A stretch of 64,000 nucleotides of DNA. Source: Rheinheimera texasensis DSM 17496. Lineage in GTDB: Bacteria; Pseudomonadota; Gammaproteobacteria; Enterobacterales; Alteromonadaceae. How positions within the stretch are numbered: the stretch's first letter is position 1; every line of letters begins with the position of its first letter. Position numbers and translations under genes: made by a program. Of this stretch, positions 1-64,000 are shown piece after piece. The stretch covers positions 806,001 through 870,000 of the forward strand of contig NZ_JONU01000007.1 in the NCBI RefSeq assembly GCF_000711985.1. Direction: 5' to 3'. A model generated the notes under the pieces. That model searched no databases. It saw nothing but the letters and a program-made list of their open reading frames with translations, and was not told the DNA's origin.

Positions 1-2620
1 CAAAAGCCAGGTTTGCACTAATGACCGCGACGCGTTGCTGACCGATACGGGTAATTTCACTCGGGCCAATTTCCCGGCTGATTTTGGCAACTGCTGATAA
101 TGGCAGCGGAGATGCACTGCCCGGATTGATAATGATCTGGGCCAGTTCCTGCTCTGAGTTACGATATTGCTCAGCCAGACGCACGCGGATGTCGACTTTT
201 CGGTCCTGAATACTATATTGGCCAGCCACTTCACCACCGACGTAGTTTGCGACACGTTTGGCCACATCAGAAGCCGTCATGCCCAGTTGCGACAACCGTG
301 CATGGTCAAAATGTAAGGTAATTTCCGGCTGGCCGCTGCGCAGGCTGGATTTGATGTCGGTAAAGCGGCTTTGCGCTTCCAGCGCGCGCACCACTTGCTC
401 GGATGCCGCTTTGAGGTTGCCTAAGTCATGACCGGCCAGTTCAATTTCAAGCGGCGTTGAGAAGCTGAATAACTCAGGGGTATCGATTTTGGCGGTGACT
501 TCCGGCATACCTGCCACGGCATCGCGCATCGCCTGCATCACTTGCTGCTCGTCCGCTGCAGTCGAACCGGCTTTTAACACGACATTAAGCCGGCCCCAGT
601 GGCTACCGCCGATGCTCGGGTCAACCGTCATTTGCTGACCGGTGCCAGCCTGAGCATAAGTCCGCTCAACCTGTGCTTGCTGAGCAGCAGCGCCGGCCAG
701 TTGCTTCAATGCTTTGTCGGTATGTTCAATCGCCGTACCCACCGGTAAATGCAGCTCGACATAAAACTCGCCCTGGCTCATGGTTGGGATCACGTCAAAG
801 CCAAGCCGTGGAATTAGCGCGTAACAGGCCAAAGTCAGCAGCAAAGTCACGCCCATCGTCAGGGCCCGCGCCTTTAATAACGCGGTCAGGCTACGGCGAT
901 AACTACGTTCCAGTAAGCCAATAAAACGCTGTACCAGTGCCACTAATGGGCTAAACACCAGGCTGCAGATTTTGCAAATTAAACGCCAGATTAAGGTCCA
1001 CAGCGTGATGACAGCGGACAGTAGCATCGCGACAGCGCGATACACGAAACGCACTGGCAGAGTCAGCCAATATTTCCAGTTTTTCTGCACAGTCACCGGT
1101 TCTGCCGCAGTCACATCAGCAGCAGCGGCACTGCCCACCCGCTCACGCGCCGCCATGGCCGGGATCAGCGTTAAGGCCACTAACAACGAAGCCAACAAAG
1201 CGTATGTGACGGTCAACGCCTGATCTTTAAACAGCTGACCGGCCACACCTTCGACAAACACCAGCGGGAAAAACACTGCGACTGTGGTTAAAGTGGAAGC
1301 AGTGATCGCCATCGACACTTCGCTGGCGCCTTTTTTCGCCGCTTCCAGCGGTGACATGCCCTGCTCGCGATAACGGGAAATATTTTCCAGCACCACAATG
1401 GCATTATCCACCAGCATACCAATGGCCAGTGCAATACCACCCAGGCTCATGATGTTCAGGCTGATATTCTGGCTGTGCATCAGGTTAAAAGTAGCAATAA
1501 CTGACAGAGGAATAGAAATAGAGATAACCAGCGTGGTCCAAACGTTACGCAGGAACAGATAAATCACCAGCATCGCCAGCAGACCACCTTGCCAGGCCGA
1601 AGATTTCACTTCATTAATCGCGTCACTGATAAAAGTGGACTGGTCATACACAAGCGTCAGTTCATAACCGTTCGGCAGGTTCTTTTTCAGGTCATCAAGC
1701 CGGCTTATCAGCGTCTTTGCCACCTGCACAGTATTCGCATCGCCCTCTTTATAGATAGCAATTTCAATGGCTTCTTTGCCATTGACGTAGGTAATACTGT
1801 TGCGGTCAACAAAGGCGTCGCGCACTTCGGCGATGTCGGACAGGCGGACGTGGCTGCCGTTTACAGTAGCGATATACAGGTTACGCATTTCATCCAGCGT
1901 GGCGAACTGATTTATAGTCCTGACTAAATAATCATGCGCAGCAGTTTCCAGCCGCCCACCCGATTGGTTGATATTTTGTTCTGTGAGGCGTGCATTGACG
2001 GTTTTGATATCCAGTTTCAGCTGTGCCAGCTTTTCATTGTCGATCAGCACCTGAATTTCCTGGGTCAGACCGCCATCTGGCCGCACTGCAGCAACGCCAC
2101 TCAGCGATTCCAGACGTCGGCGTAAATCTTCTTCAGCAAAAGTCCGCAGCGCCACCTGTTGCGCGCTGGTTAAGCCTTCAGGTGCATCGTTGCGGGTTAA
2201 CGCCAGCCGGACTATCGGATCTAAATTCGGGTTAAAGCGCAGCAGTAATGGCTTTTTGACATCAAGTGGCAGCAACAATACATCAAGCTTTTCCCGCACT
2301 TCGAGACCTGCAAGGTCCATGTCTGTGCCCCAGTCGAATTCCATAATCACGTCGGAGCGACCGGCGCGGGATACGGATTCCACCTTACGGATGCCTTTGA
2401 CGATTCCGACAGTTTCTTCAATCGGTTTACTGACCAGCTGCTCGACTTCAGCAGGCGCTGCACCTGCGTATTCAGTTCGAATGGTTAAAGTTGGATAAGA
2501 CAAGTCTGGTAACAGATTGACCGCCAGACGCGACATCGCGACCAGACCAAACAACATGATCCCCAGAGTAAACATCCAAATAGTGACCGGACGGGCCACG
2601 GCAACGTTGACCAGTTTCAT
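1..2620 (-). CDS. RND efflux pump inner-membrane permease (3' end outside window)
   Basis: This is the inner-membrane proton-driven permease of a tripartite RND exporter (HAE/AcrB-like). The reading frame is open from an ATG at 2620 to the window edge, so the C-terminal part is missing. The N-terminus MKLVNVAVARPVTIWM is typical of the family. Visible signatures are the porter-domain stretch GAAPAEVEQLVSKPIE near residue 53, the TM4 segment with GMLVDNAIVVLEN (the proton-relay Asp is followed by Asn), and FFPLVFVEGVAGQLF in TM6. The linker between TM6 and TM7 (about residues 490-580) is long and partly hydrophobic, roughly 50 residues longer than in AcrB. The gene lies 66 bp downstream of its adaptor gene on the same strand, so they form an operon. 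No outer-membrane factor is visible. The substrate cannot be told from sequence. Confidence 0.93.
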   Translation of the reverse strand, partial: MKLVNVAVARPVTIWMFTLGIMLFGLVAMSRLAVNLLPDLSYPTLTIRTEYAGAAPAEVEQLVSKPIEETVGIVKGIRKVESVSRAGRSDVIMEFDWGTDMDLAGLEVREKLDVLLLPLDVKKPLLLRFNPNLDPIVRLALTRNDAPEGLTSAQQVALRTFAEEDLRRRLESLSGVAAVRPDGGLTQEIQVLIDNEKLAQLKLDIKTVNARLTEQNINQSGGRLETAAHDYLVRTINQFATLDEMRNLYIATVNGSHVRLSDIAEVRDAFVDRNSITYVNGKEAIEIAIYKEGDANTVQVAKTLISRLDDLKKNLPNGYELTLVYDQSTFISDAINEVKSSAWQGGLLAMLVIYLFLRNVWTTLVISISIPLSVIATFNLMHSQNISLNIMSLGGIALAIGMLVDNAIVVLENISRYREQGMSPLEAAKKGASEVSMAITASTLTTVAVFFPLVFVEGVAGQLFKDQALTVTYALLASLLVALTLIPAMAARERVGSAAAADVTAAEPVTVQKNWKYWLTLPVRFVYRAVAMLLSAVITLWTLIWRLICKICSLVFSPLVALVQRFIGLLERSYRRSLTALLKARALTMGVTLLLTLACYALIPRLGFDVIPTMSQGEFYVELHLPVGTAIEHTDKALKQLAGAAAQQAQVERTYAQAGTGQQMTVDPSIGGSHWGRLNVVLKAGSTAADEQQVMQAMRDAVAGMPEVTAKIDTPELFSFSTPLEIELAGHDLGNLKAASEQVVRALEAQSRFTDIKSSLRSGQPEITLHFDHARLSQLGMTASDVAKRVANYVGGEVAGQYSIQDRKVDIRVRLAEQYRNSEQELAQIIINPGSASPLPLSAVAKISREIGPSEITRIGQQRVAVISANLAF

Positions 2621-2686
2621 AAACGCGTTCCTGTTGTAATTTCTTATGGGAAGACGGGAAGCATAGCGCTTCCCGTGCGGTCTGGA

Positions 2687-3754
2687 TTAGCTGTTGCTGG
2701 AAATCACGGTCACAGCGCTGGCATCTTTCAGGCTGGCCTGACCGGCGGTGACCACTTCGTCACCGGCACTGATACCTTCGGTGATTTCTACCATGGCGTC
2801 ATTTTCGTAACCGGTTTTCACGGTTTTACGTGCGACTTTACCATCCTTGACCACAAACACTGAACTGCTGTTATCCATCGCCAGTACGGCGCGTTTTGGT
2901 ACTAATAAGGCATCGGGTTTAGTGTCATATTGCAGTTCGATTTGGGCGAACATACCGGCTTTTAAAGTTAAATCGTCATTCTGCACGCCGATAGTGACGC
3001 GCGCTGTGCCTGTGGTTGCATCGACCACCGGTGAGATCCGGATGATTTTGGCTTGTAACTGTGGCATACCAGCAAAATTCAGATATGCAGTCTGGCCTAC
3101 TTTGGCTCGGCTTAACTGATGCTCTGGCAGGTTAATCACCGCCTCTAAGTACTGTTGAGACACAACATGGAACAAGGATTTAGAGGAGAACTCAGTGATT
3201 AACTGGCCGACTTTGGCATAACGGCGGGCAATCACACCACTGATTGGCGCAACAATTTTGGTATCACGCAGCGCTAATTCCTGCATCCGCACTGATGCGT
3301 CCAGCGATTCGACCTGCCATTTCAGTTTGTCATATACGTCTGTGCTGACCAGTTTGCGCTGGTGCATTTTCTCAACGCGCTCTAATTCGCTTTTCAGCTG
3401 ACCCAAATCAGCTTTGCCTTTAGCTAGTGCCAGTTGCTGACGTTCAGTATCAAGAGTTGCCAGAACTTGACCAGCCTGCACGTGGTCGCCTTCTTCAACT
3501 AACAGGGTTTGCACGATGCCGGTGGCTTTGCTGTTCACTTCAGCATCAGCTTTGGCTTCAAGGGTGGAGGTGGTGCGGTAGGTGCTGCTGATTTCGCCGC
3601 GGCTGACTTTGGCCGCTTCTACCGGAATGCTGACCACAACGTCCTTTTTCTCGGTATCCGGGCTGCTATTGGCAGATTCGCAGCCGCTGAGCAACAAGGT
3701 CGAGGTCAATAATACCAGCGACATTGCTTTGGAAAGTTGAGAGATATTGTTCAT
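2687..3754 (-). CDS. RND efflux periplasmic adaptor (membrane fusion) lipoprotein
   Basis: This 355-residue adaptor joins the RND permease to an outer-membrane channel. It begins with a lipoprotein signal peptide ending in LLLSGC, so it is probably lipid-anchored in the inner membrane. Next come a lipoyl/barrel-sandwich half (VEEGDHVQAGQVLATLD, near residue 90), a short alpha-hairpin, the second lipoyl half (DTKIVAPISGVIARR, near 165), a beta-barrel domain, and a membrane-proximal domain ending in GISAGDEVVTAGQASL. Length and order fit the AcrA/MexE/MdtA family. The start is an ATG preceded by AAGGAATTTAAC. It is the first gene of the operon with the permease downstream. Confidence 0.93.
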   Translation of the reverse strand: MNNISQLSKAMSLVLLTSTLLLSGCESANSSPDTEKKDVVVSIPVEAAKVSRGEISSTYRTTSTLEAKADAEVNSKATGIVQTLLVEEGDHVQAGQVLATLDTERQQLALAKGKADLGQLKSELERVEKMHQRKLVSTDVYDKLKWQVESLDASVRMQELALRDTKIVAPISGVIARRYAKVGQLITEFSSKSLFHVVSQQYLEAVINLPEHQLSRAKVGQTAYLNFAGMPQLQAKIIRISPVVDATTGTARVTIGVQNDDLTLKAGMFAQIELQYDTKPDALLVPKRAVLAMDNSSSVFVVKDGKVARKTVKTGYENDAMVEITEGISAGDEVVTAGQASLKDASAVTVISSNS

Positions 3755-4089
3755 GTTAAATTCCTTGCCTGGTGGTCAATTTTTAAAACTGTGGTGCTGA
3801 CTGGTTGTGCTAAAAGAGTGCAGCTGTCGTGCCATATGCAATAACACAAATTTTATGCTTTAAAATCATTATGATATAGATACAATCCAGTACTCAGTTG
3901 CAACAAGATGTTTCGGTACTTTAGTAAATTTCGCTATTAATTAGCTATTTAAGTCAAATCAGCTTTGCGACTAATCACATTTTTTTGCGACACCTTTCGC
4001 TATGCCTCTTGCATCAATCCCCTTATACTGCGGCGCCTTAAAACTGGTCTGTCCAGAACAATAATCCAAATACAGAGTTTGAAGTCCTG
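3755..4089. promoter_or_regulatory. Divergent intergenic region between efflux operon and fadL
   Basis: This 335 bp AT-rich region holds no convincing gene. It must contain the promoters of the leftward efflux operon and of rightward fadL. A TATACT hexamer at 4024-4029 could be the -10 element of fadL, but no good -35 element stands 17 bp upstream, so it may be activator-dependent. No efflux regulator gene (TetR or MarR type) sits here. I found no strong operator palindrome. Confidence 0.4.
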
Positions 4090-5553
4090 ATGAAAAAAAC
4101 CAGCCTCGCTTTAATCATCTCTGCAGTTTGTTACAGTCAGCTTGCGCACGCTGAAGGTTATAAACTGTTTGAACAATCCGTCAGCGCCATGGGTAACGCC
4201 TACGCCGGCCGTGGTGCCCAAATCACCGACGCGACTTTAGTGCATTCCAACCCTGCCGCTATTACTCGACTAGACGGCTCACAACTGGCGGGCGGTTTGA
4301 ATCTGATCCACGCTGAGACCCGGTACAACCAGGTCAGCGCACAAAGTGCCAACGGCTCACCCGTTATTGGTCGTGCAGATGGCAAAAATAGTTTGAACGA
4401 AGCCGTGCCTTTTGTGTTTTACAGCACGGAGCTTAATGACAAGTTCAGTGTCGGCACTGGTTTTTATGTGCCATTTGGTTTGTCTTCGGACTATCAGGAC
4501 GATTGGGCCGGCCGTTATTTTGCCGACGAAACCGCGATAGAAGTGTTAGCCGTCACGGCCGTCGCCGCTTACAAACTGACAGAGCAGTGGTCTGCAGGTA
4601 TCGGGATCAATTTAAACCACGCTGAGGGCACACTCTCCAAATTTAAAGACCATAGCGGCCTGTGTGAACTGGGTACCGGCATCAATCAGCTGTACAAAGC
4701 CGATGTCTATAATCCGCTGCTGTGTCAAAGCCACTATTCTGTCACCGGCGATGATTTAGCTGTTGGCTATAGCCTGGGCTTGCACGGTCAGTTGACGCCA
4801 GCACTGCGTGTCGCTGTGGCGTATCACAGTGCAGTAAAGTTTAACTTGCAGGGTGATTCAGAAATCACCAACACCCCGATCACCGGGGCGCAAGTGGCCG
4901 GCAACAGCAATTTTATTGTGGTGAGCCCAACGCTGCCGGCGATTAGCAAACAAACTGGCAAGCTTGCGACAAATCCACTTGCAATTGAAGCCAGTCAGTT
5001 AGCGTTGACCACGCCGGCGAGCCTCGCACTGAGTCTGGATCATCAGCTCAATACAACCTGGTCCTGGCAAGCCAGCCTGAGCTGGACCATGTGGAGTGAT
5101 TTCCGCTCTATCGACATCATCAGCACCGCCGATACGCCAAGTATTTCCCTGTCGACACAACAGCCACAAAATCTCAACAGCACCGGTTATATCGGCTTTA
5201 TTCCGGAACATTGGCGCGACAGCGTTTCCGTGGCTGTGGGGCTGAGCTGGCAGCAGCAAAAAGACCGGATGTTCAAAACCGGCCTCGCTTATGATGAAAA
5301 CCCGATTGAACAATCGCACCGCACAGCGCGGGTGCCAACCAACGACCGTGTTTGGTGGACTTTAGGCATGAACCAGCAGCTAAGTGCACGCTGGAGTCTG
5401 GACCTTGCAGCGGGCTGGATGTGGATGGATGCATTGAATATTCGCGAACGCGAATACAATGTGCAGGAAGTTGCTTTGTATAAATCAGGCCTCAGCGCAC
5501 ACTATCGCAATGACGCCTGGTTGCTGGGCGCACAGCTGAACTACCGGTTCTGA
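4090..5553 (+). CDS. fadL: FadL/OmpP1/TodX-family outer-membrane transport protein
   Basis: This 487-residue outer-membrane beta-barrel imports long-chain fatty acids or other hydrophobic compounds. It has a cleavable signal peptide (cut after AHA, about residue 21). The mature N-terminus carries the FadL hatch region: GYKLFEQS, then MGNAYAGRGA and SNPAAITRLDG, the conserved NPA motif. It ends in aromatic LNYRF, the usual C-terminal beta-signal of a barrel. Length fits the family (about 420-480). It is a single gene with its own terminator at 5583-5613. The lipid link fits other genes in the window (desaturase at 15420-16496), but the substrate is not certain. Confidence 0.9.
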   Translation: MKKTSLALIISAVCYSQLAHAEGYKLFEQSVSAMGNAYAGRGAQITDATLVHSNPAAITRLDGSQLAGGLNLIHAETRYNQVSAQSANGSPVIGRADGKNSLNEAVPFVFYSTELNDKFSVGTGFYVPFGLSSDYQDDWAGRYFADETAIEVLAVTAVAAYKLTEQWSAGIGINLNHAEGTLSKFKDHSGLCELGTGINQLYKADVYNPLLCQSHYSVTGDDLAVGYSLGLHGQLTPALRVAVAYHSAVKFNLQGDSEITNTPITGAQVAGNSNFIVVSPTLPAISKQTGKLATNPLAIEASQLALTTPASLALSLDHQLNTTWSWQASLSWTMWSDFRSIDIISTADTPSISLSTQQPQNLNSTGYIGFIPEHWRDSVSVAVGLSWQQQKDRMFKTGLAYDENPIEQSHRTARVPTNDRVWWTLGMNQQLSARWSLDLAAGWMWMDALNIREREYNVQEVALYKSGLSAHYRNDAWLLGAQLNYRF

Positions 5554-5582
5554 CCGGCACAGAGCAGACTTATTGAAAACAA

Positions 5583-5613
5583 AAGACCCACTATGCAGTG
5601 GGTCTTGTTTTAT
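5583..5613 (+). terminator. Rho-independent terminator of fadL
   Basis: A perfect 10-bp stem (AAGACCCACT / AGTGGGTCTT) with loop ATGC is followed by GTTTTAT. It lies 30 bp after the fadL stop and faces the end of the DUF4097 gene, so it may also work on the opposite strand. Confidence 0.85.
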
Positions 5614-5664
5614 CAGGCGGGCAGTGAGTGGCTTGTCACCACTGTACGCAGCTTCGAACTTTAA

Positions 5665-6624
5665 TCAGTGTTTTTTCAGCTCAATTTCACCGGATACGGT
5701 CGAAATCTCGACATTGCCATCGCCACTGCCGGTACGGAATTCCAGGTGGCGGCGTGGTCCGTATTTAGCGCGGGTCGCTTTGTCTGCCGTCAGGCCGTTG
5801 TCGATATCACCACCGGCGCTGGCTTCTAAATCAAAACGGGCGCTGACATCCGCATCCAGCGTGACACGACTGGCACCGCTGACACTACTGGCCGAAATCC
5901 GCGGCTTTTTGCTGTTTTTGATTGCTGCCCGGATCTCGCCGTTGACACTACTGAATTCCAAACGTTCGGTACCGGTTAAATCCAGCCGCCCTTCACCGTT
6001 GACCACCTCCAGTTCGACTTCCGTTGCACGACTCTCGCTGCTGATTTCGCCGTTGACGGACTCCAGCTCCAGCGAACCGGCTGAACCTTTGTCATTGATT
6101 TGGCCATTCACAGTGGTGATTTGGATCCGGCCAGAATTATCCCGGCTGCTAATTTCACCATTAACGGTTTCCAGTGCAATATCGCCTTTGAGCTTTTCAG
6201 CATCGACTTTGCCGTTGACTGTGGTCAGCCGCGCACCGCCCTCAATGCCGCTGGCGGAGACGTTGGCATTCACGCCACTGAATTTCAGCTCGCTGCCAAC
6301 AGGTACTTCGATGGTCAGATCTGAGCCTTCTTGTTTATCCGAATTCCAGCCATTGTAGAGACTCCGTGGCATTTTCACCGCAAAGCGGGTGACACCGTTT
6401 TCTGAAGTCAGCTCATAGCCTTCGGCTTTTTCGTCCAGTGTGCCTTTGACACTGAATGTATTCGCTTTTACAGCGACAATCCGTACTTCACCGCGCATGT
6501 TTTCGATTTCGATTTTCTCAGACGCCGACACGTTCCGGCTTTGATCAATAGCTTCACCAGCGGCCCAGGCCGGCGCCTGCAGCAATGCCAGCATCAGGAC
6601 TGTCAGTTTAAATGGTTTGGTCAT
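5665..6624 (-). CDS. DUF4097-family secreted beta-solenoid repeat protein
   Basis: This 319-residue protein has a signal peptide (cut after WA-A, about residue 22) and then a repeating beta pattern. The motif VNGEIS or a close form (TTVNGKVD, ETVNGEIS, TTVNGQIN, ESVNGEIS, SSVNGEIR, STVSGEIE) recurs every 17-25 residues from about 130 to the C-terminus. This is the DUF4097 / adhesin-like beta-strand repeat fold. Function is unknown; such proteins are often found with ECF sigma and anti-sigma genes, as here. The gene starts 10 bp after the anti-sigma stop with a strong AGGAG site, so it is the third gene of that operon. It is probably periplasmic or surface-exposed. Confidence 0.85.
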   Translation of the reverse strand: MTKPFKLTVLMLALLQAPAWAAGEAIDQSRNVSASEKIEIENMRGEVRIVAVKANTFSVKGTLDEKAEGYELTSENGVTRFAVKMPRSLYNGWNSDKQEGSDLTIEVPVGSELKFSGVNANVSASGIEGGARLTTVNGKVDAEKLKGDIALETVNGEISSRDNSGRIQITTVNGQINDKGSAGSLELESVNGEISSESRATEVELEVVNGEGRLDLTGTERLEFSSVNGEIRAAIKNSKKPRISASSVSGASRVTLDADVSARFDLEASAGGDIDNGLTADKATRAKYGPRRHLEFRTGSGDGNVEISTVSGEIELKKH

Positions 6625-6634
6625 GGTCTTACTC

Positions 6635-7180
6635 CTAAGTCAGTTCGCTGGTTTCAACCAGTTTGGCAATGTAGCTAAGTTGTTGTTGCTGAAGTCTTTG
6701 TAATTGTTGAATAAGTTTTTGGTTGTCCGGCTGAAACGCGAGTGCCAGCTCAATTTGTGCTTGTGCTTTATTCCAGATAGCGATTTGTTGCGACCAATCG
6801 CTGAATCCATCCGGGATTTTTTGTAATGCTTTGAGCTGTCGGGTCTGTTCTTCATTCAGCTGACGACTCAGTTGCTCGCTGACCGCCAGCAAAGAAACAT
6901 CGGCGTTAGCCATCGGTACTTGTGCTTCTGCCTGCTGCACTTGCGGCTCATTGCTAACGGCCACAGGCCCGTTCTGAGCAAGCTGTGGTACCTGCACCAG
7001 CTGCTGTGGCCAGAACCACAACGTCAGTACCGCTGCTGCGGCAACGCCAAGCCAGGCGCCATAACCACGCCGCTGACGCGGCTCCAGCCTTGCTGAGATG
7101 TCAGGCCACAAGTCACGTTGCGGCTCTAAAGCGGGTGCTAACTGCGAAATCATCGCATCTAATTGCTGCTCAGTTTTCAT
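6635..7180 (-). CDS. Probable membrane anti-sigma factor of the adjacent ECF sigma
   Basis: This 181-residue protein has a short cytoplasmic N-terminus (MKTEQQLDAMISQLAPAL), one transmembrane helix at about residues 41-58, and a Gln-rich periplasmic part with predicted helices (about 90-180). The ATG at 7180 overlaps the end of the sigma gene by 11 bp, which is typical of translationally coupled sigma/anti-sigma pairs. A longer reading frame upstream would lie inside the sigma gene and is rejected. No zinc-binding HxxxCxxC anti-sigma motif is seen, so the role is inferred from topology and position. It may hold the sigma factor at the membrane until an envelope signal is sensed. Confidence 0.75.
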   Translation of the reverse strand: MKTEQQLDAMISQLAPALEPQRDLWPDISARLEPRQRRGYGAWLGVAAAAVLTLWFWPQQLVQVPQLAQNGPVAVSNEPQVQQAEAQVPMANADVSLLAVSEQLSRQLNEEQTRQLKALQKIPDGFSDWSQQIAIWNKAQAQIELALAFQPDNQKLIQQLQRLQQQQLSYIAKLVETSELT

Positions 7181-7682
7181 CAACCCAACTCCGTAATAAT
7201 TGTCTGGCCCTATGATACTGCGCTTTGCTGCTGCCTTCGGCAATTCCCAGCAAATCGGCGATTTCGTTATGTTGATAGCCTTCCAGTGCAAACAGCACAA
7301 AAACCGCTCGGGCCTGCGCGGGCAAACGCAAAATTGCCTGTTCAAGTTGCGGCATCTCCGGCGCGTCGAAATACCCCTGCTCTTCCGGCTCTTCATCAAC
7401 CACTAAACGCATCACTTTGTTTTTACGCCAGATATCAACCGCTGTGCGGCTACTGATGCTATGTAACCAGGTCGAAAAGCTGCTGTCACCGCGAAACCCC
7501 GGTAGTTGTTGCCAGGCGCGGACAAAAGCTTCCTGTGTGGCATCTTCAGCCTGGCTGCGGTCGGCCAGCAGCCGCAGGCAAATTGCATAAACTCGCCCTT
7601 TAAATTGATGATACAACTGATAAAAAGCTTGTTGATCACCTTTTTTTGCCTGATTAACCCAGGTTTCCACCTGTTGCTGCAT
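7170..7682 (-). CDS. ECF-subfamily RNA polymerase sigma factor
   Basis: This 170-residue sigma-70 family factor has the two ECF domains. Region 2 includes FYQLYHQFKGRVYAICLRLL and DATQEAFVRAWQQL (about 20-60), and region 2.4 follows with FSTWLHSISSRTAVDIWR. Region 4 is a helix-turn-helix near the C-terminus (LEGYQHNEIADLLGIAEG, about 132-150). Sigma, anti-sigma and DUF4097 genes form one leftward operon, so this factor probably controls its own operon and an envelope-related regulon. The start is an ATG at 7682. A -35/-10 pair of the ECF type was not recognised upstream. Confidence 0.92.
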   Translation of the reverse strand: MQQQVETWVNQAKKGDQQAFYQLYHQFKGRVYAICLRLLADRSQAEDATQEAFVRAWQQLPGFRGDSSFSTWLHSISSRTAVDIWRKNKVMRLVVDEEPEEQGYFDAPEMPQLEQAILRLPAQARAVFVLFALEGYQHNEIADLLGIAEGSSKAQYHRARQLLRSWVDEN

Positions 7683-7799
7683 CGGGATGCAATTTCCATC
7701 TTAAATTGTTGTTGTCAGTGTAGTCGCTTGCTGTAATGGATTGGTTTAAAGCGAAAATTGAATTTATTTAAAAACTTTTTGGTCGCAACCGCAGACAGA

Positions 7800-7828
7800 A
7801 AAAAAGCCGGTGAAACACCGGCTTTTTT
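7800..7828. terminator. Bidirectional terminator after thyA
   Basis: A 7-bp GC stem GCCGGTG / CACCGGC with loop AAA is flanked by an A-run on the left and a T-run on the right. It therefore works as a terminator on both strands. On the minus strand it ends the rppH-ptsP-lgt-thyA run about 20 bp after the thyA stop. Confidence 0.85.
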
Positions 7829-7847
7829 CTATTTTGAAAAGCAGCAA

Positions 7848-8681
7848 CTAAATCGCCACCGGCGCTTTAATATGCGGATGCGCCTGATAATTCTGCAGTT
7901 CAAAATCCTCAAAGCGGAAAGCAAAAATGTCTTTCACAGCAGGATTGAGTTTCATCTGTGGCAGCGGATACGGCGTGCGGCTCAGCTGCAACTCCACCTG
8001 CTCCAGGTGATTCAGATACAGATGCGCATCACCAAAGGTGTGAATAAAATCACCGGGCGCCAAATCACAAACCTGCGCCACCATCAGCGTTAATAAGGCA
8101 TAGCTGGCGATATTAAACGGCACACCGAGAAAAATGTCGGCACTGCGCTGATACAGCTGGCATGATAATTTGCCGTCGTTGACGTAAAACTGGAACAGTG
8201 TATGACAAGGCGGCAATGCCTGCTTGCCTTGCGCGGCGTTTTCGCTCGGTGAAAAACGCGTATCTGGCAGTACTGCAGGGTTCCAGGCGCTGACAATCAG
8301 CCGGCGAGAATCCGGAGTGCGTTTAATGTCGTTGATGAGCTGGCTGATTTGGTCTATCACCTGACCATCCGCGCCTTGCCAGCTGCGCCATTGCGCACCA
8401 TAGACAGGCCCTAATTCGCCATCATCCGTCGCCCAGCCATCCCAAATCGACACGCCGTTGGCTTTTAAGTAAGCGATATTGGTCTCACCCTTTAAAAACC
8501 ACAGTAATTCGTGAATGATCGATTTGAGGTGACATTTCTTGGTCGTGACCAAGGGGAAGCCTTCGGCTAAGTTAAAACGCATCTGGTAGCCAAACACGCT
8601 GACAGTGCCGGTGCCTGTGCGATCGCTTTTACGATGACCGGTTTCCAGCACGTGGCGCATCAGGTCGAGATATTGCTTCAT
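7848..8681 (-). CDS. thyA: Thymidylate synthase
   Basis: ThyA makes dTMP from dUMP using methylenetetrahydrofolate. The 277-residue protein begins [15 protein letters not shown] and contains the [11 protein letters not shown] loop, the substrate-binding [11 protein letters not shown], the catalytic cysteine motif [12 protein letters not shown], and [10 protein letters not shown] with DAHLYLNH near the C-terminus. The ATG at 8681 overlaps the lgt stop as ATGA, giving translational coupling. This start gives the conserved N-terminus; longer forms would run into lgt. The lgt-thyA order is conserved in Gammaproteobacteria. Confidence 0.97.
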
Positions 8682-9478
8682 GCTTTTACTCCTTCCCGGC
8701 GGTAGCCCCAGACAATTAAACCAAGACCGGTCAGTATCATCGGCATACAAAGCCACTGGCCCATCGACATCCCGAGGCTCAGAATACCCAGATGCGCATC
8801 CGGTTCGCGGAAAAACTCTATGCCAAAGCGGAATACACCATAACCCAACAGGAACAAACCACCGACATTACCCGCTGGCGGATTGCGTTTTTTGTACCAT
8901 AGCAGCAGGAAAAACAGCACTATGCCTTCAAAAAAGAATTCGTATAACTGGCTGGGATGGCGCGGTAAAGGCCCTGCACCGGGAAACAACATAGCCCAAG
9001 GCACATCCGATGTCCGGCCCCACAGTTCACCATTAATAAAATTGCCGATACGGCCAGCACCTAAACCTAACGGCAACAGGACAACCACAAAGTCGCCCAA
9101 CTGCAGATAACTCTTGTTGAACTTGCGGCTGAACCACCACATCGCCGTCAATACTCCCAGCACGCCGCCATGGAACGACATGCCGCCCTCCCAGGTACGG
9201 AACAGATATAACGGGTCAGCGATAAAACCGGAGAAGTTGTAAAACAGCACGTAACCAATGCGGCCGCCTAATACCACGCCTAAAAAGCCAAAAAACATCA
9301 GGTCACTAACCTGCTCGCGGGTCCAGCCGGAATTGGGTTTATCGGCTGCGCGGTTGGCGAGCAGATTCGCCATCACAAAAGCAATCAGATACATCAGGCC
9401 GTACCAGCGAATGCTCAGCGGCCCCAGGCTAAAAATCACCGGGTCAATTTGCGGAAATACCAGATAAGATTGTGACAT
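8678..9478 (-). CDS. lgt: Prolipoprotein diacylglyceryl transferase
   Basis: Lgt moves a diacylglyceryl group from phosphatidylglycerol onto the lipobox cysteine of prolipoproteins, the first step of lipoprotein maturation. The 266-residue multi-pass inner-membrane protein has the family signature [16 protein letters not shown] (about 135-150), the essential His in [11 protein letters not shown], and [14 protein letters not shown] chose the ATG at 9478 ([16 protein letters not shown]) because it matches the usual N-terminus; a TTG seven codons upstream is possible. It overlaps thyA by 4 bp. Confidence 0.96.
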
Positions 9479-9572
9479 CAGATAACTCGTGACTATCAAT
9501 AAACATAAAGGGCCACATCATACGAGATGCGGCGTGAAATCCAAGCAATTTTGCGGTGGGACACAATCAGAT

Positions 9573-11837
9573 TCAGGCACGCAACTGGTTCAACAGCTGT
9601 TTCTGATCGAGGAAACGTTGCACCAGCACCCGCACCTGTTTAGGCGACTGGCAGGCCAGCACGTCCGGTAACAACAGCCGGAGTTCCGCCATATCAATCC
9701 GGCGCAATAACCATTTGATTTTGGCGAGATTACTGTGGTTCATACTAAAACTGTTAAAGCCCATCGCCGCCAGCGTCAAGACGCCCAGCGGTTCGCCACC
9801 GAGCTCACCGCAAATACTGATCGGGAATTGTAAGCCCTGCGCCTGTTGCCCGAGCTGATTCAGCGCGCGCAACACGGCCGGATGCATCGCATCATACAAA
9901 TTGCCGACCCGCGGGTTGTTGCGGTCAACTGCAAGCAGATACTGGGTTAAATCGTTGGTCCCAACCGAACAGAAATCGACTTTGCGTGCCAGCTCCGGCA
10001 GCTGGAACATTATTGACGGCACTTCAATCATCACGCCAACTTTGGGTTTAGCGACAATATTTTCGCCATTAAACTCATCGTCCACTTCAAACCAGGCCTG
10101 ACGGATCAAGCGCAGAGACTCGTCCACTTCGGCAAGATCTGAAATCATCGGCAGCAGGATGTGCAGGTTGTTGTAGCCAATATTGGCTTTGAGCATGGCG
10201 CGGATCTGTACCAGAAAAATTTCCGGATGGTCCAGCGTCAGGCGAATGCCGCGCCAGCCTAAAAACGGGTTTTCTTCGGAAATAGGAAAATACGGCAGCG
10301 GTTTATCACCACCAACGTCCAATGTGCGCATCACCACAGGTTTACCCGGATAACCCTGCAGCACTTTACGATACAACTCAACCTGTTCCAGCTCAGTCGG
10401 AAAACGACTGCGCATAATAAAAGGGAACTCAGTACGGTATAAACCGACACCATTGGTGAACTCAGACTGTGTGGTTTCCAGTTCAATCGCCAGGCCCGAG
10501 TTCACCATCAGGCTGAAATCATGACCGCAGCTGCTTTTGGCCGGCAAATGTAATTCGGCCTGATAACGCGCACTGAGTTCGGCGTCTTTACTGATGAGCG
10601 TGCGATATTCCTGACAAATCGCATCGGCCGGCGACACCAGAATATGGCCCTGATAACCATCGACAATCAGCCGTTGCCCCTGCCATTGCATCAACGGTAA
10701 TTCATCAACACCCATCACCGCCGGAATACCAAGGGCACGGGCCATAATGGCGGCGTGAGAGTTCACCGAGCCTTTAAGGGAGACAATCGCTACCAGTTGA
10801 GCGCGTGGGATCTCCGCCAGCATTGAAGCCGACACATTTTCGGCAACTAACACGACATGCTCTGGCAGGCGATGCTGGCGCTGCTCAGTTTCCAGCAGAT
10901 GATTCAGTACCCGTTGGCCTAAGTCGCGGATATCAGTGCCACGTTCGCGCAGGTATGGGTCGTCCATATCGTCAAACTGGCGGGCAAAACGCTCAACGAC
11001 CAGCTTCAGGGCACTTTTGGCACACCAGCCTTGCTTAATCTGCGCTTCAATTTCATTGCCAAGACTGGCTGCATCGAGCAGCTGGTGATAGACGTCAAAA
11101 ATCGCCAGCGCGTCGGCCGGCAGATGCCCGCTCATGCGCTCTGCGAGTCGGTTAAATTCGGCCTTGGTGACTTTAACGGCGCGATAAAAACGATTCAGCT
11201 CTTTTTCCGGGTCGTCAGTGTGCTTTAAGGAAATGGCATCAAAATCACTGGCAGGCTGCAATACATAAGCTTCACCAATCGCTATGCCAGGCGCACCAAT
11301 CAGGCCTTGCATCTGGCTGTTTTGCTGCGCAGACGCAGTGCCGCCAGAAGACATCTTGCGCATTTCCGCATTGACCAGCACAGACGCAAGTTGCACGCCC
11401 AAGGTCACTAAAAAGGATTCTTCGTCTTCGTTAAAAATGCGCGAGTCTGACTGTTGAATCGTCAACACCCCGAGCACTTTACGGTGATGGATGATTGGAC
11501 AGCCTAAAAAAGCCGAAAAACAATCTTCAGAAACTTCAGGGGTAACTTTAAAACGGGGATGCAGATGGGCTTGTGCCAGATTAATCGGTTCTTCGCGCTG
11601 ACCGACCCAGCCAATCAGGCCTTCAGAGAAACCTATCGAGACTTTACCAATGGCATGCGGGTTCAACCCGTCAGTTGCCATCAGCATAAAATGTTGTTGT
11701 TCGTAATCAGCAAGGTAAACGGAACAGCATTCTGTGCGTAACGCCTGTTTGACGTTGCGGACTAATCCGGCCAAAGCGCTTTCCAGCGATGGCTCCTGAG
11801 CTACGTCCTGCACAATGCGCCGCAACTGGCTGAGCAT
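9573..11837 (-). CDS. ptsP: PEP-protein phosphotransferase of the nitrogen PTS (EI-Ntr)
   Basis: PtsP takes phosphate from phosphoenolpyruvate and passes it to NPr and EIIA-Ntr, a regulatory relay. The 754-residue protein has an N-terminal GAF domain (about 1-165; GVLTIQQSDSRIF), the PEP-utiliser N domain, the phospho-His swivelling domain with GSVNSHAAIMARALGIP (His near 360), and the C-terminal PEP-binding TIM barrel (GLYRTEFPFIMR, PKVGVMIEVPS, FCSVGTNDLTQYLLAVDRNN). The ATG at 11837 has TGAGG seven bases upstream and matches the family start; a GTG four codons earlier is less likely. It lies downstream of rppH, as in related genomes. Confidence 0.96.
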   Translation of the reverse strand: MLSQLRRIVQDVAQEPSLESALAGLVRNVKQALRTECCSVYLADYEQQHFMLMATDGLNPHAIGKVSIGFSEGLIGWVGQREEPINLAQAHLHPRFKVTPEVSEDCFSAFLGCPIIHHRKVLGVLTIQQSDSRIFNEDEESFLVTLGVQLASVLVNAEMRKMSSGGTASAQQNSQMQGLIGAPGIAIGEAYVLQPASDFDAISLKHTDDPEKELNRFYRAVKVTKAEFNRLAERMSGHLPADALAIFDVYHQLLDAASLGNEIEAQIKQGWCAKSALKLVVERFARQFDDMDDPYLRERGTDIRDLGQRVLNHLLETEQRQHRLPEHVVLVAENVSASMLAEIPRAQLVAIVSLKGSVNSHAAIMARALGIPAVMGVDELPLMQWQGQRLIVDGYQGHILVSPADAICQEYRTLISKDAELSARYQAELHLPAKSSCGHDFSLMVNSGLAIELETTQSEFTNGVGLYRTEFPFIMRSRFPTELEQVELYRKVLQGYPGKPVVMRTLDVGGDKPLPYFPISEENPFLGWRGIRLTLDHPEIFLVQIRAMLKANIGYNNLHILLPMISDLAEVDESLRLIRQAWFEVDDEFNGENIVAKPKVGVMIEVPSIMFQLPELARKVDFCSVGTNDLTQYLLAVDRNNPRVGNLYDAMHPAVLRALNQLGQQAQGLQFPISICGELGGEPLGVLTLAAMGFNSFSMNHSNLAKIKWLLRRIDMAELRLLLPDVLACQSPKQVRVLVQRFLDQKQLLNQLRA

Positions 11838-11858
11838 TTCCAACCTCACATCAAAACA

Positions 11859-11883
11859 AAATGCCAGCCAGCGGCCGGCATTT
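11859..11883 (-). other. Hairpin between rppH and ptsP
   Basis: An inverted repeat AAATGCC / GGCATTT with an 11-nt GC-rich loop stands directly after the rppH stop on the minus strand. It has no clear T-run in the direction of transcription. It may be a weak terminator or a processing or stability hairpin in the rppH-ptsP transcript. Confidence 0.4.
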
Positions 11884-11884
11884 G

Positions 11885-12385
11885 TTATTTCTTTTTAATT
11901 TCCCGTCGAATAAAAGGTAAAGCGATTGGGGCAAACTCTTTCATGACCTTGCGGTAAACTTCCCGCTTAAAAGCCACAACTTGCCGCACCGGGTACCAAT
12001 AACTGACCCAACGCCAGTCATCAAACTCAGGATGCGTGGTTTTCAGCAGATTAACGTCTTCATCCCGGCAGGTCAGCCGCAGCAAAAACCATTTTTGCTT
12101 TTGGCCGATACACACCGGATTCGAATCACGCCGGATCAGCCGCTTCGGCAGTTTATAGCGCAACCAGTGTTTGGTCGTTGCAACTATTTCTACATCTGCG
12201 GCACTGAGTCCGACTTCTTCGTGGAGTTCCCGATACATGGCCTGTTCCGGCGTTTCGCCATCATCAATACCACCTTGCGGATACTGCCACGAATGCTGTC
12301 CGTATCTGCGAGCCCAAAACACCTGTCCCTGGTGATTACAAATCACTATACCGACGTTGGCCCGAAAGCCTTCGGCATCGATCAC
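11885..12385 (-). CDS. rppH: RNA 5'-pyrophosphohydrolase (Nudix)
   Basis: RppH removes pyrophosphate from the 5' triphosphate end of transcripts and so starts RNase E-dependent decay. The 166-residue protein carries the Nudix box [20 protein letters not shown] (about 38-57) and the conserved stretches [31 protein letters not shown]-like [13 protein letters not shown], and [13 protein letters not shown]. The start is a GTG ([12 protein letters not shown]) matching the conserved RppH N-terminus. It heads the leftward run towards ptsP, lgt and thyA. Confidence 0.96.
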
Positions 12386-12761
12386 ACAAACCTCTGGCTT
12401 GTTTACAACAGCGTTGGATTGATTCTTTCACAAAGTCGAAGGGACAGCAAACTGAATTTAACTGAAGTCGCCCCCAAGTTATCCACAACTTGGCATTTAT
12501 ACAGTATCCGCCTGTGCACTTTTACACAGTGACTGTGCATATAACTGTGCATATCCTTGTTTTTATCCCTGAATAACTTAATCCGGTTTCCATTGCTAAA
12601 ACAATAACTTTGGAAATACTCTTTGTATTTCATGCTGTTAAAGCAATTCAACCCGACTAAAAACAGCCTCTGCTCTGTGTATAAGTTGGGTTGCTGATTA
12701 ATTCACCAGAAAGTTCTGACTAAAAATGTTAGTGTACTCAAAGTGATAGACGGACTGTTTT
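12386..12761. promoter_or_regulatory. rppH-mutH divergent intergenic region with three DnaA-box-like sites
   Basis: This 376 bp region has no supported gene; a small frame at 12403-12651 has repetitive, low-quality sequence. It holds three matches to the DnaA consensus TTWTNCACA: TTATCCACA at 12479-12487 (a perfect R1-type box), TTTTACACA at 12520-12528, and TTATACACA on the minus strand at 12676-12684. The first box sits inside an inverted repeat CCAAGTT / AACTTGG (12474-12480 and 12487-12493). A 12-bp tandem repeat ACTGTGCATATA starts at 12532 and again at 12544. The promoters of rppH and mutH must lie here too. A role in DnaA binding is inference. Confidence 0.5.
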
Positions 12762-13427
12762 ATGCGACCTGCTTCTCCTGACTCCACCACTGAATTACTG
12801 CAACGAGCCCGGCAACTGGCCGGCTTTACGCTGGCCGAACTGGCAGCGGAACTCAATCAACAGTTACCGGCTGATCTGCAAAAAGACAAAGGCACAGTCG
12901 GACAATTGTTAGAACTGGCTTTAGGTGCCAGTGCCGGGTCTAAAGCTGAGCCGGATTTCCCCCATCTCGGCGTTGAATTAAAAACTATCCCCATAGACCG
13001 AAGCGGCAAACCGCTGGAAAGTACTTATGTCTGCGTCGCGCCAATGACCGGTGCCGCGTTGCAGCGCTGGGAGGACTCATGGGTCTGCCGGAAACTACAG
13101 CATGTACTTTGGGTACCAGTGCTGGCAGAGCGTGGTATTCCACTGGCGCAGCGCATGATAGGACGGGCGTTTTTGTGGCAACCCAGCGCTGAACAACAAC
13201 AACTGCTGCGTCAGGACTGGGAGGAATTAATGGACTTGCTGGCGCTCGGTGGTTTAGCACAGATCAAAGGCAGCCACGGCAAAGTGCTGCAGCTACGGCC
13301 TAAAGGCGCGAATAGTCAGGCACTGACCCGCGCCATTGGTGCCGGCGGCGAACCTGTACAGGCGTTGCCGCGCGGCTTTTACCTCAAAACCAGTTTTACC
13401 AGTCAGCTGCTGCAGCTAACTGATTAG
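12762..13427 (+). CDS. mutH: DNA mismatch repair endonuclease MutH
   Basis: MutH nicks the unmethylated strand at hemimethylated GATC after MutS/MutL have found a mismatch. The 221-residue protein keeps the catalytic triad with the same spacing as in E. coli: Asp65, Glu72 and Lys74 in [10 protein letters not shown]. Other conserved parts are [31 protein letters not shown] and [13 protein letters not shown]. Its presence implies Dam-directed repair in this organism. It is divergent from rppH and ends 3 bp before the convergent gene at 13431-14279. Confidence 0.97.
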
Positions 13428-13430
13428 CGC

Positions 13431-14279
13431 TCAATGAGTATATCGCTGCACTATAGCGTTATACCTGCCATCAGCTTTGATGGCTGCCAGCGCTTGATTA
13501 AAAGCACTGACTTGCTCCGGCTTCACTGTCGCTTTGCTGAACATCACAAATACATCAGTGTTGCCCATTGAAATCGAATGTACGCCGATTTGTTTTTCCA
13601 GCCCTTTGCGGCGCAGCATTGCATGACCAACAAAACTGTCTTCCAGCATGCCGTCAATGTCCTGATCCAGTAGTCTCGCCAGATTCAACTCACCAAGTGA
13701 AGCCTCGACAAACTGCGGCTTCAGCGTCTCTTGTTTAAACAGGTCCGCAAATTCAGCACCGTAATAATATTCGCTGATGATGCCGACTTTTTTACCGCTG
13801 CCGACAAAATCCGCCAGGGTATTCTGCGGATAACCGGCGACATCGTCCGAACGTACGAAGAGTACAAACTGTTCCTGGCGATAAGAGTCGGAAAAATAAG
13901 CATATTCCTGCCGGGCCGGCGTGACTGAAGCGCCGAGCAGCAAATCGACGCCGCCGCTTTTCAACGCCCCAATAAGATCCATCCAGGTGCCCTGTTGCGC
14001 CACAATCTCACAGCCCATTTGACTGGCAATCGCTTGCACCAGTTCGATATCAAGCCCGGCCGGTTTATTGTCCAGTGACGTGTATTGATAAGGTTCCCAG
14101 GCTTCAAAACCAAGTTTCAGCTGGCAGCTTAAAGCTGGTTTGGCGGGTTCTGCGACAGTGGAAGCAGCTGCCGGTGTTGTTGCAGGTTGCGCCGTACTGT
14201 CAGGCGCTGGCGTTTTTGGACCACAGGAGGAGATAAACAGCAAAAGCGGAATTAAGCACAGAAAACTGGTGGATTTCAT
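13431..14279 (-). CDS. Amino-acid-type periplasmic substrate-binding lipoprotein
   Basis: This 282-residue protein has a lipoprotein signal (LLLFISSCG, Cys at about 19), a Pro/Ala/Thr-rich linker, and a bacterial SBP family 3 domain (about 52-280). The opening LKLGFEAWEPYQYTSLDNKPAGLDIEL-type region and GVDLLLGASVTPARQEYAYFS are classic for amino-acid-binding proteins. No ABC permease or ATPase gene is adjacent, so it is an orphan binding protein. It could feed a distant transporter or act as a sensor. The start is an ATG with GGGGC upstream. It is convergent with mutH with only 3 bp between. Confidence 0.85.
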   Translation of the reverse strand: MKSTSFLCLIPLLLFISSCGPKTPAPDSTAQPATTPAAASTVAEPAKPALSCQLKLGFEAWEPYQYTSLDNKPAGLDIELVQAIASQMGCEIVAQQGTWMDLIGALKSGGVDLLLGASVTPARQEYAYFSDSYRQEQFVLFVRSDDVAGYPQNTLADFVGSGKKVGIISEYYYGAEFADLFKQETLKPQFVEASLGELNLARLLDQDIDGMLEDSFVGHAMLRRKGLEKQIGVHSISMGNTDVFVMFSKATVKPEQVSAFNQALAAIKADGRYNAIVQRYTH

Positions 14280-14426
14280 AAGTTGCCCCGTCGACTTGCC
14301 CTGTTCTGAGCAAGCTTAGTGCATTTCAGCGCTCTTGGCGGCTGGGCGAAGCTTCTGCACAAAATAATTTACAGTGGCGTGAATTTCGTTCAACGTGGGA
14401 AAGATGAAACCTAAATCGTTCTTATA

Positions 14427-14873
14427 TTAATCAATAAGTTGCCAGATTTCTTCCGTCACCCGGCCTTGTTCTGTCCGGCGTTGTGTCAGAAGTCCATCCG
14501 TCAGGCGCCACTGATAAGCCTGCCTATGCGCCTGATCAGGTTTAAAGCCGTTGTATTCATGATACAAATCGGCGGTCAGTTCAATCAGCCCGGCGCTGGT
14601 ACTGACAATACGGCCATCTGTAGTCGTGTTTATCCGGCTGAAATGACGGTTGGCGACAATTTTCAGCGTTTGCAGTGCCTGTGACGGAACTGAGACCGGA
14701 ACAGCTTTGCCATTGCTGTCGAACTGGCGCACAGCAACCAGACGCCAGGTACCATCCAGCACTGAGCTGTCCTGTTGAAATTTGCGGTCTGAATTGGTTA
14801 AAGCCAGCCCATAAAACAGACTGGAACAAATCAACAGCAATCCCAGTAAAAAACCGGAGTATAAGTTTCGCAA
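14427..14873 (-). CDS. Small exported hypothetical protein, lipocalin-like
   Basis: This 148-residue protein is not firmly recognised. It has an N-terminal signal peptide or anchor (about 1-25), then VLDGTWRLVAVRQFD, which looks like the start of a lipocalin-like domain, and alternating beta-strand sequence ending in GRVTEEIWQLID. It starts at TTG (14873), because a TGAGG site stands six bases upstream and no ATG fits. It is monocistronic and sits between the binding protein and the VOC protein on the same strand. Function is unknown. Confidence 0.65.
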   Translation of the reverse strand: MRNLYSGFLLGLLLICSSLFYGLALTNSDRKFQQDSSVLDGTWRLVAVRQFDSNGKAVPVSVPSQALQTLKIVANRHFSRINTTTDGRIVSTSAGLIELTADLYHEYNGFKPDQAHRQAYQWRLTDGLLTQRRTEQGRVTEEIWQLID

Positions 14874-14969
14874 GCTATGCCTCAGCTATATATTATTTTT
14901 GTTATTCTCACCGAGTTTAATAAGTCTGACTGCAGCTTGGCAATCAGAACTTCAGGTTGCCGGAAAATA

Positions 14970-15353
14970 TCAAATTTTCGTCAGTTTTTCTTCCAGCAGC
15001 GCTAACAAATTACCTTCCGGATCACGGAAAAACGCCAGCCATAAATCATGATCCGGCATCGGCGCCACACACTGCGGTGGCCGCTCACCACTGACACCAG
15101 CGTCCAGCAAACGCTGATATTGCTGCTCAATCTGCTGGCACTGCAGATATAACACTGAATTTTGGCCACAAACGCCGGCGCCTTGTGGCAGAGTCAGCAT
15201 CAGCCGGACGTCCCCCAGCTCCATAAAAGCCAGTTGTGGCGCTGGCTGAAATAACAAAGGCAAACCCAGCTGCTGAAAAAAAGCTACAGCCCCAGGTACG
15301 TCAGCAACGACGTAGGCAATCTGGCGCAGCCCGCATACAGTGGAAGTTGTCAT
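14970..15353 (-). CDS. VOC-superfamily (glyoxalase/bleomycin-resistance-like) protein
   Basis: This 127-residue single-domain protein has the vicinal-oxygen-chelate fold pattern. LRQIAYVVADVPGAVAFFQQ opens the first beta-alpha-beta unit, LAFMELGDVRLML closes it, and LWLAFFRDPEGNLLALLEE is the typical C-terminal strand with the last metal-ligand Glu. The expected first metal ligand (His) is replaced around IAYVVAD, so metal binding is uncertain. The substrate cannot be given. The ATG at 15353 has AGGAC upstream. It lies upstream of the hypothetical gene at 14427-14873 but 96 bp away. Confidence 0.8.
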   Translation of the reverse strand: MTTSTVCGLRQIAYVVADVPGAVAFFQQLGLPLLFQPAPQLAFMELGDVRLMLTLPQGAGVCGQNSVLYLQCQQIEQQYQRLLDAGVSGERPPQCVAPMPDHDLWLAFFRDPEGNLLALLEEKLTKI

Positions 15354-15419
15354 CGATGTTGTCCTGCTAATAAAACTTACCGCTTTACACTGACGAATCC
15401 ATCGCCGGAAAGCAACTGT

Positions 15420-16496
15420 TCAGGGCCAGGAATAACGCCAAATCCGCTTGAGCACAGTCAGATATTGCCGGAAGAATGAACCTGTGTTGTAGGTAATACC
15501 GTATTTCTGCGCTATTTGCTGCACTTTGGCTGACAAAGCCGGATAACGCCAGGCTGGCAGGTCCGGGAACAAATGATGTTCAATCTGACAACTCAAATGA
15601 CCAGTCAGAATATGTAACCAGCGTGGACCGCTGAAATTGGAGGAGCCCAGAATCTGCCGGTAGTACCAGTGGCCGCGACTTTCGTTTTGGCATTGCTCTG
15701 GCTGAAACACTTGCGCCTGTTCAGTGAAATGACCACAAAATATCACCGTCGATGTCCACCAGTTGCGCAGCAGATTCGCGGCAAAGTTGCCAACCAGCAC
15801 TTGCACAGCCACAGGCCAACACAGCAATGGGTAGACCAGATAGTCCTTGGCAAGCTGGCGCCGGGCTTTGGTAAAAAAGGCTTTTTTCAGTTGCAGGTCA
15901 CTGACCTGACTAAAACGCCCCGGCTTTTTTTTGCCAAAAAAGACGCGTTGCGCAGCCAGTTCATGATAGGCAATGCCCCACTGAAAAAAAGTGCTAAGCA
16001 GCAGATAAGTCGCCAGTTGCCAGCTATTTTGCAGCCGCCAGCGCAGGTCATCAGACAGACGTAACAGGCCATAACCGAAATCACGGTCCTCGCCGATTAT
16101 ATTGGTGTAGGTGTGATGCTCAAAATTATGCGTGCGTTGCCAGGATTTGGAATCGCAGACAATGTCCCATTCAAAACGTTGAGAATTCAGCGTTGGATGG
16201 CGCAAAAAGTCATATTGACCATGCAACACGTTGTGGCCAATCTCCATATTGTCGAGGATTTTGGCCAGCGCCAGCAGCAACACACAAGGCAATAACCACC
16301 ACCAGCTGAACCAGCATAACAATAAGCCGAGCCGGCCGGTAAGGGCACAGCAGCGCTGCCAGAATACCAATCGCTGCAGGTAAAGCGCATCAGCAGCACC
16401 AAGAGTTGCCTTTTCCGTTTGTAGCAACTGGTCCAGCTCAGCGGCGAGCGCATGCAATTGCAGGGCATCAGGTTGTTGTGATTGATGTTTTTCCAT
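15420..16496 (-). CDS. Membrane fatty-acid desaturase
   Basis: This 358-residue integral-membrane di-iron desaturase introduces double bonds into acyl chains. All three His boxes are present: HNVLH (88-92), HNFEHH (123-128) and QIEHH (about 306-310). Hydrophobic segments lie at about 55-80 and 185-250. The third box with Gln places it near linoleoyl-CoA/Delta-6-like and DesA3-like acyl-lipid desaturases. Its ATG overlaps the stop of the ferredoxin-reductase gene by one base (TGATG), so the electron donor and desaturase are translationally coupled. Regiochemistry is not determined by the sequence. Confidence 0.9.
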   Translation of the reverse strand: MEKHQSQQPDALQLHALAAELDQLLQTEKATLGAADALYLQRLVFWQRCCALTGRLGLLLCWFSWWWLLPCVLLLALAKILDNMEIGHNVLHGQYDFLRHPTLNSQRFEWDIVCDSKSWQRTHNFEHHTYTNIIGEDRDFGYGLLRLSDDLRWRLQNSWQLATYLLLSTFFQWGIAYHELAAQRVFFGKKKPGRFSQVSDLQLKKAFFTKARRQLAKDYLVYPLLCWPVAVQVLVGNFAANLLRNWWTSTVIFCGHFTEQAQVFQPEQCQNESRGHWYYRQILGSSNFSGPRWLHILTGHLSCQIEHHLFPDLPAWRYPALSAKVQQIAQKYGITYNTGSFFRQYLTVLKRIWRYSWP

Positions 16497-17581
16497 CAGG
16501 CACTTATCTCCACACTTTGTACTTTGACTGGGCTTACTGCTTCGCTGATACAGAGCTGAATGCGGCCGGGGCCGGCGTCGGACAATTCACCAGTCAGCAA
16601 GTTTCTGACCACACCGCTGGTTTTTTCACACAGGCATTGCATACAAACTCCGCGCCGGCAGCCATAAGGCACTGTCACCCCGGTTTGTTCGGCGCGCTGC
16701 AACAAGCTGCCGTGCCCGCCCAGCGGATAGCTATGCTGACCAAGCTGCAGCGATACAGGCTGAGTTTCGCCGGCAGATGGCGCAATAACGCCAAAACTTT
16801 CACTGCGGATCGCAGCTTCCGCAACACCTGTGTTTAACAAAGCCCGACTAAAATCGGCGGTAAACTGTCGCGGACCACATAAATAGAAATGCGCCTGCAG
16901 ATCAGGTTGTAGCTCACCGAGCAGCCGTTCAGGTGTCAGCCTTCCCTGCCTTGCGCTGTCCCACAGCACCAATTGCAGCAACGGAAACTTCGCCTGCAAG
17001 GCTGCCCACTCTGCAGCAAACAACAAGCGTTCCTTGCCACGAAAGCTGTAGATAAAGGTCAGAGGTTGGGTCAGACGGCTGATCGAACTCAGCATCGAAA
17101 ATAACGGTGTGACGCCACTACCGGCGCCAATCAGGCAAGCCGGTTGCTGCGACATAAAACAAAAGTCACCAACCGGGCGACTCAGATGTACATACATGCC
17201 GGGTCGCAGCGTTCCTGGCAAGGCGCCGGTAAAACGGCCTTGTGGCTGAATTTGCACAGCCAGCTCCAGCTCATGCTGCTCAGATAACCGCTGCACATCG
17301 CTACAAATGCTGAAGGTTCGTTCCAGCAAACGGCCATTCAGCTCAACAAACAGCTGAAGATGCTGGCCGGCGACAAATGCCGGAAACAAGCGGCTGACTT
17401 TAAGCCGCAGCCGCAAACAACCTGCTTGTGGCGTGATACTGAGGATGCGTGCCCGGTATAACCCGGCACGATGAGCCGGGATTAACTTACGCAGAAATGG
17501 CTCGACTGCGGCAATGAAGCCGGATTGGCGGAACAGGGTCTGGCATAGTTCCTGATAAATGGTTTGGAAAATCGCTGGCAT
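16496..17581 (-). CDS. Ferredoxin reductase with C-terminal [2Fe-2S] domain (desaturase electron donor)
   Basis: This 361-residue flavoprotein passes electrons from NAD(P)H through FAD and a [2Fe-2S] cluster. The FAD domain has LLERTFSICSD (the RxYS-like motif, about 82-90) and the NAD(P)-binding domain has CLIGAGSGVTPLFSML (about 148). The C-terminal plant-type ferredoxin domain has PYGCRRGVCMQCLC, with the last ligand in IQLCIS. The gene directly precedes and is coupled to the desaturase at 15420-16496, so it most likely reduces that enzyme. The layout resembles the Rv3230c/DesA3 pair known from mycobacteria. Confidence 0.9.
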   Translation of the reverse strand: MPAIFQTIYQELCQTLFRQSGFIAAVEPFLRKLIPAHRAGLYRARILSITPQAGCLRLRLKVSRLFPAFVAGQHLQLFVELNGRLLERTFSICSDVQRLSEQHELELAVQIQPQGRFTGALPGTLRPGMYVHLSRPVGDFCFMSQQPACLIGAGSGVTPLFSMLSSISRLTQPLTFIYSFRGKERLLFAAEWAALQAKFPLLQLVLWDSARQGRLTPERLLGELQPDLQAHFYLCGPRQFTADFSRALLNTGVAEAAIRSESFGVIAPSAGETQPVSLQLGQHSYPLGGHGSLLQRAEQTGVTVPYGCRRGVCMQCLCEKTSGVVRNLLTGELSDAGPGRIQLCISEAVSPVKVQSVEISA

Positions 17582-17784
17582 CGCTCTGGTATTACCTGTT
17601 AATTTCAGCGCACATTTGTACTCTTAAATTCAGGCTAAATCCAGAAGAAACAAAACAACAAAACTTATATATATGTTTTTATTATCTTTTTAATTTATTG
17701 ACTCTTGGAAAAAACTAGAGCTAACAATACTGTTGAGCGAACGCGTGTGCATGAAACACAAAATATCACGAAATGCGAGGCAAA

Positions 17785-17808
17785 AAAAAAGCAGCCCGCA
17801 GGCTGCTT
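17785..17808 (-). terminator. Rho-independent terminator of tpx
   Basis: On the minus strand a stem AGCAGCC / GGCTGCT with loop TGCG is followed by a run of nine T. It lies about 20 bp after the tpx stop. Confidence 0.88.
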
Positions 17809-17825
17809 GTTCATACGCTTCAGGA

Positions 17826-18323
17826 TTATGCCAGCGCCGCGATCGCCGCTTCATAAGACGGTTCGTCAGCCGTTTCACCAACCTGCTCTGTGTGTAACAC
17901 GGTGCCATCAGTACCAATCACCACCACAGCGCGCGACAATAAACCACGCAGTGGGCCATCGGCGAAAGTCACACCATAATCCTGACCAAAGTTACTGCGG
18001 AAACTAGAGCCGTTCAGCACCGCCTCCAGACCTTCAGCGCCGCAAAAACGGGCCTGAGCAAAAGGTAAGTCGGCAGAAACACACAGCACTTTGGTGTTGT
18101 TCAGACTGCTCAGTGCCTGATTAAACTTACGTACAGAGGTCGCGCAAGTTGGTGTATCCACGCTCGGGAAAATATTCAGCACTAAACGGCTGCCGGCAAA
18201 ATCGGCCAGTGATACATCGGCGAGGCCTGCACCTGTCAAAACAAAATTAGGTGCCTTGGCACCAACTGCCGGTAAATTGCCAACGGTCTGAAACGGATTG
18301 CCTTTAAGAGTCACGGTAGCCAT
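17826..18323 (-). CDS. tpx: Thiol peroxidase
   Basis: Tpx reduces lipid and other peroxides in the periplasm or cytoplasm, recycled by thioredoxin. The 165-residue atypical 2-Cys peroxiredoxin has the peroxidatic cysteine at 60 in [14 protein letters not shown] and the resolving cysteine at 94 in ARFCGAEG, the same positions as in E. coli Tpx (61 and 95). The C-terminus matches the family ([13 protein letters not shown]). The start ATG has AAAGGAATCGAT upstream. It has its own terminator at 17785-17808 and is 32 bp downstream of the cupredoxin-like gene. Confidence 0.96.
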
Positions 18324-18355
18324 ATCGATTCCTTTGTTATAAAAAAGTGAAAAGC

Positions 18356-19000
18356 TCAGTTATACGAATTGCCAAAACCCTTTTTCGGTTTTTGCGGTTT
18401 TTCCTGCCGGGTGACCGGCAATTTAATCTCAATTACTGCAGCAGCAGGAACTGTCACAGCGACTGTGGGCTGCTCTGCGTCCTGCCATGGATGCCAGACT
18501 TTCAGCTGATACTGACCATCCACGACGCCGGTTAGCTGAACCAAGCCATCATTGTTACTGACCGCAAGATAGGGACTGTCGCCGACGTAAACAAAGGCTT
18601 GCATGTAGTCGTGAATATTGCAGCCTAACGCGACCACGCCAGCTTTATCAAACAGCACCGGCGCTTCGGGTTTACCGGCGTATAGTTTCAGCTCAAACAC
18701 TTTGGCCGGCGAAAATGAATAAACATGGTGACGGGTTTTGTCCTGATTGGGGAATTCTATCTGAGTGCCTTTTTGCACCGCAGAAACAAAAGGCACAAAG
18801 GTCAGGTCTTTTTGTGCAACTTCGGCTGGCTTTACTGCTTGTGCCGAAAGATTTGCCTGCGGCTGCGCCTGTTGTAGTTCCGCGACAGCGTCAGCCAGTG
18901 GCACGCCTTGCTGGTCCAGGATCCTGATTTGCACTTCTGCCGCGAGCAGTGATGCCGGCAACATGCAACAACATAACGACAGAACACGAATTAAAGACAT
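18356..19000 (-). CDS. Exported cupredoxin-like (methylamine-utilisation/plastocyanin-type) protein
   Basis: This 214-residue protein has a signal peptide (about 1-19), an N-terminal Ig-like region ([20 protein letters not shown]) and a cupredoxin-like domain. The copper-site pattern is suggested by His residues in [11 protein letters not shown] and the Cys-His pair in [17 protein letters not shown]. The C-terminal part is a carboxypeptidase-regulatory-like beta domain ([16 protein letters not shown]). Similar proteins are annotated as methylamine utilisation protein without proof. The ATG at 19000 is chosen because GGAGA stands upstream and a signal peptide follows; the frame extends 46 codons further without support. 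It is divergent from the barrel gene at 19226. Confidence 0.75.
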
Positions 19001-19155
19001 CAGATCTCTCCATTTGCCCGGGCACAATGTCCCGCAACGCTCAGTCACCAGACTCTGGCCTGCCATGCGCTGTTGCAAGGAACTGCCAGGCTCAACCGGC
19101 TGGCAGTATAGCAGGCTGACCGGCTGAATAAATGCCACCCCAGCGGAAATAAAAC

Positions 19156-19168
19156 TGCTAAATTAGCA
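19156..19168. promoter_or_regulatory. Perfect palindrome in divergent promoter region
   Basis: The 13-nt palindrome TGCTAAATTAGCA lies in the 225 bp between the cupredoxin-like gene and the barrel gene. It is a candidate operator that could co-regulate both. No regulator gene is adjacent. Confidence 0.35.
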
Positions 19169-19225
19169 TGTATCAGCTGTGAAAAACTTTAGATTTTAAC
19201 CATTTAACATTATTGGATGTTCGTA

Positions 19226-20470
19226 ATGCCAAAGATCCATCATGCTGCAGCAGCATTTATACTGCTTGTTGCCAGTGCACAAAGCGCAGAACTGACGCCC
19301 TGGCTGGAGCTGCAGGCAAAAGCTGAACTCGGTTGGGTGCAGCACAGCGAACAACATAAAAACCTGGGCCCCTGGTGGCAGCAAGGCACTGGCCAACTCG
19401 CCATCAGCGATGACCGTCTGACCACAGGGCCAATTTTGGCTGCGCTGCAAATCAATAGCGATAGTCCCTGGTCTGCCCGTTTGCATTTAAGTCATCAGCA
19501 GGCGCTTGATGCCGCCAGCGGCGTGACTGAAGCCTGGCTGCAATATCAGCCGTTACCACTGGATGGCTATCGACTGAAAGTCCGAGCCGGCTGGTTTTAT
19601 CCGGCCCTGTCGCTGGAAAATACCGATCTGGTCTGGAGCTCGCCTTACAGCAGCAGTTTTTCCGCCATCAACAGCTGGTTTGCTGAAGAACTGCGGGCAA
19701 AAACGCTGGAGCTGAATGTCAGTCGGCCCGGCAGGGCATTTAACAGCAATCATAGCTGGCAGGCGGTGCTTGGCGCTTTTCGTAACAACGACCCGCTGGG
19801 CAGCTTAATTGCATGGCGCGGTTTTGCTGTGCATAACCTGCAAACCCGGATTGGTGGCCGCGTGGACTTTGCGCACTACCCGAGCCTGCGTCGCTTTCCG
19901 CTGGAGCTTCAACCGGACTGGGTCGAACCTTTTGTTGAACTGGACGGCCACACCGGCTGGTATAGCGGCCTGCACTACCTGTACAGGCAAGACACCGAAT
20001 TGCGTTTTTACCACTATGACAACCGGGCCGACCCGACAGTATTGGCTCAGGGCCAATACGCCTGGCTGAACAAGTTTGATCAGTTGGCCTTCCAACAGCA
20101 ACTCAGCGAGCGCTGGCGTCTGGTCAGTCAGTATCTGGATGGCCGCACTGAGATGGGTTATGACACGGTATTAATCGACTACCGCGCCGCTTTTGTTTTG
20201 CTGAATTATCAGCATGACTTGTGGCAAGCGACACTGCGGTATGACCACTGGCAACAATGGGATCGTGATGCTACAGCGGGTGACGACAACAGCGGGCGCG
20301 GTCATAACTGGACTTTCGCCTGGCAATTCCCGCTCAGTGAGCACTGGGTTTTTCTCAGTGAATTCAGCCGGATGAACAGCCATCAGGCCAGTCGCGGCCA
20401 GTGGGCGGGCTGGCCATTACAACGCAACTTCTATCAGAGCCAGTTCAGTCTGATTTGGCGCTTTGACTAA
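19226..20470 (+). CDS. Outer-membrane beta-barrel protein, putative porin
   Basis: This protein of about 414 residues has a signal peptide (cut after QSA, about 20) and then alternating amphipathic beta-strands rich in Trp and Tyr up to the C-terminus (FSLIWRFD). The family is not named with certainty. Similar proteins in Shewanella and Alteromonas sit beside cupredoxin-like genes and signalling genes. The ATG at 19226 has GGA eight bases upstream; an ATG three codons earlier (19217) lacks one. It is divergent from 18356-19000 and probably functions with it in the envelope. Confidence 0.7.
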   Translation: MPKIHHAAAAFILLVASAQSAELTPWLELQAKAELGWVQHSEQHKNLGPWWQQGTGQLAISDDRLTTGPILAALQINSDSPWSARLHLSHQQALDAASGVTEAWLQYQPLPLDGYRLKVRAGWFYPALSLENTDLVWSSPYSSSFSAINSWFAEELRAKTLELNVSRPGRAFNSNHSWQAVLGAFRNNDPLGSLIAWRGFAVHNLQTRIGGRVDFAHYPSLRRFPLELQPDWVEPFVELDGHTGWYSGLHYLYRQDTELRFYHYDNRADPTVLAQGQYAWLNKFDQLAFQQQLSERWRLVSQYLDGRTEMGYDTVLIDYRAAFVLLNYQHDLWQATLRYDHWQQWDRDATAGDDNSGRGHNWTFAWQFPLSEHWVFLSEFSRMNSHQASRGQWAGWPLQRNFYQSQFSLIWRFD

Positions 20471-20495
20471 GGAAAACTTGCTGACTTGGTTTCAC

Positions 20496-21116
20496 TCAGG
20501 ACAACACCAGCCAGATGCCTACGCCAGCCATCAGCGTCGCAGCAATACGGTTCATCAGTCTGGCGTTGCCGTCCTGCATAAACAGCACGCGCAACGCTTT
20601 GCCGCCGCTGGCATAAAGCAGCAAGGAGGCGAATTCCAGCAGTAAAATGATCGCCAACAGCACCAGCAATTGGGGCCAGAAGGGTAAACTGGCATCGATA
20701 AATGGCGGTAACAGCGCCATATGAAAGGCCCAGCCTTTGGGATTAGACACCGCAGTGACAAAGCCCTGGGTGAACAATTCACGGCGTGAGCTTTGCTGCG
20801 CCTGCCCCGGTTCCGGGATCGCCAGTTTGCCTTTGCTTTGCCACATTTGCAGCGCCAGATACCCAAGATAAGCGCCGCCAAGCCATTTAAACGCCGTCAG
20901 AAGGCCAGGCATACTAAGCAGTAGTGCCGACACGCCAAGCACTGCAGCTAAGGCTACCAGTCCAACGCCGAGTAATTCGCCCCACATCATCCACAACGCC
21001 CGGCGCACGCCCTGACTGATGCCGACGGTCAGTGCAAGCGTCATACAAAGGCCTGGCGTGATAGAAACAAATAAAAAAGTCGGGATAAACAAGCCCATCA
21101 GGCTTAGGTTGATCAA
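20496..21116 (-). CDS. LysE/RhtB-family amino-acid exporter
   Basis: This 206-residue inner-membrane protein has six hydrophobic segments. It carries the LysE family N-terminal motif FLFVSITPGLCMTLAL (the usual PGP reads PGL here) and NPKGWAFHMALLPPF in the middle, a hallmark of homoserine/threonine-type exporters. It starts at TTG 21116: GAGGAG stands eight bases upstream, and the codon overlaps the stop of the upstream gene as TTGA. An ATG six codons later has no ribosome site. The substrate is unknown. Confidence 0.85.
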   Translation of the reverse strand: MINLSLMGLFIPTFLFVSITPGLCMTLALTVGISQGVRRALWMMWGELLGVGLVALAAVLGVSALLLSMPGLLTAFKWLGGAYLGYLALQMWQSKGKLAIPEPGQAQQSSRRELFTQGFVTAVSNPKGWAFHMALLPPFIDASLPFWPQLLVLLAIILLLEFASLLLYASGGKALRVLFMQDGNARLMNRIAATLMAGVGIWLVLS

Positions 21117-21973
21117 GATCTCAGCTCCTCAGAGGAATTTATGCGTTCAGGTCGTGGCGGGCCAAACAGTGCGGCGCATTTTGCCGCCAAACCGGGTGCC
21201 GCGGCAGCATCGGCCAGCATTCGCCGCCACTCGTGGAAAGTGATAGTCAGTGGATTGACCGATTCAAAATCATCAGTGATACCAAAACGACAGGGCGTAT
21301 GGTCGTGCTCAGCTTCAAAAGTACCAAACAGCCGGTCCCAAATCACCAGCACGCCGGCAAAATTCTTATCGATATAGATATCATTACAGGCATGGTGTAC
21401 CCGATGCCAGGACGGCGTGTTAAGCACATAACCCAAAGCGCCCCAATGCCTGCCGGCGCGGGTGTGCACAAAAAACTGAAAGCCCAGATTAATGGCCACA
21501 ACCGCCAGCACCAGTTTGGGGTCAAAGCCGAGCAACACCAACGGCACCCAGAATAACCACATACCGGACAACGGATAAGTCAGGCTTTGGCGAAAGGCGG
21601 TGCTGAAGTTCATCAGCCGGGAGCTGTGATGCGCGACATGCGAGGCCCAAAGCCAGCGCACACGGTGCGAGGCGCGGTGAAACCAGTAATACAGAAAATC
21701 CTGCAGCAGAAACAACAGCAATAAGTTCAGCAGATTAAATGGCAGGTCGAACAACGCAAACTGCGCCAGCCAGTAAAACAGCGGCATCAGCAGTAATAGA
21801 GACAACGCATCACCGCCCTGATGCATGGCGGCCGTGGCGAAATTTGCCAGCGAATCGCGCCATTGATAGATGCCACTGTCCCGGCACGCACTTTGATACC
21901 ACTCAAAGGCAATAAACAGAAAAAATATCGGACTGAGCAGGATCAGGATCGCTTCTACCGGCACCATCGCCAT
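21113..21973 (-). CDS. Sterol-desaturase / fatty-acid-hydroxylase family membrane enzyme
   Basis: This 286-residue integral-membrane protein has the di-iron His clusters of the family: HRASH and HVAHH (about 119-137), then HTRAGRH and HRVHH (about 175-205). Several hydrophobic helices precede them. Such bacterial enzymes hydroxylate or desaturate lipids, including carotenoid or hopanoid-type substrates; the exact reaction cannot be read here. It is translationally coupled to the LysE-family exporter downstream (4-bp overlap). Confidence 0.88.
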   Translation of the reverse strand: MAMVPVEAILILLSPIFFLFIAFEWYQSACRDSGIYQWRDSLANFATAAMHQGGDALSLLLLMPLFYWLAQFALFDLPFNLLNLLLLFLLQDFLYYWFHRASHRVRWLWASHVAHHSSRLMNFSTAFRQSLTYPLSGMWLFWVPLVLLGFDPKLVLAVVAINLGFQFFVHTRAGRHWGALGYVLNTPSWHRVHHACNDIYIDKNFAGVLVIWDRLFGTFEAEHDHTPCRFGITDDFESVNPLTITFHEWRRMLADAAAAPGLAAKCAALFGPPRPERINSSEELRS

Positions 21974-22228
21974 CTAACCATCGTTAAAATCACAAAGTGT
22001 TAATGTAACATGGCCGTTTTACCGGCTGCACCTTTTTCGCCTGATACTGCACCAGACTGGTACCCACCGTGGCATCACCGTCCAACTCATGAATTTTTAT
22101 ATTTAAAAATCATAGAATTAAAAAAACCTCTGATTGGAATAACCTTTGCTGCAGTCAGAAAGCATCTGCTGTCGCCAGCCTGACACAGAAGGCTGACAGA
22201 CTGCAGTCGTCGTTGACCCGGAGGTCTT

Positions 22229-23482
22229 ATGCTGAACCTGAAAAATCACCCACAACGCGATTTACTGGAAAAGGAATTACAACAACGGTTTTTCCCGGCG
22301 CTGCAGGCGCCTTGCCGGATCTGTCACTGGATGCTGACGGTGGGGCTGGCCTCGCGACCACTCGAATTTCAGCAGCTGCAACAGCTTGCCCACCAATATG
22401 GCGTTGCGTTGCTGGAAGGCGATGTTGACCTGAACCTGGATTTGGGCGAGGTGATGCTGCGTTGGGAGCGACATTCTGAGTTTTCAACTTACAGTTTTAT
22501 TAAATCCGGTCAGGCCACTGGCTTTGAAGACCCCTTGAGTTTTCTGCCAAGTCTGGACTGGTTTAACCCACTCCCAGGCCAGCTCTTTCGCGTGGTGCAA
22601 CTACAGGTCTTACCGGCATCCGAACAAGCCAACGCCGGCGCTTTGTTTGCCGCCGAACATTGTATGTCGAGCCTGCTTGCCGATGGCAAAGCCAGGGTCT
22701 GGACCGATTTCCGTAAGCACCCGGAAGGCGCCGGCCGTATGTTGCTGCTGGACCACGGTTTATCGCCGTCGGCACTGGCGCGGCTGGTGCAGCAATTGTT
22801 TGATCTGGGAAATTACCGCAAACTCAGCCTGCTCGGCTGGCCAACCAGCCGCCAGGCGCTCAGTCAGTTACATCTGATGGAACAACAACTATCGGATATC
22901 ACCCAGCGCATCGAACAGCAACAAGGCTCTGACGAGCAATTGCTGCGTGAGATCAGCCAGTTATCAGCGCAGACGGAACATCTGATCGCCAACAATAACG
23001 CCCGGCTGGATGCCAGCGCTGCCTACTACCAGCTGACACTGGACCGGTTAAAGGCGCTGCGCGAGCAGCAGGTCGACGGCATGATGACCTTGCAGGATTT
23101 CTCTGAGCGCCGGCTGACACCGGCCTTTCGCACGGCGCAATCGGTGCAAAACCGCCAGCGTAATCTGTCAAACCGCCTCGGTCGCTCAACCGAGCTGCTG
23201 CGCACCCGCATCAACTTGCAACTGGAGCGGCAGAATACCGGCTTGTTGGCGTCGATGGACCAGCGGGTGAGGTTACAACTGAGCCTGCAACGCGCGGTAG
23301 AACGGGTCTCTGTGGTGGCGATCAGTTACTACGCAGTAGCGCTTTGTGACAAACTGCTGGCGTCCATCCAGCACTGGTGGCCAAAACTGCCGCTGAAAGA
23401 CGCCCAGAGCCTCAGTTTGCCACTGGTGGTGCTGGCGGTCAGCATCCTGCTGTATCGCCTGCACCGGCATCATCGGCATTGA
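22229..23482 (+). CDS. DUF3422-family membrane-anchored protein
   Basis: This 417-residue protein begins MLNLKNHPQRDLLEKELQQR and matches the general layout of DUF3422. An N-terminal globular part (about 1-210) is followed by a long helical, probably coiled-coil region (about 210-350). Hydrophobic segments stand at about 350-370 and 390-410, with a His/Arg-rich end RLHRHHRH. Function is unknown. The start has a strong GGAGG seven bases upstream. The upstream 255 bp hold an AT-rich stretch and an imperfect inverted repeat around CTGCAGTC / GACTGCAG (about 22150-22209), with no gene. Confidence 0.75.
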   Translation: MLNLKNHPQRDLLEKELQQRFFPALQAPCRICHWMLTVGLASRPLEFQQLQQLAHQYGVALLEGDVDLNLDLGEVMLRWERHSEFSTYSFIKSGQATGFEDPLSFLPSLDWFNPLPGQLFRVVQLQVLPASEQANAGALFAAEHCMSSLLADGKARVWTDFRKHPEGAGRMLLLDHGLSPSALARLVQQLFDLGNYRKLSLLGWPTSRQALSQLHLMEQQLSDITQRIEQQQGSDEQLLREISQLSAQTEHLIANNNARLDASAAYYQLTLDRLKALREQQVDGMMTLQDFSERRLTPAFRTAQSVQNRQRNLSNRLGRSTELLRTRINLQLERQNTGLLASMDQRVRLQLSLQRAVERVSVVAISYYAVALCDKLLASIQHWWPKLPLKDAQSLSLPLVVLAVSILLYRLHRHHRH

Positions 23483-23495
23483 GTATGGTAAATAG

Positions 23496-24149
23496 TCAGC
23501 TCTTCTCGCCAAAACATAAGTCGCCGGCGTCGCCCAGGCCCGGCACTATGTAAGCCTGTTCATTCAGGCGCTCATCGACCGCACCGAGCCAGAAATGCGT
23601 TGCTGTACCAAGCTCGCGTTGCAACAGTGCCAGGCCCTCAGGCGCTGCAATAGCCGCCGCTATGTGCAAGCTGCGTGGCGTGCCGCTTTGTGCCAGTAAA
23701 CGCCAGACTTTCAGCAGTGACGAGCCGGTGGCGAGCATCGGGTCAATGAGCACTACGTCACGGCCTTCAATCGACGGATTGGCGCTGTAACCGAGAAAAA
23801 TATCCTGTTCCATTCCCGCTTGTTCAGCCTGACGGTAAGCGCCGATAAAACCGCTGTCAGCCTGATCAAATACATCGGCAAAGCCCTGATAAAACGGCAA
23901 GCCGGCCCGCATAACACAAATCAGCAAAGGTTGCTGATCTAAATCTGCCCCTCGGGCTACGCCTAATGAGGTATGTAACGGAAAAGTCTGATATTGCAGT
24001 GTTTTGGATAATTCATACCCCAGTAACATACCAAGGCGCTGTAAGTTATGGCGAAAACGCCAGCGGTCAAGTTGGATATCCGGATCGCGCATTTGTGCCA
24101 ATATGGTTTGCGCCACGGAAAGCTCTTGATTTAATTCGAATATTTTCAT
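23496..24149 (-). CDS. upp: Uracil phosphoribosyltransferase (divergent)
   Basis: Upp salvages uracil to UMP with PRPP. The 217-residue protein keeps the PRPP loop LIDPMLATGSSLLK (about 135-148) and the C-terminal uracil-binding stretch EQAYIVPGLGDAGDLCFG. The middle ICVMRAGLPF matches the family's RAG motif. The N-terminal half differs much from E. coli Upp, so it is a separate branch; other uracil-PRTase-like roles cannot be excluded. The ATG at 24149 has GGAG upstream. It is convergent with the DUF3422 gene. Confidence 0.88.
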   Translation of the reverse strand: MKIFELNQELSVAQTILAQMRDPDIQLDRWRFRHNLQRLGMLLGYELSKTLQYQTFPLHTSLGVARGADLDQQPLLICVMRAGLPFYQGFADVFDQADSGFIGAYRQAEQAGMEQDIFLGYSANPSIEGRDVVLIDPMLATGSSLLKVWRLLAQSGTPRSLHIAAAIAAPEGLALLQRELGTATHFWLGAVDERLNEQAYIVPGLGDAGDLCFGEKS

Positions 24150-24261
24150 GAAAATTACTCCAGAAATCTGTGATGACCATCGCAGTTCTGCCGGTCAGAG
24201 CTTGAATTCTGCCACAATCACGCCCATCTCAGCAGAATAAATCCTGCTACTTTGAAGCAAA

Positions 24262-25179
24262 ATGCCCACTGATTTTTTTTCAAACTTTTTCCAACCTATT
24301 TTACAACAGTATGGCCGCGACCTGCTGTTGCTACTGATCCTGGTGCTGGCTCTGGGCACTGTTTTTTATCCGCTTTATCGCCGCCGTCAGCGCCGCATTC
24401 AACTGGCACAACAGTCTTTTCCAACGGCCTGGCGTAAAATTCTGCAGCAGCGCTGGCCGCTCTATCGCGCCTTGCCGGCTGACGTGCAGCAGCAAGTCAG
24501 AAAGCAAATACAGCGCTTTATCGCCGAAGTGGAATTTATTGGCTGTGATGGCCTGACGGTGACCGACCAGATGCGGGTGTTGATTGCCGCGCAAGCCAGT
24601 CTGTTGACGGCCCGGTTGCCGGTCAATGATTATCCGGGACTCCGTCAGGTGCTGGTTTACCCCGATGCCTTTGCCGTCGACCTGAACCAGCCGGACGGCG
24701 TCGGCGTGGTACATGAAAAAACCGAATGGCGGGAAGGCGAATCCTGGCAACAGGGCCAGGTCATTTTGTCCTGGCGTCATACCTTAGCCGGCGCTGCAGT
24801 CGCTGACGATGGCCGCAATCTGGTGATCCACGAGTTTGCCCATCAGCTGGATCAGCAAACCGGCAGCGTGAATGGCTTCCCGCCCCTGCCGACAGCAGAA
24901 CTGCAACAGCAATGGTCCAGGCAGATGCAGACGGCATTCGACCAGCTGCAACGCGATTTGCAACAAAGCTCTCCAACCTGGATTGACCCTTATGCCGCCA
25001 CCAATCCGGCTGAATTTTTTGCCGTGCTCAGTGAATTATTCTTTGAAATGCCGGCCTATCTGGCCGACTGTCAGCCCCAGCTCTATCGGTTAATGCAGCA
25101 GTTCTTTCAGCTCGACCCTAAAAGCTGGCCACTGCAACAGCCACAACTGCCGTCACTGATTCAGAAAAGGTTCAGATGA
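24262..25179 (+). CDS. mtfA: Zinc-dependent peptidase MtfA (DgsA/Mlc anti-repressor family)
   Basis: This 305-residue M90-family zinc peptidase has the HExxH-type motif HEFAHQLD (about 190-197) and the downstream third-ligand region NPAEFFAVLSELFFE (about 250-265). In E. coli MtfA binds the repressor Mlc and relieves PtsG repression. Here an N-terminal transmembrane helix (about 20-40) precedes the domain, as in other proteobacterial forms, so this copy is probably membrane-tethered. It is the first of a rightward cluster with a His-rich protein and a SlyD-like isomerase. Confidence 0.9.
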   Translation: MPTDFFSNFFQPILQQYGRDLLLLLILVLALGTVFYPLYRRRQRRIQLAQQSFPTAWRKILQQRWPLYRALPADVQQQVRKQIQRFIAEVEFIGCDGLTVTDQMRVLIAAQASLLTARLPVNDYPGLRQVLVYPDAFAVDLNQPDGVGVVHEKTEWREGESWQQGQVILSWRHTLAGAAVADDGRNLVIHEFAHQLDQQTGSVNGFPPLPTAELQQQWSRQMQTAFDQLQRDLQQSSPTWIDPYAATNPAEFFAVLSELFFEMPAYLADCQPQLYRLMQQFFQLDPKSWPLQQPQLPSLIQKRFR

Positions 25180-25230
25180 CTTCGCCATATTAGCTGCATC
25201 AGCATGTGCTGAAGTAGCGCCGGAGGCATT

Positions 25231-25572
25231 ATGAACAAGTGTTTTCTTTTCGCAGCTGTGTTGTCAGTCGCCGTCACAGCCGGCACCGCCAAAGCAGCCA
25301 GCCAGGTAGAGGTCAATCTTTATGGCCAGGTGTTACCGGGAGTTCATGGCCACGTGCGAGTCGCCGATCCCTACCCGTCCTATGACCGCATCGTCGTGAT
25401 TGAAGCCCCTTATGCCCATCAGCGCGACTGGGGCCGTTATTGCCACCATTACCGCGCCTGTGGTCAGTCGGTGCGTTTTGTTGAAGTGCGGGAATATCAG
25501 GAACAACGTCACTGGCACAAACCAAAACGCCATAAACACCGCCACAGACATCATCATGATTGTGATCATTAA
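25231..25572 (+). CDS. Small secreted histidine-rich protein
   Basis: This 113-residue protein is not recognised. It has a clean signal peptide (cut after AKA-A, about residue 22), a short beta-like part (QVEVNLYGQVLPGVHGHVRV) with two Cys, and a strongly basic His-rich tail: nine of the last twenty residues are His, with one more Cys. This suggests binding of Ni, Zn or Cu in the periplasm. The start is decided by GGAGG five bases upstream. It lies between a zinc peptidase and a His-tailed SlyD-like protein. Function is inferred only from composition. Confidence 0.75.
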   Translation: MNKCFLFAAVLSVAVTAGTAKAASQVEVNLYGQVLPGVHGHVRVADPYPSYDRIVVIEAPYAHQRDWGRYCHHYRACGQSVRFVEVREYQEQRHWHKPKRHKHRHRHHHDCDH

Positions 25573-25635
25573 GCCCCTTCCGCCGGGCGGTGAACTTGTT
25601 ATAATCGCCGCCCCCGGAATTTTGGAAACTCAGAG

Positions 25636-26118
25636 ATGATCATCACCAAGGACAGCGTTGTCCAACTGCATTACCGCGTTTCAGACGCATCAGGCCTGAT
25701 TGAAGATTCAGCCAAAGGCGAGCCGATGTTGTATCTGCACGGCCACCAGAATATGTTGCCAGCCATTGAACAGGCGCTGGAAGGCAAGTCGGCCGGCGAC
25801 CTATTGTCACTGGTTGTCGAACCCAAAGACGCCTACGGCGGGCGTGACGACAATGCTATCCAAAGCATTCAGGTCAAACATTTAAAAGGCGCGAAAAAAT
25901 GGGCGCCGGGCATGACAGCTGTCGTCGAGACCGAACATGGTCCGCGTCAGGTGAAAATTGTCAAAGTAGGCATGTTTAAAGCCGAAGTGGACGTCAATCA
26001 CCCACTGGCCGGCAAAACTCTGACTTTTGACCTGAACGTGGTCTCTGTGCGCGAAGCCACTGCCGACGAAATCGCCCATGGCCATGCTCATGGCGCCGGC
26101 GGCCATCACCACGACTAA
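25636..26118 (+). CDS. slyD: SlyD-like FKBP-type peptidyl-prolyl isomerase with His-rich tail
   Basis: This 160-residue cytoplasmic protein has the FKBP domain interrupted by the IF chaperone domain. FKBP parts are VVQLHYRVSDASGLIEDS, GHQNMLPAIEQALEG and DVNHPLAGKTLTFDLNVV. The IF part covers about 70-125. The C-terminus ends in HGHAHGAGGHHHD, a shortened form of the metal-binding tail of E. coli SlyD that delivers nickel to hydrogenase. The tail is far shorter than in E. coli. It catalyses proline isomerisation and acts as a folding chaperone. Confidence 0.92.
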   Translation: MIITKDSVVQLHYRVSDASGLIEDSAKGEPMLYLHGHQNMLPAIEQALEGKSAGDLLSLVVEPKDAYGGRDDNAIQSIQVKHLKGAKKWAPGMTAVVETEHGPRQVKIVKVGMFKAEVDVNHPLAGKTLTFDLNVVSVREATADEIAHGHAHGAGGHHHD

Positions 26119-26197
26119 TACTCCCGGTATAACAGTGGCTGGATCTGCCCGGCCACTGTGCTAGTCTACAAAAAACCACCGCCTTGCAGTTTGCCGC

Positions 26198-27151
26198 ATG
26201 AAAATTCTGTTGTCGTTGATTGTCACGACTTTGCTGTTGTTTGGTCTGAACCTTTACAGATTGCAATCGTCGACACCAGATCCGGTGCGGGCGCCAACCA
26301 CGCAGCTGGAGCAAAAGCAGCTGCCGGCATTATTACCGGAACAACAAATCCTGCAAATTCAGCAGAGTAATCACCGGCAATTTCACATTCAGTGGGGCAT
26401 GAATCCGGAAGCACCATTTTTTATTCTGGAAGGGCCGGATCAAGGCGCCGGATTCTGCGATGTGCTGATAGAACGGCTGCAGGTGTATTTGCCGGATGTG
26501 CGGCATCGATTTCTGGTCGAACCGCAAGTCAGGATCCGGCAGCGTCTCGATGCCAAAGAAAACCTGTGTTATCCCTGTGCTTTGTATTCAGCCGAACCGG
26601 CGGCACAACAAGGCCGGTTATTCAGTAAACCAACCCATTATTACCGACCGCATGGCATTATTACCCGTCCGGAACTGGCGGTAGAAATCAGCCGGCGTTT
26701 TGGCAATCCGGTCGATTTGGCTAAACTGCTGCAAAGTGAATTGCGCTTTGGTTTTCCGCCACAGCGCCGATATGGCAAGTTACAGCCGCTGCTGGATGAG
26801 CACCGCCTGCACAGCCCAAATCATGTCAGTTTTAACACCGGCAAAGACGCCAGCATGCTGCACCTGCAAATGCTCAGTCAACAGCAGCTGGACGTCACCA
26901 TCGACTACATCAGCAGCCTGAATTTTTATGCGATGCATGCGCAGCGTAAGCTGGTGTTTTTGCCGATCGCCGGTTATCAGGACTGGCTGGCCGGAGCCGT
27001 CGCTTGTCCCGACAATAATTGGGGCCAGCTGGCAGTTCTCAGGGTTAATGCGGTGATCGACCGGCTGCGTAAAGACCGCGCTTTGCAGCAAAATCTGCAG
27101 TTCTGGTTCGGCGAAGACTTACCGCCTTTCCCGTCAGAACCGGCGCATTAA
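26198..27151 (+). CDS. Periplasmic SBP-3-like protein (TIGR02285-type)
   Basis: This 317-residue protein has an N-terminal anchor or signal helix (about 1-18) and a two-lobe binding-protein-like domain: FHIQWGMNPEAPFFILEG opens it, and LDVTIDYISSLNFY and NNWGQLAVLRVNAVIDRLRK lie near the end. It resembles orphan transporter-substrate-binding proteins of gammaproteobacteria known as TIGR02285. Four Cys stand in the middle (CDV, LCYPC, ACP). No transporter gene is linked. A sensory or scavenging role is possible; the ligand is unknown. Confidence 0.7.
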   Translation: MKILLSLIVTTLLLFGLNLYRLQSSTPDPVRAPTTQLEQKQLPALLPEQQILQIQQSNHRQFHIQWGMNPEAPFFILEGPDQGAGFCDVLIERLQVYLPDVRHRFLVEPQVRIRQRLDAKENLCYPCALYSAEPAAQQGRLFSKPTHYYRPHGIITRPELAVEISRRFGNPVDLAKLLQSELRFGFPPQRRYGKLQPLLDEHRLHSPNHVSFNTGKDASMLHLQMLSQQQLDVTIDYISSLNFYAMHAQRKLVFLPIAGYQDWLAGAVACPDNNWGQLAVLRVNAVIDRLRKDRALQQNLQFWFGEDLPPFPSEPAH

Positions 27152-27243
27152 GCTGCTTTGGTATTGAAATTTAAGCTGCAATCCAACGCGCTTCAGGCTA
27201 AAATCTGCGGCTGTTTTTTCAGCTCAGCAAATGGACTCAGCCG

Positions 27244-30200
27244 TTGTCACCGCAACTTCCTCTTGAAAACATTCAGTTTGAAAATTACCGGGAACAACCA
27301 GCTGCGATGCCTCCGACTGAACCGGCTGTGGTGGTACAGCGGCGTTCTTTAATTCCGGTGTTATTGCTGTTGTTGCTAGCCGCTTCGGCTGTGCTTGTCG
27401 CTTTTGAGATGCGCACTGCGTATTACAGCGCCAAACCAATCAGCGACTATGCGAAAACGCTCACTTATCAATTACAAAATGCACCAGCCAGCCGGGTCAT
27501 CTATCCAGGTGCCGGCCCTTTTGACGAACGTCATGGCTACACCAAATTACCGGATTTATTAGCCCGCTTACAGGAGCGCGGTTTTGTCATCCGTGCCCAG
27601 GCCGAATTCTCGCCGGCAATGCAAGGTTTTGCGGCACAAGGGTTTTTCCCACCGTATCGGGAAAAAGTCCAAAGCGGGTTGTTTTTAGCTGATTGTCGCA
27701 ACGACACCATTTTTGATTTTAATTACCCGCAACGGGTCTATCAGCATCCACAACAAATCCCGTTGCTGGTTGCCCATAGTCTGTTATTTATTGAAAACCG
27801 CAACCTGCTGACCATCCCACCACAAGCCAACCCGGTGATGGACTGGCCACGGTTCGTGATGGCGGCAGTCAGTCAGGTTGGCAAAGTGCTGGCCATTGGC
27901 GGTCAGTCGGCCGGTGGCTCGACGCTTGCGACCCAAATTGAAAAATTCCGCCACTCGCCAATGGGCCTGACCCAAAGCTTTGAAGACAAAGCCATTCAGA
28001 TCATTTCCGGCACTATCCGCGCTTATCAGCACGGCCCGAACACCCAGGGCGTACGAACCCGGATAGTACAGGATTATCTCAATACGGTGCCGCTGTCATC
28101 CGCGCCCGGGCATGGCGAAGTCCACGGTGTCGGCGATGCGTTATATGCCTGGTTTGGCACTGATTTTAACCGCGCCAATACGCTGCTGGCACAGCCGGAA
28201 CAAGCGGAAACTGCCACCGAGCGTGCACGTTATTTCCGCCAGATGCTGTCGCTGATGATTGCCCAGCGCCGGCCTTCTTATTACCTGCTGCAAGGCCATG
28301 CTGATTTGGAAGAGCTGACCGACAGCCACATCCGTTTGCTGGCGCGCGCCGGCATTATCGATGCGTCACTGCGCGACAAAGCGTTGAGTGAACAACTGAC
28401 TTTTGTCCGGTTACAGGCGAACAAAGCTAAAGATGAGGCCGACAGCCGCAAAGGTATTAACTCAGCACGGCTGCGGCTTGGTAATCTGCTGAATCAGCCA
28501 ATGTATGACCTGGACCGGCTGGATTTGAATGCGCACAGCACTTTACACGGTGAGGTGCAGCAAAAAGTCAGTGCTTATTTAAAAAGCCTGGCAAATCCGA
28601 ATACCGCCGCACAGCATGGCCTGATTGGTGAGCGGCTGTTGTCCTCCTCACGCACCGGTGATGTGCTCTATAGCTTTACTTTGTTTGAGAAAACCGCCGA
28701 CGGTAACAGAGTGCGGGTACAAACTGACAGTACTGATCAGCCGTTTGATTTAAACGAACACAGCAAACTGGAGCTGGGTTCTACAGCCAAACTGCGGGTG
28801 CTGGCCAGCTACCTGGAAATTATCGCCGAACTGCATCAGTCCTTTGTCGACGAACTCCCCGACAGCCTGCTGACGATGGATATCGCACCTAACGACCATA
28901 TCACGCGCTGGGCGGCCAATTACATGGCGACCACTGCTGATCGCAGCCTGCCAGCGATGTTAGAAGCTTCGCTGGAACGCACATACTCTGCCTCACCGGC
29001 GGAACGTTTTTTCACCGGCGGTGGCCTGCAGGTATTTAACAACTTCAATAAAGATGAAGACGGTAAAGTACCGACCATTCGTCAGTCATTGCAGCAATCG
29101 CATAACCTGCCGTTTGTCCGCCTGCTGCGCGATATCGTCAGCTACGCCAGCAGTTATCAGACACAAGGCAGTACATCGTTGTTGCTGCGCGCCGACAATG
29201 ATCCAAAACGGGAAGAATATCTGCGTAAGTTTGTCGACAAGGAAGGCAGCGAATTTCTGCGCCGCTTCTTCCGCAAGTATCAGCAAAAGCCGATGGACGA
29301 GCGGCTGGAAACCTTTTTTGATGGTCTGAAACAAACGCCGGATCGCCTCGCGGCCGTGCACCGCTATTTGTTACCAGACGCCAGTTTCACCGATTTCGCC
29401 ACTTTTTTGCGCAACAAACTGCCGGACAGCGACAAGCTGACCAATAAAAAACTGCAGGATATGTATGCGCAATACGGCCCGGGTAAGTTTAGCCTGCCGG
29501 ATCAGGGTTATATCGCCGGCGCCCACCCGCTGGAACTCTGGGTGCTGAATTATCTGAACAATCACCCGCAAGCGACGATGAAAGAAGTGATTGAAGCCAG
29601 CGCCGAACAGCGTCAGCAGGTCTATCGCTGGTTATTTAAAACACCGAACCGCAAAGCACGCGACGCCCGCATCCGCATCATGCTGGAAGTTGAAGCCTTT
29701 ACCGACATTCATCAGCGCTGGGCCAAACTGGGTTATCCGTTTGATCACTTAGTACCAAGCCTTGGTACTGCACTGGGCAGCTCGGGCGACCGCCCTGCTG
29801 CGCTCGCTGAATTGATGGGTATTATCCAGAATGATGGTATGCGTTTACCGACCATCCGCATCGATAGCCTGCATTTTGCTGCGCGGACCCCATATGAAGT
29901 GCAACTTGGCTTTAATGCCAGCGCCGGCGAGCGCGTGATGAGGCCGGAAGTAGCACGGGCACTGAAAAAAGCCCTAGGACAAGTGGTTGCAGACGGCACA
30001 GCACGGCGCTTAAACGGCAGTTTTGTCAAAGCGGACAGCTCACCGTTGCAAGTCGGCGGCAAAACCGGTACCGGTGATAACCGCGTGGCGACACAAGTGA
30101 TCCGTGGCAAAACAGTGGCATCAACCGCCACCAGCCGTACCGCGACTTTTGTGTTTTATTTAGGTGACAGTTATTTCGGTACCCTGACCGCTTTTGTACC

Positions 30201-30327
30201 AGGAAAAGGTGCTGATGATTTCAGTTTCACGTCTGCCCTGCCGCTGCAGGTGCTTAAAGGCATGGCGCCTATCCTGCGGCCTTATGTAGTCAAAACCAGC
30301 CCAATGTGTCAGCCGGTGCAGCGTTAA
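27244..30327 (+). CDS. Divergent class A penicillin-binding protein (transglycosylase/transpeptidase)
   Basis: This protein of up to 1027 residues polymerises and cross-links peptidoglycan if active. A cytoplasmic N-terminus and one transmembrane helix (about 36-57) precede a GT51-like domain with IENRNLL (putative catalytic Glu near 183, where the family usually has ED) and GGSTLATQIEK (about 223). The transpeptidase part has STAK (SxxK, about 510), SHN (SxN, about 618) and KTGT (about 939). The spacing from SHN to KTGT is unusually long because of a helical insertion. The start is TTG 27244 or ATG 27307; neither has an ideal ribosome site. It is larger and more divergent than PBP1a/1b. Confidence 0.82.
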   Translation: MSPQLPLENIQFENYREQPAAMPPTEPAVVVQRRSLIPVLLLLLLAASAVLVAFEMRTAYYSAKPISDYAKTLTYQLQNAPASRVIYPGAGPFDERHGYTKLPDLLARLQERGFVIRAQAEFSPAMQGFAAQGFFPPYREKVQSGLFLADCRNDTIFDFNYPQRVYQHPQQIPLLVAHSLLFIENRNLLTIPPQANPVMDWPRFVMAAVSQVGKVLAIGGQSAGGSTLATQIEKFRHSPMGLTQSFEDKAIQIISGTIRAYQHGPNTQGVRTRIVQDYLNTVPLSSAPGHGEVHGVGDALYAWFGTDFNRANTLLAQPEQAETATERARYFRQMLSLMIAQRRPSYYLLQGHADLEELTDSHIRLLARAGIIDASLRDKALSEQLTFVRLQANKAKDEADSRKGINSARLRLGNLLNQPMYDLDRLDLNAHSTLHGEVQQKVSAYLKSLANPNTAAQHGLIGERLLSSSRTGDVLYSFTLFEKTADGNRVRVQTDSTDQPFDLNEHSKLELGSTAKLRVLASYLEIIAELHQSFVDELPDSLLTMDIAPNDHITRWAANYMATTADRSLPAMLEASLERTYSASPAERFFTGGGLQVFNNFNKDEDGKVPTIRQSLQQSHNLPFVRLLRDIVSYASSYQTQGSTSLLLRADNDPKREEYLRKFVDKEGSEFLRRFFRKYQQKPMDERLETFFDGLKQTPDRLAAVHRYLLPDASFTDFATFLRNKLPDSDKLTNKKLQDMYAQYGPGKFSLPDQGYIAGAHPLELWVLNYLNNHPQATMKEVIEASAEQRQQVYRWLFKTPNRKARDARIRIMLEVEAFTDIHQRWAKLGYPFDHLVPSLGTALGSSGDRPAALAELMGIIQNDGMRLPTIRIDSLHFAARTPYEVQLGFNASAGERVMRPEVARALKKALGQVVADGTARRLNGSFVKADSSPLQVGGKTGTGDNRVATQVIRGKTVASTATSRTATFVFYLGDSYFGTLTAFVPGKGADDFSFTSALPLQVLKGMAPILRPYVVKTSPMCQPVQR

Positions 30328-30384
30328 AAACAATGTGCGGCCAGTCGCGTGATTCGGCTTGCCGCAATGCCTTGTATCAGCACG

Positions 30385-30939
30385 TCAGGACGCAAACTCC
30401 TGTTCACTTCGCTGTGCAATCTGGCGCAGTGTTCCCAACACCGTTTCGCTACCGGGCAAATACCAGCAGTTTAACTGCGTTTTTTTCCGTAACGCAGGCG
30501 GTGCATCGCTAAAGCCGAGACGTATATTCAATTGCAGTGCGCCCTGGTTTCGCGGGTCAAAGCACACCAGAACTACAGGGTGATGATATTGCTCAAAGGC
30601 AATTAAGCACAAAGCCGCTAGTGCCTGATCTGCGATGCCCTGACCACGGGCCTCTGGCACCAGCATGATACCAAGCTCGACGGGCGCTGCTGCAACACCT
30701 GATCGAAGCATTGACAGTAATCCCAAGGGTTTGCCGCGCAGACTGACACGATAATAATGAGTGCAGACAGAACTTTGCATCGCAGTTAAACAATTTTCAA
30801 ACTGCTGGATGATTTCTGGCGGGGTTTTGACTGGTGCGATGTATTGCATGGTTCTGGCGTCGTGAAACAGCCTAATAAACCATGATTGGTCCTCTGATGT
30901 CAGTGGGGTAATTTGCAGCGGGGATGAAAATGCAGTCAA
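30385..30939 (-). CDS. GNAT-family N-acetyltransferase
   Basis: This 184-residue protein has the GNAT fold pattern: LQITPLTSEDQSWFIRLF at the N-terminus, the acetyl-CoA loop EARGQGIADQAL (about 118-128), and RNQGALQLNIRLGF in the C-terminal part, as in RimJ/RimL-like acetyltransferases. The start is TTG 30939 with GAG upstream; no ATG gives the complete domain. The gene lies 62 bp downstream of the borosin methyltransferase on the same strand and could be in the same transcript. Its substrate is not known; a role in the borosin pathway is speculation. Confidence 0.82.
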   Translation of the reverse strand: MTAFSSPLQITPLTSEDQSWFIRLFHDARTMQYIAPVKTPPEIIQQFENCLTAMQSSVCTHYYRVSLRGKPLGLLSMLRSGVAAAPVELGIMLVPEARGQGIADQALAALCLIAFEQYHHPVVLVCFDPRNQGALQLNIRLGFSDAPPALRKKTQLNCWYLPGSETVLGTLRQIAQRSEQEFAS

Positions 30940-31001
30940 TTTATTTGCTCAGGTTTATGGTCACTTGCCGGCGCTGGCAGTTAACAACTGTGATTTCTGC
31001 A

Positions 31002-31784
31002 TTACGACTGTTGCAGAGCCTGCAGCCGCGCCAGCATCAGATCGTTTTTCTGTAAGGGAAGCGCGGGAGGCACCACCAGTGTTGACTTCAGCGTCAAGCG
31101 GGCTTTGGGCAGATCACCAAGCGATATCCATTCCATCCGCGGTTGTTCAAACGGCATACTGGCTGCTTCATAAATCACCACCTGATGTTCTGGCGGGTAC
31201 TGTGGTGAAAGCAACTCCACCAGCAATTCCAGTTCTGCTTCGCCCGTGTCAAAACGGGCGATAGTGCGATCGCCAGCCAGGGTGATTTGCCACAACACCA
31301 AATAGGCACTGGGGTCTATCTTGCGCTGATAAAACATAAACTGACTGGCTTCATAATACTGGCAACCGACCCGACCGGGGTCGATCCCTAAATCGGCGTG
31401 CAGGCAATCAGCAGCGCTGATACCAGCTAACATCTGCGCTTCATAGCCTTCCTGCCGTGCCAGCTCTATCACTTTATGCGGTGCATAGGCAAAAACGCCG
31501 GGATGCCCATAAAATGCGCCAACGACAAACTTGCCGGCCCGCACTTCAGCCAGCATCAGCTCAATCATTTTCTGATATGTTTGGTGACGTGACTTCCCCA
31601 GTTCGTACAAAGGCGCAAAGCTGCGGACATCCGGGTTCATTGTTTGCAACCATTGCTCGGTGATGCCATCAGTCACCGCAGCAAATACCACATCTGCAGC
31701 CTGCAGATGGCTTTTCGCTACCGGAGTCATATGAGCGCCAAGCATGATACCAGTGCCTACAATGACGATTCTGCCCTTTTGCAT
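31002..31784 (-). CDS. Split-borosin peptide backbone alpha-N-methyltransferase (SonM-like)
   Basis: This 260-residue enzyme belongs to the tetrapyrrole (precorrin) methylase fold but matches the borosin methyltransferases SonM (Shewanella) and OphMA (fungi), which methylate backbone amides of a precursor peptide with SAM. Seen: SAM loop VGTGIMLGAH (about 9-18), the catalytic set Tyr60, Arg66, Tyr70 in YELGKSRHQTY with the same spacing as OphMA Tyr66/Arg72/Tyr76, the motif AEVRAGKFVVGAFYGHPGVF (79-98), and YEASQFMFYQRKIDP. No core peptide is fused at the C-terminus, so it is the split type. The ATG at 31784 is chosen because the upstream frame is not conserved. The partner peptide gene is divergent at 32028. 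Confidence 0.9.
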   Translation of the reverse strand: MQKGRIVIVGTGIMLGAHMTPVAKSHLQAADVVFAAVTDGITEQWLQTMNPDVRSFAPLYELGKSRHQTYQKMIELMLAEVRAGKFVVGAFYGHPGVFAYAPHKVIELARQEGYEAQMLAGISAADCLHADLGIDPGRVGCQYYEASQFMFYQRKIDPSAYLVLWQITLAGDRTIARFDTGEAELELLVELLSPQYPPEHQVVIYEAASMPFEQPRMEWISLGDLPKARLTLKSTLVVPPALPLQKNDLMLARLQALQQS

Positions 31785-31832
31785 AAGTCCGTTCCGTTCC
31801 AGCCAAATAACTTGATGATTAACATAGCGTTG

Positions 31833-31845
31833 TTGCAAAGTGCAA
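31833..31845. promoter_or_regulatory. Inverted repeat in the borosin divergent promoter region
   Basis: The 13-nt inverted repeat TTGCA-AAG-TGCAA lies 49 bp from the methyltransferase start and about 180 bp from the precursor start. It is a candidate operator. In the rest of 31785-32027 I saw no convincing sigma-70 promoter and no gene. Confidence 0.3.
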
Positions 31846-32027
31846 GCTGTATATGCCGATGAAAAAAAGCTGAACCTTTTAACACTGAAAACTGCGAAAC
31901 CTCTTTTCAGCCGGGTTATAACCTGTTTTACTGACAAGTGTAATAACTTGCCGCATGAAACGGTCTCGGCGGGACTGCAAACACCAGTAGAGACTCTCCT
32001 CCAAGTAATCATCATAAGGATTATGTT

Positions 32028-32294
32028 ATGTCAAAGATCATTGAGGTACTCGAACAGCTCGCTATAAGCACCTTGCCCCAATCTCAGCGCCATGGAGAGA
32101 GGCGCCGCCTGGCTGAGCAAACGGAACTACCTGCTGCAATCGTTGAATCGATCGCTACGGCTGATTTGTCAGGCTTAATCCAGACGGTTGGTTTAACAGG
32201 TCGCGGTTGTTTTATCATCGTGGCACCAGACGAGCCTGCTCAACCAGATGACGACGAACCTGAAGACCCTCCGGTGAAAATTCGTCGGCACTAA
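32028..32294 (+). CDS. Candidate split-borosin RiPP precursor peptide (SonA-like)
   Basis: This 88-residue peptide has the plan of a split-borosin precursor. Residues 1-55 are helical, and the part LPAAIVESIATADLSGL aligns in pattern with the SonA recognition domain (borosin-binding domain). After TVGLTGRG comes a short hydrophobic beta-type core CFIIVA (61-66), the likely site of N-methylation, comparable to the SYLVIS stretch of SonA. An acidic, Pro-rich tail (67-82) ends in a basic KIRRH. SonA lacks such a long tail. AAGGA stands seven bases before the ATG. The methyltransferase is divergent, 243 bp away, and a diguanylate cyclase gene starts 4 bp downstream. The assignment is by pattern and context. 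Confidence 0.8.
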   Translation: MSKIIEVLEQLAISTLPQSQRHGERRRLAEQTELPAAIVESIATADLSGLIQTVGLTGRGCFIIVAPDEPAQPDDDEPEDPPVKIRRH

Positions 32295-32298
32295 GGTC

Positions 32299-34089
32299 AT
32301 GTCTGTGGTCAATTACCGTAAGTTGCTACAGAAAGTCAGTTCAATTTGTTTACTGAGTCTGTCTTGCTATGTGGCTGCAGCTTCTAAACCTTTTATTGAC
32401 CAACTGCTCAATGCCGCAGATGAACAACGCAGCGCTGACCCTGTACGTTACGCAGATTTAATGCAGCAGCTGCGGCTTGCCGCAGCTGAAATGGATGAAC
32501 AGCAACGCGACTTTCTAAACTTTCTAACGGCCTATCAGGAAGCCTACAAAGATAGTTACCAGAGCGCCGAAATAAAGTTCAAAGCACTGATGGTTCCGAA
32601 CAAACCGGTGTTAATCCGATTTCGGGCTGCGCTGACCCTGTCTAATGTACAGATGATTCGCAGGCAATTTCTGGAGGCTTTTTCCAATCTCTCTTTTGCA
32701 ATGGCGCTCATGCCTGACATTGACGATGTAAAATGGCGTAATCAGGCCTATCTTAGCGCTGCATCGATATACTCGGAAGCAGAACTCTATCAGGAAAGCC
32801 TCGATTCCTTGCAGCTACTGGACACGACCGTATTGTCGCCCCGCGACCAGTGCATCAACCAATATTTAAATTTAAAGAGTAAACATGCATTAGGTGTTGC
32901 CCAAACAATTCCGGAAATCGAAGCGATTTCCGCGCAATGCGCCGATGCGGGCGAAATCATGATATCGCAAGCCAGCAATACACACGCAGCTTGGTATTAT
33001 CTAACCAATCAATCGCCAAAACTCGCGCTTGATTATCTGCACGCGCGCTTACCCGAAGTAGAAAAAACCGGATACAACCGGTTACTGATTGATGTTTATC
33101 ACCTGATTGCCCAAGCGCATGTCGCGCTATCCGACTACCCGGGCGCACTTGCTGCAATTGCAAAGCTGGAAGCTGCGGCGAAAAGTCTACAAAACAGCAG
33201 ACCGGTAGTTGCTGGTTTGAAACTAAAAGCACTTGCATTAGCACAGGAAGGCAATTTTCAGGCCGCTTACACCACCCACCAACAATATTCCGACGCTGAG
33301 CGCGCGATGCGGGATGAACACTCCAACCGCCAGCTGGCTTATCAACTCGCAAAAGGCGAATTGCTGAAAAAAAATCAGCAATTAAAACTGATGAAAGAAG
33401 AGTTGCGCGTCATAGAACTGGAAAATCAACTCAAAAAACAACAAGCTGAGCGCGACAGTTTGTATATAGGCCTGCTTAGTTTTGCCAGTATTTTACTGGT
33501 GTATATCACCTATCGCTTGGTCCGCCGGCACCGCTTTTATAAACTGGCCGCCGAAAACGACGGCCTGACCGGGATCAGCAACCGGCACTTTTTTGACTTG
33601 CAGCTGCAAAAGCAGGTGAAACGCTGCAAACAGCAGCAAAAATCATTGGGTGTGATTGTCTTTGATTTAGATTTTTTTAAATTGATCAATGACAACTACG
33701 GCCATGATGTGGGCGATAAAGCGTTGCAGGCTACAGTACGCATCTGTAATCATTTTATCCGTAGCGGCGATATTTTTGGCCGCATTGGTGGCGAGGAGTT
33801 TGCCATCGCCCTGCCGGACTGCCAGCCGGATAAAGTATTGATGCTGGCGGAAATTTGCCGCGATGCGATTGAACAGCTCGATTGCAGCGAATTCCAGAGC
33901 GGGCTCAAACTCACTGCCAGCTTTGGCGTCTCTTACAGCCAAATCAGCGGCTATCAAACGACGGAGCTGATGCGCCATGCTGATCAGGCGTTGTACCTTG
34001 CCAAATACAACGGCCGCAACCGCGTTGAAAGTTATGATCAAATGCAGCCCCATCCGGGACGGCCGCTGATCAATACACCACTGCGTTAG
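32299..34089 (+). CDS. Membrane diguanylate cyclase with periplasmic TPR-like sensor domain
   Basis: This 596-residue protein makes c-di-GMP. It has a signal peptide or anchor (about 1-28), a long helical TPR-like periplasmic region (about 30-350), a coiled coil (about 350-388), a transmembrane helix (about 391-408), and a GGDEF domain. The active site reads GGEEF (about 496), with the inhibitory I-site RSGD five residues upstream, so both catalysis and product inhibition are expected. It starts 4 bp after the precursor stop, with AAGG from the gap as ribosome site, so the two are in one operon. The TPR part may sense a peptide; that is inference. Confidence 0.92.
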   Translation: MSVVNYRKLLQKVSSICLLSLSCYVAAASKPFIDQLLNAADEQRSADPVRYADLMQQLRLAAAEMDEQQRDFLNFLTAYQEAYKDSYQSAEIKFKALMVPNKPVLIRFRAALTLSNVQMIRRQFLEAFSNLSFAMALMPDIDDVKWRNQAYLSAASIYSEAELYQESLDSLQLLDTTVLSPRDQCINQYLNLKSKHALGVAQTIPEIEAISAQCADAGEIMISQASNTHAAWYYLTNQSPKLALDYLHARLPEVEKTGYNRLLIDVYHLIAQAHVALSDYPGALAAIAKLEAAAKSLQNSRPVVAGLKLKALALAQEGNFQAAYTTHQQYSDAERAMRDEHSNRQLAYQLAKGELLKKNQQLKLMKEELRVIELENQLKKQQAERDSLYIGLLSFASILLVYITYRLVRRHRFYKLAAENDGLTGISNRHFFDLQLQKQVKRCKQQQKSLGVIVFDLDFFKLINDNYGHDVGDKALQATVRICNHFIRSGDIFGRIGGEEFAIALPDCQPDKVLMLAEICRDAIEQLDCSEFQSGLKLTASFGVSYSQISGYQTTELMRHADQALYLAKYNGRNRVESYDQMQPHPGRPLINTPLR

Positions 34090-34114
34090 ATAACAGTGCC
34101 GGCGGTTTTCACGT

Positions 34115-36538
34115 TCAGGATAAACGCAGAAATCCGTCCGGCACTTCATCCGCGAGAAAATGCTTTAACTGCTCATCATTCAATGGCCGGGCAAAATAAT
34201 AGCCCTGGCCCACATCACATTTGTGCTTTTTCAGCAGCTGCAGCTGGGCACGGTTTTCGACGCCTTCGGCCACCACTGTTAATTCCAGCTTCTGTACCAT
34301 GGCGATGGTAGAGACAATAATTTGATAGTCCGCATCGTTTTCCAGCATGCCAAATACAAAGGATTTATCGATTTTGATAATGTCGACCGGCATTTGCTTT
34401 AAATAACTCAGGCTGGAATAGCCGGTGCCGAAATCATCGATGGCAAAACAAAAACCTATAGCTTTAAGCTGGCGCATCATCTGCAGCGTGGTTTCAATAT
34501 TCTTCACCAGCGTCCGTTCGGTCAGTTCAAGCTCAAAATGGTTAGCCGGCAGGTCAAACTCATCCAGCAAGCCCTGCAGCACTTCTGGTAACTGCGGATC
34601 CAGAAACTGACCTGCTGATAAATTGATTGCAATTCGGATATGGCGATAACCCTGACCAACCAACTGCTGCGCCAGTTCAAAACTGCGGCGGAACACCCAA
34701 TAGCCGAGTTCAACCATTTGCGGCGAATTTTCCAGCACGCCGATAAACTCGTCCGGTGTCACCATCCCCCGCTGCGGATGCGACCAGCGCAGCAGTGCTT
34801 CAAACCCCACCAGCCGGCCGGTAGATAACTCAATCTGCGGCTGCAGCACCAGATAAAACTGTTGCAGGCGGATGGCATCTTTGATGTCGCTTTCCAGCTG
34901 AATGCGGCTCGACAGTCGCTGATACATTTGCTGGTTATAGCCGGTAAAGGCGGCACCGCCCTGCTCTTTGGCGTTATACATCGCAATGTCAGCCTGGCGA
35001 ATTAAATCATCTGGTAAGGATTGCGGATCAGACGACATGGCCACGCCGATACTGCCGGAGACGTAAAACAGCTGGCCATTCAGCTCCACCGGCTGCTGAA
35101 ACGCCTGCAGAATACGGTTAGCGACTTCAGCCGGGTGCTCGTCGGACATCACGTCCGGCAGCACCAGCACAAATTCGTCGCCACCGAAGCGGGAAGCCAA
35201 ATCAGTGGGCCGGATACAGGTTTTCAGCCGGTTGGCGGCTTCGACCAGCAACAAATCACCTGCTGCATGGCCCTGGGTATCATTGACCAGCTTAAAATTA
35301 TCCAGATCGAGAAATAACACAGCGATGCGCCCTGGATGCCGCTCCAGCGCCGCCAAATATTTTTTCAGCTGGAACAACAACATATTACGGTTTGGTAAGC
35401 CGGTCAGCAGGTCATACATCGCGATGTTTTCCAGCTCACGGGTATTGTGTTCAATCTGCTGATGCAGATGTTCCAGCTCCAGGCTCAGTTGATTAGCCGC
35501 GTTACCGAGCACGTCCAGTTCATCGGAGAATACCAAAGGCGGCTTTTGACTGTGGTCGCGAAATTCACGGAACTGGCGTTGCGCCAACAGCGGTAAATGC
35601 CGAGCCATCTGCAGTAAACGCAGACTGAGCCGCTGCGTACTGAAATAAATCAGCACGGCCACCAACACAAAACAAACTAAGGCAAAAATCACAATCTGGT
35701 ACTGATAGTCGGCTTTGGTGCGGGCAAATTTATTGGTGTCATCGACCAGCGCCAGATAATAGCCCTGACCATTGCCAACCAGCGGCAGGAAACTGATCAG
35801 ATAGTGTTCGGTGCCGATCTGCACCGGCAGGCCATTTTCGATGGCCTGCTTGACCGTTGCTTCAGCTGGCAACGCCGAAAACACTGAGGCCATCCGGCTG
35901 GCATTGGATAAACTTAACAGCTGTAACTCACGCGCAGGTCGCTCCAGATCACCTTCAATCCGCACTATCGCCACTTCCGATCCCACGCCTTGTTTCAGCG
36001 ATGCCAGTACATCCAGCAACGTGGTCGACAACGCGGCCACCGCGACATCACCGCTTTGGTTCTGCACCGGCACCAGCACCAGCTTGGCGCAATGCTCAGC
36101 ACAGACGATTTCACTGAAAGGTTGCAGTTCCATCAGCACCTGCTGCACCGCCTGCCGCACCCGGCCCGGCACTTCCGGTGTCGAGGCATAGAGCAACACG
36201 CCGTCTTTATCAAATAACCACTGATGCTCGACATTCAGATGCAGTGCGATGGTGTCATAGTGGCGCGCCAGCGCTGTGGCAAAAGCGCTGAAATCGGCTT
36301 GCTCGCGGATATTGGCCATATCAGTGAAGGACTCAAGCCAGCTGCGCAGCTGGTTTTCCAGCAGCATATTCAGCAGTTCAAATTGTTGCTGGCGCAGCTG
36401 TAACTGCTTTTGTTGCTGCAAACGGAAGTCCTGCTCCATTTTTACTATGGCAAAACTGGTGAGCACCACCGTCATGAGCAGCAAAGCGCTTAAAGTCAGC
36501 GCCAGAATTTTCCAGGGTAAACTTAAAAATGGCCGCAT
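34115..36538 (-). CDS. Dual GGDEF-EAL c-di-GMP enzyme with periplasmic sensor
   Basis: This 807-residue inner-membrane protein has TM1 (about 8-30), a periplasmic Cache-like sensor (about 40-275), TM2 (about 278-298), a HAMP-like linker, a GGDEF domain (RFGGDEF, with I-site RPTD) and an EAL domain (FEALLRW, ELTE, IDDFGTGYSS, KIDKSF, AEGVE). Both catalytic motifs look intact, so it could make or break c-di-GMP. It starts 4 bp after the barrel gene stop, so the sensor is the last gene of an operon with a PstS-like protein and an outer-membrane barrel, which suggests joint sensing and uptake. Confidence 0.93.
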   Translation of the reverse strand: MRPFLSLPWKILALTLSALLLMTVVLTSFAIVKMEQDFRLQQQKQLQLRQQQFELLNMLLENQLRSWLESFTDMANIREQADFSAFATALARHYDTIALHLNVEHQWLFDKDGVLLYASTPEVPGRVRQAVQQVLMELQPFSEIVCAEHCAKLVLVPVQNQSGDVAVAALSTTLLDVLASLKQGVGSEVAIVRIEGDLERPARELQLLSLSNASRMASVFSALPAEATVKQAIENGLPVQIGTEHYLISFLPLVGNGQGYYLALVDDTNKFARTKADYQYQIVIFALVCFVLVAVLIYFSTQRLSLRLLQMARHLPLLAQRQFREFRDHSQKPPLVFSDELDVLGNAANQLSLELEHLHQQIEHNTRELENIAMYDLLTGLPNRNMLLFQLKKYLAALERHPGRIAVLFLDLDNFKLVNDTQGHAAGDLLLVEAANRLKTCIRPTDLASRFGGDEFVLVLPDVMSDEHPAEVANRILQAFQQPVELNGQLFYVSGSIGVAMSSDPQSLPDDLIRQADIAMYNAKEQGGAAFTGYNQQMYQRLSSRIQLESDIKDAIRLQQFYLVLQPQIELSTGRLVGFEALLRWSHPQRGMVTPDEFIGVLENSPQMVELGYWVFRRSFELAQQLVGQGYRHIRIAINLSAGQFLDPQLPEVLQGLLDEFDLPANHFELELTERTLVKNIETTLQMMRQLKAIGFCFAIDDFGTGYSSLSYLKQMPVDIIKIDKSFVFGMLENDADYQIIVSTIAMVQKLELTVVAEGVENRAQLQLLKKHKCDVGQGYYFARPLNDEQLKHFLADEVPDGFLRLS

Positions 36539-36542
36539 AAGA

Positions 36543-37742
36543 TCAGAACCAGTACATCAGTTGCACCGCCCAGATATCATGCTGACGATTGCGGTTAATT
36601 TCGATAGCAGGCACCACATTGGGCCCCAATCGTCCGGTGCCGGTGATCCAGTGATACTCCAGCTTCAGCCGCAAATTACGGTCAAGCTCCTGTGTAATGC
36701 CAAGGCCCCAATCCCGCTGATAACCGAAATACCGCGCGATCAGTCCACCGCTTTGCAGCGGCAGCAAAGCACCACCGCGGTCATCTTTATTGGCGGTGTA
36801 CCAGTCATAACTGGCATAGAGCCGGGTATTTTCCGACCAGTTATAACTTCCAAGCAAAAATGCCCCCTGTGCAAACTGATTGCGGTTAAAGCCGGGCAGA
36901 TAAAAACCACGGGCAAATACCCGTTCCTGCATCAATTCGCTGGATAGCTCCCATAATTCAGCGCTGTAGCGCCAGTTAGCCATCACCCGCTGAACGGTAA
37001 ACTTACCGTCAAAAAACAGGTCAGGTTGTGCCTGACGATATTCAAAACCGGAATCGAGTAAAGAGATGCCCCACTGCGTTTGGCTATTTGCAGGCCGGAA
37101 AAACAGTGTCGCCTGATGCACGTACTTTTGCTCGGTATCGCCTTGTAGCTGAGTTGCAATGACGCGACGCGCCATTTCTTTGCTGATTGGGATAGCGCCA
37201 TAGCTCCAAATCCATTCAAACTCACCGATGGCTGTGGTATTGGTCGATTGCAGCGCAATGCCATCAGAACCGACCGCAATATCGCGAAAAGCGTCAAAAT
37301 ACACCGACTGCGGCAGCACTATCATCGGCCTGGTCATCGGTACATCGCGGGTGCTGGAATAAAGCCAATGCATATTCTTAAAGCGGCCGGCATATAAATT
37401 CAGCTGCCAGTCCAGGCTATTAATCGCGGTCCAGTTCAGGAATAAATAATCCACGCGGCCACCCGACGCATAACGATTGCCGCCATCGAGGTACATCAGC
37501 TGCCCAGACAGACGTAAATCGGCACTGAACTGGTAACTGCCATTGACGCCAAATTCAGTCAGTTCAGTACTGACGGCGCCGTCATCATTCACAAAATTGC
37601 TGTCACTGGCCTGCATCAGCCCCTGCGAGACAAAACCATGCCAGTGCCAGTTATCAGCCGCAGCAGCATCAGACAGACCACATGTTGCCAGCAGGCAAGC
37701 GCTAAGGCCTGATTGGAATGACTTTAACAACCTGAGTTTCAT
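36543..37742 (-). CDS. Outer-membrane beta-barrel protein, putative porin
   Basis: This 399-residue protein has a signal peptide (cut after AAA-A, about 29) and a beta-barrel with many Trp/Tyr strands, ending in the typical terminal strand AVQLMYWF. The start WHWHGFVSQGLMQASDSNF resembles porins found next to GGDEF/EAL genes in marine gammaproteobacteria. It overlaps the upstream PstS-like gene by 41 bp in another frame and is followed after 4 bp by the GGDEF-EAL gene. The three genes are one transcription unit. The transported substrate is unknown; phosphate or another anion is suggested only by the neighbour. Confidence 0.8.
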   Translation of the reverse strand: MKLRLLKSFQSGLSACLLATCGLSDAAAADNWHWHGFVSQGLMQASDSNFVNDDGAVSTELTEFGVNGSYQFSADLRLSGQLMYLDGGNRYASGGRVDYLFLNWTAINSLDWQLNLYAGRFKNMHWLYSSTRDVPMTRPMIVLPQSVYFDAFRDIAVGSDGIALQSTNTTAIGEFEWIWSYGAIPISKEMARRVIATQLQGDTEQKYVHQATLFFRPANSQTQWGISLLDSGFEYRQAQPDLFFDGKFTVQRVMANWRYSAELWELSSELMQERVFARGFYLPGFNRNQFAQGAFLLGSYNWSENTRLYASYDWYTANKDDRGGALLPLQSGGLIARYFGYQRDWGLGITQELDRNLRLKLEYHWITGTGRLGPNVVPAIEINRNRQHDIWAVQLMYWF

Positions 37743-38139
37743 CCTGTATCCCGATATAACCTATGGCACCTGGTGTTGTGGCAACTGCCTGCAACATGGC
37801 CTGTTGATCCTGTAATTCGGTAGGGGGCGTTCCTGTCCCGGAGTACGTCAGTTTTTGCCAGACCCGTTCCAACTGATAAGGAAACAGCTGTAACTGATCA
37901 CGGCAGAATTGCAGATTGACCGCAGAGCGCGGCGCAAGGGTAAAAACACGAATGGCGACACCATCAGGCCAGACGACCTGACGCATCAGATAGATGCTGC
38001 GTAACTGAGCCGGTGATAAAGCATCGACCTGAACGGACGGATGCGCAATGACCCGGACCGGCGGCGAGAGTTCTGCGGCAGCGCCTGCGACAGCAGTCTG
38101 ACACCACAGCAAATATAAACAGATAAATAACCTTTTCAC
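37702..38139 (-). CDS. Short PstS-like periplasmic binding protein
   Basis: This 145-residue exported protein has a signal peptide (VKRLFICLYLLWCQTAVAGA) and a single domain like half of a PstS phosphate-binding protein: VRVIAHPSVQVDALSPAQLRSI, then IYLMRQVVWPDG, and ATTPGAIGYIG near the end. It is about half the usual PstS length. I chose GTG 38139, with AAGGAC upstream and a proper signal peptide; longer forms start in unlikely sequence. It is the first gene of an operon with a barrel and a GGDEF-EAL sensor. It may present a ligand to that sensor. Confidence 0.72.
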   Translation of the reverse strand: MKRLFICLYLLWCQTAVAGAAAELSPPVRVIAHPSVQVDALSPAQLRSIYLMRQVVWPDGVAIRVFTLAPRSAVNLQFCRDQLQLFPYQLERVWQKLTYSGTGTPPTELQDQQAMLQAVATTPGAIGYIGIQDETQVVKVIPIRP

Positions 38140-38303
38140 GATGTCCTTCTGTGCTGAACCATCTGGCAATTCAGGTTGTATCCGGAAACTCAAGGCCATA
38201 GTGGCGAGTATAGACGACTTGAAAAAAAAACAAAAAAGAATGCAGTAAAACAATAGTTTACACAAAATTAGCATTAAGCACAGAATTTGGTTGAGAAAAG
38301 AAT

Positions 38304-38325
38304 AAGGCCAGCGACTGCTGGCCTT
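38304..38325 (-). terminator. Terminator after the choice-of-anchor lipoprotein gene
   Basis: A perfect 9-bp stem AAGGCCAGC / GCTGGCCTT with a 4-nt loop stands 18 bp after the stop of 38343-40124 on the minus strand. It is followed by the T-rich ATTCTTTTC. Confidence 0.75.
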
Positions 38326-38342
38326 GTGGAAGCAAATTAATC

Positions 38343-40124
38343 TTAACTCTTCGGCGTCAGTTCAAACACCGTTAAAGTCCCACTGACTTCGTTGGCCATC
38401 AGCAGTAAAGGTTTGCCGGTCGGGCTATTGGCCGGCGCAATAAATAACAGCGATTCGGGCCCCAAATCCCCGGCCTGTGTCACGTTGCCTGTTACTTCCG
38501 CCGGGACTTTGTCGTCGTTAATGTTATAAACGGCATTTAAATCTCGGTTATAAGCGTAGTCGACAAACTGCGGCGCATAAGGATTAGAAATATCATAGAC
38601 ATAGATACCGCTCATTCGCTCTGTGCCAATAAATGCATAAGTCCGGCCATTGATTTGCCCGAGTGCCAGCGCTTCCGGCTCAGGGCCTTTATCGTCAGAA
38701 CGGTTATCGCCTTCGACCGTCAAATGGTTGGAGTTAAATTTATCGCCATGGACGCCGGAGGCGATGCGCTCAAAGTCATTGCCGCTGTCAAACACCTGCT
38801 GACCATTCTGGTCCCAGATACTAAAAGAGCGGGCGCCATAGGCATATAAAGCGTCATATTCGCCATTGCTATTTTGCCCCAGCGCTGTAGTGACATTCAG
38901 GCGGCCCAGTCCATCAGCCGAATAAGGCTGGCGGGCACTGAGCGTGGCAGAACGCTTCAGTGCCGACACACGTTTTTGCTCAGAAAAACCAGCCCAGTCG
39001 CGTGCATCCCCTTCGTTGGCGCTGACATAAAAAGCACTGCCCTGCCAGCTGAAGCTTTGCAGCGTGTCTGGCTGATACATGCCGTACAAACCAGGCACTG
39101 TTTGCAGATTCACGCCGTCTCTGTTGCTGACGTCCAGGCTGTTTTTGGCCAGACTATGGTCTTTAAACCCAAGCGGAAGAATTTTATCCAGTTTCGCCGT
39201 AGCGAGGTCAATCACCGCGATGGCATTGTTTTCCTGTAACACCACCCAGGCCTTTTTCAGGTCCGGGCTCAGCGCGATATATTCAGGTTCTAAGTCCTGT
39301 GCCACTGTGGTGCTGGCAGGCCCGGCGAATTTCACGCCTTTGGCCGCAAGCGCTGCTTTGTCGCTATTAAGCGCACTGAAGCTGAAAGTTTTAGCTTGTG
39401 TGGCCGCAACGCCGTTGGACAGTGTGATCAGCGACACTGAACCTTCCGGATCAACCGAATAATCGGCCACAGGTTCGCCTTCATTCGCGACCAGTAACCA
39501 TTTGCCATCACTGCTGAAGGTCAGCATATCCGGCTGAGCCCCGACCCGAATGGCTTGTTTTAACAACGGCGCGCCCTGACTTAAATCATAAATCAGCGCC
39601 ACCCCGGCATCACTGCGGGTTTTATTTTCCACCGCAACAGCCAGCAGCTGGCCCTGAACACTGATGGAGTTGGCAAAACCTAAGGCGACAGTTTCATCCT
39701 GATCGGCGCTGTTACGCACTGTGACAGTGGCAGGCAATGTCAGAGGCTGGCTGGTCAGGGTGTTGGCGGTCAGTGGATCCGACAGGGCCTGACTTTTAAC
39801 CGAAGCTGCATCCAGCACTTCGACCCGGTTTGCCGCGCCATTGACGACAAAAATCCGTTTGGACTGGGCATGAAACGCAGTGATCTCCGCCGCACCGGCG
39901 CCATAACTGCCAGTCACATAGCGGGCGACCGCCTGTAACTGCATGCCAACCGGCGCATTCTGACCGTTACTGCCATTGCTGCCGTTAGTACCGGACGGGC
40001 CTGTGGCACCGGTTTGCCCCGCCGGGCCTGTCGCGCCCGGTGCACCGTCATCACCTTCTAATGTGCAACCAGTTAATGCCGCCGAGACCAGCAAAGCTGC
40101 CAGTGAAAATTTTAACGCCTTCAT
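38343..40124 (-). CDS. Choice-of-anchor I lipoprotein with collagen-like segment
   Basis: This 593-residue protein has a lipoprotein signal (ALTGC, Cys at about 20), then a collagen-like Gly-X-X run from GDDGAPGATGPAGQTG to GSNGQNAP (about 24-57), and then a large beta-propeller (about 60-590) of the choice-of-anchor I type. Conserved-looking pieces are FVVNGAANRVEVLDA, ANEGDARDW, DLEPEYIAL and GPEPEALAL, which resemble alkaline-phosphatase-like or mesenchyme-type propellers. It is probably a surface or periplasmic protein, perhaps calcium-binding. The collagen-like linker is likely a stalk. The ATG has CAGGAG upstream. It is monocistronic. Confidence 0.85.
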   Translation of the reverse strand: MKALKFSLAALLVSAALTGCTLEGDDGAPGATGPAGQTGATGPSGTNGSNGSNGQNAPVGMQLQAVARYVTGSYGAGAAEITAFHAQSKRIFVVNGAANRVEVLDAASVKSQALSDPLTANTLTSQPLTLPATVTVRNSADQDETVALGFANSISVQGQLLAVAVENKTRSDAGVALIYDLSQGAPLLKQAIRVGAQPDMLTFSSDGKWLLVANEGEPVADYSVDPEGSVSLITLSNGVAATQAKTFSFSALNSDKAALAAKGVKFAGPASTTVAQDLEPEYIALSPDLKKAWVVLQENNAIAVIDLATAKLDKILPLGFKDHSLAKNSLDVSNRDGVNLQTVPGLYGMYQPDTLQSFSWQGSAFYVSANEGDARDWAGFSEQKRVSALKRSATLSARQPYSADGLGRLNVTTALGQNSNGEYDALYAYGARSFSIWDQNGQQVFDSGNDFERIASGVHGDKFNSNHLTVEGDNRSDDKGPEPEALALGQINGRTYAFIGTERMSGIYVYDISNPYAPQFVDYAYNRDLNAVYNINDDKVPAEVTGNVTQAGDLGPESLLFIAPANSPTGKPLLLMANEVSGTLTVFELTPKS

Positions 40125-40302
40125 TTGTCGCTCCTGAACAGAAAAAACAAGACGTTAGCTTTGCTGCATGACAATGGTGTGAAGTTATAGCTGCAGTTGC
40201 ATGACAGAAAAAAATGTCCGGAAATTCGCCTTGCCCCCTTGTAAATCAGCGCCGGGAAGCAACACTAGATAAAGCGAATTCATAGAAAAAACGGAGTGCA
40301 AC

Positions 40303-41148
40303 TTGAACGCTGCCGAATGTGCTCGTCAGGTCGGTGATATTTTTGCGTTACCAGATACCTGTCTGAAAATTAAATCAATTATCGATGACGACATCAGCGA
40401 TATCGATGAAATTGCCGAATTGATTTCGTATGACCCGGTCCTGTCTTCCAAGTTGCTGCGCCTTGCCAACAGCGCGCTGTACAACTTCCCCAAACAAGTA
40501 GAAACAGTGCAAAAAGCGGTGCAGGTGCTGGGTGAAACTCAGGTTTACAATCTGGTGGTAGCCAGCGGCGCTGCCGAAGCTTTTGCCAGCCTGAAACCCG
40601 ATATCATCGCCCTGGATAAGTTTTGGGAGCACAGCATCAACACGGCGCTTATCGCCAAACATCTGGCATTTCATCTCGGCGTAAAAAAAGATGAGCCGAT
40701 TTATTTGTCTGGATTGCTGCATAATCTTGGTGAACTGGTGGTAGTGCAGGTAAAACCGGACATAGCACAGGTTTGCACCCAATATAAAAAAGGCAAGAAA
40801 CCCTGGACAAAACAGCAAGAATTGCTGGGCTTCACTTATGCTGACTGCACAGTCGAGTTACTGAAGCTCTGGCAGCTGCCGGACCGTATCATCCAGCCGC
40901 TGAAACAACTGAATCAGCCCGAGTACTCAGCAGCCAATAAAGTGAGCCTGATCCTGCATCTCGCCAGTTGTCTGGCGCTCAGTGAAGCAAACCCAGAGGT
41001 GTTTCAGCTGTATGATTTGGCCGACAAACAAATTATGGAAGTACTGGGCCTGAGCAAAGACGATTTACATGACGCCAGCAGCTTTGCTTTCTTAGAGGGC
41101 ATGTCAATCCTGAGTTTATTGAATCCGGCGCTGTTTAGTATTTTTTAA
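40303..41148 (+). CDS. HDOD-domain signalling protein
   Basis: This 281-residue cytoplasmic protein is a single HDOD domain, a degenerate HD fold used as a signalling output. Typical stretches are SYDPVLSSKLLRLANSALY (about 43-61), VQKAVQVLGETQVYNLV, EHSINTALIAKHLA and YLSGLLHNLGELVV. The catalytic HD pair is replaced (HNLGE). The start is TTG 40303, decided by GGAG seven bases upstream. It is monocistronic and ends at a strong bidirectional terminator. Such proteins act in c-di-GMP or motility control, consistent with the many c-di-GMP genes nearby. Confidence 0.9.
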   Translation: MNAAECARQVGDIFALPDTCLKIKSIIDDDISDIDEIAELISYDPVLSSKLLRLANSALYNFPKQVETVQKAVQVLGETQVYNLVVASGAAEAFASLKPDIIALDKFWEHSINTALIAKHLAFHLGVKKDEPIYLSGLLHNLGELVVVQVKPDIAQVCTQYKKGKKPWTKQQELLGFTYADCTVELLKLWQLPDRIIQPLKQLNQPEYSAANKVSLILHLASCLALSEANPEVFQLYDLADKQIMEVLGLSKDDLHDASSFAFLEGMSILSLLNPALFSIF

Positions 41149-41177
41149 CTGCGCCTGACACAGAGCTCATCCACAAA

Positions 41178-41203
41178 AAAACCGGGCCAAAGCCCGGTTT
41201 TTA
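41178..41203. terminator. Bidirectional terminator between HDOD and S46 peptidase genes
   Basis: An 8-bp stem AACCGGGC / GCCCGGTT with loop CAAA is flanked by an A-run and a T-run. The genes on both sides are convergent, so it ends both. Confidence 0.92.
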
Positions 41204-41233
41204 GTCGCCAATACGGCTCAGACAGTCGCGATA

Positions 41234-43420
41234 TCAGTCACGCACAATCGACATCTCATCCAGCAGATTCTGCGCACCATCAACATACTGCATCATCCAC
41301 AGCACAAAGCGGATATCAACATGAATAGCGCGGGTAATAGCAGGGTTAAAGTACCAGTCTTTGCTTATCGACTCATAAGTTGAATCAAAGTTAAGGCCGA
41401 TCAGTTCGCCTTTGCCATTCATCACCGCAGAGCCAGAGTTACCGCCGGTAGTATCAGCACTGGATAAAAAGTTCAGCGGCACTGAATCAAACGGCAGCGC
41501 TGGTTTGGCGCCAAGATCGGCATAAAAATAGCCGTCATATTGTTTCGCCTGATAGGCTTTCACCAGGTTTGCCGGTAGCTGGAAAACCCCTGTTGGCTGC
41601 TGTTTGGCGATCATGCCGCGCACTGACGTGAATGGTGTTTTATAGACACCATCCGCCGCCGGATAACCGTCGACATGGCCGTAAGTGATGCGCAGTGTGC
41701 TGTTGGCATCCGGATAAACCGGTTTACCTTTGCTCTGATTAAAGGCAATCACCGCCTGCATATAGGCCGGACGGGTTTTTAACAACGCACCTTGAATGGC
41801 CTTTTGTTGTTGCTCCAACGCGATTTGTTGCTGATAGACTGCAACAGCGGCTTTGATAAAAGGATCTGCACTTGCGGCAAACTCGGCTGGAGTCTTTTCC
41901 AGCCAGGCCAACCGGCCGGCGCTGGTACCTAAGGTGGTGCTGTCATACCAGGGTTTTAAGCTGGCACTGATTTGCGTGGCGGTCATGCCCGGTACTAAAC
42001 CTAACGCATCGTCCAGCACTTTGACGCGCAGCAGCGGTTTTTGCTGTAAATAGACTTCAAGCTGCTGGCTCCACAGCGCTAAATCGACCGTTGGCGCAAA
42101 GCTGGTATCCAGCCGTTTTAACCGGCCCTGCCACATTTTCAGGTCGCGCTGCTGATACCCAAGCTCCCGTTCGCTGTCCGGTTTTTGCCGCTCTTGCGCC
42201 AGGCGATATAAATCCTGTGCCGCTTTGAACAAATCGCTGCGTTTGGCATTGTCAAAATACCAGGTTTGTTGTTGATATTGTTGTTCAGCACTGACCACTT
42301 CTTTGAGCGCTGCCAGTGCTTGCTGATGGCTTTTGCGGCTGCTGTCTGCCGCTATCCAGTCCAGTAATTCCTGCTGTTGCTGCTGTTTAATAGCGTGAAT
42401 GTCGGTCACTTTAAAGCCATCGAGCAGGCCCTGCATTTTTTTCATCCGGTTGTTGTAGCCTTTGACCACTGAGGCGTAACGCACCTGCAATGCCGGATCT
42501 TTGACACCAAAAGCATCAATGGTCTGGATCATCTGGTTAAAGGTAGTGACGCTCGCCGGATATTGCCAATCGCGGGCAAAGGCAATTTCTTCTGCCAGCC
42601 GGTAGCGGCTGGTCTGGCCCGGATAACCGGCCAGTAAAATGCCATCGCCGGCCTTGACGCCAGCGGCATTTACTTTTAGGTGAAATTTCGGCTGGTAAGG
42701 CACGTTGTCTTTAGCAAAAGGCGCCGGTTTGCCGTCTTTACCGACATAACCGCGCAAAAACGAATAATCGCCGGTGTGGCGCGGATATTCGTAGTTGTCG
42801 ATATCACCACCAAAATTACCGACCGCTTCAGACGGCGCATACACCAGCCGGACATCCTGGATCATCAGCTGTTTAATCAGGAAAAATTGCAGGCCATGAT
42901 GGAAGCTGACCACGTTACAGCGGTAATTGGCATCACTTTCACAGGCCTGAATAAGCTGCTTGCGATTGTTTTCAATGGCCTCAAACCTAACCAAATCAGT
43001 CAGTTTCTCTGGTAATGCCCCGCTGACTTTCGCCGTCACATCTTCAACCAACTCAGTCACATACAAGCGTTCTGACGGGCCAGCCGGCAGCTCTTCGGCC
43101 TGCGTTTTAGCCAGAAAACCATTCGCAATCAGATTATTTTCGGCCGTTGAATTTTGCTGAATAGCGCCATAAGCGCAGTGATGATTGGTGATCACCAAGC
43201 CCTGTGGTGACACAAAAGAGGCGGAGCAATATCCAAGACTGACAATCGCATTCATTGGATATTTGCTTAAATCGGCCAAATCGGTTGCCGGCACACTAAT
43301 GCCGCGGGCACTGAGTTGTGGTTGTAATTGCGGCAATTGATAGGGTTGCCATTGTCCTTCATCGGCGACAGTGACGCTGCTACACAGCAGCGCCACCGGG
43401 AATAACATGTACTTTGACAT
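41234..43420 (-). CDS. S46-family dipeptidyl-peptidase (DPP7/DPP11-like)
   Basis: This 728-residue periplasmic serine peptidase removes dipeptides from N-termini of oligopeptides. It has a signal peptide (about 1-19), and the chymotrypsin-like triad is visible: His81 in VITNHHCAYGAIQ, Asp in GGDIDNYEYPRHTGD (about 210) and Ser in GGNSGSAVMNGKGEL (about 660). An all-helical cap lies between the halves (about 280-570). At the specificity position after the Ser motif the sequence reads FDST, whereas DPP11 has Arg and DPP7 Gly there, so substrate preference is open. It is monocistronic. The POT transporter at 47699-49312 could import its products. Confidence 0.93.
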   Translation of the reverse strand: MSKYMLFPVALLCSSVTVADEGQWQPYQLPQLQPQLSARGISVPATDLADLSKYPMNAIVSLGYCSASFVSPQGLVITNHHCAYGAIQQNSTAENNLIANGFLAKTQAEELPAGPSERLYVTELVEDVTAKVSGALPEKLTDLVRFEAIENNRKQLIQACESDANYRCNVVSFHHGLQFFLIKQLMIQDVRLVYAPSEAVGNFGGDIDNYEYPRHTGDYSFLRGYVGKDGKPAPFAKDNVPYQPKFHLKVNAAGVKAGDGILLAGYPGQTSRYRLAEEIAFARDWQYPASVTTFNQMIQTIDAFGVKDPALQVRYASVVKGYNNRMKKMQGLLDGFKVTDIHAIKQQQQQELLDWIAADSSRKSHQQALAALKEVVSAEQQYQQQTWYFDNAKRSDLFKAAQDLYRLAQERQKPDSERELGYQQRDLKMWQGRLKRLDTSFAPTVDLALWSQQLEVYLQQKPLLRVKVLDDALGLVPGMTATQISASLKPWYDSTTLGTSAGRLAWLEKTPAEFAASADPFIKAAVAVYQQQIALEQQQKAIQGALLKTRPAYMQAVIAFNQSKGKPVYPDANSTLRITYGHVDGYPAADGVYKTPFTSVRGMIAKQQPTGVFQLPANLVKAYQAKQYDGYFYADLGAKPALPFDSVPLNFLSSADTTGGNSGSAVMNGKGELIGLNFDSTYESISKDWYFNPAITRAIHVDIRFVLWMMQYVDGAQNLLDEMSIVRD

Positions 43421-43540
43421 AAAGGGGACCCGTGACTGAGAAAACGCCTAGCCTATAACCGGGTGTCATCGTCGGCAAGCCCTGACAGCCTCTGGCGCGC
43501 TGAACAGACCGGCAAAAGCGTTTTAGCGCAGTGGCCAGGC

Positions 43541-45550
43541 TCAGAAACGGAACTGCACAACCAAACGGTTTAAATCCTGCGCCCTTCCCTGCATACCATC
43601 TATTAACTGCAGTGCACTACCAGCCTCCTGGCTGGAATTTGCTGCCAATGATGCAACTTCACGTATTTGTAGCAACATCTGGTTCAAAGTCTGCGCCTGT
43701 TCAGAGGTTGCATTAAACATTCGATTAATTTGCTCTACGACAGATTTGATCTGATCCTGCACCACAGCTAAAGCACTGCCCGACTGCTCACAAGCCTGCA
43801 TGCTCTGATCAGCCAATAAGACAGATTGCTGCATTTGTTGATGGGACAAGCGGGTTTCCTGCTGTATTTCTGCTATCACTGCGGAGATTTCCCGTGATGA
43901 GGATTCTGCCCGCTGCGCCAGATTGCGCACTTCTTCCGCCACCACGGCAAAACCACGCCCCTGCTCACCGGCGCGGGCGGCTTCGATAGCGGCATTTAGC
44001 GCCAACAGATTTGTTTGTTCAGCAATACCACGTATCACACCAACAATCTGGTCAATTTTTTCGGCTTTTGCCGTCAGCTGCTCGAGCGCGCTGGCAGAAC
44101 GATGCACGGTATCGCTCATTTGTTGCATCTGACTGATAGTGCCGTGAATCGCAGCATTCCCTTGCAACACCGCACTGGAGGTTTGTTCTGACTGCTTCAC
44201 CACAATGCCACAACTGTTGGCGATGTCTTGCGCCGAATGGTCAAGTTGCTGCATCGCGCTAGCCAGGCCAGTACTATGCTGCTCAGTATCCTCGGCTTCC
44301 TGCTTCAGATGTTTTGACAGTTGCTGACTCTGCACACTGGCATCGATCAATACCTGCGCACTGTGATGGATGTCCTGCACTATATGCTGAATTTTGCCGG
44401 CAAACAGATTGAAGTTTTCGGCGATCCGCCCCAGTTCGTCGTCGCTTTTGACTTCCAGCCGCCGGGTCAGGTCGCCGTCGCCGCTCGCTACATCGTGCAG
44501 ATTTTTCGCCACCTGATGCAGCTGTGCCAGCATTCCTTTGCGCACATAAGTACCTATCAGCACCAGCAATACTAAAGTGACCCCACCGGTGACGAGCAGA
44601 AGTTTAGCAACGTAACCGGCAGTTGCCGGCCCTTGGGCCACAATGTCGGCGGTGCTGCTATCTAAGGACTGTTGCAGCTGGTTTAGCGCGGTAACAAGTG
44701 TTGTGCTGGCAGCACGGTACTCCGTCTGGCGTTGCTGCATTTGAACCAAAGCATCCAGCGTTGTCTGGATTTGCTGCTTGTGCTGTTCAAACAGTTGCAG
44801 ATAGGTATCGCCTAATGTTGCCGAACCAAAATGGTTAGGTGCAGGAATGGCAAAAAGTCCGGTCGCGACCAGACCATCGACGGCATCTTGTTGAAATGCA
44901 ATGGAGTCATTCAGCTCTTTAACCAATTCTGGTTGAGGGCCTTGCCGTTTAATTTGCTCTAAAAAATACAATTGCCGGAAAAAACCGATATTGGCTTCCA
45001 TACCACCATCAGCGGCGTCCCACTTGCGCTGTAGCCCACCTTCCCAACTAATGGTCTGTCGCGGCGCCTGAATCAGTGTCTCCACCTGACTGTCACCGAC
45101 TTCTTCGACAATTTCGCCAATTTCAACAATTTGGGACACGGTTTTATCAAGACCCGACAATTGCTGCTGATACCGGACAAACTGCTGACGCAGTTGCTGC
45201 TGCGCCAGTACAAACTGCTCCAGCGCAGTATCCAGCTGACGCAACAGGCTGCGATCCGGTAGCGGATTGGTTGCCAAATTTTTGATCGCCGTCGCCAACT
45301 GTTGATCACGCTGTGCCATTGCATTGCTATCAACCTGTAACCCCTGTAATAACTGCTCCATGGAAAAGAGTTGTTCATCCACTAAACTCACAGCGGTTCC
45401 TGAACTTTTCATCGCAGGCCAGGCTTGCTGTATAGTTCGGTCCAATACCTGTTCCTGTTGCTGATTTCCCCACCAGCCAACACCGGCTATAGCCACAAAC
45501 AAGGTAAAAATCAGCCAGAGGCCCCAGTTCGCCTTTTCTCGTAACGTCAT
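43541..45550 (-). CDS. Methyl-accepting chemotaxis protein
   Basis: This 669-residue chemoreceptor has TM1 (about 10-30), a long helical periplasmic sensor (about 35-315), TM2 (about 320-342), a HAMP domain and a cytoplasmic signalling coiled coil. The hairpin tip is intact: [19 protein letters not shown] (about 512-530), followed by the [13 protein letters not shown] region. No CheR-tethering pentapeptide is seen at the C-terminus (VVQFRF). It lies 12 bp after the stop of a barrel protein gene and has a strong GGGAGGA site, so the receptor and barrel are co-expressed and may sense what the barrel admits. Confidence 0.95.
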
Positions 45551-45562
45551 AATGTCCTCCCT

Positions 45563-46561
45563 TCAGAATTGCGCGATCAGACGCAACGTCGTCACCAGAC
45601 TGGCGTCCAACGCCGGATCTGTATGATTTATCCATTGCAGCACAGGCTGCAGCTGCAACTGAGGAGTTACAGACCACTGCCAATATCCTTCAATCATTTG
45701 CTCAGATTGCCGGTTTTGTGCTGTCACAGTGCTGTGCATCAGCCCCAGCTGATGTCCGGCGATCGGAAGCTCCCACACCAACCCGAGCATGCGGTGCTGA
45801 TGTAAAATATCTACATCGTCGTTCAGCCCGGACCAGACAGCAAACAGCACCAGCTGCTCTGAAACTTGCTGCTGATGATTCAGATACCAGCCAGAAATGG
45901 CCCTTAACTGCTGGTCATTTAGAGTTGTCCAGTCGCCATGGTGGTGCCAGTAGCCATACGAAGTACGACCGGTCGCTGAGACATAACGGCCTTCGGCCAC
46001 CATAAATTGGGAAGAGAAATTAGTATGTTCCTGCCCGGCAAATACGCCGGCCATCCATTGAAAACCATGTTCTGGCTCATAAAATACACTGCAGGATGCA
46101 GCCGGGTCGTAGTAAGTCGGTAAAGCTATGGCTGTCGGCGTAATACCTAAAGGCGGCGAGATGAAGCCGCCGGCCACCGGCACAAAGGCAAATTCCAGAT
46201 TTGCATCTACCTGACCACATTTGAGCCGGCTGTTATCGTCAAATTTATATTGCACATAAAGTTCATAGATTTTAGTGAACTGCGCCGCATCGATATTGGA
46301 GATACCCTGGATATTGCCGGTCAGCAATTCGCCATTGCGGCCACGAAAGGCTTTCAGGCTTGAAGCGACCAGCCATTGTGGTCCGGCTTCGAGCTGCAAA
46401 TCCCAGCTAAACAAGGCTCGGGAGGCTTGTGATTGCTGGTCCTCATAGCCTGATAACCAGGAATTATCATTAATCACACTGAACTGCTGACTGAAATCGG
46501 CCGCGACACTAGCAGCGGATAGCCACAGACAGCCCAAAAGCGGAATGATTTTGCGTGCCAA
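45563..46561 (-). CDS. Outer-membrane porin-like protein (OprB-like)
   Basis: This 332-residue protein has a signal peptide (cut after SVA-A, about 21) and an antiparallel beta-barrel with ten or more strands, ending in TTLRLIAQF. Features such as DANLEFAFVPVAGGFISPP and ALPTYYDPAASCSVFYEP resemble carbohydrate-selective porins of the OprB type. I chose TTG 46561 because GGAGGTGAGCAA stands before it and a normal signal peptide follows; the longer frame adds 20 unlikely residues. It is the first gene of an operon with the chemoreceptor. Confidence 0.75.
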   Translation of the reverse strand: MARKIIPLLGCLWLSAASVAADFSQQFSVINDNSWLSGYEDQQSQASRALFSWDLQLEAGPQWLVASSLKAFRGRNGELLTGNIQGISNIDAAQFTKIYELYVQYKFDDNSRLKCGQVDANLEFAFVPVAGGFISPPLGITPTAIALPTYYDPAASCSVFYEPEHGFQWMAGVFAGQEHTNFSSQFMVAEGRYVSATGRTSYGYWHHHGDWTTLNDQQLRAISGWYLNHQQQVSEQLVLFAVWSGLNDDVDILHQHRMLGLVWELPIAGHQLGLMHSTVTAQNRQSEQMIEGYWQWSVTPQLQLQPVLQWINHTDPALDASLVTTLRLIAQF

Positions 46562-46640
46562 TTGCTCACCTCCCTGTTCCTTATCCAGCAAAGGTATAGA
46601 AAGCGGCTCGTCTGATGTCAAAGTACTGATAGAAAAACAA

Positions 46641-46663
46641 AAAGCCGCATAAAGCGGCTTTTG
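46641..46663. terminator. Bidirectional terminator
   Basis: An AAAAGCCGC / GCGGCTTTT stem with loop ATAAA separates the leftward POT-membrane protein operon (ending at 46705) from the promoter region of the porin-chemoreceptor operon. Confidence 0.88.
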
Positions 46664-46704
46664 GGCTGGACGAAACTCAGTTCTGCAACTAGCTGCCGTC
46701 TTTT

Positions 46705-47694
46705 TCAGCCGCCTGACGATGCAGCAGGCGCCACCGACTTTCGGCTCAGATCCGGCAAATAAGGTGAACCGCAGGCTCTGACCTGATACCGGTAGCCATA
46801 CGGTTGCTGTGCATCCGGCGTGATCACTAACACTTCGTAATCATTCAGATGCACCAGATGTTCAGCACCTTGCATCACGCATTGTGATTTACTCAGGCTT
46901 TCAATCTGATATAAAAACCAGGCCACAGTGCGGTTGATCCAGCGCACTTCCGGATTAATGCCGGACAGGCCGGATATCTCGCCGCCAAACATTTTGACCT
47001 GAGGCTCTGCTTGCTCTGAAGCAACCGCAGTTTCGTTTGCCTGAGCTGCAGCGATCTCTGCAGGCTGAATCTGCACTGCTACCGGCTCACGGAACAAATC
47101 AATAGCCGCAGTATCGCCGGTGACATAACCGGTCATCGCCGCGCCCATGTAAGTGAACACCACCGGCAAAAAACATAAGCGCGCGGCCAGTGTCAGTTTC
47201 GGATAACTGCCATCCTGCAGATGATGGCTGCGCACACCGAGCGGGCGCAGCATAACCAGCAACATCAGTTTGATGCTATGCAGGATGAGATAAGCCGACA
47301 ACAACACAAAGGCCAGCAGGAAACTCCAGAATGGCGCCAGGAGCATCAGCGTCAGGTTCACGCTAAAAGGCACCACTTCAGGCCGCACACCAATCAGGTT
47401 ATTGACCGAACTGTCCGCCAGCGCAAAGCAGAAATTCGCCAGCACGGCATAACAAACCAAAATAAAGGCCTTGCCCGGTAAACTGTGCCAGATGCGTAAA
47501 AAGCCCTGCCAGATATCATTAACCGCAGCGATAAACAGACTGACACCCAGCAAGCCGAGCAGCCAGTATTGGCTATTAAAGCTCAGCAGCCAGGCCAATA
47601 CCAATAACGCCGAGATCAGATAACAGCGCTGCGATAAGTCCAGTTGTTGCCATATCTGACCACAACGCTGACGCCAGTCACTCAGCCATTGCAT
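46705..47694 (-). CDS. Multi-pass inner-membrane protein of unknown function
   Basis: This 329-residue protein is not recognised. It has about five hydrophobic helices in the first 200 residues (near 25-60, 75-95, 110-150 and 170-190) and then a soluble, probably periplasmic C-terminal part (about 200-329) with two Cys (SQCVMQGAEH and VRACGSPY) that could form a disulfide. The gene starts 4 bp after the stop of the POT transporter gene, so they are in one operon and the protein may assist peptide transport or sense its state. It ends before the terminator at 46641. Confidence 0.7.
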   Translation of the reverse strand: MQWLSDWRQRCGQIWQQLDLSQRCYLISALLVLAWLLSFNSQYWLLGLLGVSLFIAAVNDIWQGFLRIWHSLPGKAFILVCYAVLANFCFALADSSVNNLIGVRPEVVPFSVNLTLMLLAPFWSFLLAFVLLSAYLILHSIKLMLLVMLRPLGVRSHHLQDGSYPKLTLAARLCFLPVVFTYMGAAMTGYVTGDTAAIDLFREPVAVQIQPAEIAAAQANETAVASEQAEPQVKMFGGEISGLSGINPEVRWINRTVAWFLYQIESLSKSQCVMQGAEHLVHLNDYEVLVITPDAQQPYGYRYQVRACGSPYLPDLSRKSVAPAASSGG

Positions 47695-47698
47695 CTGT

Positions 47699-49312
47699 CT
47701 AGCCCTGTTGCGGATGTTGTTGCTGCGCGCGGCGGATCAAACCAGTCAGCACTGGAGACAACACAAACATCAGTACCGCGGAGCCGAGGCCAACCCAACC
47801 CAGGATGGCGAACACTTCGGCATAGATATTCAGTGCATCCGGTACCGCAGTGCCGGCGGGCATTGAAGCTAAAGCGCCAAAGCGGCCGGCAATCATTTCA
47901 CCAAAAGCAGAAGCGAGGAACCAGACGCCCATCATCAGGCTGACCACACGCGCCACGGACAAGGCTGTAACGGCAGATAAACCAATCGGCGATAATGCCA
48001 TCTCACCTATCACCAACACGAAATACGCCAGAATAAACCACCAGAAACCAGCGAGGCCGCTCTCCAGTGGGTTCAGCGCCGCATATTGCAGGATAAAATG
48101 GGCAAGGCCGGCGCAGAGTAGCGCAATGCCAAATTTATTCGGAGCCGAAGGATTCCAGCCTTTACGGTCCAGCCAGGGCCATAACCAGGCAAATGGAAAT
48201 GCCAGCAGCACGATAAAAAACGACGCGACAAAAGTCAGCTGTGAAGAGTTAAACGCAAAGCTGAAGAACCCTAAATCAAAAGTCGGGCTCTGCATGACCC
48301 GGTCCGAATAGGCCAGCCAGCTGCCGTAGGTTTGTTCGTACAACCCCCAGAACACCGCTGAAATGGCGGTCAGCACCATCAGCATAATCATGTTGGCGCG
48401 TTCCAAAGCGTTACACTGAATGAAAATGAATTTAAACCACCAGACCATCAGCACCAGCGTCAAAGCCACAGCGACAACCTCAGTGGCGGTAATTTCCGCG
48501 CCTGGCGCCATACCAAGCAATGCGCCTAAAGCACCAAAATCGATACTGGTTTGCAGAATTTGCTGCACCACAGCAACACCAACCAGCGCCAGCAGATAAA
48601 TCAGCGTTTCACGGCGCAGCCCTGCGACTTTTTCATCGAGTAACGTCGGGTTGGCCGGTTCAGCCTGACCGTGGAAGTGTTTAGAGCCTTTTAAGAACAC
48701 CACTAAACCAAGCAATAAACCGATACCGGCCGATCCAAAGCCATATTCCCAGCCGTAGGCAATGCCAATCCAGCCGACAAACAAACTGGAGAAGATCGCG
48801 CCTAAATTGATGCCCATATAAAACAGCGTAAACGCTGAATCGCGGCGCGGATCATTGTCGGTATAAAGCCGGCCAACAATGGTGGAGATATTGGGTTTGA
48901 GGAAACCAACACCCACCGCCACCAGGGCTAACGAGGCGTACATCACCTGCAGCGCCAGTAAATCGGCACCGCCTTCGGCACTGGCCTGCGTGCCTTTGTA
49001 AGCCATGCCTAACATACCAACGGCCATCAGCGCACCGCCAAAAGTCACGGCTTTACGCATACCAAGATATTTATCGGCGAGTAGTCCGCCCACCACCGGC
49101 AGTGCATAAGCCAGACCTGCATAGGTGCCGAGCAGCAAATAGCCGTTTTTGTCGTTAAATAAATGATGTTGGGTCAGATAAAGAAACAGCAGCGCTTTTA
49201 GGCCGTAAAAGGCAAAACGCTCCCACATTTCGGTAAAAAAACAGACAAAAAGTCCGACCGGATGGCCCAGCCATTGTTTCTGGCCAGCCAGCACGTCATG
49301 TGTTGAGGTCAT
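47699..49312 (-). CDS. Proton-coupled oligopeptide transporter (POT/PTR family)
   Basis: This 537-residue inner-membrane MFS transporter takes up di- and tripeptides with protons. It has 14 predicted helices, as bacterial POTs do, and the family motif ExxER in TEMWERFAFYG (about 28-38). The PTR signature VGVGFLKPNISTIVGRLY (about 137-154) and FTLFYMGINLGA (about 162) are also clear. It is close to the Dtp group. It heads an operon with the membrane protein at 46705-47694. Together with the S46 peptidase upstream it fits a peptide-scavenging lifestyle. Confidence 0.95.
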   Translation of the reverse strand: MTSTHDVLAGQKQWLGHPVGLFVCFFTEMWERFAFYGLKALLFLYLTQHHLFNDKNGYLLLGTYAGLAYALPVVGGLLADKYLGMRKAVTFGGALMAVGMLGMAYKGTQASAEGGADLLALQVMYASLALVAVGVGFLKPNISTIVGRLYTDNDPRRDSAFTLFYMGINLGAIFSSLFVGWIGIAYGWEYGFGSAGIGLLLGLVVFLKGSKHFHGQAEPANPTLLDEKVAGLRRETLIYLLALVGVAVVQQILQTSIDFGALGALLGMAPGAEITATEVVAVALTLVLMVWWFKFIFIQCNALERANMIMLMVLTAISAVFWGLYEQTYGSWLAYSDRVMQSPTFDLGFFSFAFNSSQLTFVASFFIVLLAFPFAWLWPWLDRKGWNPSAPNKFGIALLCAGLAHFILQYAALNPLESGLAGFWWFILAYFVLVIGEMALSPIGLSAVTALSVARVVSLMMGVWFLASAFGEMIAGRFGALASMPAGTAVPDALNIYAEVFAILGWVGLGSAVLMFVLSPVLTGLIRRAQQQHPQQG

Positions 49313-49389
49313 AGGGATCCCGGAATTGATTGTTATCGTTATATAGCGCCAAGGAGGGCTTGGGCCGTACTATACCATGCCGGATTGAT

Positions 49390-50577
49390 TTAGGAAGCGG
49401 TGGCCGGACTGTCCAGTACAACGTTATCACGGCCATTGGCTTTGGCCTGATACAAAGCTAAATCTGCACGGTGCACGCAATGATCAATATCTTGCCCGGC
49501 GTGTAATGCCGCTACGCCATAGCTGGCGCGCACTATCAGTTCCTCTGACTCATACTGCAGCGGCGACTGGCGTAATCTGGCCTGAAACTGCTGCAATAAC
49601 GGTAAAGTCTGCGCAGGCGTATATCCGGGCAATACCAATAAAAACTCTTCACCACCGTAACGGACAATCAGATCTTTGCTTTGCAGATGCTGGCGTAGCA
49701 ATGTCGCAAAATGGCGTAACACCGCATCACCAGCCTGATGGCCGTAGCGGTCATTTAATTGCTTAAAATGGTCGATATCCAGCAAAACCAGACTGATCTG
49801 TTCCCCCGCGGCGACCCGTTGCTGAAATTGCGGTGCCACTTTAAAAAAGTAGCGGCGATTACTGCTTTGGGTCAGTTTGTCTGTATTGGCATCACTGCGA
49901 AGTTTATCAATCAAATCATAGATATATGAAATAGCCAACCCACCGATACACAAGGTCTCCAGAGTCAGAGTGACGAGCGTCATCACCATCAGTTGGCCTT
50001 GCTGGTCTGGCTGCAGTAAATAACCAAAAATCGGGTACAACAGTGGTAACAGCAACAATGTGACTATGGTGCACAGCAGTAACACCCGGTCGCCGAGATT
50101 GCCCGGTCTTTGCTGCTGTCGGATCAGGGAAAAGGTAATCAACACAGGCACGCAAAATGATCCCAGCGCCAGCGGCAGACGGATAAAAATCTCATTATGA
50201 ATCGCAGTAAACCAATACAGCAAAACCCCTAAAGCCAGAAGGTGGATGCAGATGAAGCCGAGTATTTTCCGGCTGATGTCCAGTTGATAGCGCGACCTGA
50301 CGCCACAATAAAACAAGTACACGCCACACAGATACAGCAGATTATTCAAGACGACAGACACCAGGTACATATCGATAAAACGCAGGCAATACACCAGATA
50401 GGCCAGGAACTCAGTCAGGAAAAACCAGCTAAACAGCTGTAAGGCACGGCGTTGATGTGACTGAGGCTGTCCCGGCAAAGAGCGGATAAATAGCAAATAA
50501 GCGGTGGTGGCGATGAATAACACCAGAATGCTGAATAAAATGCTACTTTGCAGCGATCCACCCTCAGGCACAGCCAT
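49390..50577 (-). CDS. Diguanylate cyclase with multi-pass membrane sensor
   Basis: This 395-residue protein has a membrane part with about seven helices (10-225) and a C-terminal GGDEF domain (about 235-390). The active site reads RYGGEEFLL (about 320) and the domain opens with SSNRRYFFKV. The position of the I-site RxxD reads QSKD, so product inhibition by c-di-GMP is probably lost. The helical sensor resembles 7TM-type DGCs of unknown ligand. The ATG at 50577 has AAGGA upstream. It is monocistronic. Confidence 0.92.
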   Translation of the reverse strand: MAVPEGGSLQSSILFSILVLFIATTAYLLFIRSLPGQPQSHQRRALQLFSWFFLTEFLAYLVYCLRFIDMYLVSVVLNNLLYLCGVYLFYCGVRSRYQLDISRKILGFICIHLLALGVLLYWFTAIHNEIFIRLPLALGSFCVPVLITFSLIRQQQRPGNLGDRVLLLCTIVTLLLLPLLYPIFGYLLQPDQQGQLMVMTLVTLTLETLCIGGLAISYIYDLIDKLRSDANTDKLTQSSNRRYFFKVAPQFQQRVAAGEQISLVLLDIDHFKQLNDRYGHQAGDAVLRHFATLLRQHLQSKDLIVRYGGEEFLLVLPGYTPAQTLPLLQQFQARLRQSPLQYESEELIVRASYGVAALHAGQDIDHCVHRADLALYQAKANGRDNVVLDSPATAS

Positions 50578-50660
50578 TCGACAACATCCTTAAGGCCGGC
50601 AAACAACCGGCACTGCTTGAACACTAATCAGCAATCTACGTTTGAGCAAGGCCCGGACAG

Positions 50661-50837
50661 TTATTCTGTTGCTGTTTTTGTACCAGACTGCTGTTTTTGC
50701 TGTTGTTGCCACAACGCCAGTTGTTCGCGGTAATAATCCCAGACGCATGGACAGCAACTGCCACTGCCACAGCACTCGTTACTACCGGGTGGTTCCGGTT
50801 TTTCCAGCAATTTGACAGGAATGGGCGCTGCAGGCAT
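50661..50837 (-). CDS. Small oxidoreductase-like domain protein (Cys-rich)
   Basis: This 58-residue protein carries the short Oxidoreductase-like motif: ECCGSGSCCPCVWDYYREQL at about residues 21-40, with five Cys, and a Gln-rich tail. The domain family is found as a small stand-alone bacterial protein and in some eukaryotic oxidoreductases; its function is unknown, with metal or Fe-S binding suspected. The ATG at 50837 has GGAG seven bases upstream. It is divergent from the alkyltransferase-like gene with only 34 bp between. The Cys pattern makes it credible in spite of its size. Confidence 0.85.
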   Translation of the reverse strand: MPAAPIPVKLLEKPEPPGSNECCGSGSCCPCVWDYYREQLALWQQQQKQQSGTKTATE

Positions 50838-50871
50838 AAAGACTCCAAAACTTTATTGATATCAGGTGCAG

Positions 50872-51201
50872 ATGAACCCTCATTACAGCCGGATCTGGCA
50901 AACAGTGCAACAAATCCCGGCCGGGAAAGTGGCGAGTTATGGCCAAATCGCTGATTTAGCGGGGTTGCCCGGACGTGCCCGGCTGGTCGGAAAAGCGCTG
51001 GGTTACAGCCCGACGCCATTGCCCTGGTATCGGGTGGTACGCAGCAACCTGAGCCTGGCTTTTGCACCCGGCAGTGCAGAGGCTGCCGAGCAAAGTGCCC
51101 TGTTACGGACTGAAGGGGTGATAGTGTGTGGTATCAAAGTACCAGCGCAATATCACTGGCAACCGGATCTGGCTGAGTTGTTATTTAAGCTGCAGTTCTG
51201 A
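50872..51201 (+). CDS. Alkyltransferase-like protein (ATL, catalytically inactive MGMT family)
   Basis: This 109-residue protein binds O6-alkylguanine in DNA and helps hand it to nucleotide excision repair in known ATLs. It has the MGMT DNA-binding domain: VQQIPAGKVASYGQIADLAG (about 12-31), the arginine-finger region ARLVGKALGYSP, and the active-site region reading PLPWYRVVRS, where methyltransferases have PCHRV. The acceptor Cys is thus replaced by Trp, as in Atl1/YbaZ-type proteins, and the His by Tyr. The ATG at 50872 has AGG upstream; a GTG two codons earlier is possible. Confidence 0.9.
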   Translation: MNPHYSRIWQTVQQIPAGKVASYGQIADLAGLPGRARLVGKALGYSPTPLPWYRVVRSNLSLAFAPGSAEAAEQSALLRTEGVIVCGIKVPAQYHWQPDLAELLFKLQF

Positions 51202-51211
51202 GCGCTTGCTC

Positions 51212-52465
51212 TCATTTACGCTCGTTCCCCTGAATAAAATAACTGACCTGCGCCCGCGGATTCAAATATTCATACACCGCCTGCGGCAGTGCAGAAGGCT
51301 TCAGCACTTTGGCGATACTGAGTTTGCCTTCCTGCAAGGAAATCACCGGCGCTTCCAGCCGCGGAATTTGTGAGTCGTAAACCAGTACATTCGGGTACAA
51401 CAGTTGATCGCTGTTGACTGACATCACCAACCCGACCCGATCGTCGCTGAGCTGCACTATAGTGCCGGGCGGGTACACGCCCATCATTTTAATCAGCTGA
51501 CCCATTTCATTCGCACCGAGTTTGCCTTTCATCGATTTAAACAAAAATGACATGGCATGATGCGGTGAGCGGGCTTTACTGACATCCACCGGATGGCACA
51601 GATTATCAAACTCATTGACCACGGCCACCACTTTGGCCATGGCGTCAATCTCGGCATCTTTGATACCCAGCGGATAACCACTGCCATCTAAATATTCGTG
51701 ATGTTGTTCCACGACCGGCCAGGCCGCTTTGGGGAAAGACTCTGTGAGTTTCAGCAGTTCAATACCATAGCGGGTATGCATTTTCAGTAAGTTGGCTTCT
51801 GGCGCGGTTAAAGGCTCGGTTTTACGCAGGATCTGAGTAGGAATTTTGAGCTTGCCAATGTCATGGAACAGAGCGCCAAGTCCGGTCAATTTGACTTGCT
51901 CTGCTGTCATACCGAGATTTTTTGCCAGCATCATCGACAATACAGACACGTTCAACACATGAAAGTAAATACTCTCCTGCTCTTTGCTGGCTTGCGAAAT
52001 CAGATGCAACACTAATGAATCTGCATTGATGATCGTATCTGCAATCTGATGCACCAGTTCCGTTGCTTCGTCAACAGCTTGCAATGGCCGGCTGCCAATT
52101 TTCGACATCACATTGCGCACCTGCACCATCGACTGCTCAAAAGCTTTTTCGGTGCGTTGCAGCTGACGACGCTGCTCTTTAGCCTGCTCAATCCGTTCGT
52201 TTTTTTCCCGCTCCAGCTTATAGCGTAACTCGCTGGCATGCTGAGCCAGTTCCTCAGCCGGGGCTGCCTCATCGGATACAGCTACGCTGCTTTTATCCGG
52301 AAAAAAATAAACGAATTCCAAATCCAGCGTTTGGATAATGGCAATTTGTTCATGATTTTCGACTTTGAATTTATTGGTCAGAAACGGGTGTTTCATCCAG
52401 TTCACGGGTAACTGAATGAAATAACCAATCTTGACCTGAGACGGACTTATTTTTGCAACTGACAC
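51212..52465 (-). CDS. HD-GYP domain c-di-GMP phosphodiesterase
   Basis: This 417-residue cytoplasmic protein has an N-terminal DUF3391-like region (about 1-70), a coiled coil (about 75-120) and an HD-GYP domain (about 140-330). Motifs are GLGALFHDIGKLKIP, RYGIELL and EQHHEYLDGSGYPLGI, so the HD and GYP parts are intact and c-di-GMP hydrolysis is expected. A C-terminal beta part (VQLSDDRVGLVMSVNSDQLL) follows. The start is GTG 52465 with AGGTG upstream. It is convergent with the ATL gene, only 10 bp apart. It balances the diguanylate cyclases of the window. Confidence 0.93.
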   Translation of the reverse strand: MSVAKISPSQVKIGYFIQLPVNWMKHPFLTNKFKVENHEQIAIIQTLDLEFVYFFPDKSSVAVSDEAAPAEELAQHASELRYKLEREKNERIEQAKEQRRQLQRTEKAFEQSMVQVRNVMSKIGSRPLQAVDEATELVHQIADTIINADSLVLHLISQASKEQESIYFHVLNVSVLSMMLAKNLGMTAEQVKLTGLGALFHDIGKLKIPTQILRKTEPLTAPEANLLKMHTRYGIELLKLTESFPKAAWPVVEQHHEYLDGSGYPLGIKDAEIDAMAKVVAVVNEFDNLCHPVDVSKARSPHHAMSFLFKSMKGKLGANEMGQLIKMMGVYPPGTIVQLSDDRVGLVMSVNSDQLLYPNVLVYDSQIPRLEAPVISLQEGKLSIAKVLKPSALPQAVYEYLNPRAQVSYFIQGNERK

Positions 52466-52512
52466 GCCACACCTTTGATTCGGCTATAGATTTAACCTAG
52501 CCGGATAATTCT

Positions 52513-52548
52513 GACTGCTGGAACTGAAGACTGAAACTCTCAGCAGTC
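52513..52548. other. Inverted repeat upstream of the HD-GYP gene
   Basis: Arms GACTGCTG (52513-52520) and CAGCAGTC (52541-52548) with a 20-nt spacer lie in the 179 bp between the HD-GYP and HAD genes. It could be an operator or leader hairpin for HD-GYP, or a weak terminator for the HAD gene. Confidence 0.3.
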
Positions 52549-52644
52549 TAGCAACCTATGCTGTAAATGTCTTTGATCTGGCTGATGTTCTGCGTTTTTT
52601 ACCCGGGAAGAAGCCGGACATGTAATGAAAATGCAAACCTTTGC

Positions 52645-53250
52645 CTAACCAGATGTAAGCGGTGCCATTCGATAACAGAGACTGAGGTCAGCAAAGTGTG
52701 CCAGCACAAAATCGGCCTGTGTGCGGTAATGGCCATTCTGGGCATTGAGGTACAAACAGCCCGGCATACCGGCGGCCCGCGCTGTCGCCAGGTCAAAATG
52801 AAAATCACCGATAAAGATTAACTCAGCAGGTGGCAACTGCCATGCGCTGGCTATCTGCAGTAAACCAGCCGGATCTGGCTTGGCGGGCGCATCTTCCCGC
52901 GTCAGCACGATATCGACAGCAATCCCAAGGCGCTCAAGGCAATGCCAGGTGGCACTGCGCATATTGCGCGTCAGAATTGCGGTCGGGATTTGCTGTTGTT
53001 GCAGCAAAGCCAGCAAGTCGGCTGCGCCCGGCATCCACTGTGCCGCTGCCGCGCCTTCCAGTTCAAACTGTTCGATGATACCAAGCGCACGCTGATACTC
53101 GTGTGGGTCTTTGACCGTCGCCAGATGTTCCAGGATTGGCGTGCCGGCCGGCCAGCCAAGCCGCTGGCATAACAAACCAAAATCCAGCCGGGAATCCACC
53201 AGCGTGCCGTCTAAATCAAAAATTACACCGCGATGTTCACCTAATTGCAT
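52645..53250 (-). CDS. HAD-superfamily hydrolase (phosphoglycolate-phosphatase-like)
   Basis: This 201-residue HAD-IA hydrolase removes phosphate from a small metabolite. Motif I is VIFDLDGTLVDS (about 9-20), motif II is AILTRNM (Thr, about 94), motif III Lys is in DAPAKPDPAG (about 125), and motif IV is FIGDFHFDLATARAAG (about 148). The helical cap is of the small C1 type. The substrate is unknown. The gene is 27 bp downstream of the LysR gene and likely co-transcribed with it. Confidence 0.88.
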   Translation of the reverse strand: MQLGEHRGVIFDLDGTLVDSRLDFGLLCQRLGWPAGTPILEHLATVKDPHEYQRALGIIEQFELEGAAAAQWMPGAADLLALLQQQQIPTAILTRNMRSATWHCLERLGIAVDIVLTREDAPAKPDPAGLLQIASAWQLPPAELIFIGDFHFDLATARAAGMPGCLYLNAQNGHYRTQADFVLAHFADLSLCYRMAPLTSG

Positions 53251-53277
53251 GCTGCAGGTCCTGTGTCAGTGGCTGGT

Positions 53278-54201
53278 TTATTCATAGGGCGCATGAAATA
53301 CGGCAGCCCAGTCATATTGGCTCAGCTGCCGGCTGAACCATAACAATGCCTGCCCCGGCTGACTCTGACGACGCCAGCCCAGATACATCATCGTGCTGGC
53401 CCGCGGTACTTCACAGGCTTTGGCAATCAGCCGGCCAGCGCGGATCTCATCACTGACCAGATGCCTGGGCAAAAAACCCACGCCAAGCCCGGCCTGCTGC
53501 GCGGCGATTTTAGCCTGCATGCTGCTGACCACGACCCGGCGCCGGCTGTCATAGAGGCCGGAATCCCGCGCCGGCAGGTCCAGCGCCGAATCGCTGACCA
53601 CAATCGCCGTTTGCTGTTGTAAATCCTGCTGAGTGACGACCCGGTCCAACTGGGCCAGTTCGTGATGTGGCGCGACCGCAAACACAAATTCCAGCGGCGC
53701 CATTGGTTGCAACTGAAACTGGCCAGAGACACCTTCACCGGATAAACCAATCGCCAAATCAGCCCGGCCGCTTTGTAATGCTTCCCAGCCACCCGCCATC
53801 ACCTGTTCCGACAACACGATTTGTGTCAGCCGGCCCAGCTGGTGAAACTCATCAATCAGACTGAATAACGGCTGCAGCGGCACCACTGAGTCCACCGCAA
53901 TGACCAGCTGGCGTTCCCAGCCAGTATCAAGTTGCCGTACCGCTTCTTCTAATTGCTGACTGGCCAGCAATAAATGCCGGCCTTGTTGCAACAGCAGCTG
54001 ACCGGCCTGGGTCAACTGCGCTTTTTGCCGGCTACGGTCAAATAATTGCACACCAAGATCGCTTTCGAGGCGCGCGATGGTGTAACTGAGCGCCGAAGGC
54101 ACCTTGTATAGAGACTCAGCCGCTGCAGCAAAACTTCCTTTGCGATCAATAGCATCCAGCGCTCTAAGTGCCTCAAGAGTCAATACGGGCTGCATGGCCA
54201 T
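53278..54201 (-). CDS. LysR-family transcriptional regulator
   Basis: This 307-residue regulator has the N-terminal winged helix-turn-helix (LEALRALDAIDRKGSFAAAA, about 9-28; SALSYTIARLESDLGVQLFD) and a C-terminal inducer-binding domain of PBP2 type. It is divergent from doxX and pirin genes. A perfect LysR-type box (54219-54233) lies 18 bp upstream of its start, so it probably controls itself and the doxX-pirin unit. LysR next to doxX and pirin is a frequent gene set in proteobacteria. The start could also be the ATG two codons later. Confidence 0.93.
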   Translation of the reverse strand: MAMQPVLTLEALRALDAIDRKGSFAAAAESLYKVPSALSYTIARLESDLGVQLFDRSRQKAQLTQAGQLLLQQGRHLLLASQQLEEAVRQLDTGWERQLVIAVDSVVPLQPLFSLIDEFHQLGRLTQIVLSEQVMAGGWEALQSGRADLAIGLSGEGVSGQFQLQPMAPLEFVFAVAPHHELAQLDRVVTQQDLQQQTAIVVSDSALDLPARDSGLYDSRRRVVVSSMQAKIAAQQAGLGVGFLPRHLVSDEIRAGRLIAKACEVPRASTMMYLGWRRQSQPGQALLWFSRQLSQYDWAAVFHAPYE

Positions 54202-54218
54202 CGGCGGGATATCCTTAA

Positions 54219-54233
54219 TTCAAATATTTTGAA
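54219..54233. promoter_or_regulatory. LysR-type binding box
   Basis: The palindrome TTCAAA-TAT-TTTGAA contains the T-N11-A pattern of LysR-type operators and lies between the divergent LysR and DoxX genes. It is 18 bp before the regulator start, as expected for autoregulation, and 138 bp before doxX. Confidence 0.75.
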
Positions 54234-54370
54234 CATGTGTGTCAATTTATTCCGCTTTTTTCGCAATAGCAAGCCGGCTACATTTATCTCAACGCAGCAG
54301 AACGCAGGCAGCAATGCAGGTAGTCATCGCGAATGCGGCAGAACCTCAACAACATATTGGAGCAAGACAA

Positions 54371-54826
54371 ATGAAAAACTTAATCAAAACTTTCGTACAA
54401 AACACTCAAGATTCAGCCAACAGCATCGGCAGTCTGGCGCTGCGGGTTCCGGCCGGCATCATCTTCGCCGCACACGGCGCGCAAAAACTGTTTGGCTGGT
54501 TTGGCGGTTATGGCCTGCAAGGCACTGCCGGCTGGATGGAAAGCATCGGGTTAACTCCAGGCATTCCGCTGACATTGATGGCCGGTGGTGCTGAATTCTT
54601 CGGTGGGCTGGCATTAATTTTGGGTCTGCTGACTCGTCCGGCGGCTTTTGTGCTGGCCATTACCATGCTGGTAGCAATTTTCAGCGTGCACTTTGCCAAC
54701 GGCCTGTTTATGAGCAACAACGGCTATGAATTTGCGCTGTCGCTGCTGGCTATCAGTGTGGCCCTGACGTTCAGCGGTGCTGGTCGCTTTGCCATCGACA
54801 ACTGGCTGGCGAAAAAACTGGCCTAA
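54371..54826 (+). CDS. DoxX-family membrane protein
   Basis: This 151-residue protein has four hydrophobic helices and the DoxX pattern ALRVPAGIIFAAHGAQKLFGW (the conserved helix 1 motif HGxQKLFG), GAEFFGGLALILG and FANGLFMSNNGYEF. DoxX-type proteins are linked to redox stress handling, but no reaction is firmly known. The ATG at 54371 has GGAG upstream and gives the family N-terminus. It is followed after 86 bp by a pirin gene and is divergent from a LysR regulator. Confidence 0.92.
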   Translation: MKNLIKTFVQNTQDSANSIGSLALRVPAGIIFAAHGAQKLFGWFGGYGLQGTAGWMESIGLTPGIPLTLMAGGAEFFGGLALILGLLTRPAAFVLAITMLVAIFSVHFANGLFMSNNGYEFALSLLAISVALTFSGAGRFAIDNWLAKKLA

Positions 54827-54858
54827 CGCAGCAGCCCCCAAGCACCGCATCCCAATGA

Positions 54859-54880
54859 ACGGCGACCCGGCGGTCGCCGT
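54859..54880 (+). other. Perfect hairpin between doxX and pirin genes
   Basis: A 9-bp perfect stem ACGGCGACC / GGTCGCCGT with loop CGGC and no T-run stands 32 bp after the doxX stop. It is too GC-rich to be chance noise of the spacer. It could modulate read-through or RNA stability between the two genes. Confidence 0.5.
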
Positions 54881-54912
54881 CTGACGCTCACAAGTTATAC
54901 AGGAGTCATCCG

Positions 54913-55617
54913 ATGATCGAATTCAGAAAATCCAGTCAACGCGGCAGTGCCGATTTTGGCTGGTTACAAAGCCGCCACAGTTTTTCCTTTGGCCGTTATT
55001 ACGACCCGGCGCAAATGGGCTTCTCTGCCCTTCGGGTGATCAATGATGACCGCGTCTCACCGGGTGCCGGTTTTGATACTCATGGCCATCGCGATATGGA
55101 AATTATCAGTCTGGTGCTCGATGGTGTCATTGCGCACCGAGACTCCACCGGTCAGGTCGCCGAGCTGCCGGCCGGGGAGTATCAGCTGATGAGCGCAGGT
55201 CGCGGCATTATGCACAGCGAATTTAACGCCAGAACCAATCAGGATCTACATTTCCTGCAAATCTGGATTGAGCCGGACAGCCTGGGTGGTGAACCGGGTT
55301 ACCAGCAAAAACCTTTTGCCCAAACACCGGGGCTGACGCTGGTTGCTTCAAAAGATGGCGCAGAAGGCAGTTTGCGACTGAAGCAGAATGCCAAATTGTT
55401 TCAGCTGCGGCTGGACGCGCAAAGTGCCTTGAACTTTCAGACGCAGGCCGGACGTAAACTCTATCTGCATCTGGTGTCAGGTAGTCTGAGTGGCCAAAGT
55501 GGCGAACAGCACATTAGCTTGCAGCCGGGTGACGGGGTGAAAATCGCTGATTTGACCGACTGGCAATTCAGCAGTGGCGCTGAACCGGTTTTTGCGTTGT
55601 TATTTGATTTACCTTGA
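54913..55617 (+). CDS. Pirin-family protein
   Basis: This 234-residue bicupin is of the pirin/YhhW type. The N-terminal cupin has the metal-site pattern FDTHGHRDMEIISLVLDG (His-x-His near 56-58) and AGRGIMHSEFNA with His and Glu near 100. The C-terminal cupin is degenerate. E. coli YhhW has quercetinase activity; the role here is unknown. The ATG has AGGAG seven bases upstream. It is in a likely operon with DoxX under LysR control. Confidence 0.92.
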   Translation: MIEFRKSSQRGSADFGWLQSRHSFSFGRYYDPAQMGFSALRVINDDRVSPGAGFDTHGHRDMEIISLVLDGVIAHRDSTGQVAELPAGEYQLMSAGRGIMHSEFNARTNQDLHFLQIWIEPDSLGGEPGYQQKPFAQTPGLTLVASKDGAEGSLRLKQNAKLFQLRLDAQSALNFQTQAGRKLYLHLVSGSLSGQSGEQHISLQPGDGVKIADLTDWQFSSGAEPVFALLFDLP

Positions 55618-55655
55618 TAAAGCCTGGGGTTGCCCGGCAGCTGACAGTGCAAAAG

Positions 55656-55676
55656 CCCGCTTGGCGCGGGCCTTTG
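55656..55676. terminator. Terminator-like hairpin between pirin and DUF3718 genes
   Basis: A stem GCCCGC / GCGGGC with a 5-nt loop is flanked by AAAA on the left and CTTT on the right. It lies 38 bp after the pirin stop and 20 bp after the convergent DUF3718 stop. Confidence 0.6.
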
Positions 55677-55696
55677 CGCAACTGCTGATTGTCATC

Positions 55697-56038
55697 TCAA
55701 CGGCCCTGCACCATCACACTGCCCTGCAGCGGTTTGGCGGCAATATCCTGAATGTCGACATGACCACGCACATATTTTTTCAGATGCTGATACACCGCGA
55801 TATTACCGGCCTGAAAGGCAAAACTGGCCACCGGCATGTCATTGCAGACCAGCTTGTTGGCCGCAACAGCTGCACCAACCCGGTTGTATTTCAGCTCTTG
55901 CTTAAAATCAGCTTTTTTGTCAGTAGCAGCGCTGATACACAAAGCCGTTTCCATCGACTGATCTGCCGCCACATATTGGGTTTGGGCCGCAACTGCGGAA
56001 CTGGTTAACACACAACAGATAAATAACAATGTACGCAT
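55697..56038 (-). CDS. DUF3718-like small periplasmic protein
   Basis: This 113-residue protein has a signal peptide (cut after AVA-A, about 19) and a mature part of about 94 residues with two Cys (ALCISAATDKKADFKQ and KLVCNDMPVASFA) and QHLKKYVRGHVDIQD. The Cys spacing and FA motif fit DUF3718, a small periplasmic family common in Shewanella and relatives. Function is unknown. The ATG at 56038 is chosen since AGGAGA stands six bases upstream. Confidence 0.72.
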   Translation of the reverse strand: MRTLLFICCVLTSSAVAAQTQYVAADQSMETALCISAATDKKADFKQELKYNRVGAAVAANKLVCNDMPVASFAFQAGNIAVYQHLKKYVRGHVDIQDIAAKPLQGSVMVQGR

Positions 56039-56342
56039 GATGGCTCTCCTGTTTGCTATCGCCATGATCAGAGTCGCAGATCTGCAGGAAATAGTTGTGA
56101 ATAGCCGGCTTCAGACTGTAACAAAGGCTGCGTGCTGCCACAGATCTGGTTTTGCTAACTGCTTCAATTTTCGAATCATTCAGATAACCGGTAGAAAAAG
56201 TGGGACAGCGCTGGTTACAGAGCTGTCGCCTGTCCTGCACCAAAGGGTCTGAACAGGTTGACCGGACATTTTTATTGCCAGCCTCTTGCAGCATCAAACT
56301 GAAGTAATATACTGTATATATAAACAGTGTATTGGTGAGATT
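56039..56342. promoter_or_regulatory. Intergenic region between DUF3718 and imuA
   Basis: This 304 bp region holds no supported gene. It carries the promoter of the leftward DUF3718 gene and, at its right end, the LexA box and promoter of the imuA operon. Confidence 0.6.
56310..56329 (+). promoter_or_regulatory. LexA (SOS) box of imuA-imuB-dnaE2
   Basis: The sequence TACTGTATATATAAACAGTG matches the LexA consensus CTG-N10-CAG, with the alternating TA core of strong E. coli boxes. It ends 13 bp before the imuA start and covers the likely promoter, so the operon should be repressed until DNA damage. Confidence 0.92.
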
Positions 56343-57023
56343 ATGCAGCTGTCTGAACTGAAACAACAAGGTCATGTCTGGCATCTGAACCAGGCACCGC
56401 GCCCGGAACAAACACTGTACCCAACCGGTTTTGCTGAACTCGACGTCTTACTCGGAGGCGGCTGGCCCTGTCAGCAAGTGATTGAACTGCGCACAGCCTT
56501 TGGTATCGGTGAATTCCGCTTATTACTGCCCTATCTGCAACAGCAAAGCAGCCGGAATAAATTACAGGTCTATATCAACGCCCCCGCCCAGTTGCATGCA
56601 CCTTTTCTCAGCAATCAGGGCTTACCGCTATGGCAACAGCTCGAAGTTCGCGCTCAGGAGCAGGATGCGCTGTGGGCCGCCGAGCAATGCCTGAAAAGTG
56701 GCTGCTGCAGCACGGTATTGTTGTGGCAGCAATCGTTGAATATTGCCCGGCTCAAACGCTTGCAACTGGCTGCGGCAGAAGGCCAGGCTGAGTTATTTCT
56801 GCTACGCCCTTCTGAGCAGTCGCAGCTGAGTTTACCGGTAGGGCTGAGCCTGGCGCTGAACCCGGCACCACAAGGCCTGCAGGTGCGGGTGTTAAAACGT
56901 CGCGGCGGCTGGCCCGGCGCACAGCAGCTGGTTAATTTCAGTCAGCGCTGGCCAAGGCTGGTTAAGCCAGTACTGTCGCCGCAGAAAGAACAACTGACGC
57001 CTCCTGCAGCTCTGGCGATCTGA
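56343..57023 (+). CDS. imuA: ImuA (SulA/RecA-like translesion accessory protein)
   Basis: ImuA is the first protein of the ImuA-ImuB-DnaE2 mutasome, which allows mutagenic bypass of DNA lesions. The 226-residue protein has a RecA-like core: TLYPTGFAELDVLLGGGWP, then QVIELRTAFGIGEFRLLLPYL. The Walker A-like GxxxxGK is missing (GGGWPCQQ), as is usual in this group. The C-terminal part includes LKRRGGWPGAQQLV. The ATG at 56343 follows the LexA box with GGTGAG as ribosome site. Confidence 0.9.
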   Translation: MQLSELKQQGHVWHLNQAPRPEQTLYPTGFAELDVLLGGGWPCQQVIELRTAFGIGEFRLLLPYLQQQSSRNKLQVYINAPAQLHAPFLSNQGLPLWQQLEVRAQEQDALWAAEQCLKSGCCSTVLLWQQSLNIARLKRLQLAAAEGQAELFLLRPSEQSQLSLPVGLSLALNPAPQGLQVRVLKRRGGWPGAQQLVNFSQRWPRLVKPVLSPQKEQLTPPAALAI

Positions 57024-57088
57024 CCGATGAAAAACTTCAGTCCATTGAGTGTCATACCCGCGCCACACAGACGCTTGGGGGGGCGCTG

Positions 57089-58666
57089 ATGCAGACCTTA
57101 TGGCTTTATTTATATTTCCCGCAACTGCAGCTGGATTTATTGCCACAGCTGCAGGCGGATGCCGCAACACCAGATTTGTCCAAACCAGTGGTATTATTGC
57201 ATCCACAACAGTTACAGGTACAACAGGCGAATCCGGCGGCGCAGGCTTTGGGCATCCGGCCCGGCCAGAGTCTGGCGCATGCCTGTGCGCTTTGTGCGAA
57301 GCTGCAGGTACTGCCCTGGCAGCGTGAGCTGGAACAACAGCTGCTGGAGCTACTGGCGCAGGATTGTTATCAGCTTTGTGCCGATCTGGCACTGGCGCCG
57401 CCTGCTGCTTTGTGGCTGCGGCTGGACCCGATGTTGCAACTGTATGGCGGGCTGGATAGCTTTCTCAGGCAACTGCAGCAGATGCTGCAACAAAAGCCGG
57501 GCCTGCAATTTCAGTATGGCGGGGCTGCCACTGCCGAAGCTGCCCGGTTGTTGTGCCTGACGCAGCCCGGTCAGATCGCGTCAACCCAGGCTGCGCAGCG
57601 CCTGGCACTTTCACAGTGTCCGGTCACGCTGCTGGATTTAGCGCCCGCACTATTACAACAGCTGCAACGGCTTGGCATCGGCCAGCTTGGCGCGCTGCTA
57701 CAGTTACCGGCTACCGAGCTGAGCCGGCGTTTTGGTGCAGAATTGCAGCATTATCTGCAACAGATCCAAGGTCAGTTACCACCACTGCTGCATTATTACC
57801 AGCCGCCGGACCAATTCTGTGCCCGGCTTGAATTGTGGTACCAAATTGAACATCACCCACAATTACTGGCACCGCTACGGCATCTGTTACAACAACTGCA
57901 ACAGTATCTGCAGCGCCGTGCTCAGCGCTGTTATCAGCTGCAACTGGAACTGAGCCTTCGTGATCAGCCACCGCTTTGTCTGAAGCTACATTCACCGCAG
58001 GCTGAAGCACTGGCAAACCGCTGGCTGGCCTTATGGCAACTGAAGCTCGAAGCTTTAACGCTACCGGCCCCGGTTCTGGCCATGCAACTACTGGCCAGCC
58101 AGTACTGTAAAGAAGAGATGCACAGTGCTGATCTGTATCAGGGCAAACAAGGCCAATACAGCCCGTTGCAGCTGGTGGGGCTATTGCAGGCAAAACTCGG
58201 CGCCACACAAGTGCGCAGGCCCACTGAACATGCCGCCTTTTTGCCGGAGCTCGCAGGCAGCAGTCAGGCCCTGCAACAAGCCGGCGAGCAGACAATCACA
58301 CCACAGCTGTCAACTCCTGAAATGGCCGCTCTGCAGCTACACCAGCCAGCAGCCTTGTATGCCAAAGCAGTGCCCGGAGTAGCAGTAAAAACCGCAGCGC
58401 AGTCGCCCCATTCAGCCCCCACGGCAGCGCCTTTGCAACCAGGGCTCTCTGCTACGCCACTCCGACCGGCGTTTTTATTTGCAGCGCCTGTGCCACTGCA
58501 ACAGCAGGTGCAACTGATGCCTGGGCTTGAACGCATTCAGAGCCACTGGTGGCAAGGCCAGGCACAAGCGCGGGATTATCTGACGGCCCAAAGTGCCGAT
58601 GGTCGCTGGTTATGGCTATATCGCACTGAACAGCAGCAATGGTTTGTGCATGGAGTATTTGCCTGA
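57089..58666 (+). CDS. imuB: ImuB (inactive Y-family polymerase-like adaptor)
   Basis: This 525-residue protein has the Y-family polymerase fold but lacks the catalytic acidic residues: the opening LWLYLYFPQLQLDLL replaces the active FDMDxFFAS-type motif. Helix-hairpin-helix-like parts (LQRLGIGQLGALLQLP, about 190-206) and a long Gln-rich C-terminal region follow. In known mutasomes ImuB binds the beta clamp and recruits DnaE2. It is very rich in Gln and Leu. It follows imuA after 65 bp and overlaps dnaE2 by one base. Confidence 0.92.
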   Translation: MQTLWLYLYFPQLQLDLLPQLQADAATPDLSKPVVLLHPQQLQVQQANPAAQALGIRPGQSLAHACALCAKLQVLPWQRELEQQLLELLAQDCYQLCADLALAPPAALWLRLDPMLQLYGGLDSFLRQLQQMLQQKPGLQFQYGGAATAEAARLLCLTQPGQIASTQAAQRLALSQCPVTLLDLAPALLQQLQRLGIGQLGALLQLPATELSRRFGAELQHYLQQIQGQLPPLLHYYQPPDQFCARLELWYQIEHHPQLLAPLRHLLQQLQQYLQRRAQRCYQLQLELSLRDQPPLCLKLHSPQAEALANRWLALWQLKLEALTLPAPVLAMQLLASQYCKEEMHSADLYQGKQGQYSPLQLVGLLQAKLGATQVRRPTEHAAFLPELAGSSQALQQAGEQTITPQLSTPEMAALQLHQPAALYAKAVPGVAVKTAAQSPHSAPTAAPLQPGLSATPLRPAFLFAAPVPLQQQVQLMPGLERIQSHWWQGQAQARDYLTAQSADGRWLWLYRTEQQQWFVHGVFA

Positions 58667-61600
58667 TGTCCTACGCCGAACTGTTTTGCCAAAGCCACTT
58701 CTCTTTTCTGAGTGCTGCCGCGAGCCCGGAGCAACTGGTTGATACCGCCGCCAGTCTCGGTTATCAGGCACTGGCACTGACTGATGAATGTTCAGTGGCC
58801 GGCGTGGTGCGGGCCCATCGTCAAATCAAACAAAAGCAGCTGAAACTGCTGTTGATTGTCGGTGCTTATTTTCGTTACGCCACCGACTTGCAGCTGGTGC
58901 TGCTCTGTCCGGACCGCCGCGCTTATGCTGAGCTTTGTCGTATTATCACAAACAGCAGGCGGCGCGCGCAAAAAGGCCAGTATCAGCTCGATGAATGGGA
59001 CTTAAAAAGTTGCCGCGATTGTCTGGTGCTGTGGCTGCCAGACGGCACCCATCAAAGCGATCAGCATTGGGGCGCCTGGCTAAAACGTCAATTTGGCCAG
59101 CGTTTATATCTGGCACAACAACGCACGCTGGATGCACGGGATCACGATTTGCAGCAACATTGCCAGCTGCTCTGCCGGCAGTTTGACTTGCCGGCCTGCG
59201 CTGTTGGTGCAGTGTTGATGCATGAAGCGGCGCAGCAGCCGCTGCTGGATGTGATGACTGCTATCCGGCTCGGTCAGACCGTCGCCAACGCCGGTTTGGC
59301 TTTATCCGCTAACCGGGAGCGCTGTTTAAGGCCCATCAGCAAACTGAAGCATTTATTCAGTGCAGACGCCTTGGCACAAAGCTGTCAAATTGCTGCGCTC
59401 TGCCAGTTTAATCTCGACAGTTTGCAGTATGAATATCCGGCCGAGCTGGTGCCGCCGGGACAAACGGCTATGCAGTATCTGCGACAGCTGGTGGCAGAAG
59501 GCAGCGTTATCCGTTTTGGCGGCCAGGTTCCCCCCGACATCGCCAGACAAATCGAATACGAGCTGCAGCTGATCGCCGAACTCAACTACCCCTATTATTT
59601 TCTGACTATCGCCGATATCGCCCGCTTTGCCCGCGATCAGCAGATTTTGTATCAGGGCCGTGGCTCTGCCGCGAACTCCATCGTCTGTTATTGCCTGCAA
59701 ATTACTGCGGTCGACCCGCGCAAAATTTCGGTGCTATTCGAGCGTTTTATTTCCCGAGAACGCGATGAACCACCGGATATTGATGTCGATTTTGAACATG
59801 AACGCCGCGAAGAAGTGATTCAGTACATTTATCAGAAATATGGCCGGCAGCGCGCGGCTTTAGCTGCGACGGTGATTTGTTACCGGCTACGCAGCGCGGT
59901 GCGCGATGTCGGCAAAGCACTGGGGTTTAGCATCACCCAGCTTGAATACTGGCTGAAACAGCTGAACCGGCGCCATCCAGATCTCAGCTGGTGGCAGCAA
60001 CTGGCACAACATGGTTTGGACATTCACAGTTTGCCGGCCCGGCAGCTGATCAGTCTGGTGGAACAAATCCGCGGCAAACCACGGCATTTATCCCAGCATG
60101 TCGGCGGTTTTGTCATCTCAGCCGGGCCTTTGCATGAACTGGTGCCGGTAGAAAATGCCAGTATGGCCGAGCGTACCGTGATCCAATGGGACAAAGACGA
60201 TTTGGAAACTCTGGGTCTGCTCAAAGTTGATATTCTGGCACTGGGTATGTTGTCGGCGCTGCGTAAAGCGCTGGCACTGGTGAATCAACATCGCGAACAA
60301 CCGCTGACATTGGCAGAGATTAGTCAGACCGGTGATGACCCGGCGGTGTACCGGCAAATTCAGCAGGCCGACACTATTGGCGTGTTTCAGATTGAATCGC
60401 GCGCGCAAATGAGCATGTTGCCGCGGTTAAAACCGGCGTGTTTTTATGATTTGGTCATCGAAATTGCCATAGTGCGGCCAGGCCCTATTCAGGGCGATAT
60501 GGTGCATCCGTTTTTACGCCGCCGCGACGGCCTGGAGCCAGTCAGTTACCCGTCTCCAGCCGTGGAGTCAGTGTTAAGCCGCACTATGGGCGTGCCGATT
60601 TTTCAGGAGCAAGTGATTAAACTGGCGATGGTCGCGGCCGGTTTTTCCGGCGGTGAAGCCGACCAGCTGCGCCGCGCTATGGCCAGCTGGAAAAAGACCG
60701 GTGAACTGTTGCAATTTAAAGCCAAACTGATCGACGGCATGCTGCAGCGTGGCTACCCGCAAAGCTTTGCTGAGCAAATCTTCGCGCAAATCTGTGGTTT
60801 TGGTGAATATGGTTTTCCGGAATCGCATTCGGCCAGTTTTGCTTTACTGGCTTATGCTTCGGCCTGGCTGAAATGTTATTACCCGCTGGAATTTTTAACG
60901 GCGTTGCTCAACAGCCTGCCGATGGGGTTTTATTCTGCCTCTCAACTGGTACAGGATGGCAAACGCCATGGTCTACAGGTGCTGCCGGTCTGTATCCAGC
61001 ATTCGGATTGGGACCACCAGATTGAACAAAGCGACACAGGGCCGGCGCTGCGGCTTGGGCTGCGTCAGGTCAAAGGCTTGCAGCAGGAATTGCTCCGGTC
61101 GGCTTTGCAACAGCGCCCGGCCGGCGGCTTTGCCAGCTTAAGCCAGCTGAAACAAACCGGTCTCAGGCAAGACCAGCTGAATGCATTGGCCAGCAGTGAT
61201 GCACTGAAGGCGCTGTGTGGCCACCGCTTCGCCAGCCGCTGGCAATTACTGGACCGGCTGGATGAGCTGCCGCTGTTTCGCCAGCCACTCCATCAGCTGA
61301 TGCGCCAGCCACAAGATACCGGCGCTGCAGGCCCCGCACTTTTACAACAACTGGGGCTGGATCTGATGGTTGAACCAGCAGGCAACAGCCCTGCCGCCCC
61401 CCCTGCAGCACAACAGCCTGACCAGCCGCCTTGTCCGCTGCCGGCGCCGGACGCCTGGCAGCAGCTGGGCGAGGATTATCAAAGTCTGGGCCTTAGCCTG
61501 CAGCTGCATCCGGTCGCCTTATTGCGTCAGCATCCGACGCTGGTGAAGCAATCACTGCAACGCGCCTGTGATTTAGTAGCAGCACGTTCCGGTCAGATGC

Positions 61601-61875
61601 TGCGGGTGATAGGCCTGGTCACTGTCCGGCAAAGCCCGGGCACCGCCGGCGGTGTCACTTTTGTCACGCTGGAAGATGAGACCGGCCAAATCAACCTCAT
61701 TGTCTGGCAGGCGACGGCGCTGGCGCAACAACAAACCTTTATCAGCAGCCGGCTTTGGCTGGTGCATGGCGTGCTGCAGCGTGAAGGACTGGTTTGTCAT
61801 CTGGTGGCTGGCAGAATAGAAAGCCTGGACCCGCTGCTGCCGGCGTTACCGCTGCCAAGCCGGGATTTTCATTGA
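58666..61875 (+). CDS. dnaE2: Error-prone DNA polymerase III alpha subunit DnaE2
   Basis: DnaE2 is the lesion-bypass C-family polymerase of the SOS mutasome. The 1069-residue protein has an N-terminal PHP domain (CQSHFSFLSAAASPEQLV; ALALTDECSVAG), the palm with catalytic acids in EPPDIDVDFEHERREE (about 366-382) and GRGSAANSIVCYCL (about 335), QHVGGFVIS in the fingers, and a C-terminal OB fold (TFVTLEDETGQINLIVW). The ATG at 58666 overlaps the imuB stop as TGATG. The length fits DnaE2 and not replicative DnaE (about 1160). Confidence 0.95.
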   Translation: MSYAELFCQSHFSFLSAAASPEQLVDTAASLGYQALALTDECSVAGVVRAHRQIKQKQLKLLLIVGAYFRYATDLQLVLLCPDRRAYAELCRIITNSRRRAQKGQYQLDEWDLKSCRDCLVLWLPDGTHQSDQHWGAWLKRQFGQRLYLAQQRTLDARDHDLQQHCQLLCRQFDLPACAVGAVLMHEAAQQPLLDVMTAIRLGQTVANAGLALSANRERCLRPISKLKHLFSADALAQSCQIAALCQFNLDSLQYEYPAELVPPGQTAMQYLRQLVAEGSVIRFGGQVPPDIARQIEYELQLIAELNYPYYFLTIADIARFARDQQILYQGRGSAANSIVCYCLQITAVDPRKISVLFERFISRERDEPPDIDVDFEHERREEVIQYIYQKYGRQRAALAATVICYRLRSAVRDVGKALGFSITQLEYWLKQLNRRHPDLSWWQQLAQHGLDIHSLPARQLISLVEQIRGKPRHLSQHVGGFVISAGPLHELVPVENASMAERTVIQWDKDDLETLGLLKVDILALGMLSALRKALALVNQHREQPLTLAEISQTGDDPAVYRQIQQADTIGVFQIESRAQMSMLPRLKPACFYDLVIEIAIVRPGPIQGDMVHPFLRRRDGLEPVSYPSPAVESVLSRTMGVPIFQEQVIKLAMVAAGFSGGEADQLRRAMASWKKTGELLQFKAKLIDGMLQRGYPQSFAEQIFAQICGFGEYGFPESHSASFALLAYASAWLKCYYPLEFLTALLNSLPMGFYSASQLVQDGKRHGLQVLPVCIQHSDWDHQIEQSDTGPALRLGLRQVKGLQQELLRSALQQRPAGGFASLSQLKQTGLRQDQLNALASSDALKALCGHRFASRWQLLDRLDELPLFRQPLHQLMRQPQDTGAAGPALLQQLGLDLMVEPAGNSPAAPPAAQQPDQPPCPLPAPDAWQQLGEDYQSLGLSLQLHPVALLRQHPTLVKQSLQRACDLVAARSGQMLRVIGLVTVRQSPGTAGGVTFVTLEDETGQINLIVWQATALAQQQTFISSRLWLVHGVLQREGLVCHLVAGRIESLDPLLPALPLPSRDFH

Positions 61876-61946
61876 TCCGCCGGAGCTTGCTTGCGGTAGA
61901 ATCAACGCAGCAAGACCAAAATCCGGGATCCAGGCTCCAAAATCCG

Positions 61947-62444
61947 ATGACAGAATCGAATAAATACCAGCGCTTTGACCAGTTCGTACTAAAACGTCGC
62001 AGCGGCGCCTTGCAAGACGGTCAGTCAACCAGCAGGCGTCGCTCCCGCCTCGATAGCCCCAAAGGCGCACAGGAAAAAAGCATCGATGCGACGATCTGGC
62101 AGCTGCACAGTGCCATGGTGGATAAAATTCTCGCAAATCCGGCGCTGTTAGCGCCGGTCGTGGCGCAGCTGGAACAGGAACAGCAACAAGGATTATTGCG
62201 TCACAGCGCTTATTTATTCTGGAGCTGTGCTTTTGCCATGATCCACCAGCCAGCGTTGTTCAGAGCTGCATTGTTAAGTCAGGAGCCACAGGCCTGCAAA
62301 CATCGCAGGCGCACCCGCTTACGTGGCATTTTGACCGAAGCTGAACGCGCGCTGGTTTTAGCGGGACAATGGCAGCCAGCAACTGCGCCGGATGAAGATC
62401 CTAACGACACAACACAGGGCGAAACCGCACTGGCGTGCAACTAA
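61947..62444 (+). CDS. Basic hypothetical protein downstream of dnaE2
   Basis: This 165-residue protein is not recognised. It starts MTESNKYQRFDQFVLKRRSG, has a basic N-terminal third (many Arg and Lys), a helical core (AMVDKILANPALLAPVVAQLE), a basic segment KHRRRTRLRGILTEAERALV, and an acidic Asp/Glu-rich end. No signal peptide or membrane helix is present. It lies 71 bp after dnaE2 on the same strand and could be read from the SOS promoter. Nucleic-acid binding is suggested only by charge. The start has no clear ribosome site. Confidence 0.6.
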   Translation: MTESNKYQRFDQFVLKRRSGALQDGQSTSRRRSRLDSPKGAQEKSIDATIWQLHSAMVDKILANPALLAPVVAQLEQEQQQGLLRHSAYLFWSCAFAMIHQPALFRAALLSQEPQACKHRRRTRLRGILTEAERALVLAGQWQPATAPDEDPNDTTQGETALACN

Positions 62445-62586
62445 AATGACCAGATTGGTCGCAGGTTAGAAGCCCCTGCAGCAACTCAGTGATTTCAGCA
62501 CTAAAAAGCTGCCGCCGGGTGTACCCTAAGATGCTCTCATTGAGTACACTCAGACATCTTCTTGTTAGTTTTTGCTGGGTTTCTCC

Positions 62587-64000
62587 ATGTTACTGAATGC
62601 TATTACCCGAAGCGTGCGCCGTCTGACTGCCGGCGCTACGCTGCCGCTTAGTTTATTGTTTTCTCCGTTATTTTTTTTCTCAGTGCAGGCTCATGCGCAA
62701 CAGGCAGTTGCACAACCGGCCCCCGCTCCCACGGCGTTACCGCAGTCTGACAGCGCACAGCCAGCAGAAAACATCGCTGTACAAAGCATTGCGGTACAAA
62801 GCTCCGCGCCACGCTTGGCCGGTGAACTGCAAAGCCGCCAGCTGCAAAGTAAATTTGGTAGTGTCAGTGTTGAAGCCCTGACGCAAAAAAATGACGATGG
62901 CAGCGTCAACAGCCGTCAGTTTGTGCTAAAGACCGGACCAGCGACCGCGCCAGTGGAAAAAACCATCAGCCCGGCCAGCACTGACGCGCTGCTCATCAGT
63001 AAAAACCCGCTGTTTGATGCTGCCTTTGCGCTCAGCCAGCTGGAACGTCAGCAAAACAGTGTCAGTGAAATTACCGACTGGGGCTTCAACGACCAGCAAG
63101 CACTGCCTTGCCCTTGTTTTGAAACCGGCGCCAAATGGCATTATGTCTGGACCCGTGATTTATCTTATGCGTTGGATTTAGGCCTTAGCGCGTTGGACCC
63201 TGAACGCGCACAAACTTCCCTGCTGTTTAAAACCTCGCAGGTGCGGCCAGAATTGATTGCCCGTGGCGTGGAAAATACCGAAGTCGCGCTGCAGGATACC
63301 GGCTCCGGCGGCAGCTGGCCGGTCAGTTCCGACCGCGTGGTCTGGGTGTTAGCCGCCAGCGGGATGACCGCGCAAGACCCGGAAGGTGCGTCGAATCAGG
63401 CGGCCGCAGAGGCCTGGCAACAGCGTTGGTATGCGATTGCGCGCAATACCATCCTGCAGGACCGCAGTTATATTTTTGATACCAAGCTGGGGTTATATCG
63501 CGGTGAAACCTCGTTCCTCGATTGGCGTGAACAGAGTTATCCGAGCTGGACCGCCAAAGATACTTTGTTCCTGGCAGAGTCGTTTTCGCTCTCAACTAAC
63601 GTGTTGCATTATGTGGCCTTAAGCCGGGCGGCAGAAGCCGCCAAAACGCAGGAACCAGCCCGTGCTGCGGAACTTGCGCAGTGGGCGCAGGCATTAAAAC
63701 AAGCCATCAACAGCTGGTTCTGGTTGCCGGAAAAGGGTCTATACGCCCGTTATATTGGTGAAGTCTATAACCCGGTGGCTGTTGAACATTATGATTTATT
63801 GGGTTTAGCGTTGGCGATCACCCATGGCGTGGCCTCGCCGCTGCAGGCCCAGCAAATTCTGCAAAACTATCCTCTAACCCAGGCCGGCCCGCCGGTGATT
63901 TTCCCGGCGCTGCCAGACGTGCCGATTTACCATAACCGCGCAATCTGGCCTTTTGTCAGCGCTTATCTGCTACGTGCGGCACGCCAGCAAAATCAGGCTG
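62587..64000 (+). CDS. Exported six-hairpin glycosidase-like protein (3' end outside window)
   Basis: The frame is open from ATG 62587 to the window edge (471 codons seen). It has a signal peptide (cut after AHA, about 37), then a low-complexity Ala/Gln/Pro stretch (about 38-75) with the repeated unit IAVQS, and an alpha/alpha-toroid domain. Key patterns are WHYVWTRDLSYALDLGL (about 187-203), SGGSWPVSSDRVVW, FDWREQSYPSW-like LDWREQSYPSW and LPDVPIYHNRAIWPFVSAYL. These are like amylo-1,6-glucosidase or six-hairpin glycosidases in GH15/GH63-type clans. The exact substrate is unknown. Between 62445 and 62586 there is no gene; a GGGTGTACCC palindrome lies near 62518. Confidence 0.78.
   Translation, partial: MLLNAITRSVRRLTAGATLPLSLLFSPLFFFSVQAHAQQAVAQPAPAPTALPQSDSAQPAENIAVQSIAVQSSAPRLAGELQSRQLQSKFGSVSVEALTQKNDDGSVNSRQFVLKTGPATAPVEKTISPASTDALLISKNPLFDAAFALSQLERQQNSVSEITDWGFNDQQALPCPCFETGAKWHYVWTRDLSYALDLGLSALDPERAQTSLLFKTSQVRPELIARGVENTEVALQDTGSGGSWPVSSDRVVWVLAASGMTAQDPEGASNQAAAEAWQQRWYAIARNTILQDRSYIFDTKLGLYRGETSFLDWREQSYPSWTAKDTLFLAESFSLSTNVLHYVALSRAAEAAKTQEPARAAELAQWAQALKQAINSWFWLPEKGLYARYIGEVYNPVAVEHYDLLGLALAITHGVASPLQAQQILQNYPLTQAGPPVIFPALPDVPIYHNRAIWPFVSAYLLRAARQQNQA

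Follow-up and report, generated by a model that had tools for sequence, protein, structure and literature searches.

The window analysed here, a stretch of 64,000 nucleotides from Rheinheimera texasensis DSM 17496, contains a locus in which sequence comparison identifies three linked components: a SonM-type peptide backbone N-methyltransferase, a SonA-type precursor peptide and, beginning 4 nt downstream of the precursor gene, a diguanylate cyclase with a TPR sensor. The linkage of the three recurs in at least ten families. Our favoured explanation, to which somewhat better than even chances are given, is that the locus both produces and senses a short peptide with an N-methylated backbone, the peptide being the ligand of the probably periplasmic TPR receptor; binding and signalling are inferred, as there are no binding, expression or methylation data. 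The split borosin pair is itself of a known kind, and it is the receptor link that forms the interesting part. This link is strongly supported as linkage and moderately supported as function. The features concerned are collected in Table 1.

Table 1. Features of the borosin locus in the window, and aspartyl protease genes at related loci (given as locus:position).
Feature	Position	Strand	Basis
GNAT acetyltransferase	30385..30939	-	Acetyltransf_3 3e-14; 3' of methyltransferase, same strand
SonM-type peptide backbone N-methyltransferase, 260 aa	31002..31784	-	phmmer against SonM, active-site mapping, TP_methylase
Putative borosin precursor, 88 aa	32028..32294	+	iterated profile search, gap-free SonA alignment, model
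Helical leader (borosin-binding domain), residues 1-54	32028..32189	+	four helices in model; weak SonA/OphMA fold matches
Core CFIIVA, residues 61-66	32208..32225	+	position by SonA alignment; methylation at I63 and V65 is prediction only
Acidic, proline-rich tail, residues 67-88	32226..32291	+	sequence
TPR-sensor diguanylate cyclase, 596 aa	32299..34089	+	begins 4 nt past precursor stop; GGDEF 2.8e-44; linkage
TPR sensor, residues 30-380, conserved Cys185 and Cys214	32386..33438	+	model, Rap-like fold, Cys columns
Predicted membrane helix, about residues 387-405	33457..33513	+	hydropathy
GGDEF domain, residues 419-575; RxxD inhibitory site and GGEEF active site, residues 488-501	33553..34023	+	Pfam 2.8e-44, motif check
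Aspartyl protease, other loci	L037:4604, L049:8091, L054:13002, L057:14068, L060:7525, L074:5258, L090:5783; fragment L101:6533		

Methyltransferase and precursor of the split borosin pair

The start of the methyltransferase gene is most likely the ATG at 31784, as judged by alignment with SonM, and the 337-residue open reading frame found there is an upstream extension of the 260-residue protein. The protein matches the Pfam family TP_methylase (E 4.7e-25), and when it is used as a phmmer query against the PDB, SonM chains are the top matches (E 2.3e-72), followed by the fungal OphM, OphMA and MroM/MroMA (E 1e-47 to 1e-54). Of 258 residues aligned with SonM, 119 are identical. An earlier note on this DNA had called the enzyme SonM-like, and had named clustering with cobalt-precorrin methylases as an outcome that would refute it; this outcome did not materialize, the best cobalt-precorrin methylase, CbiF, reaching only E 0.017. 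The name of the Pfam family and NCBIfam matches to the YabN and CobA families, all far under their cut-offs, are what remains in favour of a corrin or siroheme methylase lying beside an unrelated small ORF. Against these stand the SonM and precorrin methylase E-values, three other TP_methylase matches in the same genome that are all stronger than the window enzyme, and the conservation of the precursor family beside the enzyme. The corrin or siroheme identity was rejected on this evidence, and the explanation as a whole retains next to no credence.

The proposed catalytic set of Tyr60, Arg66 and Tyr70 aligns with Y58, R67 and Y71 of SonM. Furthermore, F98, E145 and W165 align with F99, E146 and W166, while L176 and Q178 of SonM are replaced by I175 and R177. 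Tyr60, Arg66 and Tyr70, together with the stretch Y92-G93-H94-P95-G96, are invariant in all 28 aligned sequences, and the AEVRAGK and YGHPGVF motifs reported earlier were likewise found. According to the main text of PMC8429565, the R67A mutant of SonM has at most trace activity, and kcat is decreased 15-fold in Y58F and 84-fold in Y71F. A borosin enzyme is present in 21 of the 22 genomes searched from the genus of the window, the window genome included.

No credible sequence match to the precursor was obtained from Pfam, NCBIfam or the PDB. An iterated profile search nevertheless joins the 88-residue protein to small proteins encoded near the enzyme, SonA among them, and homologues of the protein accompany the methyltransferase at 23 of the first 26 loci and at 55 of all 66 loci read. 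A chance small ORF was rejected on the basis of these homologues and of the helical model, in which four helices extend to residue 54 and the remainder is extended (mean pLDDT 79). When this model was submitted to Foldseek, the first eight PDB matches, and 14 of 37 in all, were OphMA-, dbOphMA- or SonA-type chains, although every E-value exceeded 1. The assignment of a helical borosin-binding domain thus rests on the agreement of sequence family and helices, with SonA and OphMA folds ranking first at E > 1. By these comparisons, the gene is a member of the same precursor family as SonA, one that evolves fast.

Alignment with SonA requires no gap across residues 1-65 and places the hydrophobic core in the SonA register, so that F62-I63-I64-V65 falls on Y62-L63-V64-I65 of SonA. 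In the main text of PMC8429565, the methylation sites of SonA are given as L63 and I65. Methylation of the window precursor is predicted, on this alignment and without any test, at I63 and V65. Many precursor relatives display a common pattern, in which a core cysteine is followed by hydrophobic residues, P-A-E/D and an acidic tail; the tail is missing from SonA and from a number of other precursors. The division into helical domain, short CFIIVA core and acidic tail that had been proposed for the 88-residue protein agrees with the model and with the abundance of Pro, Asp and Glu in the tail. CFIIVA is also new in the sense intended, being unlike the SonA core, but core sequences vary widely among the relatives, and a novel core is therefore usual for this family. 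At one related locus, a single TPR-GGDEF gene is preceded by a tandem of three precursor genes whose cores differ (L046:6106-7685).

Together, the separate encoding of methyltransferase and precursor, the membership of the enzyme in the SonM/OphM family with its active-site residues conserved, and the helical leader identify the locus, at the level of sequence, as a type IV split borosin of an already known kind, in which alpha-N-methylation of the core remains untested. The pair of separate SonM- and SonA-family genes claimed in the earlier note is thus present, and the gene pair probably makes a backbone-methylated peptide. Type IV and the SonM-SonA system are described in the main text of PMC8429565, and types IV-X are covered in PMC11285071 and PMC11395268. 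With SonM-SonA of Shewanella oneidensis MR-1 (SO1478, SO1479), the window shares separate enzyme and precursor genes, catalytic residues, a helical leader and a gap-free register to the core. In addition, in the genome taken as MR-1, a TPR-GGDEF cyclase gene begins directly past sonA, just as at the window precursor. The two differ in the core (YLVIS in SonA), in the acidic tail, which SonA lacks, and in orientation, since in the window the enzyme and GNAT genes diverge from those of the precursor and cyclase, unlike in SonM-SonA. The fungal borosins of OphMA type belong to the same enzyme family (about 1e-50), yet carry their core fused to the enzyme; the window methyltransferase has no fused core, as had been claimed, its core residing in a separate gene.

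The divergent layout, which the earlier note had included in its description of the locus, is real in the window but does not define the system. In sister species (L043-L047), the genes lie on one strand beside the same flanking gene; the divergence is therefore only local and was rejected as a defining trait. Similarly, the interval 31002-32294 does hold both claimed genes, but leaves outside two conserved partners, the TPR-GGDEF and GNAT genes; the former, a receptor-like gene that the earlier note had overlooked, has the greatest bearing on function. The recurring partners of the enzyme in the first 26 loci are the cyclase (24), the precursor (23) and the GNAT protein (22), while genes further out vary by genus.

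Across all 66 loci, a GNAT gene lies within 5 kb of the enzyme in 29, and a pepsin-like aspartyl protease (Pfam Asp, D[TS]G motifs) lies near it in eight, each with a GNAT gene and one being a fragment. This protease, which is missing from the window and for which no signal peptide was seen at the five starts inspected, is a candidate for the enzyme that removes the leader. None of the genes recurring near the methyltransferase was recognised as an exporter. Within 29000-37000, no riboswitch or other Rfam RNA matched at gathering score. A promoter scan returned 2 sites (3.5 expected) and a terminator scan 10 terminator-like sites (4.8 expected, sd 2.6), and no conclusion rests on either. An 807-residue GGDEF-containing ORF, apparently GGDEF-EAL by reading, occupies 34115-36538 on the minus strand and faces the TPR cyclase gene.

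Linkage of the TPR sensor to the borosin enzyme

With the window sensor as the sole query, 49 matches were obtained in 118 related genomes, 46 of them within 5 kb of a borosin methyltransferase. Enzyme and sensor occur together in 35 of these genomes, the enzyme alone in 13, the sensor alone in one (a weak, partial match) and neither in 69. Three enzyme rows with E > 1e-5 were left out of this count, which therefore contains 48 rather than 50 enzyme-positive genomes. Counted by enzyme row, 45 of 64 have a sensor nearby in the single-sequence search. A sensor profile (A1) was also applied to 345 genomes of the order: among the matches listed, 122 of 150 lie within 6.5 kb of the enzyme, as do 95 of the best 100, and a sensor was found at 101 of 126 enzyme loci. 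As the profile was built from enzyme-linked sensors, its counts lean towards linkage, whereas those of the single-sequence search do not. Scoring was confined to the top few candidates in each genome, and the profile has at least 150 matches.

In the 66 loci that were read, a TPR protein lies within 5 kb of the methyltransferase in 56. Furthermore, 52 of 61 precursor genes are followed on their own strand by a TPR gene at a distance of at most 400 nt, a count that includes small overlaps arising from over-long starts. These loci are related to one another and are not a random sample: 26 were the first enzyme matches and two further sets of 20 were picked, many of them for a seemingly missing sensor or for lying outside the order. 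The 25 of 126 enzyme loci that apparently lack a sensor are partly a limit of the search, since 12 of the 15 that were read (L083-L087, L101-L110) do have a TPR protein, the exceptions being L083, L101 and L110.

Ten of the 66 loci are without a TPR gene. At eight of them (L083, L092-L096, L100, L110), no precursor was found either. Borosin-like enzyme domains lie within ORFs of 1174 residues at L100 (ORF at 4840) and 638 residues at L110 (ORF at 600), and these enzymes are possibly of other borosin types. At L101, two near-identical precursor genes follow the enzyme and the sensor is down to a 42-residue GGDEF remnant (L101:7455-9470); this is a decaying system. At the tenth, L007, the contig sequence ends early, and a sensor was found in that genome (G018) by the single-sequence search. 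Conversely, of the 28 listed sensor matches far from an enzyme, the 12 that were read (L111-L122, 13 ORFs) have neither precursor nor enzyme nearby, and 11 of these 12 genomes carry an enzyme elsewhere, which is counted in favour of the ligand explanation.

Architecture of the sensor and its outputs

The TPR part near the enzyme is joined to a GGDEF domain at 40 of the 66 loci, to a histidine kinase at 13 and to nothing at four, where it forms proteins of 351-393 residues; one locus (L091) has two kinds of TPR protein. Pfam confirmed HisKA-HATPase in all four kinase-type proteins submitted (L080, L084, L086, L088), two of which also have receiver domains, while the other kinase calls, L085 and L087 included, rest on a local profile from six such proteins. 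Scored with the GGDEF-sensor profile, kinase-type sensors reach only 28-156 bits (median 46 versus 317), and they may have been separately recruited, though a profile built from them recovers sensors of the TPR-only and GGDEF types. Small genomes can carry tandem arrays of up to four TPR-only genes, as at L072:6417-11221, where four with export-like starts lie beside enzyme and precursor.

In the window cyclase, the GGEEF active site expected of a diguanylate cyclase is intact, as is the RxxD inhibitory site. The active-site motif is kept in 48 of 51 GGDEF-type proteins and absent from three, which argues that the signalling output is under selection. The N-terminus is signal-peptide-like by hydropathy. 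By this measure alone, 69 of 73 TPR proteins have an N-terminal hydrophobic segment and all 64 with an output domain have a predicted membrane helix; the sensor is thus probably periplasmic. Two cysteines (Cys185 and Cys214 in the window cyclase) form the only invariant columns in 25 sensor sequences, and the pair is kept in 50 of 51 GGDEF-type and seven of nine TPR-only proteins, but in only one of 13 kinase-type proteins. A periplasmic disulfide between Cys185 and Cys214 is inferred.

Pfam detects no TPR in the window cyclase, although TPR families do match its relatives. The sensor model is an all-helical array (pLDDT 92.5, pTM 0.86), and ten of its first 11 Foldseek matches in the PDB are Rap proteins, all in entries whose titles mention pheromone or peptide (8rsv, E 1.2e-6; 4gyo; 4i9c), with NprR further down the list. 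The likeness to the Rap-type receptor fold (TM about 0.6) is tempered by the generic nature of TPR folds: LGN ranks sixth, and the TPRs of human APC/C and APPBP2 exceed Rap in TM-score. The modelled fold fits peptide binding, with no unrelated-TPR control and with binding untested.

In the Rap-Phr and NprR systems (RRNPP) of Gram-positive bacteria, the receptors are cytoplasmic, and the peptides are unmodified and re-imported; in Rap-Phr, the peptide gene adjoins the receptor gene. The window-type loci share the TPR-helical sensor fold and the adjacency of the two genes, but differ in a sensor that looks exported, in a peptide that is probably N-methylated, and in GGDEF or kinase outputs. RcbB and other TPR-GGDEF cyclases of Vibrio have the same architecture as the window cyclase. 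In the available text on these cyclases, RcbB is repressed by its own TPR and relieved by a partner that is another TPR protein, and the word "methyltransferase" does not occur.

Peptide ligand or other explanations

That the pair lies directly beside a receptor-like gene, in the window as in many related bacteria, points to the peptide as a signal read by the cells. In the mechanism inferred, the leader would dock on the methyltransferase, which would methylate I63 and V65. Leader and tail would be cut off the core by a protease, the GNAT protein perhaps adding an acetyl group, and the peptide would reach the periplasm or the medium. By binding in the TPR sensor groove, it would alter cyclic-di-GMP synthesis; in relatives, the TPR sensor would signal to a histidine kinase, or would act alone as an exported protein. 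The working would be Rap-Phr-like, except that the peptide would be modified, the receptor periplasmic and the output a second messenger or a kinase.

Co-variation was compared in 34 GGDEF-type loci (37 less three near-identical), in which mean identity is 0.56 for the enzyme, 0.45 for GGDEF, 0.22 for the sensor and 0.23 for the precursor. With enzyme and GGDEF distances partialled out, sensor distances correlate with those of the core (r 0.32, permutation p 0.0005) and of the leader (r 0.39, p 0.0005). With enzyme and sensor partialled out, the correlation of GGDEF distances with those of the core is r 0.22 (p 0.002), and with those of the leader r -0.04 (p 0.67). Since adjacent genes share a history, this co-variation is support and not proof.

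Several observations count against a ligand: TPR folds are generic, orphan sensors exist without precursor or enzyme, the core also correlates with GGDEF, and no exporter was recognised. Moreover, the kinase-type sensors score low on the GGDEF-sensor profile and 12 of the 13 lack the Cys pair, and three of 51 GGDEF-type proteins lack the active-site motif. Periplasmic TPR cyclases are also reported in Vibrio parahaemolyticus without mention of borosins in the parts of PMC12282931 available. An ordinary type IV pathway could instead yield a secreted metabolite, with the TPR cyclase or kinase sensing something else, such as envelope state or environment, and co-regulating production or lifestyle but not binding the peptide. 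In favour of this, biosynthetic clusters commonly contain regulators, the GNAT and protease genes beside some loci look biosynthetic, there are orphan sensors that have no precursor, and the title of a 2023 paper announces a bacterial borosin natural product. This explanation is considered unlikely, though it is the more serious of the two alternatives to a ligand. A ligand fits better than a general regulator, given that 52 of 61 precursor genes have the sensor gene directly behind them and that the TPR part is retained across differing outputs.

The TPR part could also handle the precursor or peptide during processing or export, as a scaffold, chaperone or transport adaptor, with the output domain reporting on that process. 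The tandem TPR-only exported proteins and the leader-sensor correlation are in keeping with such a role, and TPR domains often bind peptide motifs (PMC12282931). It is nonetheless thought improbable, as every TPR protein with an output has a predicted membrane helix and signalling domains, and nearly all GGDEF-type proteins keep their active-site motif. The peptide-ligand explanation is thus retained for the window. Its extension, that gammaproteobacterial split borosins are backbone-methylated pheromones whose cognate periplasmic TPR receptors output to cyclic-di-GMP, a phosphorelay or a soluble binding protein, could equally well prove right or wrong.

The link between borosins and TPR/GGDEF proteins is not named in the borosin literature searched, where "borosin" was not found together with "diguanylate cyclase" or "tetratricopeptide"; the main genome-mining papers were not covered, and earlier notice is possible. 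GGDEF, TPR, receptor and signal are absent from the main text of PMC8429565 (the supplement was not covered), in which Miller et al. (2021) state that no type IV pathway had yet been tied to a final natural product. One bacterial borosin product has been reported, to judge by the title of the 2023 paper. With a receptor-like gene after the precursor in at least ten families, the function of the peptide becomes directly testable in a tractable laboratory strain. If the ligand explanation is true, it would add modified-peptide signalling into cyclic-di-GMP to Gram-negative biology, and would provide a natural set of peptide-receptor pairs with many cores and three output types. Gram-negative bacteria would then have a RiPP-based equivalent of Rap-Phr, and SonM-SonA of S. 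oneidensis would gain a function.
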